A stretch of 64,000 nt of DNA from the NCBI RefSeq assembly GCF_032854445.1, contig NC_088304.1, forward strand, positions 29,829,732-29,893,731, in the 5' to 3' direction. Below the pieces are notes generated by a model. The model was not told the DNA's origin. It did not search any database and saw only the letters and a program-made list of their open reading frames with translations. A program made the translations under genes and the position numbers. This document shows, one piece after another, positions 1 through 64,000 of this stretch. This stretch comes from Liolophura sinensis. Its lineage: Eukaryota; Mollusca; Polyplacophora; Chitonida; Chitonidae. Position 1 is the stretch's first letter. Each line of letters starts with the position of its first letter.

Positions 1-2670
<2,670 letters not shown>

Positions 2671-3170
2671 AGGACTAATATGCACAGGGATAAATACAAC
2701 GGGACTAATACACTCAGGGATAAATACAACCGGACTAATATACACAGGGATAAATACAACAGGACTAATATGCACAGGGATAAATACAACAGGACTAATA
2801 TACACAGGGATAAATACAACAACACTAATATACACAGAGATAGACACAACATGACTAATATACACAGGGATAGATACAACAGGACTAATATACACAGGGA
2901 TAGATACAACAAGACTAATATACACAGGGGTAAATACAACAGGACTAATATACACAGGGATAAATAGAACAGGACTAATATACACAGGGATAAATACAAA
3001 AGGACTAATATGCACAGGGATAGATACAACAGGACTAATATGCACAGAAATAGATACAACCAGACTAATATGCACAGTAATAGGTATAACAGGACTAATA
3101 TGGACAGGAATAGATACAACCGGGCTAATATGCACAGGAATGGATATAACAGGACTAATATGCACGGGAA
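2671..3170 (+). repeat. 30-bp tandem array, about 16 copies
   Basis: Unit AGGACTAATATACACAGGGA then TAAATACAAC. Copies differ at a few positions. The period is a multiple of three, so all long frames here (both strands) are artefacts. No link to a gene boundary seen. Confidence 0.93.
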
Positions 3171-3238
3171 AATGTGGTTAAACGCAAATGTTAAAATGTC
3201 GCCATTTGTTTCATGTTAAAATAGTGTTAAAATATCAC

Positions 3239-3321
3239 GCCACATTTCTTCCCACCATAATGCTGGCCGCCGTCTTATAAGTGAAATATTCTTGAGTATC
3301 GCGTAAAACACGAATCAAATG
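3239..3321 (+). mobile_element. Family A SINE tail fragment
   Basis: CCCACCATAATGCTGGCCGC through ATTCTTGAGTATCGCG and CACGAATCAAAT. Directly follows the 30-bp array. Confidence 0.8.
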
Positions 3322-3944
3322 TTTGCAGGCTGTAACCTAATATTAGTTTACAATATTTTTGAAATTTATAGTGCGGGGCGTAACACTGAAAAGTGTCGAG
3401 TTTACATGAGATCGTAAACTTTCCTAATTAATCATTTCGTAAAGTGTTGAAATTCTAATTGACATTTTATAAAACTTTAATCTAACATTACAAGGTTAAC
3501 ACTCCTATTTTATAGCATTTAACATGAATTATCACTATCAAGATACATGTACAATATGCCAGTTTTAAATTCCGAACGTTGAATTATGTATAGCCGTGTG
3601 TTATTTGGAGGAGTTGCCAGAGTTGGAGAACTTTATTTTGTGAAGCATTTAAGTGGAGATGACAGTAGAGCTTGTAATTAATCATCACAGTTAATAGACG
3701 TTGTCCGCTGTGGTTATTATTATTTGTCTAAACAGACTTGTTTGTACCATTAATGTCATGTACCAACATATCCCATGTAGCCAAATACTAATCAAGCCTC
3801 TCACCCACTGTGACCTCTTCTCCGAGTACACCTCACACCAACCTTCAGAGACCCCTTACCCGGGCGGCCTTGTCTGGATTCCTTGCCACCCGTGTTGACC
3901 TCCAGTAGGGCTTCATGATATAACGGTGTCAACAAAGTCAGAAT

Positions 3945-4290
3945 TAATGTTGTAAGAAGTGAGTGCTCAACAATTTTTCAGTCATATGACGACGAAGGAA
4001 TCTTTAGGGTGTATGTAAAGAACCTCCTTGTTGCAGGACGGATTTCCACCGCTCTTTCATCTAGTGCTGCTTCACTGAGATGACTTGCCGAAGGTAAGTA
4101 AGCTGCCTCACCCGATCCATTATACTGATACGGGTCAACCAGTCGTTGCACTATCCCCTTCATGCTGAACGCCAAGCGAGGAAGTTACAACTTCCTTTTT
4201 TAAAGTCTTAGGTGTGACTTGCCCCAGGATTGATCCTGGATCTACCGCTTCCGAAGCGGATGTTCTACCAGCTGTGCTATGCAGAACGGT
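3945..4290 (-). mobile_element. Second tRNA-derived SINE type, nearly complete
   Basis: On the minus strand the head reads AGCACAGCTGGTAGAACATC, CCGCTTCGGAAGCGG, GATCCAGGATCAATCC, a tRNA-like fold with A and B boxes. The middle contains GTGCAACGACTGGTTGACCC and GTGAAGCAGCACTAGATG. The end is GTCATATGACTGAAAAATTG. Not a functional tRNA because about 280 bases of SINE body follow. Confidence 0.8.
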
Positions 4291-4550
4291 TATGTTATAA
4301 GGAAGCAGGAAATTTAAGACATGCAGAGTGGAATGAAGGTCTACACCGAAATTAAGTCAATCTGCTGACACTTAATCCATTTGTGATACACCGTGGGCAT
4401 TTCCTGTTTAGGAATTATGGAATTAATGCGTGTGTATTTTCGGAGCCAAATCCACTCAGGGATTAAGTGCTTAATTGGGTCGGAATACTACAGGGCTGTT
4501 TGTCTCGTGCTGTGTTTCGAAACACATGTAAGTGGCAGAAAGAGGGGCGT

Positions 4551-4581
4551 GGCCACCCCCCCCCCCCACCCCCACCCCCAC
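4551..4581 (+). repeat. C-rich tract
   Basis: Long C run followed by CCCCCA steps. Simple sequence. Confidence 0.85.
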
Positions 4582-4849
4582 GTGAGAAGCGACATGTTCT
4601 TAACAGCGGGTGCTGCAGGGCTGATATTATAGGGGATTTTTAGTTCTACTTAAAATCAAATGCATCTACTGACACGGCGCTATATACAGTAGATATACTG
4701 GGCGGAGAATCTATATACATGTCCTTAGACCTGTCGGCACCCTGGGTTATTTTAGATGTAGAGCCTCACATGCATGACAATGGCGCGCTGACCAACTCGT
4801 ATTTGAGACACATGTGGCTGTCAGCACTGGTACGGTTTGGCCCACTTCA

Positions 4850-5212
4850 GCTACTGTAAGTAACTGTTCTTATATCGCGTGATCCTTGTTGAGTATATTT
4901 GGGGACATGATACTTAGAGCCGGCCAGCCTGTCCATAAAAGGACGTATATAAAAATGACTGATTTGTAAGTACGTGTTGTTATGTCGTGTGATCAGTGTT
5001 TGGTATATTGAGGACATATGATACTTTCATGAGAGCTTTTCCATATTGTGGCATATTTAACCCAACTTTACTTTTACTCTGTGCTACTGTAAGCACGTGT
5101 TCCTATATATTTCGTGTGATAGCTGTTGAATATTGGAGACATAGTACTTCGGGACGTGGTGATTTGTCCACTAGGGCATGTATATGAATATAACCCAACT
5201 TTGAAAAATTGA
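4850..5212 (+). repeat. Degenerate tandem repeat of about 117 bp, three copies
   Basis: Copies begin near 4853, 4969 and 5088 with TGTAAGTAACTGTTC / TGTAAGTACGTGTTG / TGTAAGCACGTGTTC, each followed by a CGTGTGAT-like segment and GGGACATGATACTT or similar. Old and diverged. Confidence 0.6.
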
Positions 5213-5518
5213 TCATGATATGTTTAAAGTAGATATTCTGTTGCAACGAACGTAGGCCCTATACGCCCCATATGGAGCGAAAGAAAAATCGTCGTAGGTA
5301 TATAGATACATATCTAAAATAAACACGTTTGCTACTTATCTCATCTGGTTTCAGTTCAGTTTACGATTGAAGACTATCACATGTATTTACACCAGAAAGG
5401 TTTATAAGATAAAAACAGAAAAAAGAGTATAGCAAATTGCGTAATACTTTGTGGTCCATATATATAGGGCTTGAGAAATATCTCTATATAACAGAGGGTT
5501 GTATAGGCCTATGTACAA

Positions 5519-5520
<2 letters not shown>

Positions 5521-5569
<49 letters not shown>
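5521..5569. repeat. (AT)n microsatellite
   Basis: About 49 bases of pure AT. Confidence 0.95.
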
Positions 5570-5570
<1 letters not shown>

Positions 5571-5625
5571 ATGGTACAATCGTGGGTGGCCTTATAGAGT
5601 TAGTTCTAATTCGATATTGAATTAC

Positions 5626-5708
5626 CCTAGGCCCTGTCCGTTTTCATCCCGAAACAATGCTGGCTCTCGTCGTATAGGTAAAACAAATAGTAAAATAAAT
5701 AAGTAAAT
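5626..5708 (+). mobile_element. Family A SINE tail fragment
   Basis: GTCCGTTTTCATCCCGAAAC, CAATGCTGGCTCTCGTCG, then an AT-rich end. Diverged. Confidence 0.6.
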
Positions 5709-6170
5709 ATTCCGTGTGAATTTTAGTGAACTTATATGTGGTATACTTATATGTGGTGATTCACAAGGGATCGTACAGATGAAAAATGAATGGGTTGTCG
5801 CAGTATATCGATCATTGTCAGTGGTATGTCTTGGGAACACATTTGTCTGATTTCTAACTGGATCATTAGTCCAGTTTTTTACAGTGTGCTTTGGGAACTG
5901 CAGACAATGTTCTGACATACATATACAAGTAGAAATGGAGCTCGGCCTGTACAAAGTGTTTGTCTATACGAGGTCAGCATGCCTTGGTGCGTGGGCCATC
6001 TGTATCCGGAGGGGTCAACTTAACCATGTACATTCCGAATACGAATGTGTTAAGTTTATGGAATTCAGTATGTGTTTTCTGAGTGATGGCAGAATAGATC
6101 ATGGTATTGCTATAGTGTATTGCTTAATATAGTCCAGACATGTTGCGCAAAGGGGTATTGTGCTGGTTGT

Positions 6171-6280
6171 ATTTATTTGATTGGCGTTTTACGCCGTACT
6201 CATGAATATTTCACTTATACGATGTTGGGAGGAAACTGGGCATTAGCAGGTTGCTGGCAGATCTTCCCAGGTACGTGCTG
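6171..6280 (-). mobile_element. Family A SINE fragment
   Basis: Plus strand ATTTATTTGATTGGCG, TTTTACGCCGTACTCATG, then TTGCTGGCAGATCTTCCC; the middle is deleted. Confidence 0.75.
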
Positions 6281-7319
6281 GTTATAACAAACTGTTATAA
6301 CAAAAAAAAAACTATAACAAAAAGGCATTTTGCCTTTTATGGTTTTATTTATTCCAGCTCTTTATGTAAATGTTTCAATAGTACATGTAGCCACCTGCAA
6401 ACCCCCTAGCACCATGTTATATCGTCGATTTGGACTGCTATCCTTAAGACACTCACATTCGTCCGCTTGACACCCATTCTACATTTAGATGTCTGCCGGG
6501 CATGATTGTATTGGTCGTTGGTTGACGCCATGACAGCTCACAGTCTAGGTCAATTATAAATAGGGAACGCTAAGACAAATGTAATTACGGGCTTGTTTTA
6601 TTACTTTGTATGTGTGTAAGAAGCTGTTGTCCGACGTGACCTATACGTGTACACAAATTATTGATGCCACAAAACCATCCGTCCATTTTAAAAAGTTATG
6701 CTTGGAACCTTAAAACTTGAAACCTTAATCTGTTTAAATTTACATAATACTACATATATGTTTTCTGAGTGATGGCAGAATTGATTGTGCCATTGCTACA
6801 AAATATTACGCTGTTACAAAGGATTATGTTATATTGTTTTAATGTTGTTCAGCTTTTCCAACAGTAACGGTATTTATCAGATCAGTTTCAAGTTTCAACT
6901 TCCTGTATCAAAAAGTAAGCACTTTGACTGATTTTTAAGTTATGACTCAGGGCAGAAATGCATGGTATTGTTAAATCGACCCCCTGGACGAGCATTGTTT
7001 ATTGGCATTCAGTAACCACGCATACAAGACATTCTAACTCTGCATAAAAACTATATTCCATGAATTTACAGTGCATGGCTGCAATGACAGGGACTGCTTG
7101 GGAATCATAGCCATTTATTATAAACTGATAAACTGTCAAATAAAGAGTCATTCCGATCAAATCACTATTTTCATACGTCTGTTCAAAGTGTTTCCTGGAC
7201 ATGTATACGTAGTATAGTTTCAAACAATTCACGAATAGACTGAGCACGTTATGCAGACGTTTTTCCTGTCGGTGGACAGAAACCATAGTTATCCCAACAC
7301 TGCGAGTGTCAACTTTCAT

Positions 7320-8090
7320 GTTATTATATGTTAATGTTTCGACAACACAGCATTTTTAGTAATTCTAGATCAATGGTGTCTAAGAAATTGCTGTTAACAT
7401 CACCGCATTTGTTTACCTAATTTTGACCACGTCATTTAGCTGAGAGGGCGCATACGAAACTCTAACTGTGAGAATTGACAGGAGACCCGATATCACCGCG
7501 GTTACGTGTGACCATATGTCGTCGCTGCTCTGGTTTTACTCTACATGCTGTAGCCGTATTTCACCGGTTACGTGTGACCATTTGCCAGCTATCACACTGT
7601 CATTGCTGCTGTGGTTTGACTCTCTATGCTGTAGCCGTATTTCACCTGTTACGTGTGACCATTTGCCAGCTATCACACTGTCGTGGCAGCTCTGGTTTTA
7701 TTCTCTATGCTGTAGCCGTATTTCACCAGTTACGTGTGACCATTTGCCAGCTATCACACTGTCATCACTGCTCTTGTTTTACTGTCTATGCTGTAGCCGT
7801 ATTTCACCTGTTACGTGTGACCATTTAGCTATCACACTGTCGTCGTCGCTGTTCTGGTTTTACTCTCTATGCTGTAGCCGTATTTCACCAGTTACGTGTG
7901 ACCACTTGCCAGCTATCACATTGTCGTCGCAGCTCTGGTTTTACTCTCTATGCTGTAGCCGTATTTCACCAGTTACGTGTGACCATTTGCCAGCTATCAC
8001 ACTGTCGTCGTTGCTCTGGTTTGACTCTCTATGCTGTAGCCGTATTTCACCGGTTACGTGTGACCATATGCCAACTCTCACACTGTAGTC
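7320..8090 (+). mobile_element. Dispersed element with an internal 81-bp array (eight units)
   Basis: Left part 7320-7480 (CAGCATTTTTAGTAATTC, AATGGTGTCTAAGAAATTG) is followed by 81-bp units: CTATGCTGTAGCCGTATTTC, ACCAGTTACGTGTGACC, ATTTGCCAGCTATCACACTG. Unit starts at GTTACG: 7501, 7567, 7648, 7729, 7810, 7891, 7972, 8053. Related copies lie at 19590-19815 and 35540-35795. Because 81 is a multiple of three, two frames stay open; they are not genes. Confidence 0.85.
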
Positions 8091-9199
8091 TCAGGCTTTA
8101 GTCTGTGTGTTGTTGTCTTATATCTATCCACCAGTGAACGATGGCTAGAAGTTCACTTGAAGGAACAGACACTGGAACTAAATGTTCAGTTTTACAGTTG
8201 GTTCGTTGATAATGGCCCCTGACAACAGTGGTGTCTATCTCATATGAGAGTTGTTCTCATGACAAATATGTTTGTGTGCTTAACCCTCAACCCCGATAAC
8301 ACTGTTGTGTACAGTTGGTAGGATTCTACACCTAGAGTAAAGTGTTGTACGTTGATACAAGTGTATGAACATCTAGTAAATTTTTGATAAACGGAAATTA
8401 TCGTCTTGTCCATTACTCGTAAAGCTCATCCCTTCCAGTGGTGTTTTTGAGCTGATTTATCATGGAGACCTAAAGACATTTATAACATTTATTGCCATGG
8501 GTTTGTTTACATCAGTTGTAACGAAAGAAATATTCTTTTTTATCTAAAAAATACTACCCGCAGAACTAACCAATTTTCAGCTCTAAGATAAAAATTTTAA
8601 AACGATTTACTTCAAGCTTTATGTTCTTTTGGTGAAGACGATGAACCACTTTCACTTTATCTTTATTGTATCTACTTTGTGTTTAACTATATATGGCCAT
8701 AAAACTGCCATTCATATTTCCTTGAACTTGATCTGAAATTTGTTTTGGTGTGTATCATGCATGGCATGTTAAAAAAAAGATCAATCTGCACTTATTTCCT
8801 GCAAGTTGAGCTGGTCATATTGCCGAGACTATCTCTCCGGCTCCTGTATACGATCACCATAATAGATGAGCAATTGGCAGAAAACGCCGTTTGAGAACGC
8901 TTACTCGTGCTGTTACTAGTAATTGATGGTTTGACCTTTACGCAGATATCAGTTCGCATTTCTTTCCCACCCATTCATCTAGCCGGCGGTTCTGTACTCC
9001 TCCAATTGGATTGTTGCTGCCAGTTTTAAGAATCGTATTAGGGGGAAAACGAACGAAGTCCGAAGTTCAGGATGGCGGAAGCTAACTAGAAAGGATTTAT
9101 CAGAATCTATGAATAGAGGCCGAGTTCTGACCGCTCTGTTGAATATTATGGCTATTACTGACCTGGGATGAGGAGAGGAGGGGATGCTCCGTACCCTAA
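8091..9199. other. No feature recognised
   Basis: AT-rich sequence without convincing coding frames or repeats. Confidence 0.55.
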
Positions 9200-9387
9200 T
9201 GGTTCAATGACCCACAACCTCCTCACCAGTGCGATGGCTGTGAGCTCAAGTCCAGCTCATGTGTTCGTACGAGGTAAGGACTGCGAGTAACCTGCAGATG
9301 ATCGTGAGTTTCCCTAGGGTTCTGCCCGGTTTCCTATCACGGCCGACGTCATATAAGTGAAAACAAACAAATAAATAAATATTATAG
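9200..9387 (+). mobile_element. Family A SINE, diverged
   Basis: GCTGTGAGCTCAAGTCC, AACCTGCAGATGATCGTGAG, TTCTGCCCGGTTTCC, CGACGTCATATAAGTGAA, ending AAATAAATAAAT. Head region badly diverged. Confidence 0.8.
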
Positions 9388-11350
9388 ACCCGAAACTCTA
9401 TGGAAATAAGCATTTCGCTGAAAAGACTAAATTGATAAATAAAAGTCCTTGACTTTCAACACGATCGTCACTCTCTTCACGACTTCTTCCCTTGCAGACT
9501 GTTTTCGCTAAATGACGAAATATGCGCGGTTATAATATTTCGTCATGCTTCAGACTGTTGACAGTGTTAAGACAGATTTAGACGATAAGCATGTAGTGGC
9601 TGTAAATGTATTCTCTATTTGCTGCCGGTGCCTTTGTATTTTCCTTTGATCAAAAATAGCTCAGATGAAACTTTCAAAAAGTCTTAGGTGAATGTCTGTT
9701 GAAATAGATGGGGAAAATGTCTATATGCTATTGACATTCATCACGCAGGCGCGACCTTTTTTCTTTGTAATTTAAACTGTTTTCCTCTTTCCATTAAGCG
9801 AATTTTGCATGCGTGTCCCCGTGCATACCGGATCCCTCTATCTGCGGAAAGTATATCTTATCTTTCTTTTCGAAACAAACCGATTTCCTCTACCCAAGAA
9901 GCATATATTGCTGATAAACCGGTTTTCTATGTCCATTGAATACACATGACGTGTTTCATTCCGCAGAAAACCTGTTTCCTATTTGCGCTAAACGTACAAC
10001 ACGTGTTTCTCTCCAAAGAAAGGCGTTTTCCTGTCTGCTCATCATGTCCCATGTGTTTCTAACCGAATCAAATCGGTTTCCCTTATCCTCAGTATCACCC
10101 ATGCCTCAGCACCGTACACTAGACAGTCGTACACGGAGTAGAGTTTTCCTCGAATAAATACCATGCTAGTAAATGAAACAGCCCGATTAAGATAGATTGT
10201 AATGATAATTGTCTCCTGTCCCATTATCGTGATCCCATTGACCTTAGCAATGTTCACGATTTCTGTACCAACCTTTGCTAGTGGTGGCAGAGATGTGAAA
10301 GAGCGCAGAGGGGATCTTGCGCTGTAAGAAGTATGGGTCAAGTAAGGTAAACAACACTTGTAAGAATACAAAGGCTTGATGTTTTTCCGCCTGGGTTGAA
10401 GAAAGTCTAATCATCATTTACCGAGGACCGTTGCTGTAGGTTTTGTTGCAATATCTTGTCACCAAACGAGTAAAATACTGCTAGCCATGAGGTACAGCAC
10501 CGTCCTCGAGCTATTTTTGTGTGTTTTATATCGTTGCTGACATTGACGCATCGGGTTGCTTTTACGACTGCCTAGTGGTAGAGAGGTACGATCCACGTAC
10601 CGTTGATAGCGAGCAAATAGGTACTGGTCTACAGCAATTACGGGGAAGTTTGGAAATTCCATCCGTGCTTTAGGTTTTTGCTCCTTGAGTAGAACAATTA
10701 ACTTTTTTAAACCCTCTGTGAATAGCCGAATCCGTGGACTGAGAACGGAATGAGCCCTATGTATCACTGTTAATACATGTACAACCAACAGTCTATTCAT
10801 GCTGTACATAAAACCGTATAGTTTGTACATTTGTCGTTTTATAGCGGCTAGGAGATGTTTTTATGTACATGTAAAATACATTTCATTTGTTTTCACCGCT
10901 TTACAAATCTTTGTATCAGTACCTTACTGTTTAAAGCACGACGTTATCTGGTTTCATTTCAGTTTTTAACCAAATTGTCTATATGTTTTGTACAGCTGTT
11001 GTCATCGTTGTACTATATAAAAGATTTTCTGGTATATATGTAGTATATACTAGATATATGTAGTGGTAGCATCGTTATTTTGTGGTTTTGTTGTGATGTG
11101 TTGTATGTTCTACATCATTTGTACTGTACTGTTTTCTATACCTATATTGGTATACATTCAAGTAGTAGTGTAGCCATTTAGGGAGTGTTTTAGTTGTGGA
11201 AAATTCGTTTATCTATTCGTGTAGTGCGCAATTCATACATATGGAGTGGTATGGGCTTACGTATCAAGGAAGTTATGAAATAAATTTATTCTTTTTTCTG
11301 CTACATGTTTCCAGGTAATCTGGTGCAGCATCGGTAATTATATTACGTAA
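9388..11350. other. No feature recognised
   Basis: Pyrimidine-rich with many short TTTCC motifs around 9780-10090. Open frames of 60-120 codons show no domain I know. Confidence 0.5.
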
Positions 11351-11614
11351 AGGTTAAACATAACACTATGTTAGTTTGGGCTGATTCAGCAATGCATCCG
11401 GAAAGGTTAAACACAACACTATATTAGTTTGGGCTGATTAAGCAGTCCATCCGGAAAGGTTAAACACAACACTATATTGGTTTGGACTGATTCAGCAATG
11501 CATCCAGAAAGGTTAAACACAACACTATATTGGTTTGGGCTGATTCAGCAATGCATCCGGAAAAGTTAAACACAACACTATATTGGTTTGGGCTGATTCA
11601 GCAATGCATCCGGA
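11351..11614 (+). repeat. 53-bp tandem array, five copies
   Basis: Unit AGGTTAAACACAACACTATA, TTGGTTTGGGCTGATTCAGC, AATGCATCCGGAA. Last units are nearly identical. Confidence 0.93.
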
Positions 11615-12510
11615 CAACACAAAACGTAAATCACTAAACGACGTAATATTTCACCCACAAAGGTGCATTTTTAGAAACAAATGAATGTCACGAAATATTA
11701 TTTTCGGTGCTGAAGCTTACAGTTGTCCGGTAGAATATCACCCCATGTTCCAAGCAAACTTCAAAACACTTTATAAAATCAGTAGAACTCTCAGAATCAG
11801 GAAAAATGGGAATGTTAGTCATGGACGAAATTTATAGTCATTTAGGGTAAATCAAGATAAATCAGGCGTCGTTCTGATAGGTTTCTGGAGATTGCAACTA
11901 GTACAAGCTGCAGGACTACTATTAACCTAGCACTTTATTTGGTATATTTAGTCCTAGATATCTAACCCCGGAAACTGCAATTCCAATTAAGTCACCACTA
12001 TATATACACTGTAGTCATTTCACGTAGGCAAAATCCCCAAGGGTCTCCTTTATTTACTATCGTGTAAATGTCCAGTCAGGATGTCCTGATAAGGTAAACG
12101 GGATAAAGGATTAATTGATCTGGTACCCAGAGATTCGGAGGATTAAGTAAACATGCCACACGGGCTAGAAACAATGTACCAATACTACAAGGCAGCACAT
12201 GTACTAATACATGTAGTAGACTGACCATGTATAGAGAACATTTCTATCTGGGCCATAATGTGAACGTCCGAGACTCACAGTAATCAAACGACTGACCGTG
12301 CCATTATATTAACGTAGCATGTGGTAGAGATCATGGTTAGTCCATATTTCATTCGTATTAAAATATTCAATACCCGTTTTAGTAGGCCTATGGCTGCAAT
12401 TCATACTGACAAAATATAATTTAACCTTTTTAAATGGGCATTTAAAGTCTGCGACAGTGGAGAAATTGCTCTGTAGTGTTCGATCTTTCTCTTAATAAAA
12501 TTTACTATTC

Positions 12511-12557
12511 TTGAATATGGCGTAAAACACCAGTCAAATAAAATAAATAAATAAAAT
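12511..12557 (+). mobile_element. Family A SINE tail only
   Basis: TTCTTGAATATGGCG, AAAACACCAGTCAAATAAAA and AAATAAATAAA. Confidence 0.7.
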
Positions 12558-12781
12558 TTACACGACAATTATGCGTGTTTTTACTATGTGAAGGGTTATG
12601 TTCACATGGGTGCAGTACTGTGGATCACACCACGTGCCCACGAAGCGGGAGCTGGTGAAATATGGCGGCAAACTGATCAGTTTATAGTTAGACACGGAAC
12701 CTTGGCTAAACATCACAGAAAGAAAATAAGAGTGAAACCTCGTCTTTAACCCCCTTTGAAGGTAATGTTTTTTCACCACAG

Positions 12782-13011
12782 CTTCCATATACTATCAATA
12801 TTTCGGCCCCACACGAGATAAACTTGTACGCCCCTCTCTAACTGAAACCCGTTTTATTGACAAAGAGCCAGAATCATATTCGATTCGACTGGATTTGCCC
12901 AATTTCGCTAAATTATTAGTGGATAATGTTGAACAAGGGCACTTATATCGTACCTTTAATCGTGAAAAGAATAAACCTGTTTGTGTAGAATATAGTTCTA
13001 GTATTACCTAA
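12782..13011 (+). CDS. Possible terminal exon, unknown product
   Basis: A good 3' splice site (TTTTTTCACCACAG) is followed by 75 open codons, including YQYFGPTRDKLVRPSLTETR and LDLPNFAKLLVDNVEQGHLY, then TAA at 13009-13011. No partner exon was found. It could be an exon, a piece of a decayed element, or chance. Confidence 0.2.
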
Positions 13012-14783
13012 CTGTTGATGGATCTCTATTGCTATCTTATGCTAATAGACCATAGTGGCCCAGATCACCACGATATGGCTGAAATATTGCCGATGCGGCG
13101 TTCGCCCGTGATCATTCATTCTTTCGCAGTCTAGACACACTATAGACAGTGTGCAATTCGTCAGTCCATGCAGAAGAGCAGTATAAAGGCCAAGATTTCG
13201 CTGTTCCAATGTTCGAAGCCTATGTGAACTGATCTAGCCTTTGGTTCTAGCGTATCAAAAAAGAAAATTGGATTGCATACTGTTCCTCTGTCATGTCTAT
13301 TTAATACGGACTGATATAACTTCTGTATCAAACGTTGACCAGAATCTGCAGCCTCACCTTGTAATGCATCTGCGTATAACGTTTTTTTTTTTAGTCCAAT
13401 GTTTTCTACTAAGTTCGGATTATAAACTTCGATTTAAGTTCATCCTTTTGGTATGAACTTTTGACCACCAGTAATACGTCGTGTGTCAAATCTGTCATCG
13501 TGTTTTAACGAAGTCTCATCCGTCATCTATAATTGCTATTCTTTACTTTTTCCTCCTCCGGCTCAATTCTCTCAATACTTTCTCTTCCTGATGCCAGAAG
13601 CAGGTCTAAATAGCATCATTTTATCACAGATACCGGTCTTTTTGTACAAGGCACAGCTCCCAGCAAACAACCCGACCCAGTTTTACTGTATAATGTTACT
13701 TCCACTTCGTCTCTAGTCCATAAATTCCATCACAATTACCTTGGCAACTGCCGATGTAATGTGGGGGTCTTCGCTCTCTGGGTACATGCTAACGACTGGT
13801 CCACTCAACACGTATAGAGTGTCCCTCGCACGAAAACTCCACAGAATTGGCAGACGCTGACCATTGTCTGAACATAGCAATAAGCCATCCCGAGGCAATT
13901 ACTTAAAGATGTTATTTTTATTTTTTTCCAGACTCCATGTCAATATGAACTGAAAACTGGTCCTGACGGAAAACGATCGAAGCCCACGTATACGGATATT
14001 GGGAGACAGCGCGGGAGACCAGATTGACGCAGAAAGGTTACAGAAGTGTTTGGCTGGCATTCATGCCATACAGTCAACATCCCGATGGGTTAACGGATGA
14101 TGTACATTCCTGAAAGATTAGCCAGTCATACATCAGTGAAATTCCTCGATCTGAGATATACGCCGCTGGCGACAAGTTCAATACGCATAGGAGAGAGAAT
14201 ACCTAAAGTGCGGGCACTCTAATATACCCCGGACTTGGAGAGCTCAGTGAACTCCGGCAACGGAATTGTATTAAGTGACGGAGACATTTGGATGTGATAT
14301 ACCCTTAGGGGATATTGCTCGCACTCGGCATTCCTCGATGCTTGGTTATTTACACACGACGTGAGTCTTGAATTTTCTTGGCCATTGTTTACGCCGACAG
14401 AAAGTTACAACGGGGCGCACCGCCCCGTGGCTTCTGCCTAAAACGCACTGTGCTCAACAAAAAAGTGTCATTAAACCGTAGCCTTGACATGCTTCTCGAC
14501 TTTTATGTATATGAGACTTTTACATGTTATTAGGGGAATACGCGTTGAGAATGCAACGTCATGTTTTTTTTTAACTGAATGTACGGGCTTGGTGTTTAAG
14601 GAGAAAATATACATGAGTCACGTGAAAACGAATTCTGCGCCCGAAGAGACCAAGCTTTTTCGAAATATCGTACTTTAACCATCAGGCTATGTTCAAATTC
14701 TGGAATTGTACATATTACGCATGTGCTGTGCTTAAGTGTTACATATAGGGGTTGTGTGAAGGGAAGATTGGATTACATCAAAA
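13012..14783. other. 5' flank of the GPCR
   Basis: No exon or repeat recognised apart from the hairpin at 14410. It presumably holds the receptor promoter and 5' UTR. Confidence 0.5.
14410..14428. other. Perfect 8-bp GC hairpin upstream of the GPCR
   Basis: ACGGGGCG, a 3-base loop CAC, then CGCCCCGT form a perfect inverted repeat about 355 bases before the GPCR start codon. It stands out in AT-rich surroundings. Function unknown; it could be 5' UTR structure or a binding site. Confidence 0.5.
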
Positions 14784-15968
14784 ATGGCGAAGCCCACCTT
14801 TCGTAATGTGTCTCACAATCAGACGCTTCTTGAGGCTCTGGACGCGGAAAGGCTTAAGTTTCTCGGTCCTGTGATTGGCTGGATCGTGTTTCTCATGATC
14901 GCTGGTCTCCTTGGAAACGCTCTAGTGTGTTACGTTCACGGAAAGAAGATTCAGCGTTCCACGGCGAACAACTTCATCCTGTGGTTAGCGACTCTGGATC
15001 TGTTCACGTGCTTAGTAGGCATGCCCATGGAACTGCTGGACATCACTCGCAGCTACACTTTCGACAACCCCGCTCTGTGTAAGGTGATGCGCTTCGTCAT
15101 TTATCTTGGCGTCATGACCTCTGTGGCTACTTTGGTATTCATAGCCATGGACAGGTATTTTAAGATTTGTCACCCTCTCAGGGTGTCGCCTATACGCCGT
15201 TGTAGACTAGTCATTTTCCTCTCCCTTTGCGTTGGCCTTCTTTTGGCCTGGCCTTCGCTAGTAATCTTCGGGCGCAAAAAAATGCGGGCACCCAAACAAT
15301 ATCCACGTATTTATGGCGTGGACTGCAGTATTGATGACAAACTCATACACACCGTGTACCCGACGGTGTACTTCATTATTCTGGGCACAGCGTTCCTTAC
15401 GGGTGCGACTGTTCTCATACTGCTGTATGTCATCATAGGCCGAAAGCTGTACCGGAGGAATCGTCGTCCCATTGGTGAAGATTTGTCCGCATACGACAGC
15501 AAGGCGGCCATGATTGTCCGTCTGAACTCTAGTGGCGTGAAGGCGAGCGCCGTGCCTCGGGACTCACTACAAGATTCCATCAAAAAGAAGAAGCGAAAGC
15601 GCGATAACAGGTACAATGTTTCGCGAACCAGCGCGATATTCTGTACCATCAGCGTGGTGTTCGTGATGAGTTTTCTTCCAAGCTTGGCCCTGATGACCAT
15701 GAGCACGATTTCAACATCGTTCACCGAGACTCTTTCACACGGACAGTACGTCGTATTTAGCCTCTTCCTACGGACATATTTTATTAATAATTGCGTCAAC
15801 CCAATAATCTACGGCTTTCTTAACCAACAGTTCAGAAAAGAGTGCCTTAAAGTGTTCAGAAGTTGTCTCTGCAGAGAGTCTGAAAATGACACCGAAACCT
15901 CAAATCATAGTGTGAATAAAATGATTCGCTATGTTAAAAACGGATCTATGACGAACAGCGCGACGTAA
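14784..15968 (+). CDS. Class A (rhodopsin-like) G-protein-coupled receptor, single exon
   Basis: An uninterrupted 394-codon frame encodes a seven-helix receptor. Visible landmarks are: N-glycosylation sites at N8 and N12; helix 1 with GN at 44-45; helix 2 with LATLD (D72); the C99-C181 pair expected to bridge helix 3 and extracellular loop 2; MDRY at 122-125 closing helix 3; a long basic third intracellular loop (about 219-280, KKKKRKR at 267-273); helix 6 with SFLP at 296-299; NPIIY at 339-343 closing helix 7; and CLC at 361-363 as a likely palmitoylation site. The helix 6 CWxP motif is changed (SFLP). The first ATG gives the normal short extracellular N-terminus. It should sit in the plasma membrane and couple to G proteins. 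Overall pattern is that of peptide-type receptors, but ligand and subfamily cannot be named. The lack of introns is common in lineage-expanded GPCRs. Certain as a GPCR, uncertain as to type. Confidence 0.95.
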   Translation: MAKPTFRNVSHNQTLLEALDAERLKFLGPVIGWIVFLMIAGLLGNALVCYVHGKKIQRSTANNFILWLATLDLFTCLVGMPMELLDITRSYTFDNPALCKVMRFVIYLGVMTSVATLVFIAMDRYFKICHPLRVSPIRRCRLVIFLSLCVGLLLAWPSLVIFGRKKMRAPKQYPRIYGVDCSIDDKLIHTVYPTVYFIILGTAFLTGATVLILLYVIIGRKLYRRNRRPIGEDLSAYDSKAAMIVRLNSSGVKASAVPRDSLQDSIKKKKRKRDNRYNVSRTSAIFCTISVVFVMSFLPSLALMTMSTISTSFTETLSHGQYVVFSLFLRTYFINNCVNPIIYGFLNQQFRKECLKVFRSCLCRESENDTETSNHSVNKMIRYVKNGSMTNSAT

Positions 15969-16631
15969 GATGATTGCGATTACCCGATGAAAAGAATAAT
16001 GTACACAGTATTGTAGATATCAGCGAAACATGCAGGCTGACGAATGGACAGAGTATTCCATACCCGAGAGTTATAATGTTTATATTTGTGTATTGTGCTT
16101 CGACAGTATTTCAGTGCGGATGTAATGTGCTTTAAGGTCAATCAATCTAACTCTTTTAAAACCGTTGAAAGACGCACAAGCTGTATGCAAATTGCGACGA
16201 AATAATTGTGCATATATCTAAATTACAATTCATACAGATTCTATGGCAACTTCCGTTAATGAATCAGATTTGCGGATCTCGGTCTGATAAAATATGGAGA
16301 TGTGGTTTCCGTCGAACTACAGACATGCTGGTGACCTGCACCAATTTGTGATAGTTATTAGCGTGCATGTACATGACAAATTGATTGTCTCCCAAGAATC
16401 AAATCAAATTATATATTCGGTATCTTATATGTTGTATCAGTGCCTCTCTGTGATAAAGTATTCATGCTAACCATAGCGTTGTTTGTCGTTGCCGTTAAAA
16501 TGTAACGTTAATGATGATTTTGAGGCTTCTCTGGCTCAGATGGTTAAAGCCATGTCCCACTGACCAAATAGATCCCCGAGCCTAATATCAGCTCACGTTG
16601 TCCCGACAGCGGCTTTAAGTTAGGGGATGGT

Positions 16632-16655
16632 GGGGGGGGGGGGGGGGGGGGGGGG
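16632..16655 (+). repeat. Poly-G tract (24 G)
   Basis: An uninterrupted run of G directly before the SINE head. Length may be inaccurate, since such runs assemble poorly. Confidence 0.9.
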
Positions 16656-16868
16656 CTTCCGTGGCCGAGCGGTTAGCGCGGCAGCGAGGCACAATGACTC
16701 AGGAGCCTCTCACCAAATGCGGCAGCTGTGAGTTAAAGTCCTGCTCATGCTGGCTTCTCCTCCCGTCGAACGTTCATAGGTCTCCCAGCAGCCTGCGGAT
16801 GGTCGTGGGTTTCCGGCGGGCTCTGTCGGTTTCCTTCTTCCTTAATGGAATACCAATCATATAAATCA
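16656..16868 (+). mobile_element. Family A SINE beside a 24-G run
   Basis: Head CTTCCGTGGCCGAGCGG with TTAGCG, B-box-like GTGAGTTAAAGTCC, body TGCGGATGGTCGTGGG. The usual 3' tail is missing after TTTCCTTCTTCC. The element starts directly after the poly-G run. Confidence 0.88.
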
Positions 16869-17638
16869 ACATTTGTTGGTCTACAGAGTTAAACTATACT
16901 CTTGCTAAATATTGATAGCCGTGGGTGTATTAATATATTTATACTTTGCAACGGAATTTTGTGCTACGGTGTGACAGGCTAAGAACGCCCACCGTGAATG
17001 CGACGGGTATGGTTGCAATGGCACGCCAGATATTATTTGATCAAAATCACACTTCATGGGTACATGTACCGCCATTAATTTGAACAACGTTGATAGCAAA
17101 GTTTAAGCGGGTTAGAGTCACATACTGAAGCAAACTGAAAGTGTCAGTATTGTGCGAAGGTCGGACTGATCAATCAGCTGTCTTCAGTAGACATGCGATG
17201 CTTCGGTAGTCTACCTTAGCCAGCCCAAAACACCCAAATAATTTAAAACCTGACGGACTGAATCAATCGATTTCACACCGCCTTGTCACTGATTGTGTTG
17301 ACTTTGAATCTGCTCAAAACTTCTGCCAGAATCTAGTCGTACGTCTGCTACTCACACAAAACGTGATCATCAGTGGATAGAGCTGAACGAACAACACAGG
17401 GGAGATAACCCTCACACAAGGAAACCAGTTTTAACACAAGCTTTGATTGTCGCTCAGCTAAAAGTTACACGAGCGCATTGAAACTGCCTTACTGCTTATG
17501 TAGTAAATTTGTCAAATTCAACGTCAAAAATATACATCCCCTAAATTTTGCGTGGTACATGTACCTCCACCTGTATCTTGCACCTTTCTCCACAGCATAT
17601 GAAAAAATCATCCAAGCACGACCACGATTTTTCTCACC

Positions 17639-18117
17639 TGTGGTTGCTGGAAATGATGTCCTGGCATTTTGTCACCATGGCAACCTCCATCGGGGTTGGT
17701 AGTAACACTGGGCAAAACGGTTTTAGTTCTCTCCAAAACAGACAAAAATTCTGATATGTTTTAACTCAGTGCAAATTAGCAGTGCAGACATTTGTAGTGC
17801 ATTAACAACCTAAAATCTCTGTATGGCACCATTATCTAATCAGTGCTCCTTCCCTTTTCAGCTAAGAGGCAAATCTTTGACCCAATTGCACGAATTGCGC
17901 ATGTGTGACGTATATGATGACTTGCTGGATGATATGAAACGACATAATCGCACACTAAACCTGAACGCCTATCCTACAAATAAGCGATTGTGAGAACTAA
18001 CGGAAGTTAAAATATATCAGAATTTTGTCTGTTTCGGATAAACCGAAAACTTTTTGCCCAGTGATACTACCCACCCCCATGAAGGTTGCTGGGATTTCAT
18101 TTCCAGCAACCATAGCT
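17639..18117. repeat. Long imperfect inverted repeat (hairpin-forming)
   Basis: Arm 17639-17766 and arm 18005-18117 are reverse complements with one indel of about 10-20 bases: GTTGCTGGAAATGA, GTAACACTGGGCAAAA, AACAGACAAAA, TTCTGATAT are shared. About 240 bases separate them. Could be a fold-back element or a source of double-stranded RNA. Confidence 0.8.
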
Positions 18118-18680
18118 GAGAGCTAATATCTGAAAACTATAGTTGCAATCAGTTATCTATAATAGTTATCTATAATTTCAGTTGTTCGCTGAAAGGTACA
18201 ATGAGAATAGTTGTTCTATTGAAGTGGTCCGGTACACTAAAGGTGCACTAAAAATATACAGCTCAGTCGATACAAAGTTGACGATCATTGCGGCGAACTA
18301 GCCTTTATTCAAGTCTTAGCAAACGAATGGACTATCTGCATCAATTATTAAAAACTTAATGAAGTTAATTCCGGAATTCCTAAATTGTCTATTCTGTATC
18401 ATGCCAAAGACACAAGACATTACATATTATACGGACACCGGGCCAACCAGTCATGTTGACTTGCTTTGTTCGCTCATGCTTGCTCCATTTACTAACTGCT
18501 GTGCAAGAGTGGGGGTGGGGATGGGGGGTGGGGGTACACATATTTGTTGATGATAACTGTGGTATACAACTTTATGAGTGACGTCGGGGATGGCGGTGTG
18601 TGTAGACAAAACAAATAAAACTGCCCTATTTAAATTAAGCCAGTAAAAACAGCCTTCAAGGCCATCATGATCTCACGGGT

Positions 18681-18686
18681 TTTATT
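18681..18686 (-). promoter_or_regulatory. Candidate PIPOX polyadenylation signal
   Basis: AATAAA on the minus strand about 755 bases after the PIPOX stop. A variant ATTAAA sits nearer, at 19240-19245. Either could serve; neither is proven. Confidence 0.3.
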
Positions 18687-19440
18687 TAAAAAAGATTTTG
18701 AATGTTTCGTCCCATGTACCATTCTTTTGAAGAATTCCTATTTAGTATCAGGTCTTGCTGGCATATATAATAGACCGTGATTTTCTACAGAAACACCACA
18801 AGTATATGATTCTAGTCATACTGGATCTATGCGTCTATACATTCTTAAATCAGCCGTCAACCAAAATGGACGTTACGGGTCAATAATCGTTTTTTTTTAC
18901 GACTTTTACCACAAAGAACTACGAAAGTATAAAACCTACGAAATTAAGAAAGAATCATGCAAGAAGAAGCTATCAACAGTTTTCGATGATGATGGAAAGA
19001 CGCATGGAATATTCTAGGCTAATGAAATCAGTATGTATATCGTGTACCATGCTATTTTATAACTTGTCGATAATCAAAATATGTATCTCTTTTGGCTTTT
19101 TAATTGCAACTATTCATATATACAACCTGGGGATCTTATTCAAAACGATGAATATACTCCCGCAAGCCCTGGGTTTAGCGAAACTAGAAATTGCAGGCAG
19201 TCGCCGAAGCTGAGTCAGTATCCATCGGTAATACAGATCTTTAATTTGTTGTGAGATACATTGTCTTCTGACCAAACCGAACAAGGGTGCGAATCCCTCC
19301 ATACCACCTATATGTTTTCCGGCTCAAGCCGGAATTTGGAGAAATTAGTCAAAATGGTATGCGTCTGTTAGCGGTAACCAATGGGGTTTTTTTTTGTAGG
19401 GTTAAAAAAACAGCCTGTCTGGAACCAATGGCATTTGTTT

Positions 19441-19568
19441 TTACAAGTGTGACTTTACTCCAGGGAATCGGCTTATCCTGAACGGTGTGAGATCGTAAGA
19501 TGGAGACTGTCCCAGAGAAAGCTGACCTAAAACTTTGCCGACCACCGGGGCCATCTTAAATCCATGAC
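19441..19568 (-). CDS. PIPOX: PIPOX exon 8 (C-terminus with peroxisomal signal)
   Basis: Acceptor TTATTCAATAG, then [13 protein letters not shown] to [11 protein letters not shown] and TAA at 19443-19441. SHL at the very end is a type 1 peroxisomal targeting signal; vertebrate members end in a similar tripeptide. Confidence 0.95.
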
Positions 19569-22500
19569 CTATTGAATAAACAAGAAGACACAATATAATT
19601 AAAGACATACAGCGTAGGAGATTAAAACCAGAGCAGCGACGACAGTGTGATAGACGTACATCATAGAGAGTAAAACCAGAGCAGCGACGACAGTGTGATA
19701 CACGTATAGCGTAGAGAGTAAAACCAGTGCAGCTGGCAGTGTGATAGCTGGCAAATGGACACACGTAACCGGCGAAATACGGTCTCTTGTCAATTTACCA
19801 CAGTTAGGGTTTATTCTAATTGCTCCAGTGGCCTAATGGTTAGAGCGTCCGCCTCGAAATCGGGAGGCCCGGGATCAAACCCGCATTTCGAGTCATACCA
19901 AAGACTTTAACTATGACACTTGTTGCTGTCTCGCTAGGCTCTCAGCGTAAAGGGGCTAGAACAAAGAAACAGAACTGGTTGCTCCAGTGTCACTATAATG
20001 TGACTGGGTTGGGTGTCATGTCTGGTGTCTTCGGCATGATACTTCAGTGAAGGCAAGACTTTGGTGAGATGGCCTCGCCCTGCCAAAAGCAGACACACCT
20101 AATGATTCCTGGTCGTTATCTGACTGAAAAATTGTTCCCTATTGTTAACTGTTAAACCCCAGGCATTCATTCATTCAGTCTTTAATAAAATGAACAAAGT
20201 TTCTTCACCATTAACATTTTCATAGCAAAAGGTCCCTAAAAATCGAAGTAGGCATCACTTACAACCATTCATAAATATACTTTCATTAATGTGGACCATA
20301 CTATCAGAGGTCAAGAAAGCTGACGTCCACCTCTAATTATGACACTGAATTTTGGAATAACTCTTTCTACCCATGAGTGAAAGATTACTGAAATAATGTT
20401 TCCAAAAATTCCTTCCTTCTGGTTAACATCACGAAAGATGGTGATATGACGTAAGAGTTCCTAGATACCGTCAGTATGGTTCATAAAGCCCACCAAAGTT
20501 TTGAAATATTTTAACGCCTTTCAACACTCTTTTAAAACAATCTGAAAAAATAAATGAAAGTATTTTTACGCATACTTTAAAGCTGTCTGTATGAAAAACT
20601 TCATATTTTAGCTTTCTTTTACTTTAAGTACCGTCAAACATTTGAAACTTCACTAAATCAGATCAATGTTAACAAATAGAGTTAAAATACTGAGTGTATA
20701 TCTGTACATCACACGTGATAAAGTTCGTCAGTGTTTCCCAATGGCCGGTGGTTTATTCCTGATACTCCAGTTTTCTCTACACATTAAATTGACGGACATC
20801 CTATAAGTAAAACAATTTTTGAGTACGGTAGGGCGTTAAAGAACAATCAGACGAACAAATATATAATCAATCTCCATAGCTCAACGAGTGTATAATGAGT
20901 GTTACTTCACCTGACAACCCGACTCCAATGACGATGTTTTTGCATGCGGGACTTAGCTTCACCTGAGAACCCGCCTCCTATGGCGATGTTTCTACAGGCA
21001 GGGCTTAGCTTACCCAGTGTAAAATGTGTGTTACTTCACCTGAGAACTCGGCTCTTATGGCAATGTTTCTACTGGCCGGGCTTAGCTTACCGAGTGTATA
21101 ATATGTGTTCCTTTACCTGAGAACCGAGCTCCTATGGCGATGTTTCTACAGGCCGTGCTTAGCTTACCGAGTGTATAATGTGTGTTACTTTACCTGACAA
21201 CCCGACTCCAATGACAATGTTTCTACATGAGGGACTTAGCTTCACCTGAGAACCCGCCTCCTATGGCGATGTTTTACAGGCGGGGCTTAGCTTACCGAGT
21301 GTATAATGTGTGTTACTTCACCTGAGAACCCGGCTCCTGTGACGATGTTTCTACTGGCGGGGCTTAGCTTACCCAGTGTATAATGTGTATTACTTTACGT
21401 AAGAACCTGGCTCCTATGGCGATGTTTCTACAGTCGGGGTTTATCTTACCCAGTGTATAATGTGTGTTACTTTACCCGAGAACCCGACTCCTATGAGGAT
21501 GTTTCTGCAAGCGGGGCTTAACTTACCGAGTGTATAATGTATGTCACTTTACCTGAGAACAGGGCTCCTAGGACGGTGTTTCTACAGGCGGGGCTTAGCC
21601 TACCGAGTGTATAATGTGTGTTACTTTACCTGACAACCCGACTCCAATGACAATGTTTCTACATGAGGGACTTAGCTTCACCTGAGAACCCGACTCCTAT
21701 GGCGATGTTTTACAGGCGGGGCTTAGCTTACCGAGTGTATAATGTGTGTTACTTCACCTGAGAACCCGGCTCCTGTGGCGATGTTTCTACTGGCGGGGCT
21801 AAGCCTACCGAGTGTATAATGTGTGTTACTTTACCTAAGAACAGGGCTCCTATGGCGATGTTTCTACAGGCGGGGTTTAGCTTACCGAGTGTATAATGTG
21901 TGTTCCTTTACCTGAGAACCCGGCTCCTATGGCGATGTTTCTACAGGCGGGACTTAGCTTACCCAGTGTAAAATATGTGTTCCTTTACCTGAGAACCCAG
22001 CTCCTATGACGATGTTTCTACAGGCGGGGTTTAGCTTACCGAGTGTATAATGTATGTTACTTTACTTGAGAACCCGGCTCCTATGACGGTGTTTCTACAG
22101 GCGGGGCTTAGCTTACCCAGTGTAAAATACGTGTTCCTTTACCGGAGAACCCAGCTCCTATGACAGTGTTTCTGTAGGCGGGGCTTAGATTACCCAGTGT
22201 ATAATGTGTGTTACTTTACCTAAAAACACGGCTCCTATGGCGATCTTTCTACAGGCAGGGGTTAGCTTACCGAGCGTATAATGTAACGTGTATTACTTTA
22301 CCTGAGAACCCGGCTCCTATGATGATGTTTCTATACCTGGGATGGCGATCCAGGACAAAATGGTGATCCGGCGTCATCTGGGGATATCAAACAACGTGGT
22401 ATTATTGCCTAGGTACAGTGTAAGGCCTTTTGTCTAGGATCGCAATATGAGTCTTGAGGACAGAACAGTATAAGATGCCTCTTTTTTACTAAACCCTGGG

Positions 22501-25500
22501 AGATGAGTTGGCTTGTTCCAATCCGACAACCCTCTTGGTTCGATTACTACCTAACAATCGAATGTTTTTCAAAAATTTATCCTCAATGGGCCAGAAGTTT
22601 TTCCCCCACTAACAGTGCTGACCGAGTAATCTCCCTCGAATTTATGCGCTTGATGTAGCTATAAAATTTCTTTAAAATTCTTACCGTGTACATACAAGGC
22701 TCTACAATGCTTGGTTTTTTAGCGTGAACAAAAGGCAAATGTGACCGGATATAGTCAGCTAGCTTTCCGATGACGTCATCTTGGCTGGTCTCGTCTGGAT
22801 TTTCCGGATCGGCTTCCGGTCCATCATGTAAAGCGATCTGCAGAGAGTTGAAATTTTTTTTACATGGTTCAAGTATACGTTATATGGGGAATGTATAATT
22901 AGCTGCCTGGAATAAAATTTGCCCACCTATACGTTATAAACAATATTTAATAATGTTTATTGATTCGTTAGCAAAAATTGATTAGCAAAATTATAGAACG
23001 ATACATATTCCTATTTAGGCATATTGAGCTTAGTGTCGTGTTGTTTCTTGGATGTTAGACAACCCAGAAAATAGCTAAAACATTAGACTAAAAACATCGG
23101 AATTTTTACCTGATTAATAATATGTTTACGTGCGTTCTACATTGCATTACTAATGAATGGCTTCTACACAGATAATGTTAAATGATCGCCAGATGGCAAT
23201 ACTTGTATTATGTGTAATGTATTATTCTTAATACAATATAGATTGTGCGTAGATTGAGGTAATAGACAAAAATTTCGAAATAATATTTGTGCACCCACAC
23301 ATCGAAAGGAAGCCGGATAAACGAGTGTTGGTAGCACAGTATAATAAAGAAGTTGAAAATATGGAGTTGTACTATATTTATTTATTTGATTGATTGATAT
23401 TTTACGTCGCACTCAAGAATATTTCACTGATACGATGGCGGCCAGCATTATGGTGAGAGGAAAGTGGGCAGAGGGAAATCCCAGGGGAAACCCACTACCA
23501 TCCGCAGGGTTCTGGAAGACCTCCCCACGTCCAACCAGAGAGGAAACCACCATGAACTGGACTTAACTCACAACGACCACGTCGGTGAGAGGCTTCTGAG
23601 TCATTGCACCGCGCTGGCACGCTCACCACTCGGCCACGGAGGCTCTTGTTACAGTATAGGGGTTGTAGTGTATAGGTAAAATACAATATTAATACAGAAT
23701 CAAGAGAACGGGCAATGGCCGATTTGGGACCGAGTTTTAAGTTTTATTAAGTTTTGAAACGCTAGGTGACAAGAGACATAGGTTCGATCCCATCTTTGGA
23801 GGAGATTTTTCCCAAGATACCCTGATACCAGGGACTTAGGTGATAGTAGAAATTCGTCGGTGATCCCCTGTGTTTTGGATGAAGTTCGCTTCCACTAATA
23901 GGCCCAAAAGATGTGTAAAAGAGAGAGTTCGCTAACAAGGTCGATCAAGTGGTTAGCGTGCGAGCGCAGCACAATGTTCCAAGAGCCTCTCAATGTAATC
24001 GCTCTGCGTTCAAATCCAGCTCATGCCGGCTTCCCCTTCGGTCGTACATGGGAAGGCCCGCCAGCAATCTGCGAATGGTCTTGTCTTTCCCCGGACTCCG
24101 TTTCCTCCTACCATAATGCTGGCAGCCGTTGTATAAATGAAACATTCCTGAGTATGGCGTAAAATACAAATCAGATAAATAATATAACAAAGGGCGTCCC
24201 GTTTTTTCCATCCATACAATTTGCAACCATCCAATGAAAAGTATATATAGTTACAGTATAATATAGTACATGTACACTTAACCTTAACGTGACCCGGGTA
24301 CTCGGCTGACGGGGAATGGTACACGTAGTTTTCGTCCGCGTCAGGGCCAATCTTTTCCGACATGCACGGCGCCGATTTGTCCTCGATACTCATCCCGCCA
24401 TTCGGCGCCACACGCCAATACGGCAGATAAGTCCGCAAAGTCTGTAGAAAAGAAAATTCGGCGACAGCTGTCTCATAACATTTACCTATGAAAATATTCA
24501 AAACAGCTTATGACTGGAATAGAAGGAATAGAAGGAACAACCTCATCCGCATCGTTTGAGTTGTTCTTTAACCCCTTAGTAGGGACAGATACATAACATG
24601 CCTACTAATAAAATGCAATTACTCAAAATTACTCGCTCGCGTTCATTTCGTCAACACCTGGTTTATTTCTGGTCTGAGTCTGCTGACAATAATATGAATG
24701 AATCTGGCATTGGGGTCTACATGTCCCGTTAAATACTGAACGAAACAGTATTACATACATGTTACATGTGCTTTCTACATGGAATGTAATTTGCGTTGTT
24801 TGCGAGATTCAGCAGTTGAGATTTTCACTATACCAAACCAGCTGAAGCCGAAACAAACAAGACGTGAAGAACTGCATATATATTCCTATATAGCCCCACT
24901 GAATGAAATGCTGAAATGTTTTTTGACGTACAGCTGCAATTTCACCAGGAAATTTCTTCAGTCATTTCCAACCGCATTTTAATTCACATTGATGGCCGAT
25001 GAGGCCTGCACGTGTACAACTCTTCGTAATTCAGTGTAACTTCTTGGAAACTAATCCAGGTGTATGTAGTGGAAATGAAGAGCTCTTTGTTGTCTTGTAC
25101 CTTAATCTAGTAGTAACCGGTTTTATTAAATCCCGAAACAAATAATGATGAAATTCTATCAATGACCATCGCTGTTAGTTCAAGTCCAGCTTATGCTGGT
25201 TTCCCATTCAGTCGGACGTGGGAAACTCTGTCAGCAACCTGCGGATCGTCGTGGGTTTCCGCCGAGCTCTGTTCGGTTTCCTCTCATCATAATGCTGGTC
25301 GAATATAAGTGAAATATTCTTGGATACTTCACCAACCAAATAAATAAATCTATCAATGAAGTCTTTCTGAGGAATAGAAGTACAGACGGTAGAGATGTCA
25401 ATGTCAGATGTCAGATGTAGGCAAGTAGGCCTACACTGGAGCGTTCAGTTCTTCACTAAGACTTTTAAGGAGATTTAAGAATCAAAATGACTTGCATGTA

Positions 25501-28500
25501 TATACAGTTGACGCCTTTCTTCCAATTACACAACAATACTTTTTCCAAAATGACTGTATTTCTTGTAGTGCTTTCAGTATGAGAGTTGATACAAGTGTGG
25601 TGGTACAAATTATTCCTATATATGGGGATTTATGCCTTTTTGAAATCCAGTATAAGGTTGTGGTGCTAGTATATCGTTGTGACACGAAGGTACAGATCAA
25701 CTCCTTTCTTCTGAGAAAGGAATAATGTTTTCTTGAATGGTTCCACCAGCATGGGCGCTGAACCAGATGACGATGGTGATTAGAGGAAACAGGTTTGCCC
25801 TGAGTAAAAACTGCTCTTCGTCAGGCAGCTAACAAACCGTCTGACTTAGGGCTGCGTTACTATATTATACATCAAATTAAGTTTATATTTTACCAGTTCA
25901 CCATATATGTCACATCCCAGCCATTTACATACAGATCAAGTCCAGCTCATGCTGGCTTCCTCTCCCGGCCGTACATGGGAAGCTCCGTCAGCAACCTGCG
26001 GATAATCGTGGGTTTCCTCCGGGCTCTGCCCGGTTTCCACCCACCATAATGCTGACCGCCGTCATATAAGTGAAATATTCTTGAGTACGGCGTAAAACAC
26101 CAATCAAATAAATAAATAAATAAAATTTACATATATAAGAAGGATATATTACAGGAGGCATACAAAGGGTTTACGACTGCATTCGAGCGCCTGTGGATTT
26201 GGCTTACTCTTCATGCTTATCTGACAAAATAAGTCTTTTTCTTTCTTTTAAGCATACCTGCATGGTGAAGATGACTTCTAACTGTGATTCTTACCACGTT
26301 CACCTCTTTCCCTCTCACCTTCAATGGTAAGGAGAGTCCAAGATCCTTCAGTATCTTGTTAGTCCATGGACCAGCCGTAATGATGACACTCCGGGTTTTG
26401 TATCTGGCCCTGGACGTCACAACCTCGGAAATATCGGCCGGAATTATTCGTAATACTTTATCTCCATCGTTTAACACGCCACCTCGGCACCTGAATACAG
26501 TCTGAAACACATGCAATGACATAACATTTTATCGGCTATGTGGTCTGCAAGTTTGTCAACAGATTTAGTCATTGGCATTGTCATCTATTGCGTAAATGGT
26601 TTTGAATAAAAGCTTCAGTTTCTTACAGCTAAGCTTCAGTGCGATATCCCAGTTCATTACAATGCTCCTTCTTTTCTAGTCTGACTGGTTGTTCTGTAAG
26701 GTATGAGCTGCGTTCCATTGGAGTTGGTGTTCTGGATGGGACTCTGATGTGATCACATTGGGCTGATTTTCCATCTAATCCTTTTACTGAGGCCTTGTGC
26801 TCTGCAATTCTGCAATTGTTGCCAGTTCTTGACACCACTCACTCTCTTACTGTATATATGTTGACTTGTATCTCTGTACGTTCATACCTCTGAAACTAAC
26901 CCAGAGGTTATCTGTGACCAGGAAACCTTCCTCAAACCAGGAAATAACCCCAACAACAAAATCAATATCCCCGGCAATAAAGCATACAGATGTGACAGAT
27001 TACAAGATAGATTGGGTGGAAATCTTATCATTGTCAAGGAAAACATTGTACACCCGTACATGGGCTCTAATAAGGTAAATTGACTTGCTTGAATGGCAAG
27101 CTATTCTAATATACCACGACAATAAAACCAGTTCACATTATAAACCTATACTCTCCCGGAAGTAGGAGGAAAATATCCAATATTAGCTCGACAATATTAT
27201 TTTCATGTTCAGCCCTAGTGCTATTATCTGCGGCGATTTCAATAGCCATAACCCTTTATGGGATGCAAAGTGTAAACATAGCGACAATCGTGGTAACACA
27301 GTACAAGTATGGTTAGAGGAACACAACCTAGTCTACTTAAGCAACGGCGAAAGAACAAGAATGAACTTCGGCACAGGCAACACCTCAGCAATAGATCTCA
27401 CTATTACCACACCTGATCTCGCCCCTAAAGCAGGCTGGAATGTTATACCAGATGCACTCGGGAGTGGCCATTTCATTATCATGACAAAACTTGGTATGTC
27501 ACCTAAATCTTGAATTAAATCTCAACAACTCCAAATTTCTGTTCCACAAAGCAAACTGGGAAAATTTTAAGAAAGTTTGTCAAAATATATTCAATGATGG
27601 TGACTGCCTCTCCGATATAGACCTATTCTACCAAAATCTTATTGATGATTTACTCAGGATTGCAGAACAACACACTCCTATTTCCTCCCAGCATAGAAGA
27701 CCTGCAAATCCTGTTCCATGGCGAAACAGTGAATGCGCTGCAAATATAAGAAACCAAAAAAGAGCACTGCGTAAATTTAACAGAACCAGATTACATAGAG
27801 ACCAAGAAAAATACAAACACCTAAAAACTGAAGCTGTCTCTCCTGCCAAAGCCAAATACTGGGAGGACTACTGTGAAACACTTGATACAAAAACAAATTC
27901 AAAGCAGGTATGAAACAAACTTAAACTTATACAAGGCAAAACCATCAATCAAATCCCAACTTTGGATCGCAAACACAAAATCAACGAAAAAGCAGAATGC
28001 CTCGCAAAAACCTTCGCAGAAAATAGCAGCGATCAAAACCATAATCCATCTTTTAAACTAATCAAGGATAACACATTTCTACAGCTAGAGCCCGACGATC
28101 ACGTTGAACATTATCTTAACAAAGATTTCTCCCAACAGGAATATCACAAAGCCATTCACTATAAAAAAAGAAACCTCACCAGGCGAAGAAAAATTAGGCT
28201 ACAAAATCCTAAAACACTTACGGCTAAAAACACAAAATACAATACTGGAACTCATAAAGACAAGTTGGAGAAAAAAAACAGCTGCCACAAAGACGGAAAT
28301 CGTCCATTGTTATTCACGTCCAAAAACCCATCAGATTTTTCCTCCTATCGCCCAATATCACTCACCTCATGCCTATTTAAGCTTATGGAAACTATGGTCA
28401 AAACAGACTAGAATTTCAGCACGCCAAAAATAAAATACTACATGAAACACAAAATGGAGTTAGAAAAGGACGTAGTACGTACATACATACGATACTGAAA

Positions 28501-31500
28501 AAGCCTTCGTCCTCGTTTGGCAGGATGGAGTACTACAATATACCCCAATTCGATTTAGCAAATGCAAGTTTAGCAAATGCAATAGATGGTAACCATCCAA
28601 AAATAGAGCAGTCACTATTTGCTGACGATGCAGCAATATGGAAAACAGGCAAATCTATAAAGAAAATAAAAAATGCTATACAGAAAACACTAAACACCAT
28701 CTCGAACTGGGCCAACCACTTGGGATTTAAATTTTCACCCACTAAAACAACAGGTATTGTCTTTACAAACAGAAGAAAAGTGAATATTGAACTTTTCTAA
28801 GGTAAAAAGAAAACTGAATTCAAAGACAAAGTGAAATACCTGGGCATGATTCTTGATAGCAGATGGAAAGATCATACTGATGACCTCACAATCAGATGCC
28901 AACGCGATCTCAATCTAATGAGGCGCATTTCAGGCTGGGGAGCCAACAAAACCACACTCATAAAAATGTACCAGTGTCTAATTAGCTGAAAAAATAGACT
29001 ACGGTGCAATAGTCTATCAATCCGCGTGCAAAACAGGAGCTTTCAAAGGCACTTCGCTGTGCAGTCTCCAAGTAGAAACACTTGAAAAACCCCTTCACCT
29101 CAGAAGAGAAAAACTAACCCTCAAATATGCAGGAAAAATAAGCGCTTACGGTGATACACATCCATGTTACAATCTAACTCTCCCATATTCTGAATATGAA
29201 TATCTGGGGGAAAAATGAACAAAACCCTCAGCCCCAAAGGCTATGATATCAACAGACTACTTTGCAAATATGTCATTGCCTTGCCAAAGCAACAAGAAAA
29301 CGCATATCAACAAGCCCGTTGTTATTGCATAAACCCCAAATAGACACTGCACTCCACGACCAAATTTCAAAACTCAATAATCCAGTACATATCAAAGCTC
29401 AAGCCCTAGAATACTTCCACAAGCACTACAACGTTCATCCAATGTTCATACTGACGGATCCAATAATGTGCAGGGTCACAGTAGATCATCATTCGCAATA
29501 CCAGAGCTAAACATAGTTAAAAACTATAAATTACCCAACGACCTCTTCGTCTATATCAGTGAATTAGTTGCAATTAACAATCAGTGAAAAGAGGCGATAC
29601 CCTGTTAGAGGCACAGGCTTCCAGTACGCTGATTTTTCCTGGATGGCGTCTGGCATAAGTGGCGGGAGCACCAGCAAGAGAATAAAACTGTTATCCAATA
29701 AATAAAAGCACTACTGTTGTTTTCTGTCTGGGTAAATTTCTGTGTAGGCAACTCAGTGTAATTCTGTAATGTTGATCTATGTATTTCTAATGTCAAGATG
29801 ACGTAAATATCCCCTTTCTGTTAAATAACCATGGCAGCATTTGAACCTATACAATAAGCTACATACATACTACTATAAAAAGGATTAATTCCAGTAATTG
29901 ACTCATGTACATATGTAAATAGTATACCAACGCACTGTAATTTCAGTGCTGGTAATTTTGTGTGCTGTCAGCGCGGACTTCATTGAAATCGGCCCCATCG
30001 AGTTGGAGTGCAGGTGTGCGGCGACTTGTTCGAGAGGTGGCGATGGACTCAGTGTTAGGATGAATGTCAGAATATTACAATAGCACACTGAGTACACCTG
30101 GAAGGATTTACTGTTTTGGTGTGATATGCCGGTGTTTTCTGAGTCTTAACTCAGCACGACTTAGAGATTTATTTATTTATTTGATTGGTGTTTTACACTC
30201 ATACGATGATACGGCCAACATCATGGTGAAAAACCGGGCAGAGCCCTGAGAGGTTTCTGAGTAACTGTGCCGTGCTGGCATGCTAACCACTCGGCCACAC
30301 AGGTCCCTGAAGATCTAGAGATGGGGACCCACCTGATAGGCCAATACAGCAGCGCTGGCCCACAAGATTCCCGCCGTGTGGTCCAACACCCCTTCGTAGT
30401 TGTCCGGATACGAGAATTGTGGGTAGCGTTTGGTCATCTGCGCGTGAGACAGTCTTTCGTGCGAGCAGTTCGTCTGCTTCAGAGTGACGTCAGTCTCCTC
30501 CAGACACTGGCTACCCTTCTTCCCAACGACAAGCAGTCCTGTCCGTCTAGAGTTGTAAATAAAGTACGTAAAAGGGTTTTTAAAAATTCTCATCCATTAT
30601 TGGCTTGTTCCTGCTTGTCCACCCTTACGCAATTATTTAGTTTCCAACCAGCGATCTTATATAGGTCAGTATATCCACATGTACCCTTTATTAAAGGTCA
30701 TTTGAGTCAACATCTGCGTATTGGTGACAGTTTGTGTCAGTAAAACATAGCAATATACCTCTAACTTTTGTCCGAAATACATTTTGAAGTTGTGGATTTA
30801 TTGTTTGTATGTACACACACTTAATGACTTCTCGTCGTCATATGACTGAAAAAAAAACCCCTGTTAAGTACGACGTTAAACCCAGGCATACATACATAGT
30901 TATTGTTGGTGTTTAATGCCGTACAAAAGAAGTTTTCACCTGTACAATGACAGTCATTCATAAGGATGGAGGAAACCCGATTGCGCGCCGGTAAACCAAC
31001 CGACAAGTTACTGACAAATTTTCTCAGAAGGCACCCATCAACTTATATGCCATACTGGTGGAGGTCATGTGGTAACACTTCGCAAACGAGCGCCGACCAT
31101 CTTTTCTGTCACCAAAACCACATGAAACAGTGAGAGCAGGAGAATAGCAGTTTGAATGGCATTCTTTTACATTGAGCACCAAACGACATCAACACCAACC
31201 ACAGATTCAAGCTTAATTTTGTAGCTTTTATACAGCCGCTATAGTTCACGTCAATTTCTTTTACCTGTAGAGGGAGGTCCCACTCTCCCTTTCTAGACGG
31301 TTCCATGCCTCAAGAGCCTCATCCGTCATGTTGGCATAAAACTTCTGCGGGTAGGCCTTTCTGAATCCACGGGACTGTCCGTGCGAGCTCCCCCTGGTGT
31401 GCGGCAAACGAAACTGCCAGAATGAAAAAATATACATACATGATGGGCACGTAAAGCTGCAGAATTTTTAGAAAGCTTCATCTTCATTTTGTTAAAATAA

Positions 31501-32542
31501 AAAAAGACAGGCTAACAAGACAAGAAAATTGGTATACAAGCTTTAAAGAGGACATACAGAAGACGGTAAACAAAAACAATCGATAATCGGCGTGATTGAA
31601 CGACACTGTGCGGACGATGGAACGAGGCGACGACACGGTGCTGCCGCGGATCGAACGAACGATGCTAGCGTCCTTCCATCGCTTCACAATATCGTGCCAT
31701 TGCTTCGCACTATCGTTAAAATGCTGTGCACTATCATAATCGTTGCACACTGTATCGTTCCATCGTTTAGTACCATCGTTGGAACGACAGTACGATGGTA
31801 CGATGATGGTACGATGGTGGCCTTACCGGCTTCCATACTATATTCATACCCACACATACAGGCGAGAGGGTACACTATAATGCTGAAAAACATCAGCCAG
31901 CTATTGCTGTAAATAGGACTCGGGGTAACAAACTTTTATAGTGGGTTTGGAGAACGTTGATTTGATCTGAGGGCAAAGGACTCACAGGGCATGATGAGCA
32001 AGCACTTCCTTAACGTTTATTTAATTTAACACTGTGATCAAGCATTTACTGTAGGGTACTTTTATGACGACGGTCAGTTTTACATAGGCGGAAGAAACCA
32101 TGCAGGTGCCGTGAGTAAGCTTCAGACCTGCGCCATATACTTTAAAGCCTCAGACTCATTACATGGTCGATGGTCTGCATGACAGTTGCAGCAAACGATA
32201 GTGTATCGGCTGTGTGAGCTCTGCTATTGACTTGTGATAGCACAGCAAATGGGTAGTTCACTCGCGCAACAGCCGGCAATGATGTGCTTAAAGACAACTT
32301 GGATTAACCTACTAACAAGTGTATAGGCGGGAATAGTGTCATACACCGACTGGCTGAATACGATATCGTGATATACTGACAACCGACAGACGCATTATCC
32401 GAATCTGTCGACAACTAAAGCGTTACATATATACCTGTTCAAGCAACAAGACTTTGCGTCCCTGGTTCACGAGATAGTAGGCCGTGGACGATCCCATTAT
32501 TCCAGCACCGACCACAACAACGTCAAACACATCGGTATCCAT
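19441..32542 (-). CDS. PIPOX: Peroxisomal sarcosine / L-pipecolate oxidase, complete 8-exon gene
   Basis: FAD enzyme that oxidises sarcosine and L-pipecolate with release of hydrogen peroxide, in the peroxisomal pipecolate branch of lysine breakdown. Coding exons on the minus strand: 32435-32542, 31265-31413, 30333-30546, 26319-26501, 24283-24441, 22685-22837, 22302-22377, 19441-19568. All junctions are GT-AG, phases agree, and the sum is 1170 bases (389 residues plus stop), the usual family length. The N-terminal Rossmann motif VGAGIMGSS spans 11-19; [11 protein letters not shown] is at 41-51; AGPW lies in exon 4; CMYTMTPD begins at C319, the covalent FAD cysteine of this family; GAGFSGHGFK follows; and the protein ends in SHL, a type 1 peroxisomal signal. 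The frame is intact with no missing key residue. Introns hold SINEs, a LINE and, after exon 7, a tandem array that repeats the splice donor. Identification is very secure. Confidence 0.96.
19590..19815 (-). mobile_element. Second copy of the 81-bp-unit element, short array
   Basis: On the minus strand AATTGACAAGAGACCG and TATTTCGCCGGTTACG are followed by about two and a half shortened units (GTTTTACTCTCTA, CTGTCGTCGCTGCTCTGG). It sits in PIPOX intron 7 just upstream of exon 8. Confidence 0.78.
19822..20180 (+). mobile_element. Third tRNA-derived SINE, sharing the 3' tail of the second type
   Basis: In PIPOX intron 7. Head GGCCTAATGGTTAGAGCG and GGGATCAAACCCG; body GGTGTCTTCGGCATGATAC, CAAAAGCAGACACACC; tail GGTCGTTATCTGACTGAAAA and TTAAACCCCAGGCATTC. 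The tail matches the 3945-4290 element and the 30821-30900 fragment, which suggests they use the same reverse transcriptase partner. Confidence 0.8.
20735..20871 (+). mobile_element. SINE, diverged relative of family A
   Basis: GGCCGGTGGTTTATTCC, CATCCTATAAGTAAAAC, TTTTTGAGTACGGTAGGG, ACAATCAGACGAAC. Only the tail agrees well with family A; the upstream part looks like another subfamily. Confidence 0.55.
20880..22340 (-). repeat. 77-bp tandem array repeating the PIPOX exon 7 donor junction
   Basis: About 19 diverged units, mostly 77 bp, with shorter 51-bp units interleaved (units near 20909, 21193 and 21628). Read on the minus strand, each unit carries TAGAAACATC, ATAGGAGCCGG and TTCTCAGGTAAAG, which are the last 31-33 bases of PIPOX exon 7 plus its splice donor, followed by intron-like sequence (ACACATTATACACTCGG). 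The array begins directly at the true exon 7 end, so the genuine donor is in effect its first unit. Most units keep CAG or TAG before GTAAAG or GTGAAG. This is seen directly in the sequence. Confidence 0.93.
22302..22377 (-). CDS. PIPOX: PIPOX exon 7 (donor duplicated in adjacent array)
   Basis: Acceptor ATATCCCCAG, donor TTCTCAG|GTAAAG, 76 bases, phase 1. Encodes [16 protein letters not shown] and then NIIIGAGFS. The last 31-33 bases and the donor are the founder-like sequence of the tandem array that follows in intron 7. Confidence 0.95.
22685..22837 (-). CDS. PIPOX: PIPOX exon 6 (covalent FAD cysteine)
   Basis: Acceptor CTCTCTGCAG, donor ACACG|GTAAGA, 51 codons, residues 272-322. It ends EPCMYT, with the cysteine at residue 319, to which the flavin is covalently bound in this family. 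Confidence 0.95.
23375..23646 (-). mobile_element. tRNA-derived SINE, nearly full length (family A reference copy)
   Basis: Minus orientation, in PIPOX intron 5. The head (GGCCGAGTGGTGAGCG, CACAACGACC with TGAGTTAAGTCC) resembles tRNA promoter boxes A and B; the body has AACCCTGCGGATGGTAG and CCATAATGCTGGCCGCC; the tail is ATTCTTGAGTGCGACG then an AT-rich end. Other family A copies below share these parts. Confidence 0.9.
23932..24182 (+). mobile_element. Family A SINE, nearly full length
   Basis: Head AAGTGGTTAGCGTGCGAGCG, B-box-like GCGTTCAAATCC, body ACCATAATGCTGGC, tail GAGTATGGCGTAAAATAC. Lies in PIPOX intron 5 about 100 bases from exon 5. Confidence 0.88.
24283..24441 (-). CDS. PIPOX: PIPOX exon 5
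   Basis: Acceptor TTTTCTACAG, donor GTTAAG|GTTAAG, 53 codons. Encodes [10 protein letters not shown] through [12 protein letters not shown] and the YP-G segment are family hallmarks. Confidence 0.93.
25168..25349 (+). mobile_element. Family A SINE, 5' truncated
   Basis: In PIPOX intron 4. Starts at the B-box region (TTAGTTCAAGTCCAG) and runs to ATATTCTTGGATAC and AAATAAATAAAT. Confidence 0.85.
25935..26125 (+). mobile_element. Family A SINE, 5' truncated, well preserved
   Basis: In PIPOX intron 4, about 200 bases from exon 4. Contains TCAAGTCCAGCTCATGC, the body, ATTCTTGAGTACGGCG and a long AAATA tail; one of the least diverged copies here. Confidence 0.9.
26319..26501 (-). CDS. PIPOX: PIPOX exon 4
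   Basis: Acceptor ATGTGTTTCAG, donor TTGAAG|GTGAGA, 61 codons, phase 0. Contains [12 protein letters not shown], the conserved strand-turn that precedes the catalytic domain. Confidence 0.95.
26905..29585 (+). mobile_element. Decayed LINE (endonuclease, reverse transcriptase, RNase H)
   Basis: Lies in PIPOX intron 3, opposite to the gene. In order and across several frames: endonuclease N-terminus ([10 protein letters not shown] near 26917), [13 protein letters not shown] (about 27230), [10 protein letters not shown] (27388), reverse transcriptase YRPISLTS (28345), the catalytic FADDA (28617), [11 protein letters not shown] (28830) and an RNase H-like stretch starting TDGSNN (29452). Such an order fits the Jockey/I group with RNase H. 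The endonuclease SDH motif reads SGH, and there are frameshifts, stops and an internal deletion between YRPISLTS and FADD. Not able to move itself. Confidence 0.88.
30166..30306 (-). mobile_element. Family A SINE with internal deletion
   Basis: Tail and head are both present but the middle (the GGATGGTCGTGGG part) is deleted. Lies 27 bases from PIPOX exon 3, in intron 3. Confidence 0.82.
30333..30546 (-). CDS. PIPOX: PIPOX exon 3
   Basis: Acceptor ACAACTCTAG, donor TATCAG|GTGGGT, 214 bases. Encodes [13 protein letters not shown] through the substrate-domain segment ending AAVLAYQ. The length matches the family with no gaps. Confidence 0.93.
30821..30900 (+). mobile_element. SINE 3' tail fragment (types two and three)
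   Basis: In PIPOX intron 2. TCGTCGTCATATGACTGAAA, then TTAAGTACGACGTTAAACCC and CATACATACAT. Confidence 0.7.
31265..31413 (-). CDS. PIPOX: PIPOX exon 2
   Basis: Acceptor TTCTGGCAG, donor TACAG|GTAAAAG, 149 bases, ends with two bases of a codon. Encodes [15 protein letters not shown], the flavin-contacting segment typical of the sarcosine oxidase family. Confidence 0.94.
31690..31822. repeat. CGATGG/ATCGT-rich simple repeat
   Basis: In PIPOX intron 1. Many ATCGT and ACGATGGT motifs in both orientations, ending with GTACGATGGTACGATGATGG. Partly palindromic. Confidence 0.6.
32435..32542 (-). CDS. PIPOX: PIPOX exon 1 (start codon, FAD dinucleotide fold)
   Basis: 36 codons from ATG (32542-32540) to a CAG|GTATAT donor, phase 0. 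It holds the GxGxxG motif (VGAGIMG) and the acidic end of the second strand (LLLEQ), which bind the ADP part of FAD. Confidence 0.95.
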
Positions 32543-33065
32543 TCTGTCACAAAAAACCAGGTGAAAGCTGGAGCTCCCTAAAAACCCGGTCAGACTGGGT
32601 TAATCTGACACGTTCCCCTATCCTGACCTGACGGAGTCGTACGGCAGCATGGTTTGGTTATAGCTCCGCATGGCTTGGTCGTGATTTACTTATGCAGCAT
32701 GGCTTATAATGTTAATTTCTATTTAGTAGCTGTTTATAACGTGTAGGTATTTTTCACGAAAAGTAGGTCTCTGCATGGACGCGTTCATGTATACAGAGCT
32801 AAACTTGGTCCCGAATGTGATAATGTATGCCCGTAGACGACCGTAGTATGATAAAATCCCGGGCGATACATACAGTGTAATAATTATTACAGCATGCATG
32901 GCCCTTGCCACTCATAATGTAACATTATTACATTATTGGTAGCAATTAAGTGGTGACCCTAGAGTAACATTATTATATTACAGGTGGCAGGTGCTACCCA
33001 TAGAGTAATACTCATCATATTATGGGTAACCTTCAGACAGTACATTCTGCACCTTAAGTAGTACG

Positions 33066-33227
33066 AAGTCCAGCTCATGCTAGCTTCCTCTCCGGCCGTA
33101 GGCCTACGTGGGAAGGTCTTCCAGCAACCTGCGGATGGTCGTGGGTTCCCCCCCGGGTTCTGCCTCCGTCGCATAAGTGAAATATTCTTGAGTACGCCGT
33201 AAAACACCAATCAAATAAATAAATAAA
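33066..33227 (+). mobile_element. Family A SINE with 12-bp target duplication, inside a minisatellite
   Basis: Flanked by perfect copies of TTAAGTAGTACG at 33054-33065 and 33228-33239, which are the repeat sequence of the surrounding 55-bp array. The element is 5' truncated yet has clean target-site duplications, so it inserted in this short form. Confidence 0.92.
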
Positions 33228-33240
33228 TTAAGTAGTACGT

Positions 33241-33915
33241 GTTACATTATATGGGTAACCTTCACAGAGGGCATTCTGTACCTCAAAGAGTACGTGTTAC
33301 ATTATATGGGTAACCTTCACAGAGTGCATTCTGCACCTCAAGGAATACGTGTTACATTATATGGGTAACCTTCACAGCGTGCATTCTGCACTTCGAGGAG
33401 TACGTGTTACATTATATGAGTAACCATCACAGAGGGCATTCTGTACCTCAAAGAGTACGTGTTACATTATATGGGTAACCTTCACAGAGTGCATTCTGCA
33501 CCTCAAGGAATACGTGTTACATTATATGGGTAACCTTCACAGCGTGCATTCTGCACCTCAATGAGTACGTGTTACATTATATGGGTAACCTTCACAGTGT
33601 GCATCCTGCACCTTACGTAGTACGTGTTACGTTATATGGGTAACATCACAGAGTAAATTCTGCACCTCAAGGAGTACGTGTTACATTACATGGGTAACCT
33701 TCACAGAGTGCATTCTGCACCTTACGTAGTACGTATTACGTTATATGGGTAATCTTCAGAGAGTGCATTCTGCACCTTAAGTAGTACGTGTTACATTATA
33801 TGGGTAATCTTCATAGAGTGCATTCTGCACCTTAAGTAGTACGTGTTACATTATATGGGTAATCTTCATAGAGTGCATTCTGCACCTTACGTAATACGTG
33901 TTACATTATATGGGT
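33241..33915 (+). repeat. 55-bp tandem array upstream of PIPOX, about 12 copies
   Basis: Unit TACGTGTTACATTATATGGG, TAACCTTCACAGAGTGC, ATTCTGCACCTTAAGTAG. It lies about 700 bases before the PIPOX start. The sequence before the SINE at 33066 (from about 32935) is related, and looser TAATGTAA repeats recur at 34880-35045. Confidence 0.92.
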
Positions 33916-34388
33916 AGGCCTGACATGCATGTTTGTGAGCATTGTGTCGAGATGACCATAATGTAACACACTTGCATTCAATCAGAATGTATTCTCACAT
34001 TTGTTTTCCGCATAAAATATTAATGAAATAAATATAGTCAAATCAAGTTATTTATCTAGATAATACTAGGGATGTAATGTTTTGAAAGCACTTTCTTTTA
34101 CTACAAACAACTGAATTTTTTTTTTTCAAATTTTTTCAAAAGACAAAAGTTTTTCAAAATAAAACACCCTGGACTGCTCAAACCTGTTTACTTTTGAGCA
34201 GTTTTCGATTTCAAGACCTCAGGCTCAGAGACACCTATAGTAAAATACATCAATGTTCTATTATTGCTGTGTAAAACTTGGAGAGACTGCACAGATCCCG
34301 AAGGAAACCATACCACTTGGCCAGGTAGCTGGCAAACTGATACTGGAAATCAGTGGAATTAAGTTGGATGTGAGCATGATAGCTCACT

Positions 34389-34526
34389 GGGGCCGGTTCC
34401 AGTGAAAAGCACTTAGTTAAGTTAAGTAAGCCCTTAACTATACCATGACAACATATATTGTCGAGATATAAAGTGCACTTAGCTAAGGGATACTTAACAC
34501 TAAGTACGCTTCGTGAAACCGGTCCC
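34389..34526. mobile_element. Small inverted-repeat transposon (MITE), about 138 bp
   Basis: The left end GGGGCCGGTTCCAGTG and the reverse complement of the right end (GGGACCGGTTTCACG) match, and the similarity continues inward through CACTTAG, TTAAGTA and CCCTTA blocks, so nearly the whole element folds into a hairpin. No coding capacity. Target duplication not clear. Confidence 0.75.
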
Positions 34527-34561
34527 TGGTCCAGAGTCTTGGATCCACATCAAGATCCGAA

Positions 34562-34736
34562 GATGAGCAAGTCCGTCTCGTGCTGTCTTCCTCCCCGGTC
34601 GTACGAGGGAAGGCCTGTCAGTAACCTACGTATGATCGTGGTTCTGCCCAGTTTCGTCCCACCATAATACTGGCCGCTGTCATGAAATATTGTTGAGCAC
34701 AGCGTAAAACACCAATCAAATAAATAAACAAATCGA
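34562..34736 (+). mobile_element. Family A SINE, 5' truncated
   Basis: AGTCCGTCTCGTGCTGTCTTC, CACCATAATACTGGCCGC, tail AAAACACCAATCAAATAAAT. Confidence 0.83.
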
Positions 34737-35340
34737 AGATTAACACTTCAGACCACTGAACCAGCGAAAGCTCGCCCATCCCTACTCATATGTGAACTGA
34801 CTTCAAATTACAGAAATATATTAGTATAGAAGAGAATAAATTTTGATCCATCATGGGTATAAAATGGGTACACATTTTAAATGCCCATGATGTAATGCTG
34901 TACATTCTGACTACACAATACGCAGCACTTGCTACCCGTAATGTAATAATGTTACATTATGAGTATCACGTGCTGCCCACCGTGCAATAATTGTTACAGT
35001 ACTGGGTTTTATTACATTACGGGCCTTAACAATTATGTAACGGATTAATTTTAATGTACATTTATGTCTGACCGTGTTTTGAAGAATTACCTAACAACAA
35101 TGAAATCAATAATTGTGAAAATTTATTCGTGTATACAAAGTGTAAATACGGTTACAATGTGGCATGTATCTGATAGCGCCAGGTATGGCGCATGTCCTTG
35201 AAGGGAGAACGGAATGATGCTATGATTTGCAAAAGACATCGCCATGGAAAGAAAAACTAGAGCTTTGAAGAGAAACTGATAACTGTTTGATAGAAATCCC
35301 GTCTCCTTCCTTTGCACACGGCTTTTTGGTGTTGAACAGA

Positions 35341-35400
35341 AGCTTCCGTGGACTAGTGGTTAGCGTGTTGGGCATTGGCGTTTAGGCAACTGAAGACCAA
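35341..35400 (+). mobile_element. Family A SINE head fragment
   Basis: AGCTTCCGTGGACTAGTGG with TTAGCGTG resembles the A-box head. It lacks the rest and is not a functional tRNA. Confidence 0.45.
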
Positions 35401-35539
35401 ACTGCCAAGTATGACCGTACACTTATTGGACTGAGCGTGGGTTACAGATTTGTGCAGACTGGGAGCTAAGGAACTGTTTGCATTAAGAAAATCTCGCAGA
35501 ACCTTTTACAAATGGACGAAAATACACTTAGTCTGATAG

Positions 35540-35795
35540 GAATGTATGTATGTTAAATGTCATAACAATCAGCATTTCGAGCAATTCTGGACCAGTGGCG
35601 TCTAATATATTGCAATTAACATCCTTGCATGTTTCTGCTTAAGCCATGTTGTTAGGGGAGTGTAATTTGCTACTGCCTGAACAACTAGAATAAAACCCAG
35701 ACTGAGGTTAATTGACAAGAGATTAAATTTCACGGGTTGCCTGTGACCAATTGCCAGCAGTCACACTGTCGTCGCTACTTTCAATGTCCTTAATT
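35540..35795 (+). mobile_element. Third copy of the 81-bp-unit element, single unit
   Basis: CAGCATTTCGAGCAATTCTG, CAGTGGCGTCTAATATATTG and AATTGACAAGAGATTAAATT match the 7320 copy, then one unit only (CAATTGCCAGCAGTCACACT, GTCGTCGCTA). Confidence 0.75.
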
Positions 35796-35929
35796 ATATT
35801 GTTAGTTTACTTTGTAATTCCAGGAGCAAGATGGCAGATATGGTGCCAGCTTTTCAAAGCGAACTGAGAAATCCGATGACAATAACACAAAACACAGTCT
35901 AGAATAGTGAGCAGTTTTTATTTGGCTTA

Positions 35930-38857
35930 AAACACCATTTTCTACAATTCTGACCATATACACTTGTCTTAAACACATGAACACAGTTAAAATGCCGCAA
36001 AACGACAGAGAGACATGCTGTATGTTGGGACCATCGATCACGAAATGCAATCAACAGCCATGTCCGAAATCGTGCATCATAGTACTTGACTTATAAATCC
36101 CACATGCACCAGATGGTATCTAAGAAAAGATCCTGTTCAATGACAAAAATCACCATAATATTTCCTATTTTAAGCAGCACACACGTTATACAGATACCGG
36201 TATCGACCCTTGTTCAGAACAAGATAATCATATTTAGCGGTCAAATCGCTCTGTGAACCTGGCACGTTTCTGTAACATTGCACCATGGGTAATAACAGGC
36301 GATAAAATTTTCTCAGATATTCGCATCAAACAGACGTTCTTTAAAGCTGAAGCCATGCATGCTGTAAACGGATCGTGTACATTCATATTATCATAACTGT
36401 CAACGATGGAGCAAGTCCAGTTCGGTAACATGTCAAAACTTTGAATTCGGTTAGATTATACTGGACTTGGTCATCGGCCATTCATTTAGTACATGTATCC
36501 TTATAACGCCAGAAAACATCCACAGAAGCAAGAACTTAAAGAGACAATGACAAAGTGCCATGCGAGATGATCCCCCAGAAACTGTTCAGTTAAATTAACA
36601 TGTCCATGTGTAAACAACGCAAGTATACAACACATCACCGTTAAAGATATTTTCGTACTTGTTTCAATAAAACTGTGAAGGGACAGCAGTTCCATTTTTG
36701 TCAGGTAAAGATTCTGTTCTCGACTCAGTCTCTCAAAGACTTCCAGAGAAGAGGACAAAACTTACAATAGTGTAGCTTGCTCCATTATAACATGTCCGTA
36801 CATGTACATGCGGCTAGACGTGCAAAATGGTAGCCTACTAGAGCCTTACATATTTGATAAAATACTTTTTACTTCCTATTGTTTGTTGAAAACGTGTCCA
36901 ACGAGCATTGCACATTTGACACGTAATACATCTAACATATGCGTCAATACTTATTTCTTACTTATAATAGGGTGCATAAAACGTTTGCTTTTTATTTTTG
37001 TCATATGCTGGTCAGGATGTGTGATGATAGGTCAAAGTACTAAATATATAGAATTAAGGCGTACACCCATGTCCGCCTCCTTGGGGCTTAAAAATGGCTT
37101 TAAACTACAGTTTTCCTCAGAGCACAGCCTAACTTGTAGGGCTTAAAATAAGCTCAAGTGTTGACTTATGTCAGACATGTCTGTGCCGAATGTACAAGAT
37201 TCCGCTGAACAGAATCCTGCATTAATTTGTAGACAGTTACCCCCAAAACGATTCTATTAAGATCATAGCTTTATGAGCAAAGCCCTTGTAGATCAGAAGC
37301 AAAAATATTGAAATCTCCAGAAGGAGTCTACTCACTCAAGCCTGTAGGCGCCATTACAGCCCAGATAGTGGCCCAATGCCACCATCACGCGAATCTTTTT
37401 ACATCATGATCCAAATATTACTTACCTTAAGCATTTGCACACTGTAAGCCTAGCAGGCTAGCACTCAATTGTTCTGTCAAGAATTCATCACTTAAACTAT
37501 ACAAAAGTAATGGAATGCCCCCAGAATTCAATAATTTTGATCAGTTCTGTCTTATTTTCAAACAAAACAAAAAATCAAAAAAAGCTTTCTGATGTTCAAT
37601 CACAAAGTTTTTTGCACAGAAATGACATCATTGTGATCTTTGAATCACATGTAAATGGTTTCATTAGGTGTCAACATTTAACACGAATTGAACACGAAAG
37701 TCCCATTCATCAATTCTTAAAAGCCAAATATCAAAAACAGTTCATCGGATTACAAAGCAAACCAGGGTTAAACTCTGTATGACTGCTTGTTAAATATTTC
37801 ATGCTGCAGTTTCACTCATCAATAAGTTCATCAAGTAAACCATGGTAACAGTACAAAGTAATCCCCGATGTACAAGGCTGTCTTTAAACATGTTGGTTTC
37901 ATGTAAACCTACCCAATCAAAAAAGGAACTGGTCAAATGTTCTAATTCAGCGTTTTCTTCAGAAAAAACTTTTCATTTCCAGTGCAATTTACCTTGAAAT
38001 GAAAAATCATACTGACAAAAAAAATCCTTTCGGGTAATGCAAAACAAACAGATTTGTGTTTTTTTATTATTTTTACATATGATCAACGCCGAAAACAGTA
38101 CTTTCAACACTTTACAACAAGTCCTAAACACTACTTTGTCAGAAGATCCTATCAAGCAGAGGCTTTCGACAGTTCCTGTTTAACAATTTGAATGAATGTA
38201 ATGTACTCAAACAGAGCAATCTCACCCGAATGTAGAATAAGAGGGAGTTGAGATAAATGACATGTACTGAAGTCTAGAGCAACTGGCACAGAAACTCTGC
38301 CTTCTTGACTAAAGTCTTAACCAGCATTGTAAATGATGAAGAATACCTTAGAGAATCATTACGACTGGTCCAAGATTATCGTCATGTTTGCACTTCAGCA
38401 GAACACTTGCATAGCAGATGTAAGTTAATAATATTTTACCAGTATTTCTGTTTGCATGTTTTTTTGCTCTCTACATTGCTTTAATGTATCCAATTCAATT
38501 TTTGATTCTTCTGTGAAATTTAACAGAAAACATTAACATTTTCTTAACCATATATTTATTAAGAATTTGGTAATAAAACATCTTGCAACACCAGTCAGGA
38601 TATTTCATTTTAAAAAAATTCAAAAACAAAAACAAAATAGAACAACCATTTAACCATTTGTTATAAGAGTATAACTGCTTGCTAAAATCCAAAAACACTG
38701 CAGCCAGCAATATAACATATGTGCCCATTTTCACAAGGACCATCTCTCTCACATGTTACAGGCAGCATACATGTAACAGTTAAATAGTCCATGTACACTG
38801 GACGTTATCCTCAGTTATTCGTTTCTATTTTATAACACGTTTGAAATTGATGTCCAG
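35930..38857. other. AT-rich stretch downstream of Deltex, possible 3' UTR
   Basis: No SINE or open frame of note for nearly 3 kb, unlike the repeat-rich introns. A minus-strand AATAAA at 35917-35922 could end a Deltex 3' UTR of about 4.3 kb; nearer candidates also exist. Weak inference. Confidence 0.25.
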
Positions 38858-39239
38858 TAACTTTATGTGACCAGACATGCATCACAAATAAAGCATAAAG
38901 CAGTGTGTACTGGGGGAAGGGCTGGTAAGTCCTAATGTACATGGCTGGGAAGGTGGGGTAACTTTATGTGACCAGACATGCATCACAAATAAAGCATAAA
39001 GCAGTGTGTACTGGGGGAAGGGCTGGCGAGTCCTAATGTACATGGCTGGGAAGGTGGGGTAACTTTATGTGACCAGACATGCATCACAAATAAAGCATAA
39101 AGCAGTGTGTACTGGGGGAAGGGCTGGCGAGTCCTAATGTACATGGCTGGGAAGGTGGGGTAACCTTAAGTGACCAGACATGCATCACAAATAAAGCATA
39201 AAGCTGTGGGTACTGGGGGAAGGGCTGGCAAGTCTTAAT
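38858..39239 (+). repeat. 101-bp tandem array, 3.8 copies
   Basis: Unit starts at 38858, 38959, 39060 and 39161 (TAACTTTATGTGACCAGACA). Units two and three are almost identical. The fourth is interrupted by the inverted-repeat element at 39240, and the array resumes at 39801. Confidence 0.93.
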
Positions 39240-39800
39240 GGAGAAGAAAACTTCATAAAATGACACCATAGGCTGAAAAGAGCACATTTTTTTCTATCTG
39301 GTGGTGTCTACTGCATACTTTGTCATTTTTCCTCACCATACACGTAAAGCCTGAAAATGGCAAAGCTGGCATAGATTGCTGTGTCCATCGCGTCCTTCAT
39401 CTTTGACACCCTGTAATTTATGCTAGGGGTGTGTTGCCTCTTAGCCAATGAGAGTTGTTAAAACTGCCGGCATGTTCGTGTAAACTCGGAACCTACGTCC
39501 AACATTCCGGTTTCCTTATCGTCAAGCGATCATCAAGTACAAACTGTACTGTTTGCTATCTTCTGGGAAGAAGAGTTCTACCGGAAATGTACGAACTGCA
39601 CTTCGTCGGTTTTTCGAACACAGAAGATTCCAGGACTAGTTCTTAGGCAAAATAGAGTCGCCCACAGCGGATTTTGGTGCTGACTTTATTTATAAATTAT
39701 CAACTTGAGGTACATATTAGAATTTTTTTATGGCATGCACCTGCGAGGAAATGCATACTCTTTTCAATGGTATTTGATTGATATTTAAATTTTCTTCTCC
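39240..39800. mobile_element. 561-bp inverted-repeat element inserted in the 101-bp array
   Basis: The left end GGAGAAGAAAACTT and the reverse complement of the right end (GGAGAAGAAAATTT) form terminal inverted repeats. Flanks are CTTAAT (39234-39239) and TTTAAT (39801-39806), a probable target duplication containing TTAA. The array sequence resumes at once on the right (ATGTACAGGGCTGGG). No transposase frame, so non-autonomous. Confidence 0.75.
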
Positions 39801-40069
39801 TTTAATGTACAGGGCTGGGAAGATGCCATAACCTTATTACATATTTAACAGACATCAACAGAAGCCATCATTACAGATGCACACATCTCCCTGAACTCTG
39901 GCCACAATGAGCAGGACTGTCTTCACAGGATTAAATTCTAATCACATCAATCAGAAAAGTTCCCCCCGGCACATTGGACAGTTCGTCTTGTGTACTGCCT
40001 CAACTATGGCTCAGGGCACGACACTAGTCTGTCTGTCACGGGTCCACAGGTGATTAAAAAAGTGGGAAG

Positions 40070-40281
40070 ATGAGGTTCCAAAGTTAAGAATCCACACAAC
40101 CTCCCAAGGTTACCTGTCCACACAACCTCCCAAGGTTACCTGTCCACACAACCTCCCAAGGTTACCTGTCCACACAACCTCCCAAGGTTACATATCCACA
40201 GTACCTCACAAGGTTACTTATCCACACAACCTTCACAGCTTAAGTATTCACTTGACATTCCCCAGGTTAAGTATCCAGGTC
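40070..40281 (-). repeat. 26-bp tandem repeat beginning at the Deltex stop codon
   Basis: On the minus strand the last codons and stop (GGATACTTAACCT) head a series: GAATACTTAAGCT, GGATAAGTAACCT, GGATATGTAACCT, then GGACAGGTAACCTTGGGAGG several times, spaced about 26 bases. Copies become more alike away from the gene. It lies in the presumed 3' UTR. Confidence 0.8.
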
Positions 40282-40482
40282 AGACTCTGTGACCCCCTGC
40301 ACTGCTAATTCCATCAGGACATTGTCTATGTACTTGGGGTCAGGGTAGCCATGCCCGGTGGAGTTAGAACCCAGCTCTGTCTTGTGATGGATCTCATTCC
40401 ATGTCACTGTGTCACTCTCACCGGTCGTCGTGGATTGGCCTATTGTGAATGTCAGTCGACGTTTCCAGGCAATGATGAGAAG
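40267..40482 (-). CDS. DTX (DTX1/DTX4-type): Deltex exon 9 (C-terminal domain, stop)
   Basis: Encodes [41 protein letters not shown] and ends DLDT with TAA at 40269-40267. The in-frame acceptor is TTTACAG|CTTCTC. The better-looking acceptor 8 bases earlier (GTTCCAG|GTTTACAG, start 40490) would encode the expected VLQ lead-in only if one more T were present. The acceptor region continues into a 60-bp tandem array and the stop codon into a 26-bp array. Confidence 0.92.
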
Positions 40483-43400
40483 CTGTAAACCTGGAACATG
40501 AGAAACATGGGTAGATATGGTACAGAAAGATACCACTGTTCTTACACGAAGAAATGCAACATGAGAAACAAAGGTAGATGTGGTACAGAAAGATACCACT
40601 GTTCTTACACGAAGAACGGCAACAAGAGAAACAAGGGGAGATGTTGTACAGAAAGATACCACTGTTCTTACACAAACAACCGCAACAAGAGAAACAAGGG
40701 GAGATGTGGTACAGAAAGATACCACTGTTCTTACACAAAGACCTGCAACATGAGAAACAAGGGTAGACGTGGTACAGATAGAAACCACTGTTCTTACACG
40801 AAGACCTGTAACATGAGAAACAAGGGTAGATGTGGTACAGAAAGATACCACTGTTCTTACACAAAGACCTGCAACATGAGAAACAAAAGTAGATGTTGTA
40901 CAGAAAGATACCACTGTTCTTACACAAAGACCTGCAACATGAGAAACAAGGGTAGATGTGATACAGAAAGATACCACTGTTCTTACACAAAGACCTGCAA
41001 CATGAGAAACAAGGGTAGATGTGGTACAGAAAGATGTCACTGTTCTTACACAAAGGCCTTCAACATGATAAACAAGGGCAGATGTGGTACAGAAAGATAC
41101 CACTGTTCTTAGACGAAGACCTGCAAAGAGAAACAAGAGTAGATGTGGTACAGAAATTGGTACAGAGATTGTTGATACTCTGACAGTTCTTAACGATGAC
41201 ATCAACAGAAGACATAGTACATGTATTATCACAAGAAGTTTACCATAATCTAACACATTTGCATTTCAGATGCACCTTACCTTTCTTCCATCCTCATTAT
41301 CGGGCAAGAATCCGTATCTGGGGAATCCCCGCGCTGTAAACCGCTTTCCTGGATGAGGATGCTCGGGACCCTAAAACACAGACACACAATCCACTGCAAG
41401 TAAACCCACAGGTACATGTAGGCTTAATAAATCAAATCAGGCCACTAGGCTTAATAATAATCTAAAATAATGCCATTAGGCTTTAATAATGATCTCAAAT
41501 CAAGCCACTAGGCTTAATAATGATCTAAAGTCAAACCACTAGGCTTAATAAATGATCTAAAATCAAGCCACTAGGCTTAATAAATGATCTAAAATAACAA
41601 TACGATTTCAACGATATGTAAAATTTGAGTGCTGATAGTTACAGGCGAGCCAGCATGAACCCACAGCGACCGCACTGGTGAGAGGCTCCTGGGTCACTGC
41701 GCCGAAATGGCACACTAACCATGGATTCGGAGTACCAGGATTAAACCACTAGTATTTGGCAAGTAACTGAGAAACTTTCCCAAAACAGACGCATACCTGA
41801 GTGCCTGGTCGAATGTCATACTTGATCTGTATAGTGCCACAGTTGGGGAATGTGGGCAGATGGTTTGGCAGTATGTCATACTCCATCTCCCCCTTTGGAC
41901 AGTTCCCGCACTTCTCCCCATAGATCGTCTTACAGCTTGGACACTGTACACTCCCGTCCTGGAAAGAGGCAAGTACCACAAAAGAATGTTAGATCTAATT
42001 CTGAAGAAATGAGGAACATTGCCTCCTTTAGTAATAAAACAAGTCAAGCCAAGGAGTTTTATAAGCTCTTTGCGTGTTGAGAAGGGTATACAGGAATTTC
42101 CTCATATACTCTTCTCAATACGCGCATATTATTGTTTTGTCCCTATAATATTTATTAAATAGAAAGCCAGTCTCGAGAATATGTAAAACTGAGCTAAGAA
42201 AAATCATGCTATTTATGTCGACTGCAGAAAGCAATGGTATAGTGGCATAACATCACAATGACGTGCCATAAAATGCAGTGTTACAAAGAAAAATTACATT
42301 AGTCTGCACAGTAACTTAGCTGCGCAGGGTATAAATTTAGCACCACAAAATAAAAATGCCGCCAATCTGCTTAAATTTCATATACTGTCTGTAGGCATGG
42401 CCTTCAGCTCTGACAAGTGTATGCCAACATTTTAATACCAATAGCAATTGAGAATCATGGATGATATAGGAACAAACTCTTCTGTTCTATTCTGTATGAA
42501 TTTCGCCACTCTTTCTGATTAATTCAGTAAAATAGGGTGATTGAAATATCATGAAATAAGCTTATGTGTTTACATCTATATTGTTTTTTATACTACATTG
42601 TTTGGTGACACAGGTTTCATCGAGGGGGGGGGGGTCTCAGTGTCTATAAGACACGCTATTTTGACGAAATAAACATGGAAGAGAGAGAGCGAAATACGAT
42701 GAAAATTGAAAATGAGACGGTCTGATCTATGTTTGGCGGTGTGTCAATTGTTTCACCTAACCTTTTCACAATGAACTTACCTTCTGTCCACACTCATACA
42801 TTTCATGGAGACAGAGCTTGTGGAACATATGAGAACATCTCTCCAGTCTGTACACAACACAATCATTGCCATTGCTACAGTAGCCCGAAGCTTGGCTCAA
42901 CTTCTCACAGCATATACAACAGTCCTGTGTGAGAACAAATACAACAGTCCTCTGTGAGAACAAATACAACAGTCCTATGTGATAACAAAAACAGTCCTGT
43001 ATGCAGTATCCCTGTGTGAGAGCAATGAAAACCAAAGCTTGTACATATACAACAGGTCTCTGTAAGAGCAATGAAAACCAAATCTTGTACATATACAACA
43101 GTCCTGTGTAAGAGCAATGAAAACCAAAGCTTGTACATATACAACAGTCCTGTGTAAGAGCAATGAAAACCAAAGCTTGTACATATACAACAGCTCTCTG
43201 TAAGAAAGAGGAAAACCAAAGCTTGTACATATACAACAGCTCTCTGTAGTGTAAGAGCAATGAAAACCAAATTTTGTACATATACACCATTCCTGTGTCA
43301 GAGCAATGAAAACCAAAGCTTGTACATATACAACAGCTCTCTGTAAGAGCAATGAAAACCAAAGCTTGTACATATACAACAGTCCTGTGTAAGAGCAATG

Positions 43401-46400
43401 AAAACCAAAGCTTGTACATATACAACAGTCCTGTGTAAGAGCAATGAAAACCAAAGCTGTACATATACAAAAGGACTCTGTAAGAAAAAGGAAAACCAAA
43501 GCTTGTACATATACAACAGCCCTATGAGCAATGAAAACAAAGCTTGTACATATAACACAGCCCTGCGTAAGACCAATGAAAACCAAAGCTTGTACATATA
43601 CAACAGCCCTGTGTAAGACCAATGAAAACCAAAGCTTGTACATATACAACAGCTCTCTGTAAGACCAATGAAAACCAAAGCTTGTATATATATAACAGCC
43701 CTGTGTAAGAGCAATGAAAACCAAAGCTTGTACATATAACACAGCCCTGCGTAAGAGCAATGAAAACCAAAGCTTGTACATATACAACAGCTCTCTGTAA
43801 GACCAATGAAAACCAAATCTTGTACATATACAACAGCTCTCTGTAAGAGCAATGAAAACTAAAGCTTGTATATATACAACAGTCCTGTGTGAGAGCCCTG
43901 AAAACCAAAGCTTGTACATATACAACAGTCCTGTGTAAGAGCCACGAAAACCAAAGCTTGTACAATACATGCAGTCCTGTGTATTAAACATCAAAACCAA
44001 AGCACACACTATACACAGTCCTTTGCCAGAACAATCAAAATCAGAGCTTGTACATATACAATAGTCTTGTATATGTAGGGCTGTTGCTATATGAGGAAAT
44101 TACTTAAAAGTAATATCTTTAAAGCTTGATCCTTTTCATTTACCAAGCGGTATACTGATGATCTACTGGCGTTAAATAACCCCCATATTGCTGAAGCAGT
44201 GAAGGAAACCTATCCGCCTTCATTGGATTTAAAGGAGACAACAGATAGTCCTGATGGTACATCTTATTTGGATCTATATCTGTACAAAGACGAACAAGGT
44301 ATCCTTTCACGCCGCCTTTACGACAAAAGGGATAATTTCAATTTTTTTTGTAAATTATCCTTATTTGGATAGCAATATACCAAAGGGTCCTGCAGTTGGC
44401 ATATACATATCTCGCCATGTAGCATTTGTCTGATCTTGTGTTAATTGTGATGACTTTAATCTGTGTCACAAGTTGCTAGTTCAAAAACTAGTTTGTCAAG
44501 GATACTCCATCAAACGCCTTCATTCTAAGTTTCTCAAATTTTACAATGAGTATAACACTCTTGTTGATCAACCACATAGACGGCGCTGTTATCACTATGT
44601 ACATATCTATCACGTACATGGTATTTTTACAACATAGATGGCGCTGTCTGCCCAGCGTAACCGCTTATCTTGTAGACAACTTTTATACAGCCCAGCAAGT
44701 CATGTGTAACATCACAGATGGCGCCTCTTGTAGTATGAGATCCTTACATATTAACGGGAAAGACCTAATCGTCCGTTACTTTTAAATCACAATCTGTTCG
44801 GTTAAGGTCTGTAACGCTCGTCATTTTCGAACTGTATCTAATACCACTTAACTTGGGGCTAGGGGTCGTAAAGGTAGCCATGCTCATTACGTTTGCATGA
44901 TGCCTTTATGAACAGTTGCAATCAAAGCGTGACTGAGATAATTGTTTAATTGTTATTTGACCTGGAATTCATTCATGGACTACGAATTTGAACTTTGATA
45001 TGGAATTCATGCCTGGAATATTCATTGTCTGCCCGGCATCATTGAAAACTGATGACCGCTTCTCTCTTGTGTGTTACCAGCTTTATTTCCTATTTGTATA
45101 ATTTCTTACATACCTTTGTCTTTGGAAGCTAGTGTTAAACGTTGTTTTGGAAATGGATCTTGAGATTATCAACTTGGAACCCCCCTTTAGGACTACGAAT
45201 GCTATCTGAATGTCTGACATGACGTTTATATTGTGCTTGAAAATCAAAATCACAGCAAAGACAACATTTGTACATTGGAACAATCACAACAAAAAGAGGT
45301 CCTGGAGTGATCTACTAATAAATGCCTAATCTCACCTCTGCCTATGAACCAACCATATTTAACTTCGTCCAGGCACAAAATTCACATCGTCCAGGCTAAT
45401 TGGAATAAATATTCTTAAAACAATGCACACTGACATTAACTGAACGCACATATATGCAGCAGCGCACTAACAAGTTTTAAAGAAAATACATTTCTCCAAG
45501 AAGGTAAGCCTATTGTACATAGTAAACGCGTTGATTCTGTAGTCCCCATTTCAAATCTTTTCGTGGCCACATACAAACACTGCAATATGACCAAGGACTT
45601 CCAGGACAAAAGTCGACAGTTCTGTCAAAAAAAAAAATGGTACCCAAAACTTCTGAATAAAAAGTGTTTATCAGAAAGTACAAACTTGACATACAAAATG
45701 GAGCTAAACACTAACTGATATCACTAATGAGTCACACTTTGCGCACGTGTACATACCTCATCTTTGGGAGGATCTGTGATTACAGTTACAAATTTGGTGA
45801 GCACTTCCTCTGCTGTATTTTCTGCAAATATAAATACAATTCACATGTTGAAAGTACTTGAAAATCTTTCACTCCTTTGAGACCATCAATATATGTTTAC
45901 ACATGGGTGCAACTTGTGCAATATCAAGTACTGGTATCTTACTTTTACTTCTATTCCATTTTACCCTTGTATATGCCTATGATCTATCACTTGATAGTGT
46001 GTGAGAACTGACTTCACACTGTATGGATTAATGGCATGCACTCTCATATGCAGGAGTCAAACTGTTTGGTCATTTACTCGTTTTTAAGACCTTCAAACAA
46101 AAATGATGAACACAAATTGAGCCCAGGTCACCACAAAGATGACTATGAATCATGCAAATATTCATAATTTCAGATACATATATGACTGTTGTGCTTTATG
46201 TTATTCACTGTCTTTAAATGGAATTTTAACACATTTGTCACCCTTGAATCATATTGGATGACCTCAGTTTATGTAGAGTATATCATTCCACAGATCTCCA
46301 AATATCCAATATTTTGCCCCTTAACATGTCTGGTTTATCAGAGGAACATGCATACATGTACATGGGGACATGCAGGCAGTGTTCATATGAAAATCAGTGT

Positions 46401-49400
46401 CCGCAGTATATAGGAGTTGCACCACCTACTTCTGGCAACCATACTGGAGCCAATAGGACTCCAATATGACTGACTGGCAATTGTTCTGTCAGGGGGATGA
46501 TTTATTTACTTACTTATTTCATTGGTGTTTTACGCTGTACTCAAGAACTGTCAGGTTGATGAAGACCCCCTCTTGCGACCTTGTTCATACTGTGCTTAGT
46601 TGCCTATCTGTGCAGCCGCTACCTATCACCATGTGCACATTTTGCAAACCTAATTTCAGTTTTGCGAAATTATTTTCTGATAACATCGCCACCTTGGAGA
46701 AGCAGTATCATCCTACCATGTTACAAGAATATTTGGTTTTCAACGCATTTTGGACTGTCCATCATCAAACCGAACTTAAAGTGAAAGACAGCTCCTGACT
46801 GATTCAAGGTATCTTAAACCAGAAATAATGTTTCTTTTAGATCTTTTTTGACTCAGTAAAAGTTCAGTGAAACTTCCTCTTGACACAGCTTCAGCATGTT
46901 TCCATATAGAGAGAAAGGTAAAGTCACATTTACTCTATCTCTTTAACATCAAATGTATTTTCCGGTAGCGTATGGCAGATAAAAGTTGTGGACTTAGGCC
47001 ATGAAGGCCAAGTGATAAATAGCTTTCTCGGGAATTGGAGATACTGGAAAAATATTTCTTCCACTGCTTGAACTGTTTTGATACAGTAGGACTACTATAT
47101 CATTTACAAGGAACTCCAGCAATACTGTTTTAATTGAATGCATATGCACACCTGGGGTTACCTCCCGCGAGGTTGTTCTGGTGATTTTGACATTAGATTA
47201 CAACAGAATTGTTGTACAACTAGATTCATGCTCAACTCTGAAATCTACACATAAGTACCACTGAGGCTGATCTAGGCATTCGAATGTCACGATTTTATGT
47301 TTCAATTTTGAACTGGTGGCTTCCAAAATGAGAGTAGCGTTGATCGACCTAGTTATTGCAGACTTTGGAGAAAGCACCTCGGCGTTTTAATAATTTTGCT
47401 GTATTTCATAAAAGAAAACAAAAAAAAAAACCATCTCTTATATGCGAGAAAGATGATGAAGTAAAATTTAAATTCTTGAGTTGTAAGAAATTCAGTTCAA
47501 AAAAATAAATAAGTAATATCATTAAGATTTGATTTATTTTATCACAAGATTTAGTTAACTTTAAGTGTTGTCCGGTGAGATGCCATCTTCTCATTCCCAT
47601 AAACCTTTGGCATCCCTAATGAATTTTGTTATTTAAAAACTGTAGACTAAATGGTAAAATGAACGACAAAAATGTAAGTAGTTCTTTAGGCTATACCTGG
47701 GAGATGAATGTGTTTTGGGCCAAGACGGTAAGCTAGAGTCTGACATAATTTGGCGTCATTGAATATTACACGACTCGTAAATCAAATGATTTTACGTCTG
47801 TGGTGGTCTGTGAATGATACAGATTACACTGTGTGATCAGCCCTTCAGCTACACCTAACTACATGTACATGTCCATCGTTGTAAACAATCTCATATGTTG
47901 CAGGTCTCTGTTACCATATGTCACTTCAAGGTGAGACTGGCCACATCACAGCTTAGGCCATGCAATCTGACATGTCTGATAGTAACATGTTTGATTGGAT
48001 AAAGTTCTCAAGATGGCTGCCTCGATTCACGCCAGCCCTTTGTGCAGTACTGACATTTGTTCTACACGTTATTTGGTGAAATCTTATTAAAATAATAAAG
48101 AATCATACTTTTTAGAAAGCTTGAGCATCCTGCTTTCGACTGAAGTATGTTTTAGCCCGGTGTTGTCTTGTCCTTTAAGGAAATTCAGTCTCTTTGTTAA
48201 CTCATGTGCTTCATATTCAAGGGAAATAACCTCGGAAAAGCATCCTTTACACCTGCGACACCACGTGTAGTCCTCAGGCGGGAAAAATTGTCTTGAAGTG
48301 GCGAACTCTTTTCAAGGGGATAGGAGAGACAGGGGCTATAAATATTAACTTCACATTTCATTATTTATTTGTTTGACTGGTGTTTTGCGCTGCACTCACT
48401 TGCATGACCAGCATTATGGTGAGGGAAATCTACGGCCATCTGCAGGCATACCTCAGCAGAGGGAGGCGGTTTGAGCTTGAGGAACTCAGGTTGAGCTCAA
48501 CCACACTGGTGAGTGAGTCATGCATGATTGTTTTTTGATTGATTCACTGCTTTGCTTTTAGTTTTGAATTTTGTTATGACTATATAATTGTCAAATGGCT
48601 AAGAAAATTCTGGCCAGGTTAGCCACAATGGCTGAAAAGGGAAAAAAAAATGCTACAGCTAGCACAGCCAATCATCAAATCATAACCCAAAACACATACA
48701 TGTAAAACTATTATCTAAATCCTAATTAATGCCAAAACTTACTTGCTCTGCTAGACACATCAACATCATTCTTTATTTTGACTGGTCCCTTAAGCTGGCC
48801 TAAGTTATCGTGCCTTGACCAGCTGAGGTTGGATGACCGCAGAGCTGGGACGGAACGGGACGTGGGCAGTGAGCACCAATTAGCCACCTGCTGCATTGTG
48901 GGCACTGCCGGTGACACCAGGATATTTGTCACACCTGTCACGTAAATGTAGAAACTTAATAACAGCTTATTTTTAGATTAACCCAAATCATTACCTGAAA
49001 TAAAAGTTACATACATGTACCTGTAAACAAATGTTGAGTAGGGAATTTACTATCAAAGAGATACATAACCTATATGTAGAAGGTTTTATATCCCAAACAA
49101 GTGCCCCGACCCCCTCCACCCAATCTCTCAATAACCCTATTAAAGGTTATCATACGAAAGCTGAAAGAATTTAATTATTAAATCTGGTCAAGTTGTTTAG
49201 GTGACATCTGCTACTGACAAGAAATAGCCAATCAGAATTTGTTAAAAAACAAAAACATCTAACAGGAATAAAAATCTAATCAGTTATTAAGGTTCTCCTA
49301 ATACATCCCTCCAATTAAATATTCATGTACTTTGCACAGGTGGGGCAAAAACACCACACAAACGGTTGATGAATTACAACACTATATCACACATTTGGGG

Positions 49401-52400
49401 TTTACCGCCGCTTTCAACATTACTTCTGTCACATCATGCAGGTGTCTCTTTTACACCTGCCTTCATATATGTATGGATATTTACAGTGCTGCCTCACAGG
49501 AATGTCATGCCACAGACACTAGGCACAACCCTGAGTCCAATTATACTGACACTGAGCCAACTAGTACTTTGTCCATTCCTGTTACGCTGAGCACCAAATC
49601 AGGTAGCGGCAAGATTACCGATATTAAAGTGTGTATGATTCGATTGGGATGGAAGCCCTGGCAGAGTCCGAGCGCCATATGAACTAGGATAAATGCTTAC
49701 TGCTCATCGCTGGCTGCAGGCCCGAGGTGTAGGCAGCAGCATTCAGATTTCCTGGCACAGATGAGCTGCAAAAAAAAAATAGCAACAAACAAATATACAT
49801 GAAGAAAAACAAGTGTGATGGTTGGGCATTTAAAGCGTTTAAAAAATTAAAAGCATGAGACATGGGTTTTATATTCAAATCAAGGCAGCTAGGACTGGGT
49901 GTGCCTCGTGATACTGTACCTTAACAGGACCCATGCACTTATCTTAAAACAGTTCTGGGAATCACTGTTGTGATAATAATGCTACATACATGTATAACTG
50001 CAACATTTACATGTAACATCAATCACTCACTCAAAGAAACCAACATATATACATGTACGGGAGTGAGTTAATGCTGAGGGTTTAACATCGTACTTAACCA
50101 TTTTTTTCAGTATATATGTGTACATATATTTTCATATTATTATAGAAATACCATGTTTCTGAAATTTGGGGCACCAGGTCTGCTCATTTTAGCCAATATA
50201 TATGTAATTCTAGCAGGAATATTGAGTTTCTTTTTACTCACATGGTTAGACCATCTAATGAACAACATACTCATATCTTTACTTTTCCAAAAGGCTGGCA
50301 GAGAAATGTAATATTCCATTATTCAACACTAGCAATATCTGTCCCAAACTTCAGAAGAATTACGGTAAACATGTTATTGAATATTAACATCGATTTCCCC
50401 ATGTACATGTACACATAAATTGAAATTCCTGCACACTTGTTATGTTTGTTGGATCATACAGCTTGTGATGTTGGATATTAAAATTAGGCTGTCAAGTGAC
50501 CTTTGACCTTTCGTCTGTTGGATAAGGCCTTTGGGTTGTATGTGGATCAGGTGATAAGAAAAGATATATATGTACACTGAGCTGTAATACTACAACAGCC
50601 ATATACTGTGAGTTGCCTAGCTTTGAGGGCATCTTATAATCTGCTCTTTTTAGGCCACAAACAGTTGCCATATCAAAGAAAAGTGCATTACAACTGACAT
50701 AAATCCATCATGAATACATCATGAGAAATATTTAACTATGTATTTCACAAAACTTTGTTTAACTGATGCACATGTGGTGTAACTCATTTATCGGAGTTAC
50801 AATACTAGTGCAGGCCTGAACATGAACATGACACATATGGTACACCACGTACACCCATAGATGCAGACTTGAGTATCAAACATACAAAATGCACGTAAGT
50901 TACACAAAACAGATTTATACTGAAGTTAAGTACATTTTCATGCAAAATAACAAAATATAATTTCCACACTTACAATATGCCAATCAAAGTAAACTTTCGC
51001 TTTGTCCGATGTCCGCGATTATCCATGATTTTAATGTTCACAAGGAGCCACCACGAAGAGTTCTGTTTGAGATTTGATCACTGAGTGATAAATCCTTGAT
51101 CAGTCTGTACCAAAGAGTACTTCACAGAATAGCACAGAACATCTGCTGAAACTGCAATGCTCGTATGGTCAAATATGTCCTTGTTTGCTGTTGTACATGA
51201 AAAGCACCTATATGTAACTGTTCTTCATTTTGTTACATTCCAACACTTAACATGGACACGTATTATGGACACGTACTTGTATGTACACTGCACATTTTTG
51301 TTGAGTTTCAGAGTGTTTTAAATCTATTACCAAGGTCAATAATGTGATTAACACAGCCAATAATGTGAAAATATGACCAGTGTACATATGCATGTATCAC
51401 ATCAAGGGAATTGGAATTTCTGCTTAGTAGCCCTGGCATTAATGCTGCAATAAACCAGGGACATCAAATATTTATTTACTTATCTTTATCACTTTCTTTT
51501 TTTTTCAACACTGTCCCGTGTGCACCTATTTGAGATTGAGAATGGCACTAAGATAAACAAAACCCAGAGTTATAGTTCTGTGGGCATCCAGGAGTGTAAC
51601 ATTTGTGTGATTCATATTTACAGGAATCAACATTATGAATTCCAGCTCCAATATCACAGGGCTAGAACAACACTGTAGCCAACACCAGCGTCAAAAATAC
51701 ATGACAATGAAGTACTATAGAATATCTGTGAAGGGCATGTATATTGAAACTGGCTGTTAACAATTTGTCACCACTGGTCACCCTTTATCATCATTTGTCT
51801 CCATTCATCACTAATGGTCACCCTTCATTGCAATTGGTTTCCCGTCGTCACCATTGGTCTCCCTTTTACTTCTGGTTCATGATCACAACTAGTCATGCTC
51901 GCCGTAACTTGCTTTATAACCTCCTGCCTTGAAATAGTCAGATTCAATCACACAAGGCGATGAGCTCAAGCTTACAAATATGGATTTTGTCCTGCAGTGC
52001 ACAGTGCAGCAGCCATGGAGTTCGCATGAGGAAGACGATTCTGTAGGTTGAGCTGGACATCCTCAGCTAAAGGATCACGGAGACTGTGGCTGTGGAAGAC
52101 ATCACAACACACCCTGGCAGGCTTCACAGCTGCCCCCCATAGAGAGACAGATGAATCTGAATTACTTAATCACCCCTGGGAGTAGCCACATCACTGTATA
52201 TGTAGCTTGTGACAGACAAGTCACACAATACTGCAATACTGATTTACATAGTTATGCCAGCACACAGAAAGATTACTCTCAGCTTTAACCCCAAAAACCT
52301 AGCTTTAAGCTCCATCATGCCAATGGATTAGATGTGTACTTGTGTGTACTGTAACTTCAACTACACAGTACAGCATGGGAATATTTAAGGTTTGCTGTAA

Positions 52401-55400
52401 ATCAGCCATTATACTAGGCACACTGTCCAAGGTTAGAGCAGCTTCCCACCGCCTCTGGGGTTACACATTCACATGCTGGTAGTGCCAGTCAGCAATAGGT
52501 CTTATCGCTTATCATGGAAATGTAAGAAATCACCATAAGCAATCAATCGGTAAATGGCTCCAGCCTAAATGATACTGTCTGATGCAGCACGCAGCATTAG
52601 ACAACTCAAGCTTCCTCTGCTCTCTACCCTACCTCCCTCTAGTGGGGAGAAAAGTCAATATCCATCGGAATTACCCACAATATCAGGATTTTTTTTTTCG
52701 CCCACAGCTAATTAGAGCATTATGTCAGACTGATCTAACAGTACAATGGTATCAGTAGAACAGGCTGGACACAAAGGCACTTATAACCACATGTGCACTT
52801 TCTCAAAAGAACCAATCAATAGACAATATTTTGATATGTATTATGACATAATTGATTGCTATATAATTGCACACTTTTAATCAGGACAAGATCTCTTCCA
52901 AGACAGTTTTCAAAAATTTGTGTAATATATATGTGTATATACATACCCTTATAAACCCAGCTTTGGTGCCCTTTGGCTTTCATTAAAAATATGTTGCTTG
53001 GGTATAACCCTGTTACTCAGATATTCCTTCAAAAAATGGCCATACTCTAAAGTTCTTATTGGTCTATAATGGATTTCTTTCTTTTTATTTTTAATAACTT
53101 CTCCCTCAATGTCATGTTCTTTAAAATCCCAGCTCTTTTCATTAGACAGAATAAAAAGACATTTCACCACAGACATACCAAATTCTTTCTGACAGGGTAA
53201 TGTTAACCCCAGGGGGGATTTTTTTATGGCTGGCCTCATGGAATATTCTCCAATACACCTACAGGAAATTTGTGGAAGGAAAAATAAAAGCATGCAAGTA
53301 TTAATGGAAACGATTTTCAAAACATTTTTGATGCACACTTTTTATTAACTGATTCCGACCCAAAGGGGAGGCAGCAATTAGTGGCACTAGTGTAAAGCAG
53401 GATCTGTAGCAATTATTAGGTCAAACATGGATTGTAGCACAACGCTGGCAATGTTACAATGTATCAGCTCCTACTGAACATGGAACTTCGTACTGTCTTT
53501 AGTGTGATATCATCATGAACTGGGATCTGGGAACTGGGATCAAAGGATCATTTGACATAATTTTACTGCTGTCGGGCATCTGGAAGGTCCTCGTTGACTT
53601 TATTTGATTGGAGTTTTACGCCATACTCACAAATATTTTACTTATACAGCAATGACAGGCTTCGTTTACTGACACACAAGCATGTACTCAGGAGTATTTC
53701 ACTTCTACAAAAGCAGCCAGCATTATGGTGAGAGGAAACCAGGCAGAGCCCATGGGAAACCCCTAACCATCTGCACACCTTCCCACATACGGCCAGAGAG
53801 GAAGCCAGCATGAACTGGACTTGAACTCACAGTGACCGCAAGAGAGGCTCCTAGGTCACTGCGTCGCTCTCGCATTTTAACTACCTCGGCCATAAAGGCC
53901 CCTGTCAAGGGGTGAAAAAAATTCACTGCAGTGACCCCATATTATGTAGAAACACATTAAGCCACATAACAAATCTAAAATCCCGCACTCAAGACATGTA
54001 TCTTGTTGATCCAAATCTTCGTTAAGTTCATGTAGATATACACATACATGTACCAGTTTCAACATCAGTTTTATTACAGAAATGTTGCTATGGACGCAAC
54101 AATTTTTAATCAAATGAATCTATTTTACATCGGGACCTATACATGTACATGTAGTTTAGCCAAGTGTTAAAGTTTATCTACAAAATTTGAAAACCCTACC
54201 TGAAACAAGAGCACTTTAGTATAAACTAAGGATATGCATACACTAGTTTACGTTATTTAGTTACATGTACATACATGTATGTATGACATTTTATATACAT
54301 GTATTAGTGGTGTACCGCGTACATGTGTACATGTATGGGCATGACGGAAATCACACTCAGTGGTGTATTGCGTACATGTGTGCAGTACGTCTATGGGCAT
54401 GATGGAAAATCACAATCAGTGGTGTACCGCGCACTTGTGTGCAGTACATCTATGGGCATGATGGAAATCACACTCAGTGGTGTATCGCATACATGTGTAC
54501 ATCTATGGGCATGACGGAAATCACAATCAGTGGTGTATTGCGTACATGTGTGCAGTACATCTATGGGCATGATGGAAATCACAATCAGTGGTGTATCGCA
54601 TACATGTGTACATCTATGGGAATGATGGAAATCACACTCAGTGGTGTATCGCATACATGTGTACATCTATGGGCATGACGGAAATCACAATCAGTGGTGT
54701 ATCGCATACATGTGTACATCTATGGGCATGACGGAAATCACAATCAGTGGTGTATTGCGTACATGTGTGCAGTACATCTATGGGCATGATGGAAATCACA
54801 ATCAGTGGTGTATCGCATACATGTGTACATCTATGGGAATGATGGAAATCACACTCAGTGGTGTATCGCATACATGTGTACATCTATGGGCATGATGGAA
54901 ATCACAATCAGTGGTGTATCGCATACATGTGTGCAGTACATCTATGGGCAAGAAGGAAATCACAATCAGTGGTGTATCGCGTACATGTGTACATCTACGG
55001 GCATGACGGAAATCACAATCAGTGGTGTATCGCTTATATGTGTACATCTATGGGCAAGAAGGAAATCATAATCAGTGGTGTATCGCATACATGTGTGCAT
55101 CTATGGGCATGACGGAAATCACACTCAGTGGTGTATTGCGTACATGTGTGCAGTACATCTATGGGCATGATGGAAATCACAATCAGTGGTGTACCGCGTA
55201 CATGTGTACATCTATGGGAATGATGGAAATCACAATCAGTGGTGTATCGCATACATGTGTACATCTATGGGCATGACGGAAATCACAATCAGTGGTGTAT
55301 CGCATACATGTGTACATCTATGGGCATGACGGAAATCACAATCAGTGGTGTATTGCGTACATGTGTGCAGTACATCTATGGGCATGATGGAAATCACAAT

Positions 55401-58400
55401 CAGTGGTGTATCGCATACATGTGTACATCTATGGGAATGATGGAAATCACACTCAGTGGTGTATCGCATACATGTGTACATCTATGGGCATGATGGAAAT
55501 CACAATCAGTGGTGTATCGCATACATGTGTGCAGTACATCTATGGGCAAGAAGGAAATCACAATCAGTGGTGTATCGCGTACATGTGTACATCTACGGGC
55601 ATGACGGAAATCACAATCAGTGGTGTATCGCTTATATGTGTACATCTATGGGCAAGAAGGAAATCACAATCAGTGGTGTATCGCATACATGTGTGCATCT
55701 ATGGGCATGACGGAAATCACAATCCTTTTCCAAGAATGTCTACTGTTTCTATTCCATGTTGTGAAACGGAAAGATCCTACATTTCATGTACATGTAGGTA
55801 CTCGACTTGTGGAAAAAAAAACACATTAAAATGTGTTGAAAACTTCAGAAACTTGCCATTGGTCGAATACATGACGTCATAAAAACTTTTGAATTCTGAT
55901 ATAACTTTGACATATTTCAGTGTATTCTGAACGGCTGATGCTTTGAAATGCAGTCAAAACACTAATTTGGGTGTTTTCAAGTTATGTAATTTCAATGGTC
56001 TGGAAATTGAAAACGGTGCGAGCTACAGATACTACATATGTATGTAATTTGTACCAAATTATATGCGCTCCCTGGGGCATCTGAACTCTGAACATACATC
56101 TGTACATGTATTTGAGCTACAACTACAATAGTTTTGCATACAACGACTTACATGTACATTGTACCTGAAGTGTACTGTAGCTCATTTGTGAAATCAGGCT
56201 GTGTACCTTTATTTACCAACATTGTGTTGGTGAATGACTGTTACAAACATTGACATGTCGCAAATTGCTTTGTATTGCTGATGTAGAGGCTGAAATTCAT
56301 ATCTGCAGACTGCTTGAAAGATGTAAAGCTAGCTCTAGTTATATTTTTTTTACTTTTATCATAGCTGTTTAATGCTACGCTCAAGAAATTTTCAATATAC
56401 ATGTATGATGGCGATCTGAGTTGTGCATGGAGGATAACTGGACATGCATTTATGCACAGGTATAAAGTGCTACTAAGCTTGATTCACAGATTTCAAATAA
56501 TCATCTAAAAAATTCCTAATGATTGTGGAAAGAAAAACAATATATTAAAAGAGCAGAACATGACAAAGTTTACATGTACATGTATGTAAATGGTCAATCA
56601 TGATATGACTTGAGTAAAAAGAGAAGCACAGTATTACGCTCTGTTCACCTGTATATGTACATCTACATGCATGTACGTATATTGGCCCACAAAGTGCATC
56701 TTTGGATGCCTGGAATACCAGAATTTCAAATATACTAGTTATTTCCTGAGAAAGTTTTTGCAGCTGCCTTTTTAACATGTAAAAAAAAACACCTTTAACA
56801 ATGAAAGATACCTTGACGTTTCAATCAAATATAAATAATAATTGTATACATATATACATGATGATATACAGGTGATATATATTAGTATTTTTGTTCAAGA
56901 AGCTCTTGAAAATTTGGGTAACAAATACATTTATCAGTTTCACTTGTGTACGTGCAGCTACGCATTCTGACACATTTCTACTACATGTATTAAAGTTACT
57001 AAAATTGGTACCATACCCACATGTACATGTATTTTACCTCAGCATGAACATGTACATGTATTTTACCTCAGCATGAACATGTACATGTATTTTACCTCAG
57101 CATGAACATGTACATGTATTTTACCTCAGCATGAACATATACATGTATTTTACCTCAGCATGTACTTGTATTTAACCTCAACATGTACATGTACATGTCT
57201 TTTACCTCAGCATGTACATGTACATGTATTTTACCTCAGCGTGAACATGTACATGTATTTTACCTCAGCATGTACATGTACATGTATTTTACCTCAGCAT
57301 GTACATGTATGCATGTTGTCTTGCAAATGTTCATTTTAAGAATAAAGCTTAAGGCTTTCAGGCATTAGATGTACATTAGCACATATATCCTAAATGGCCT
57401 AAACATTCGACCATTAAAGAGCATTTCTCAAGGCAAAAAATGTCATGAGATATTACTTCTGGTGCTCATATTTACATTTCCCCATCAGAATATGATCCTA
57501 CCTTCCAAACACCTCTCAAAGCGCCTTTCTAAAATCAATAGAACTCCCAGAATCTGGAAAAATGAGCAACTTCATCATGGGCAAAATTTAGTGTACATAT
57601 GCTTCAAGCACAGCTATTGTTTTCAATCAAATTATTTTGTGTCAAAACTCACCTGCTTTGCAACAGAACAGAAGGCAAATGGTTGTGTGACGCTGCAGGA
57701 GGATATCCTTGGAGAGAGGTAAAGTGTGAGTTCAAAGCCAGAGGAGGCTGTCCCTGAGATATGGAATTTGTGAGAGGGGCGTGTCCCTGAGAGATCACAC
57801 CAACATGACTGGACAAGCCACCAGGTAACGCTGACATCGCCTTACTCAGGCTGGGCATGGAAGCCGCAGGCTGGGTATGGTGTTTCTTCCTGAGAGAGTA
57901 GGGTGAGGACGACCCTGTGAGATCTGAGATGGCCCTCTTTTTGAACGGAACTGCCACAGGTCCAGTAGAACCCCCTGAGCGCTGTGAACGGCTCACTAGT
58001 GTGTTGTTCTGCAGTGCTCCAGGAAGTCCGCTGGATGTCTGCATTTTCCCGTTGTCTGGTGGATACGGCATGGGCAGTAGTTCTCTGCGGATCATTCGCC
58101 TCCGTTTCGTCTCTAGTCTGATCTGAGACATGGTACTCAGGCAGATTTTGTATGGTAGACAGAACGGCAAAGCACTTAAATCAACCATTGTCTGTCGCTG
58201 TGAGAAGGCATTTTCCAGCAACCCGCTGATGTCCATGTCGTTAAGTATGCCATGTGCCAGGATTGTCACCTTCCCACTGCCACATCACACCTTGTCCTGC
58301 TGGACTTGTCCTGTTGTACAATGAACGTCGGACTGATCTACTGGTACCTGTAACCATGGGAATACAAATATGAATATATACATATTCATTTAAATGTCAA

Positions 58401-59777
58401 CTTAATCATATCCACTTGTCCACACTAGTGCTGTTTGGACTGGCTGTTTTCAGCACTTTTAACACAATGGGGAAATTAAAAAAAAAAAACCCAGGAAATC
58501 TGGATACTCAAACAAAATACATGCGGCCTCAAAAAAGGCTGTTAGGACAGTTTTGCCTCCTTCACCAGCTATCACAACCACTGGGGTATAAGTCTGACAT
58601 ATACAGGCAGGCTCTTCAAGAGCTATCCTATATTTTGCGATTAATCCGATATATAGACACTAAGATGACTCTTTCGTGGGATGGGATTGAAGGGTTGTCA
58701 TTAGCACTTGAAAACAAGATCTGTAGACCCACTTTCTTTTTCTTTAAAAGAATCAAAAAAGAACAAACAATCAAAACACAATCTTATCTCACTTAAACAC
58801 AACCTGTCACATTGATGGAGATTTCTCTTTCAATAAAGTTAAGTAACCACTTGATCTCTGACTGTGCTCAATGTTACTGATGCCATGGTACGTAACCGGC
58901 TTCATAAAACTTCGCATGATAAGGATTGATCAATGTACAACTGTTCACCTGTCTTAGATATGACTAAACACCTTGTTCTAGCCCATCAACTCGAGTGGTG
59001 TAGTGGTATAAGCAACTGGTGACGGAACTCACATGCTGTCTGATGGAAGTTCTAATCCACAGTATTTCACAATAAAGTGCAGAAATCCTTCTAAAAACGT
59101 ATGAACCATGAATAATACAACGTAAAAAAGGTAACAATGACACATGACAGAAACTAGAAGGATAAACGTCTTATTTACGATGTTTTTTTTATCTGTATGC
59201 AAATTGAACATCTCCCCACTTAAAAATCAGTAAAAGCACGTGACCATAGGGGGGGAAAATGACGTCAGAATGCACGTGGACATCAACACGTAAATATTAC
59301 CCCAGTCTTTACAACTCAAAAAAAAAAATTTCGTCTTAGCGTCTGTATGTGGGACTATTCTGTGTTATGAGTCTTTCTGAAGTCAAAACTTTCAATTATC
59401 TTAAACCACAATTAGATCGCGCAGAACTATACATACTGAGAAAATATATACTGCCACATATAAATCTCTTTCCAATGAAAAACAGACGATGAATTAACTG
59501 GCATCCCTGATCTCATACCAATGCCTTAGCCTTACCTGTTCCTTGTCGTATTTGGGACATAGACCTGAAGTCCAGAATGTAATGTGTCAAGGTTGCATCT
59601 GCGTGGCCCAGGTACACATGCCCAGTATTCCCAGTGAAACATTTCTCAATGTATGTAGCTACGTGTGGTTCATACGGACGCCACCGGGAAAAACTCATTC
59701 AGCCATTCCCAAACCGCGACACCGCCCACTGATGTGTTAGCGGACGATGTTATTCCCTGGTATACGGAGGCCGCCAT
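40267..59777 (-). CDS. DTX (DTX1/DTX4-type): Deltex-type E3 ubiquitin ligase, 9 exons, with single-base frame breaks
   Basis: Deltex proteins bind the Notch ankyrin region through two WWE domains and act as ubiquitin ligases in the cytoplasm and on endosomes; their C-terminal domain binds ADP-ribose/NAD. Minus-strand exons: 59536-59777, 57653-58347, 49701-49765, 48743-48934, 45757-45821, 42781-42924, 41797-41958, 41281-41370, 40267-40482. Order: WWE1 (about 17-95), WWE2 (about 98-170), a Ser/Pro-rich linker, RING-H2 (421-476, spacing CxxC, CxHxxHxxC, CxxC) and the Deltex C-terminal domain with [18 protein letters not shown] and [17 protein letters not shown]. Excluding one extra base in each WWE domain, the exons sum to 623 codons, like vertebrate DTX1. 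The extra bases, and a disturbed exon 9 acceptor, are either assembly errors or real damage. Three tandem arrays overlap its junctions. Family identity is certain; integrity is not. Confidence 0.93.
40483..41150 (-). repeat. 60-bp tandem array repeating the Deltex exon 9 acceptor
   Basis: About ten to eleven units of 60 bp on the minus strand: CATCTACCCTTG, TTTCTCATGTTGCAGGTC, TTTGTGTAAGAACAGTGG, TATCTTTCTGT. The true exon 9 acceptor (ACCCATGTTTCTCATG then TTCCAGGTTTACAG) is plainly the last unit. Sixty is a multiple of three, which is why the array reads open for 200-330 codons on both strands; those frames are not separate genes. Confidence 0.93.
41281..41370 (-). CDS. DTX (DTX1/DTX4-type): Deltex exon 8
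   Basis: Acceptor GTTTTAG, donor AGAAAG|GTAAGG, 30 codons. Encodes [18 protein letters not shown] and [11 protein letters not shown], one of the most conserved Deltex segments. Confidence 0.96.
41645..41723 (-). mobile_element. Family A SINE head fragment
   Basis: In Deltex intron 7. Plus strand GCCAGCATGAACCCACAGCG, CTGGTGAGAGGCTCCTGGG, CACTGCGCC. Confidence 0.75.
41797..41958 (-). CDS. DTX (DTX1/DTX4-type): Deltex exon 7 (RING end, start of Deltex C-terminal domain)
   Basis: Acceptor CTCTTTCCAG, donor ACTCAG|GTATGC, 54 codons. [14 protein letters not shown] gives the last two zinc cysteines (473, 476); the rest opens the C-terminal domain ([16 protein letters not shown]). Two further cysteines in EKCGNCPKG are unusual additions. 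Confidence 0.96.
42781..42924 (-). CDS. DTX (DTX1/DTX4-type): Deltex exon 6 (RING-H2, first half)
   Basis: 48 codons, from [15 protein letters not shown] to EMYECGQK, donor CAGAAG|GTAAGT. It supplies zinc ligands C421, C424, C449, H451, H454 and C457. The first 14 bases (GACTGTTGTATATG) and the preceding acceptor are repeated about two dozen times in the array upstream. Confidence 0.94.
42908..44065 (-). repeat. 46-bp tandem array repeating the Deltex exon 6 acceptor
   Basis: About two dozen units. On the minus strand each reads close to TTTTCATTGCTCTTACACAG followed by GACTGTTGTATATG and TACAAGCTTTGG: a pyrimidine-rich 3' splice site plus the first 14 coding bases of exon 6. Nearest the exon are two shorter 25-bp units (GACTGTTGTATTTG then TTCTCACACAG). 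Unit length is not a multiple of three, so the reading frame rotates, yet long stop-free stretches exist in all three minus frames. Confidence 0.94.
44136..44566 (+). mobile_element. Reverse transcriptase fragment of a retroelement
   Basis: Lies in Deltex intron 5 beside the splice-site array. Encodes [18 protein letters not shown] (YTDD is the polymerase catalytic motif), [25 protein letters not shown], and after a one-base shift [20 protein letters not shown], a stop, and a helical tail ([15 protein letters not shown]). Frameshift and stop show it is dead. Possibly Penelope-like; family not certain. Confidence 0.7.
45757..45821 (-). CDS. DTX (DTX1/DTX4-type): Deltex exon 5 (lead-in to RING)
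   Basis: Acceptor TATTTGCAG, donor GATGAG|GTATGT, 65 bases. Encodes [14 protein letters not shown] and TDPPKDE, the helix and PP-DE segment that precede the RING in this family. Ends in phase 0, as exon 6 requires. Confidence 0.88.
46498..46556 (-). mobile_element. Family A SINE tail fragment
   Basis: In Deltex intron 4. Plus strand TTATTTCATTGGTG, TTTTACGCTGTACTCAAG. Confidence 0.7.
48360..48525 (-). mobile_element. Family A SINE, partial
   Basis: In Deltex intron 4. TTATTTGTTTGACTGGTG, CCAGCATTATGGTGAGG and a head remnant ending near ACCACACTGGTGAG on the plus strand. Confidence 0.75.
48743..48934 (-). CDS. DTX (DTX1/DTX4-type): Deltex exon 4 (linker)
   Basis: Acceptor TTACGTGACAG, donor GCAA|GTAAGT, 192 bases, open throughout. 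Encodes [19 protein letters not shown] through [13 protein letters not shown]. The [11 protein letters not shown] stretch corresponds to the conserved patch before the RING in Deltex proteins. Confidence 0.82.
49701..49765 (-). CDS. DTX (DTX1/DTX4-type): Deltex exon 3 (linker)
   Basis: Acceptor with a long T tract (TTTTTTTTTTGCAG), donor AGCA|GTAAGC, 65 bases. Encodes [20 protein letters not shown]. Phases fit exons 2 and 4. Low complexity makes it less certain than the other exons. Confidence 0.75.
53597..53906 (-). mobile_element. Family A SINE, full length with about 45 extra bases
   Basis: In Deltex intron 2. All parts are present from the tRNA-like head (near 53890) to the tail (near 53600). 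The tail segment CAAATATTTTACTTATACAG is followed by a second copy-like stretch (GGAGTATTTCACTTCTAC), suggesting a small internal duplication. Confidence 0.88.
54320..55725 (+). repeat. 53-58 bp tandem array with a 598-bp higher-order duplication
   Basis: In Deltex intron 2. Unit GGGCATGACGGAAATCAC, AATCAGTGGTGTATCGC, ATACATGTGTACATCTAT; a longer variant has TGTGTGCAGTACATC. The block from about 54641 to 55120 recurs 598 bases later with the same order of unit variants, so it was duplicated as a block recently. Confidence 0.93.
56352..56420 (-). mobile_element. Family A SINE tail remnant
   Basis: In Deltex intron 2. Plus strand TTTAATGCTACGCTCAAG and ATGATGGCGATC remain recognisable; strongly decayed. 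Confidence 0.4.
57015..57312. repeat. 29-bp tandem array rich in ACATGTACATGTA
   Basis: In Deltex intron 2, 340 bases after the exon 2 donor. Unit ATGTACATGTATTTTACC, TCAGCATGAAC; about ten copies. On the minus strand each has GCTGAGGTAAAAT, which resembles a splice donor. Confidence 0.9.
57653..58347 (-). CDS. DTX (DTX1/DTX4-type): Deltex exon 2, WWE domain 2 and linker, one-base insertion
   Basis: Acceptor GGTTACAG, donor AGCAG|GTGAGT. Encodes [18 protein letters not shown], then [12 protein letters not shown] and [14 protein letters not shown] of the second WWE domain, the basic run TKRRRMIRR, and a long Ser/Gly/Pro-rich linker ending LPSVLLQS. The frame shifts at TTAA (plus strand 58241-58244), where TTA would restore the tyrosine expected before DMDI. 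This exon was clearly under protein constraint on both sides of the break. Confidence 0.9.
59536..59777 (-). CDS. DTX (DTX1/DTX4-type): Deltex exon 1, WWE domain 1, one-base insertion
   Basis: Start ATG at 59777-59775 (A at -3, G at +4). Encodes [13 protein letters not shown], then AVWEWLNEF in one frame and [16 protein letters not shown] in the next. The switch falls at a five-A run (plus strand 59689-59693) where four would keep the frame. The donor is AACAG|GTAAGG. Removing one base gives 80 codons plus one base, matching the next exon. Confidence 0.9.
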
Positions 59778-60509
59778 ATTGTGGATGTTGTTGACATTTA
59801 AGTAACGCGGAAACGAGATTTTCCTTACATGCCCAGTTTTATCGTAAAAGTACAAAGAGCATAAATAGTAGACAAATATTAAGGTGTGATTTATTTTGAT
59901 GTATTGCAATTGAAAAAGATTGTTGTATTTCAAATAGAAGATCTCTGAAGCGAACAGAGATTTCCCAAAATGCACTGCGCAAAATAGTTTAGGCATTGGT
60001 TGTGAAGGTGATGATGCCGTCAGCTGGGTTGATAATCTGACAGAACAATGATCGAAAAACATATTGATTCCCCCAGTGTCTGATATTTTATTAGAATCAT
60101 CTTTCGTGCCTTTTCTGTAATCTGTTTGAAATCTACTGATACAGATTAACGAGCGATATATCTGTTTGGTAAGTATGTTGTTGGCAAAGTTGGAACGATG
60201 GTTTGACACTGCAGTGAGACTGACAAGCAAAAAAATTATTGATAGAAAACAGAACTACATGTATATGGCTTTACATTTGAATTGATATCTTCTTTGCAAA
60301 TGTAAAATAAATGTACTGGAATTTCACTGCTCTGTAGAGGGAAGAGCTACATATGTATGGAAGCTTCACAAATGTTTAGAAATCATGGAGAAAAGCATTC
60401 ATGAAATATTTTAGCTGCCACAAGCAGCTCTGACTCTTCGGGCGCTTACGATTATGTGGAAACACCAGTGCCGCCAGCGCGGAATGTTCAGTCACGTAAC
60501 TATAACGGC

Positions 60510-60690
60510 AAGTAACGTCACACAGTGGGGGTACCAACAGATTTTCCTCTCACAAAAGCTGACGCTAGTGTGACATGGAACTTGTACATCACCAGTCTTT
60601 CTTTGGGCGGCGCGAAACATGTTGCATGCTGCGATTTCATCTGTGACGTACAGTGTATTTGGTCTACCCACTGTGACGTTGCCCTGTTGT
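60510..60690. promoter_or_regulatory. Possible bidirectional promoter with three CRE-like sites
   Basis: Between the Deltex start and the candidate plus-strand gene, ACGTCAC (60515-60521), TGACGTA (60644-60650) and TGACGTT (60674-60680) occur within 170 bases in a locally GC-richer stretch. TGACGT is the CREB/ATF half-site. No TATA box was seen. Confidence 0.3.
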
Positions 60691-61119
60691 GACCCTGTAA
60701 TAGAATGTCCAGTGTTACAGAAATGACTTAATATGTCCCACTTCGGACCTCTGTCGGCATCCCATTGGCTGGGTTAGGCTGGCAGCACCAGCGTTTCACC
60801 ATAATCATAAGCACCCTAAAAGTCAACAAGTGTTCATAGTCCGAGGTTGCTCAGGCATAAGATTTGGGAAACTTTTATTGGATGGCATCGACGCCGTCAG
60901 AGCGTGCTCGATTTTAAATCATGCATGGTGCAGTTGCCACAGAGATTGCGACAAAAATTACCTCTTAAATATATGTCCACAATCTTCAATTTGCAGTCAC
61001 TCATGTTATTTCAAAGACCTCATGGTCCCAAGATTCTTTGGTGATGCAACCAAGGGACTTGATGTACATCCAGCCTTGACATATTTGACTCGGGCAAGTA
61101 ACAACATAAGTCTTCTTAA

Positions 61120-61240
61120 ATGGAACACACTCTGATCTATAGTTTGGAGCCATCATGCTCGGCCGCGCACAATTTTGCCAAACCTAACGTGAGAGGATAT
61201 AGCCTCGAACTACAAGTTTTTATGTATATCAGTAACCTAG
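61120..61240 (+). CDS. Candidate first coding exon of an unrecognised divergent gene
   Basis: ATG at 61120 opens 40 codons (MEHTLIYSLEPSCSAAHNF, then AKPNVRGYSLELQVFMYISN) ending CTAG|GTGAGT, phase 1. The composition is protein-like, and the donor is strong. It lies about 1.3 kb from the Deltex start in the opposite direction, so the two could share a promoter region. I do not recognise the family. The base at -3 is T, a weak initiation context, so an earlier exon is possible. Confidence 0.35.
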
Positions 61241-62974
61241 GTGAGTTTGTTTGCTTGTCATAGTCAAATCTTTGATATCTTAACTTGAGTTACGAAGGGA
61301 AGAGAAGCTGAATGCAGGACAACATCGACTTTTGAAGGTTGTCATAGTTATGGGGAATTTGCACTTGTTTTTCTGTCAGTGCAAATTTCATTATTACTAT
61401 TATTGATCAAGTGGCATAATATTTGTTTGTTAAAACATACATGTTGCACGATTCAACGTAGTGCTTAAGATATCAGACGCCTGACTGATTAGCCAATAAC
61501 ATACATGCATTGCATGCGATCACAAGGAGTTTCATGTTCTGCTCTTTTTTTACCACAATTGGAGATCGGTTATCCAGATTTTTTTTTCTGAACACATTAT
61601 AATCATCAATGAATTAAAACTTGTCTTTCTGTCTTCACTATGACAAAATACAGATACATATGCCGGAACTTTAAGTGTGACTTGCATGTTCATTCTCACA
61701 ATACAAAATTAACATTGTTTAGGGGCTTTCCATTTAGTATATGATCGACTGTGCTAAAAATGTATGTTCAGTTCAACAGAAATTACTTACATGTATGATT
61801 TGAATGATTTTTCTTTTTGGTGAAATTCAAGTTTATTGTGAAAACTTGTCCAAACACTTTGACATTTAATTAAGGTATGGCTGTTTAATAATTTGCATTG
61901 TCAAGAATATTTCACACATGCTGCAATATTATTGCAACAAAGAAGATACATGTAAGACTGTAAAAATGACATGACCCCTAGGCTGTATTATAAAGGGGCT
62001 TGTCAGTCCTGTGCAGTTACATTAATTAGGCATACATGTACAATACAGTGATATTAAAACAAATTGAAAGTGTAAATGTATTAGCATGTACATGTATTAT
62101 TGACTTTGGTTTCATCCACAACTAGACTGAGACAGTATGCCAGTGTTCGTGCTATTGTGGCTACCAGTATGCAGTATGTGGCTAACATGCACAGTTAACA
62201 TAAATAATGAACAATAACATCTGGTGCATTCACTGTATGCAGAGTAGCTAAAGCATAGTGAGAAAAGTGCCTTAAAGCTAGATCATGTCAATACTGGATT
62301 ACCATGGACTAGCTGTGAGTGTTGCACTCATCTTATTTTTCTGCTTCACATACATGTTCTTATAATTTTGATTGTGTATGGTAGGGCAAATGAGTTTGGT
62401 ATTTATTCTCAAATTATATACATATGTGCAAAAGAACTATGCAAATGTCAATTTTCTGTGTAACCTGAGTCCAGTGCATTTTGTAAATTTGTACAAAAAT
62501 TTTACATAATTTTGTAGAAAAGAATTCTACATGCAATAAACTTTTATCTAATTTTGCACATTATCATACATCTAATTTTTGGTGCAGATGTAAACGGATT
62601 TAACATGTACCATTAGAGAATAAATTCCAAAACAGCTTGCCATAATGTGAAGGACTGTTGTAAATGTATCATCAAATCAGCTATTTGATGTAATTGGTGG
62701 ATTGAAGACTTTATATATCTACATATGTAAGCAAACAGCTTTAAGGCTTAATTCATAGTACGTTTTGATGGGGAAAAAATTTTGCACTGGTCCATTGTAA
62801 TTTGGAACTTGAAATGATGCTTTTTAAGGGGTTATTAAATGAGAGTTTGTTTTTGAGAGTGGGTAAATGAAATAAATTTGGTTGAAAACTTAACTTTTTA
62901 TTGGTATAGCATAATGTTTTTGATTAATTTACTTCTTAGCTTTAATACAGCTGATTAGTTTGGATGCCCAACAG
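61241..62974. other. AT-rich interval, candidate intron of the divergent gene
   Basis: Free of recognisable SINEs and arrays. It would be intron 1 if the exons at 61120 and 62975 are real. Confidence 0.3.
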
Positions 62975-63123
62975 ATTTGGAGCCCAAATGTTTTTTAGAA
63001 CTAAATTGGTATAGATATGGACCTACATGTAGTCTGTATGAAGGTTTCACAGATGAGATGTATTTACAGTTACACCAATTTCACAAGCATTACAAGGTTC
63101 TTCTGCGCCAGTGCTTTATGCAT
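62975..63123 (+). CDS. Candidate second exon of the same unrecognised gene
   Basis: Acceptor GCCCAACAG, then two bases that complete the codon left by 61240, then LEPKCFLELNWYRYGPTCSL, YEGFTDEMYLQLHQFHKHYK and VLLRQCFMH, ending ATGCAT|GTATGT in phase 0. The phases of both sites agree with the first candidate exon and the two together give 90 uninterrupted codons. Amino-acid composition is that of a soluble globular protein. No function is claimed. The gene would continue beyond the window. Confidence 0.4.
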
Positions 63124-63945
63124 GTATGTGCTGGGCTTCATTCTGATGGATTGACCTTATATTGTATTTATTAACGCATGCTTGCAAGATGCATGCCTGA
63201 TTGGTTTGGCTTTATGCCGGTCTGCTTCACTTGATAATGACCGCCTTTCATCTTTGGAAGTGCCCCTAAATTTATTCTGATCCGACTGTAGTTTGTATAG
63301 GCTCTTTGTTATATTGAATTCTTCACCATGGCACCTTTTGCATGTAAAACTTGAAGTACATGCGAACATGTAAATTTGACGGAAATGGTGCATCTGCATA
63401 CTTGCACTTAGTTCAAACTAGACATTCTTAATGTTGGTTGCCAATAAAGCCTAAAATGTTTAACTCGAAGAAGAAAACGGAATGTTTTATTAATGATCTC
63501 GCCAATTTCCGGTAACTTGTGTTCCAGAAGATACCATGTAAATGTACTAGATCTATGTACAAGTGTATTATGAGAAGGCTCATGCAGTAGCAAACATAAT
63601 TGTTTGTAATATTCACATATACTATTAGTTACATGATTATGATTACTCAGTGATAGGACATGGAAATATTTGTGTCAGTAATCCTCATTTGTTGCTGAGC
63701 CCAATATGAATATGACTCCATATATTTCCGTATCCTATGGCTGAGTAACAAATTTATCCTGCAAACAACCCATCAAATTAGTTCAGAAGACTGATGTATA
63801 GGTGAAAGGCTTCAGAAATGTCTGGATGTGCCTGTTGTTTTTCACGTCATCTGCAGGATGCGGAAATATACACATCCCTCGTGTGACTGTTAACAGTTGT
63901 TGTCCAATGAAAAGCGGAGCATTTTGTCTGATGTGGGTTAAACGC

Positions 63946-64000
<55 letters not shown>
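63946..64000. repeat. (AT)n microsatellite running off the window
   Basis: Pure AT to the last base. Confidence 0.95.

What the first reader, a model, noticed from the sequence alone, without database searches (positions are those of the whole stretch)
42908..44065. About two dozen copies of a 3' splice site tandemly repeated before the Deltex RING exon
The 46-bp unit holds a pyrimidine-rich acceptor (TTCATTGCTCTTACACAG) and then the first 14 coding bases of exon 6 (GACTGTTGTATATG). The true acceptor is the last member of the series. A gene that must splice exon 5 to exon 6 therefore faces a ladder of near-consensus decoy acceptors. Seen directly. The idea that the array arose by expansion of the intron-exon junction itself is inference. 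I know of no described minisatellite class of this kind.
Basis: partly seen in the sequence, partly recalled or inferred. Interest (0 to 1): 0.88.

Follow-up and report, generated by a model that had tools for sequence, protein, structure and literature searches.

The report
Splice-junction minisatellite in a chiton gene
In a chiton's Deltex gene the boundary between an intron and the next exon has been copied about two dozen times in a row, leaving a ladder of look-alike splice sites; in a small sample of two other gene families about one in twenty splice sites showed the same thing, a kind of array so far reported mainly from a few lancelet genes.

Summary
On the minus strand, intron 5 of a Deltex (DTX1/2-like) gene ends in about 23 units of 46 bp plus three of 25 bp, most carrying an acceptor and up to 14 nt of exon 6; the true acceptor (first exonic base 42924) is the last. 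The junction sequence is local: 12 of 13 genome-wide near-matches lie in the array. Contig lengths identify the genome as Liolophura japonica (chiton, Mollusca).

What looks new is place and frequency. The same window holds a donor-side mirage (PIPOX-like gene, 19 extra donors) and an acceptor-abutting array in Deltex. In 69 myosin and kinesin exons picked without regard to repeats, 7 of 136 splice junctions (5.1%, 95% CI 2.1-10.3%) had extra tandem copies, against 1 of 2,720 shuffled controls. Junctions are not hot spots: 77 of 600 nearby intronic AG/GT sites are repeated too.

Best reading: minisatellites arise throughout chiton introns, some straddle an exon edge, and the exon-proximal splice site keeps being used. 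No RNA data were available.

The parts
43010..44061 (-). 46-bp minisatellite, about 23 units, most with an acceptor plus up to 14 nt of exon-6 start
   Evidence: TRF; units; splice-site scores
42914..42993 (-). 25-bp exon-proximal units (GACTGTTGTATTTGTTCTCACACAG), running into the true acceptor
   Evidence: TRF
42781..42924 (-). Deltex exon 6 (start of the [13 protein letters not shown]...); true acceptor just before 42924
   Evidence: DTX1/DTX2 match
45757..45821 (-). Deltex exon 5; donor GAG|GTATGT, phase 0 with exon 6 (read by eye)
41797..41958 (-). Deltex exon 7, no junction copies
41281..41370 (-). Deltex exon 8, no junction copies at either edge; a 32-bp array (41419-41597) lies about 50 bp upstream
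40489..41156 (-). 63-bp array, 10.6 copies, abutting the acceptor of Deltex exon 9; unit has TTTCTCATGTTGCAG|GTCTT; fails the strict 8-nt exon test
   Evidence: TRF; 6 of 6 genome-wide matches lie here
40267..40490 (-). Deltex exon 9 (Deltex C-terminal domain); acceptor at 40490 or, in frame, 40482
   Evidence: Pfam DTC
20877..22333 (-). 77/52-bp donor-junction array; units repeat about 32 nt of exon end plus GGGTTCTCAG|GTAAAG
   Evidence: 15 of 15 genome-wide matches lie here
22302..22377 (-). PIPOX-like exon (FAD-dependent oxidoreductase) whose true donor begins at 22301, first of the donor series
   Evidence: Pfam DAO (translation joined to the last exon)

Best explanation
The array is a mirage: a minisatellite that arose by local tandem duplication of the segment straddling the intron-5/exon-6 boundary (shown by sequence: 14 shared exonic nt, near-private to this intron) and then grew and diverged by slippage or unequal exchange (inferred). 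It is one of many in this chiton genome, where tandem arrays fill about a tenth of a random sample and repeats are common in introns; those whose unit happens to cross an exon edge copy a splice site into the intron (shown by a small survey). The extra copies lie on the intron side, so the coding sequence is unchanged as long as the spliceosome uses the exon-proximal site: the last acceptor of an acceptor array, the first donor of a donor array. Strength alone cannot pick it, since some decoys score as high or higher, so position must, most simply by exon definition, which favours the closest acceptor-donor pair (inferred, not tested). The array probably has no dedicated function.
For: Array anatomy and exon sharing. 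Confined to the locus: 4 of 4, 15 of 15, 12 of 13 and 6 of 6 matches. The exonic part is conserved coding sequence. Same structure at a donor in the same window, with GT kept in 19 of 19 decoy donors. Survey: 7 of 136 junctions with extra copies, 3 of 68 acceptors and 4 of 68 donors; controls 1 of 2,720 with shuffled flanks, 5 of 1,246 exon-interior AG/GT (all in L070, itself one of the seven), 77 of 600 intronic AG/GT 60-130 nt away. Repeat coverage falls towards exons with no peak at the edge (myosin exons only). Lancelet mirages are reported not to interfere with regular splicing.
Against: No RNA evidence that 42924 is the acceptor used. Decoys are not eroded: AG intact in 23 of 24 Deltex decoys and GT in 19 of 19 PIPOX decoys, in both arrays tied for the best-kept dinucleotide column, which an idle, drifting array would not predict, though recent homogenisation would. 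Against that, the three exon-9 units nearest the exon have lost AG, and two of six relaxed copies in L055 and one of three in L080 are broken. The kinesin sample alone is weak: 1 of 40 junctions, against 6 of 96 in myosins.
Confidence: 0.75

Rival explanations
1. The decoys are used: alternative acceptors add peptide in front of the Deltex RING in a regulated or noisy way, and selection keeps them.
For: Of 28 AGs tested, seven (42951, 42996, 43011, 43059, 43149, 43197, 43521) preserve the frame and are stop-free, adding 9 to 199 residues. The sense strand of the array has 4, 0 and 4 stops per frame against 16, 14 and 14 antisense. Splice dinucleotides are tied for best-kept column in two arrays.
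Against: Of the 28, 16 shift the frame and 5 more meet a stop. The inserted peptide is repetitive and would sit directly before the first RING cysteine. A stop-free 46-mer is not rare by chance (roughly 7%, own estimate, no call). Similar arrays at unrelated myosin and kinesin junctions argue for a general mutational process.
Confidence: 0.12
2. Splice junctions are hot spots: transcription- or splicing-coupled damage specifically triggers tandem duplication at exon edges.
For: Two clear junction arrays, plus one abutting array, in one 64-kb window.
Against: Around 49 myosin exons, 24-mers are repeated at about 10-19% of intronic positions more than 80 nt from the exon edge, falling to 4-8% at the edge, with no peak; intronic AG/GT 60-130 nt away are repeated in 77 of 600 cases against 7 of 136 true junctions. 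The window was chosen because of the array.
Confidence: 0.05
3. Exon capture: an older intronic minisatellite was there first and the exon boundary moved into it.
For: The exon-9 array shares only the acceptor and a few exonic nt with its exon.
Against: In exon 6 the shared bases code for the conserved RING start; in L065, L070 and L080 the shared bases lie in coding sequence matched by the myosin or kinesin family model.
Confidence: 0.05
4. Assembly or collapse artefact.
For: Tandem arrays are error-prone; HiFi depth is only 14x.
Against: Mean HiFi read 8,347 bp is longer than the 1.05-kb array; units differ from each other; the same structure recurs in unrelated genes on several scaffolds. 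No reads were seen.
Confidence: 0.02

Closest known systems
[quoted passage not shown] PMC3087553 and PMC3902484, abstract and passages seen
   Same: Tandem units (10-72 bp in Adh3, about 150-160 bp in globins) spanning a 5' or 3' exon boundary, many but not all with AG/GT signals, the authentic boundary next to the copies.
   Different: Reported there for a few lancelet genes, with RT-PCR suggesting normal splicing and with length or somatic instability. Here: a mollusc, 24 extra acceptors or 19 extra donors in one array, and about 5% of surveyed junctions; no RNA or polymorphism data.
Human CBS 31-bp VNTR c.1444_1467+7(16_21), and CBS 844_845ins68; PMC2630376, passages seen
   Same: By its name the VNTR unit is 24 exonic plus 7 intronic nt (my derivation), so the donor is repeated 16-21 times; ins68 creates two close splice sites at intron 7, of which one is strongly favoured.
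   Different: Single human loci; the VNTR unit is invariably 31 bp and copy number varies among people.
CeRep25B minisatellite near alternatively spliced regions of C. elegans; PMC4039745, abstract and outline only
   Same: Minisatellite over-represented in introns near splice decisions.
   Different: A named repeat family that contains regulatory motifs; nothing in the abstract says that its unit copies the local junction.

Membership tests
Mirage (lancelet-type junction minisatellite) | Tandem head-to-tail repeats of minisatellite size | tested here: met
   46 bp x 22.9 and 25 bp x 3.2
Mirage (lancelet-type junction minisatellite) | Unit contains both intron end and exon start | tested here: met
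   Acceptor plus 14 exonic nt; 11 strict extra copies of the 20-nt junction word
Mirage (lancelet-type junction minisatellite) | Many units carry intact splice signals | tested here: met
   AG in 23 of 24 decoys; 22 AGs at or above the 95th percentile
Mirage (lancelet-type junction minisatellite) | Authentic boundary lies at the edge of the array | tested here: met
   42924 is the last acceptor and is followed by the RING exon; by homology, not RNA
Mirage (lancelet-type junction minisatellite) | mRNA is spliced normally | not testable with these tools
   No RNA data reachable
Mirage (lancelet-type junction minisatellite) | Length instability between alleles or tissues | not tested
   One search finds exon 6 once in the assembly, so no second allele is held
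Mirage (lancelet-type junction minisatellite), applied to the exon-9 63-bp array | Unit contains intron end and exon start | tested here: inconclusive
   Shares the acceptor and a few bases only; 0 strict copies. The unit's GTCTT could be the former exon start (inference)
Dispersed repeat or transposon carrying a splice site | Copies elsewhere in the genome | tested here: not met
   Matches inside the local arrays: 4 of 4, 15 of 15, 12 of 13, 6 of 6

The most novel reading that the evidence does not exclude
In chitons a constant birth of minisatellites keeps thousands of splice sites embedded in ladders of near-identical, undegraded decoys; the decoys are used at low level and kept, so that repeat turnover is a standing source of longer exons and of new introns, and splice-site choice in these genes rests on position, not on strength.
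Probability: 0.2. Interest if true: 0.85.

Novelty: new member of a known kind. Interest (0 to 1): 0.62.

Why it matters
If the survey rate of about 5% of splice junctions holds, this chiton is a natural large-scale test of how the spliceosome chooses among many equivalent neighbouring sites, and of the proposal (made for lancelet globins) that junction duplications seed new introns. It also suggests that mirages are not a lancelet oddity: they occur in a distant phylum, so they may be a general by-product of minisatellite-rich genomes that gene annotation overlooks. The published repeat catalogue of this species puts 'other (simple repeat, microsatellite, RNA)' at 0.08% and 14.04% as unclassified, while TRF covers about 10% of a 200-kb sample.

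Tried and rejected
Hot spot at junctions: rejected by the coverage profile and the intronic control. Very long open frames reported by the genome search for myosin pieces: no sense-strand frame of 150 aa or more in the one stretch fetched to check. Coding-score ORFs in the 200-kb random sample: 66 candidate sites gave four hits: two in L015, of which one, a donor with 8 copies, lies about 3 kb from a Methyltransf_16 exon but its own exon has no Pfam support, and two in a long repeat ORF of L026; none is counted. Arrays near but not including the junction were not counted: L044, L047, L051, L054, L059, L063, L064, L073. The PF00122 search (10 matches) was not used further. Selection on decoy dinucleotides: two arrays suggest retention, the exon-9 array the opposite; left as inconclusive.
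Full report
The array. On the minus strand, intron 5 of a Deltex gene ends in a minisatellite: 22.9 units of 46 bp at 43010-44061 and 3.2 units of 25 bp at 42914-42993. Cut at the acceptor, units read ...GGTTTTCATTGCTCTTACACAG|GACTGTTGTATATGTACAAGCTTT... and exon 6 starts GACTGTTGTATATGCTGTGAG at 42924; 14 exonic bases are shared, then the sequences part. The exon-proximal 25-bp units (GACTGTTGTATTTGTTCTCACACAG) run directly into the true acceptor. A gapless scan finds 25 junction units, of which the true one is the last; one more diverged unit, with its acceptor before 43976, is seen only.

Gene identity. Joined exons 6-9 match PDB chains of DTX1 at 3.6e-84 and DTX2 at 1.4e-80. Pfam finds the Deltex C-terminal domain in exon 9 and a WWE domain about 15 kb upstream on the same strand; the RING exon alone gives only a sub-threshold RING-H2 match. 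The shared 14 bases code for D-C-C-I-C, aligned with D-C-T-I-C in DTX1. The exon is therefore taken as the older sequence and the array as its copy.

Not chance, not a dispersed repeat. The exact 23-mer is found 4 times in 609 Mb, all in the array. With 3 mismatches allowed, 12 of 13 matches of a 24-mer lie in the array and the reversed control pattern has none. The PIPOX donor word has 15 of 15 matches (2 mismatches) and the 63-bp unit 6 of 6 (3 mismatches) in their own arrays. The tool scores best candidates only, so these counts are lower bounds.

Organism. G000 has 632 contigs; its contigs of 96,433,062, 37,343,639, 28,395,274, 27,489,247, 25,057,479 and 19,479,325 bases equal the longest scaffold, the N50 and scaffolds 10-13 of the Liolophura japonica assembly, which also has 632 scaffolds (PMC11068029, passages). 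Two figures differ slightly: total 609,464,459 against 609,495,693, and one contig of 30,099,635 against 30,102,928 for scaffold 9; I take the copy here to be a trimmed release. It is a chiton (Mollusca), assembled from PacBio HiFi reads with mean length 8,347 bp, 14x.

Decoy strength. On a rough recalled acceptor matrix the true site scores 10.0 (99.4th percentile of 3,635 minus-strand AGs); 22 other AGs in the array score at or above the 95th percentile and two exceed the true site. AG is intact in 23 of 24 decoys in register, and the remaining one has an AG three bases on. Strength cannot explain why the last site is chosen, if it is. Of 28 AGs tested, seven would extend the exon in frame and without stops, five in frame with a stop, 16 out of frame.

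Other arrays in the window. A PIPOX-like gene (FAD-dependent oxidoreductase, Pfam DAO; the gene name is recalled) has an exon ending CATCATAGGAGCCGGGTTCTCAG|gtaaag, and the following intron repeats about 32 nt of that exon end with its donor in 77- and 52-bp units: 20 donors in all, GT intact in 19 of 19 decoys. Deltex exon 9 is preceded by a 63-bp array whose units end TTTCTCATGTTGCAG|GTCTT; it abuts the acceptor but fails the strict test. Of its 9 units found by the scan, the three nearest the exon have lost AG. Of 15 candidate junction sites tested in the two genes, 2 have strict extra copies: Deltex exon 6 acceptor (11) and PIPOX donor (16).

Survey. To see whether this is common I took exons from Pfam searches, picked before looking at repeats: 49 of 81 Myosin_head matches, mostly from the top of the list but with some rows skipped (40 stretches), and the first 20 of 132 Kinesin matches that had no internal stop, each with about 250 bp of flank. 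For each edge a script picked the best-scoring splice site and asked for extra copies, on the intron side, of a 20-nt word (8 exonic, 12 intronic) with at most 4 mismatches and the dinucleotide intact. 7 of 136 junctions have them: donors L045, L049, L055, L070 and acceptors L060, L065, L080; 6 of 96 myosin and 1 of 40 kinesin edges. Exonic shares, by eye, run from about 9 nt (L060, L055) to about 115 nt (L070). Prevalence 5.1%, 95% CI 2.1-10.3%. Controls: 1 of 2,720 with shuffled flanks; 5 of 1,246 exon-interior AG/GT sites, all in L070 (Fisher p = 4e-5 against true junctions); 77 of 600 intronic AG/GT 60-130 nt away. The short flanks and the demand for an intact dinucleotide push the estimate down; edges are computed, not RNA-based: 4 of 136 picked sites score under 2, and in L070 the picked donor is probably 4 nt off. 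L045 and L049 lie 2.5 kb apart, so the 7 fall in about 6 genes.

No hot spot. Around the 49 myosin exons, the share of 24-mers with another copy nearby is about 10-19% more than 80 nt into the intron, 4% just before the acceptor edge, 8% just after the donor edge and 0-5% inside exons. Random stretches carry 49 arrays (period at least 10, score at least 80), about 20 kb in 200 kb with some overlap between rows. Junction arrays look like the tail of a genome-wide process, thinned near exons.

Mechanism. Shown: copying of the local junction, confinement to the locus, recurrence at unrelated junctions, decoys with intact signals. Inferred: growth by slippage or unequal exchange; continued use of the exon-proximal site; choice by exon definition. 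Splice dinucleotides tie for the best-kept dinucleotide column in the Deltex exon-6 array (2 tied of 35) and the PIPOX array (7 tied of 37), but rank 30 of 41 in the exon-9 array, and copies are broken in L055 and L080, so selection on decoys is undecided.

Literature. [quoted passage not shown] The original Adh3 paper, known to me from recall and from that citation, is not held. The human CBS VNTR c.1444_1467+7(16_21) is a donor-spanning case (PMC2630376, passages). I saw no mollusc or genome-wide report among the rows listed by the searches (20 of 30; 15 of 15; 10 of 99; 8 of 426; 1 of 1; 0; 15 of 187); the library holds open-licence papers only, so absence from print is not shown. In the chiton genome paper's main text the words minisatellite, intron and tandem are not found. 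Plants and green algae are reported to have more tandem repeats near intron-exon junctions (PMC3887541, abstract passage), unlike the profile here.

Verdict. The new points are a mollusc, two clear cases and one probable in one window, and a measured frequency of about 5% of splice junctions in two gene families. Extrapolation to the genome (thousands of junctions) is inference.

Noticed in passing
window 40482-40490 and 41280: Exon 8 ends in phase 0 but the strong exon-9 acceptor (40490) gives a frame one base short; an in-frame acceptor 8 nt on (40482) would drop three residues (VLR in DTX1). Either a one-base assembly error, a real deletion or a shifted acceptor; the 63-bp unit's GTCTT fits an expected former exon start (inference).
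   Followed up: partly
window 41419-41597 and 19603-19747: Further minisatellites 35-50 bp upstream of acceptors (Deltex exon 8, PIPOX-like last exon) that do not include the junction.
   Followed up: partly
window 7517-8090 and 19603-19747: An 81-bp and a 48-bp array about 12 kb apart share the stretch TGTCGTCGCTGCTCTGGTTTTACTCTCTA on opposite strands (by eye): perhaps a dispersed minisatellite-bearing sequence.
   Followed up: no
window 43010-44061: The sense strand of the 46-bp array has 4, 0 and 4 stops per frame against 16, 14 and 14 antisense; a 374-aa open frame covers it (42975-44099).
   Followed up: partly
window 14760-15965: Single-exon rhodopsin-type receptor gene (Pfam 7tm_1, 1.9e-34).
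   Followed up: no
window 27187-28797: LINE-like endonuclease and reverse-transcriptase reading frames in pieces (by eye).
   Followed up: no
L023 (G000:C5:5000001-5010000): Pieces that look like a Polinton/Maverick element (DNA polymerase B, integrase) by eye; observed only.
   Followed up: no
L015, reverse strand 6183-6297: Possible donor mirage in a random stretch, about 3 kb from a Methyltransf_16 exon; 8 copies of the donor word, exon not confirmed.
   Followed up: partly
whole genome: TRF gives about 10% tandem arrays in a 200-kb sample, while the published repeat catalogue has 0.08% in its 'other (simple repeat, microsatellite, RNA)' class and 14.04% unclassified.
   Followed up: no
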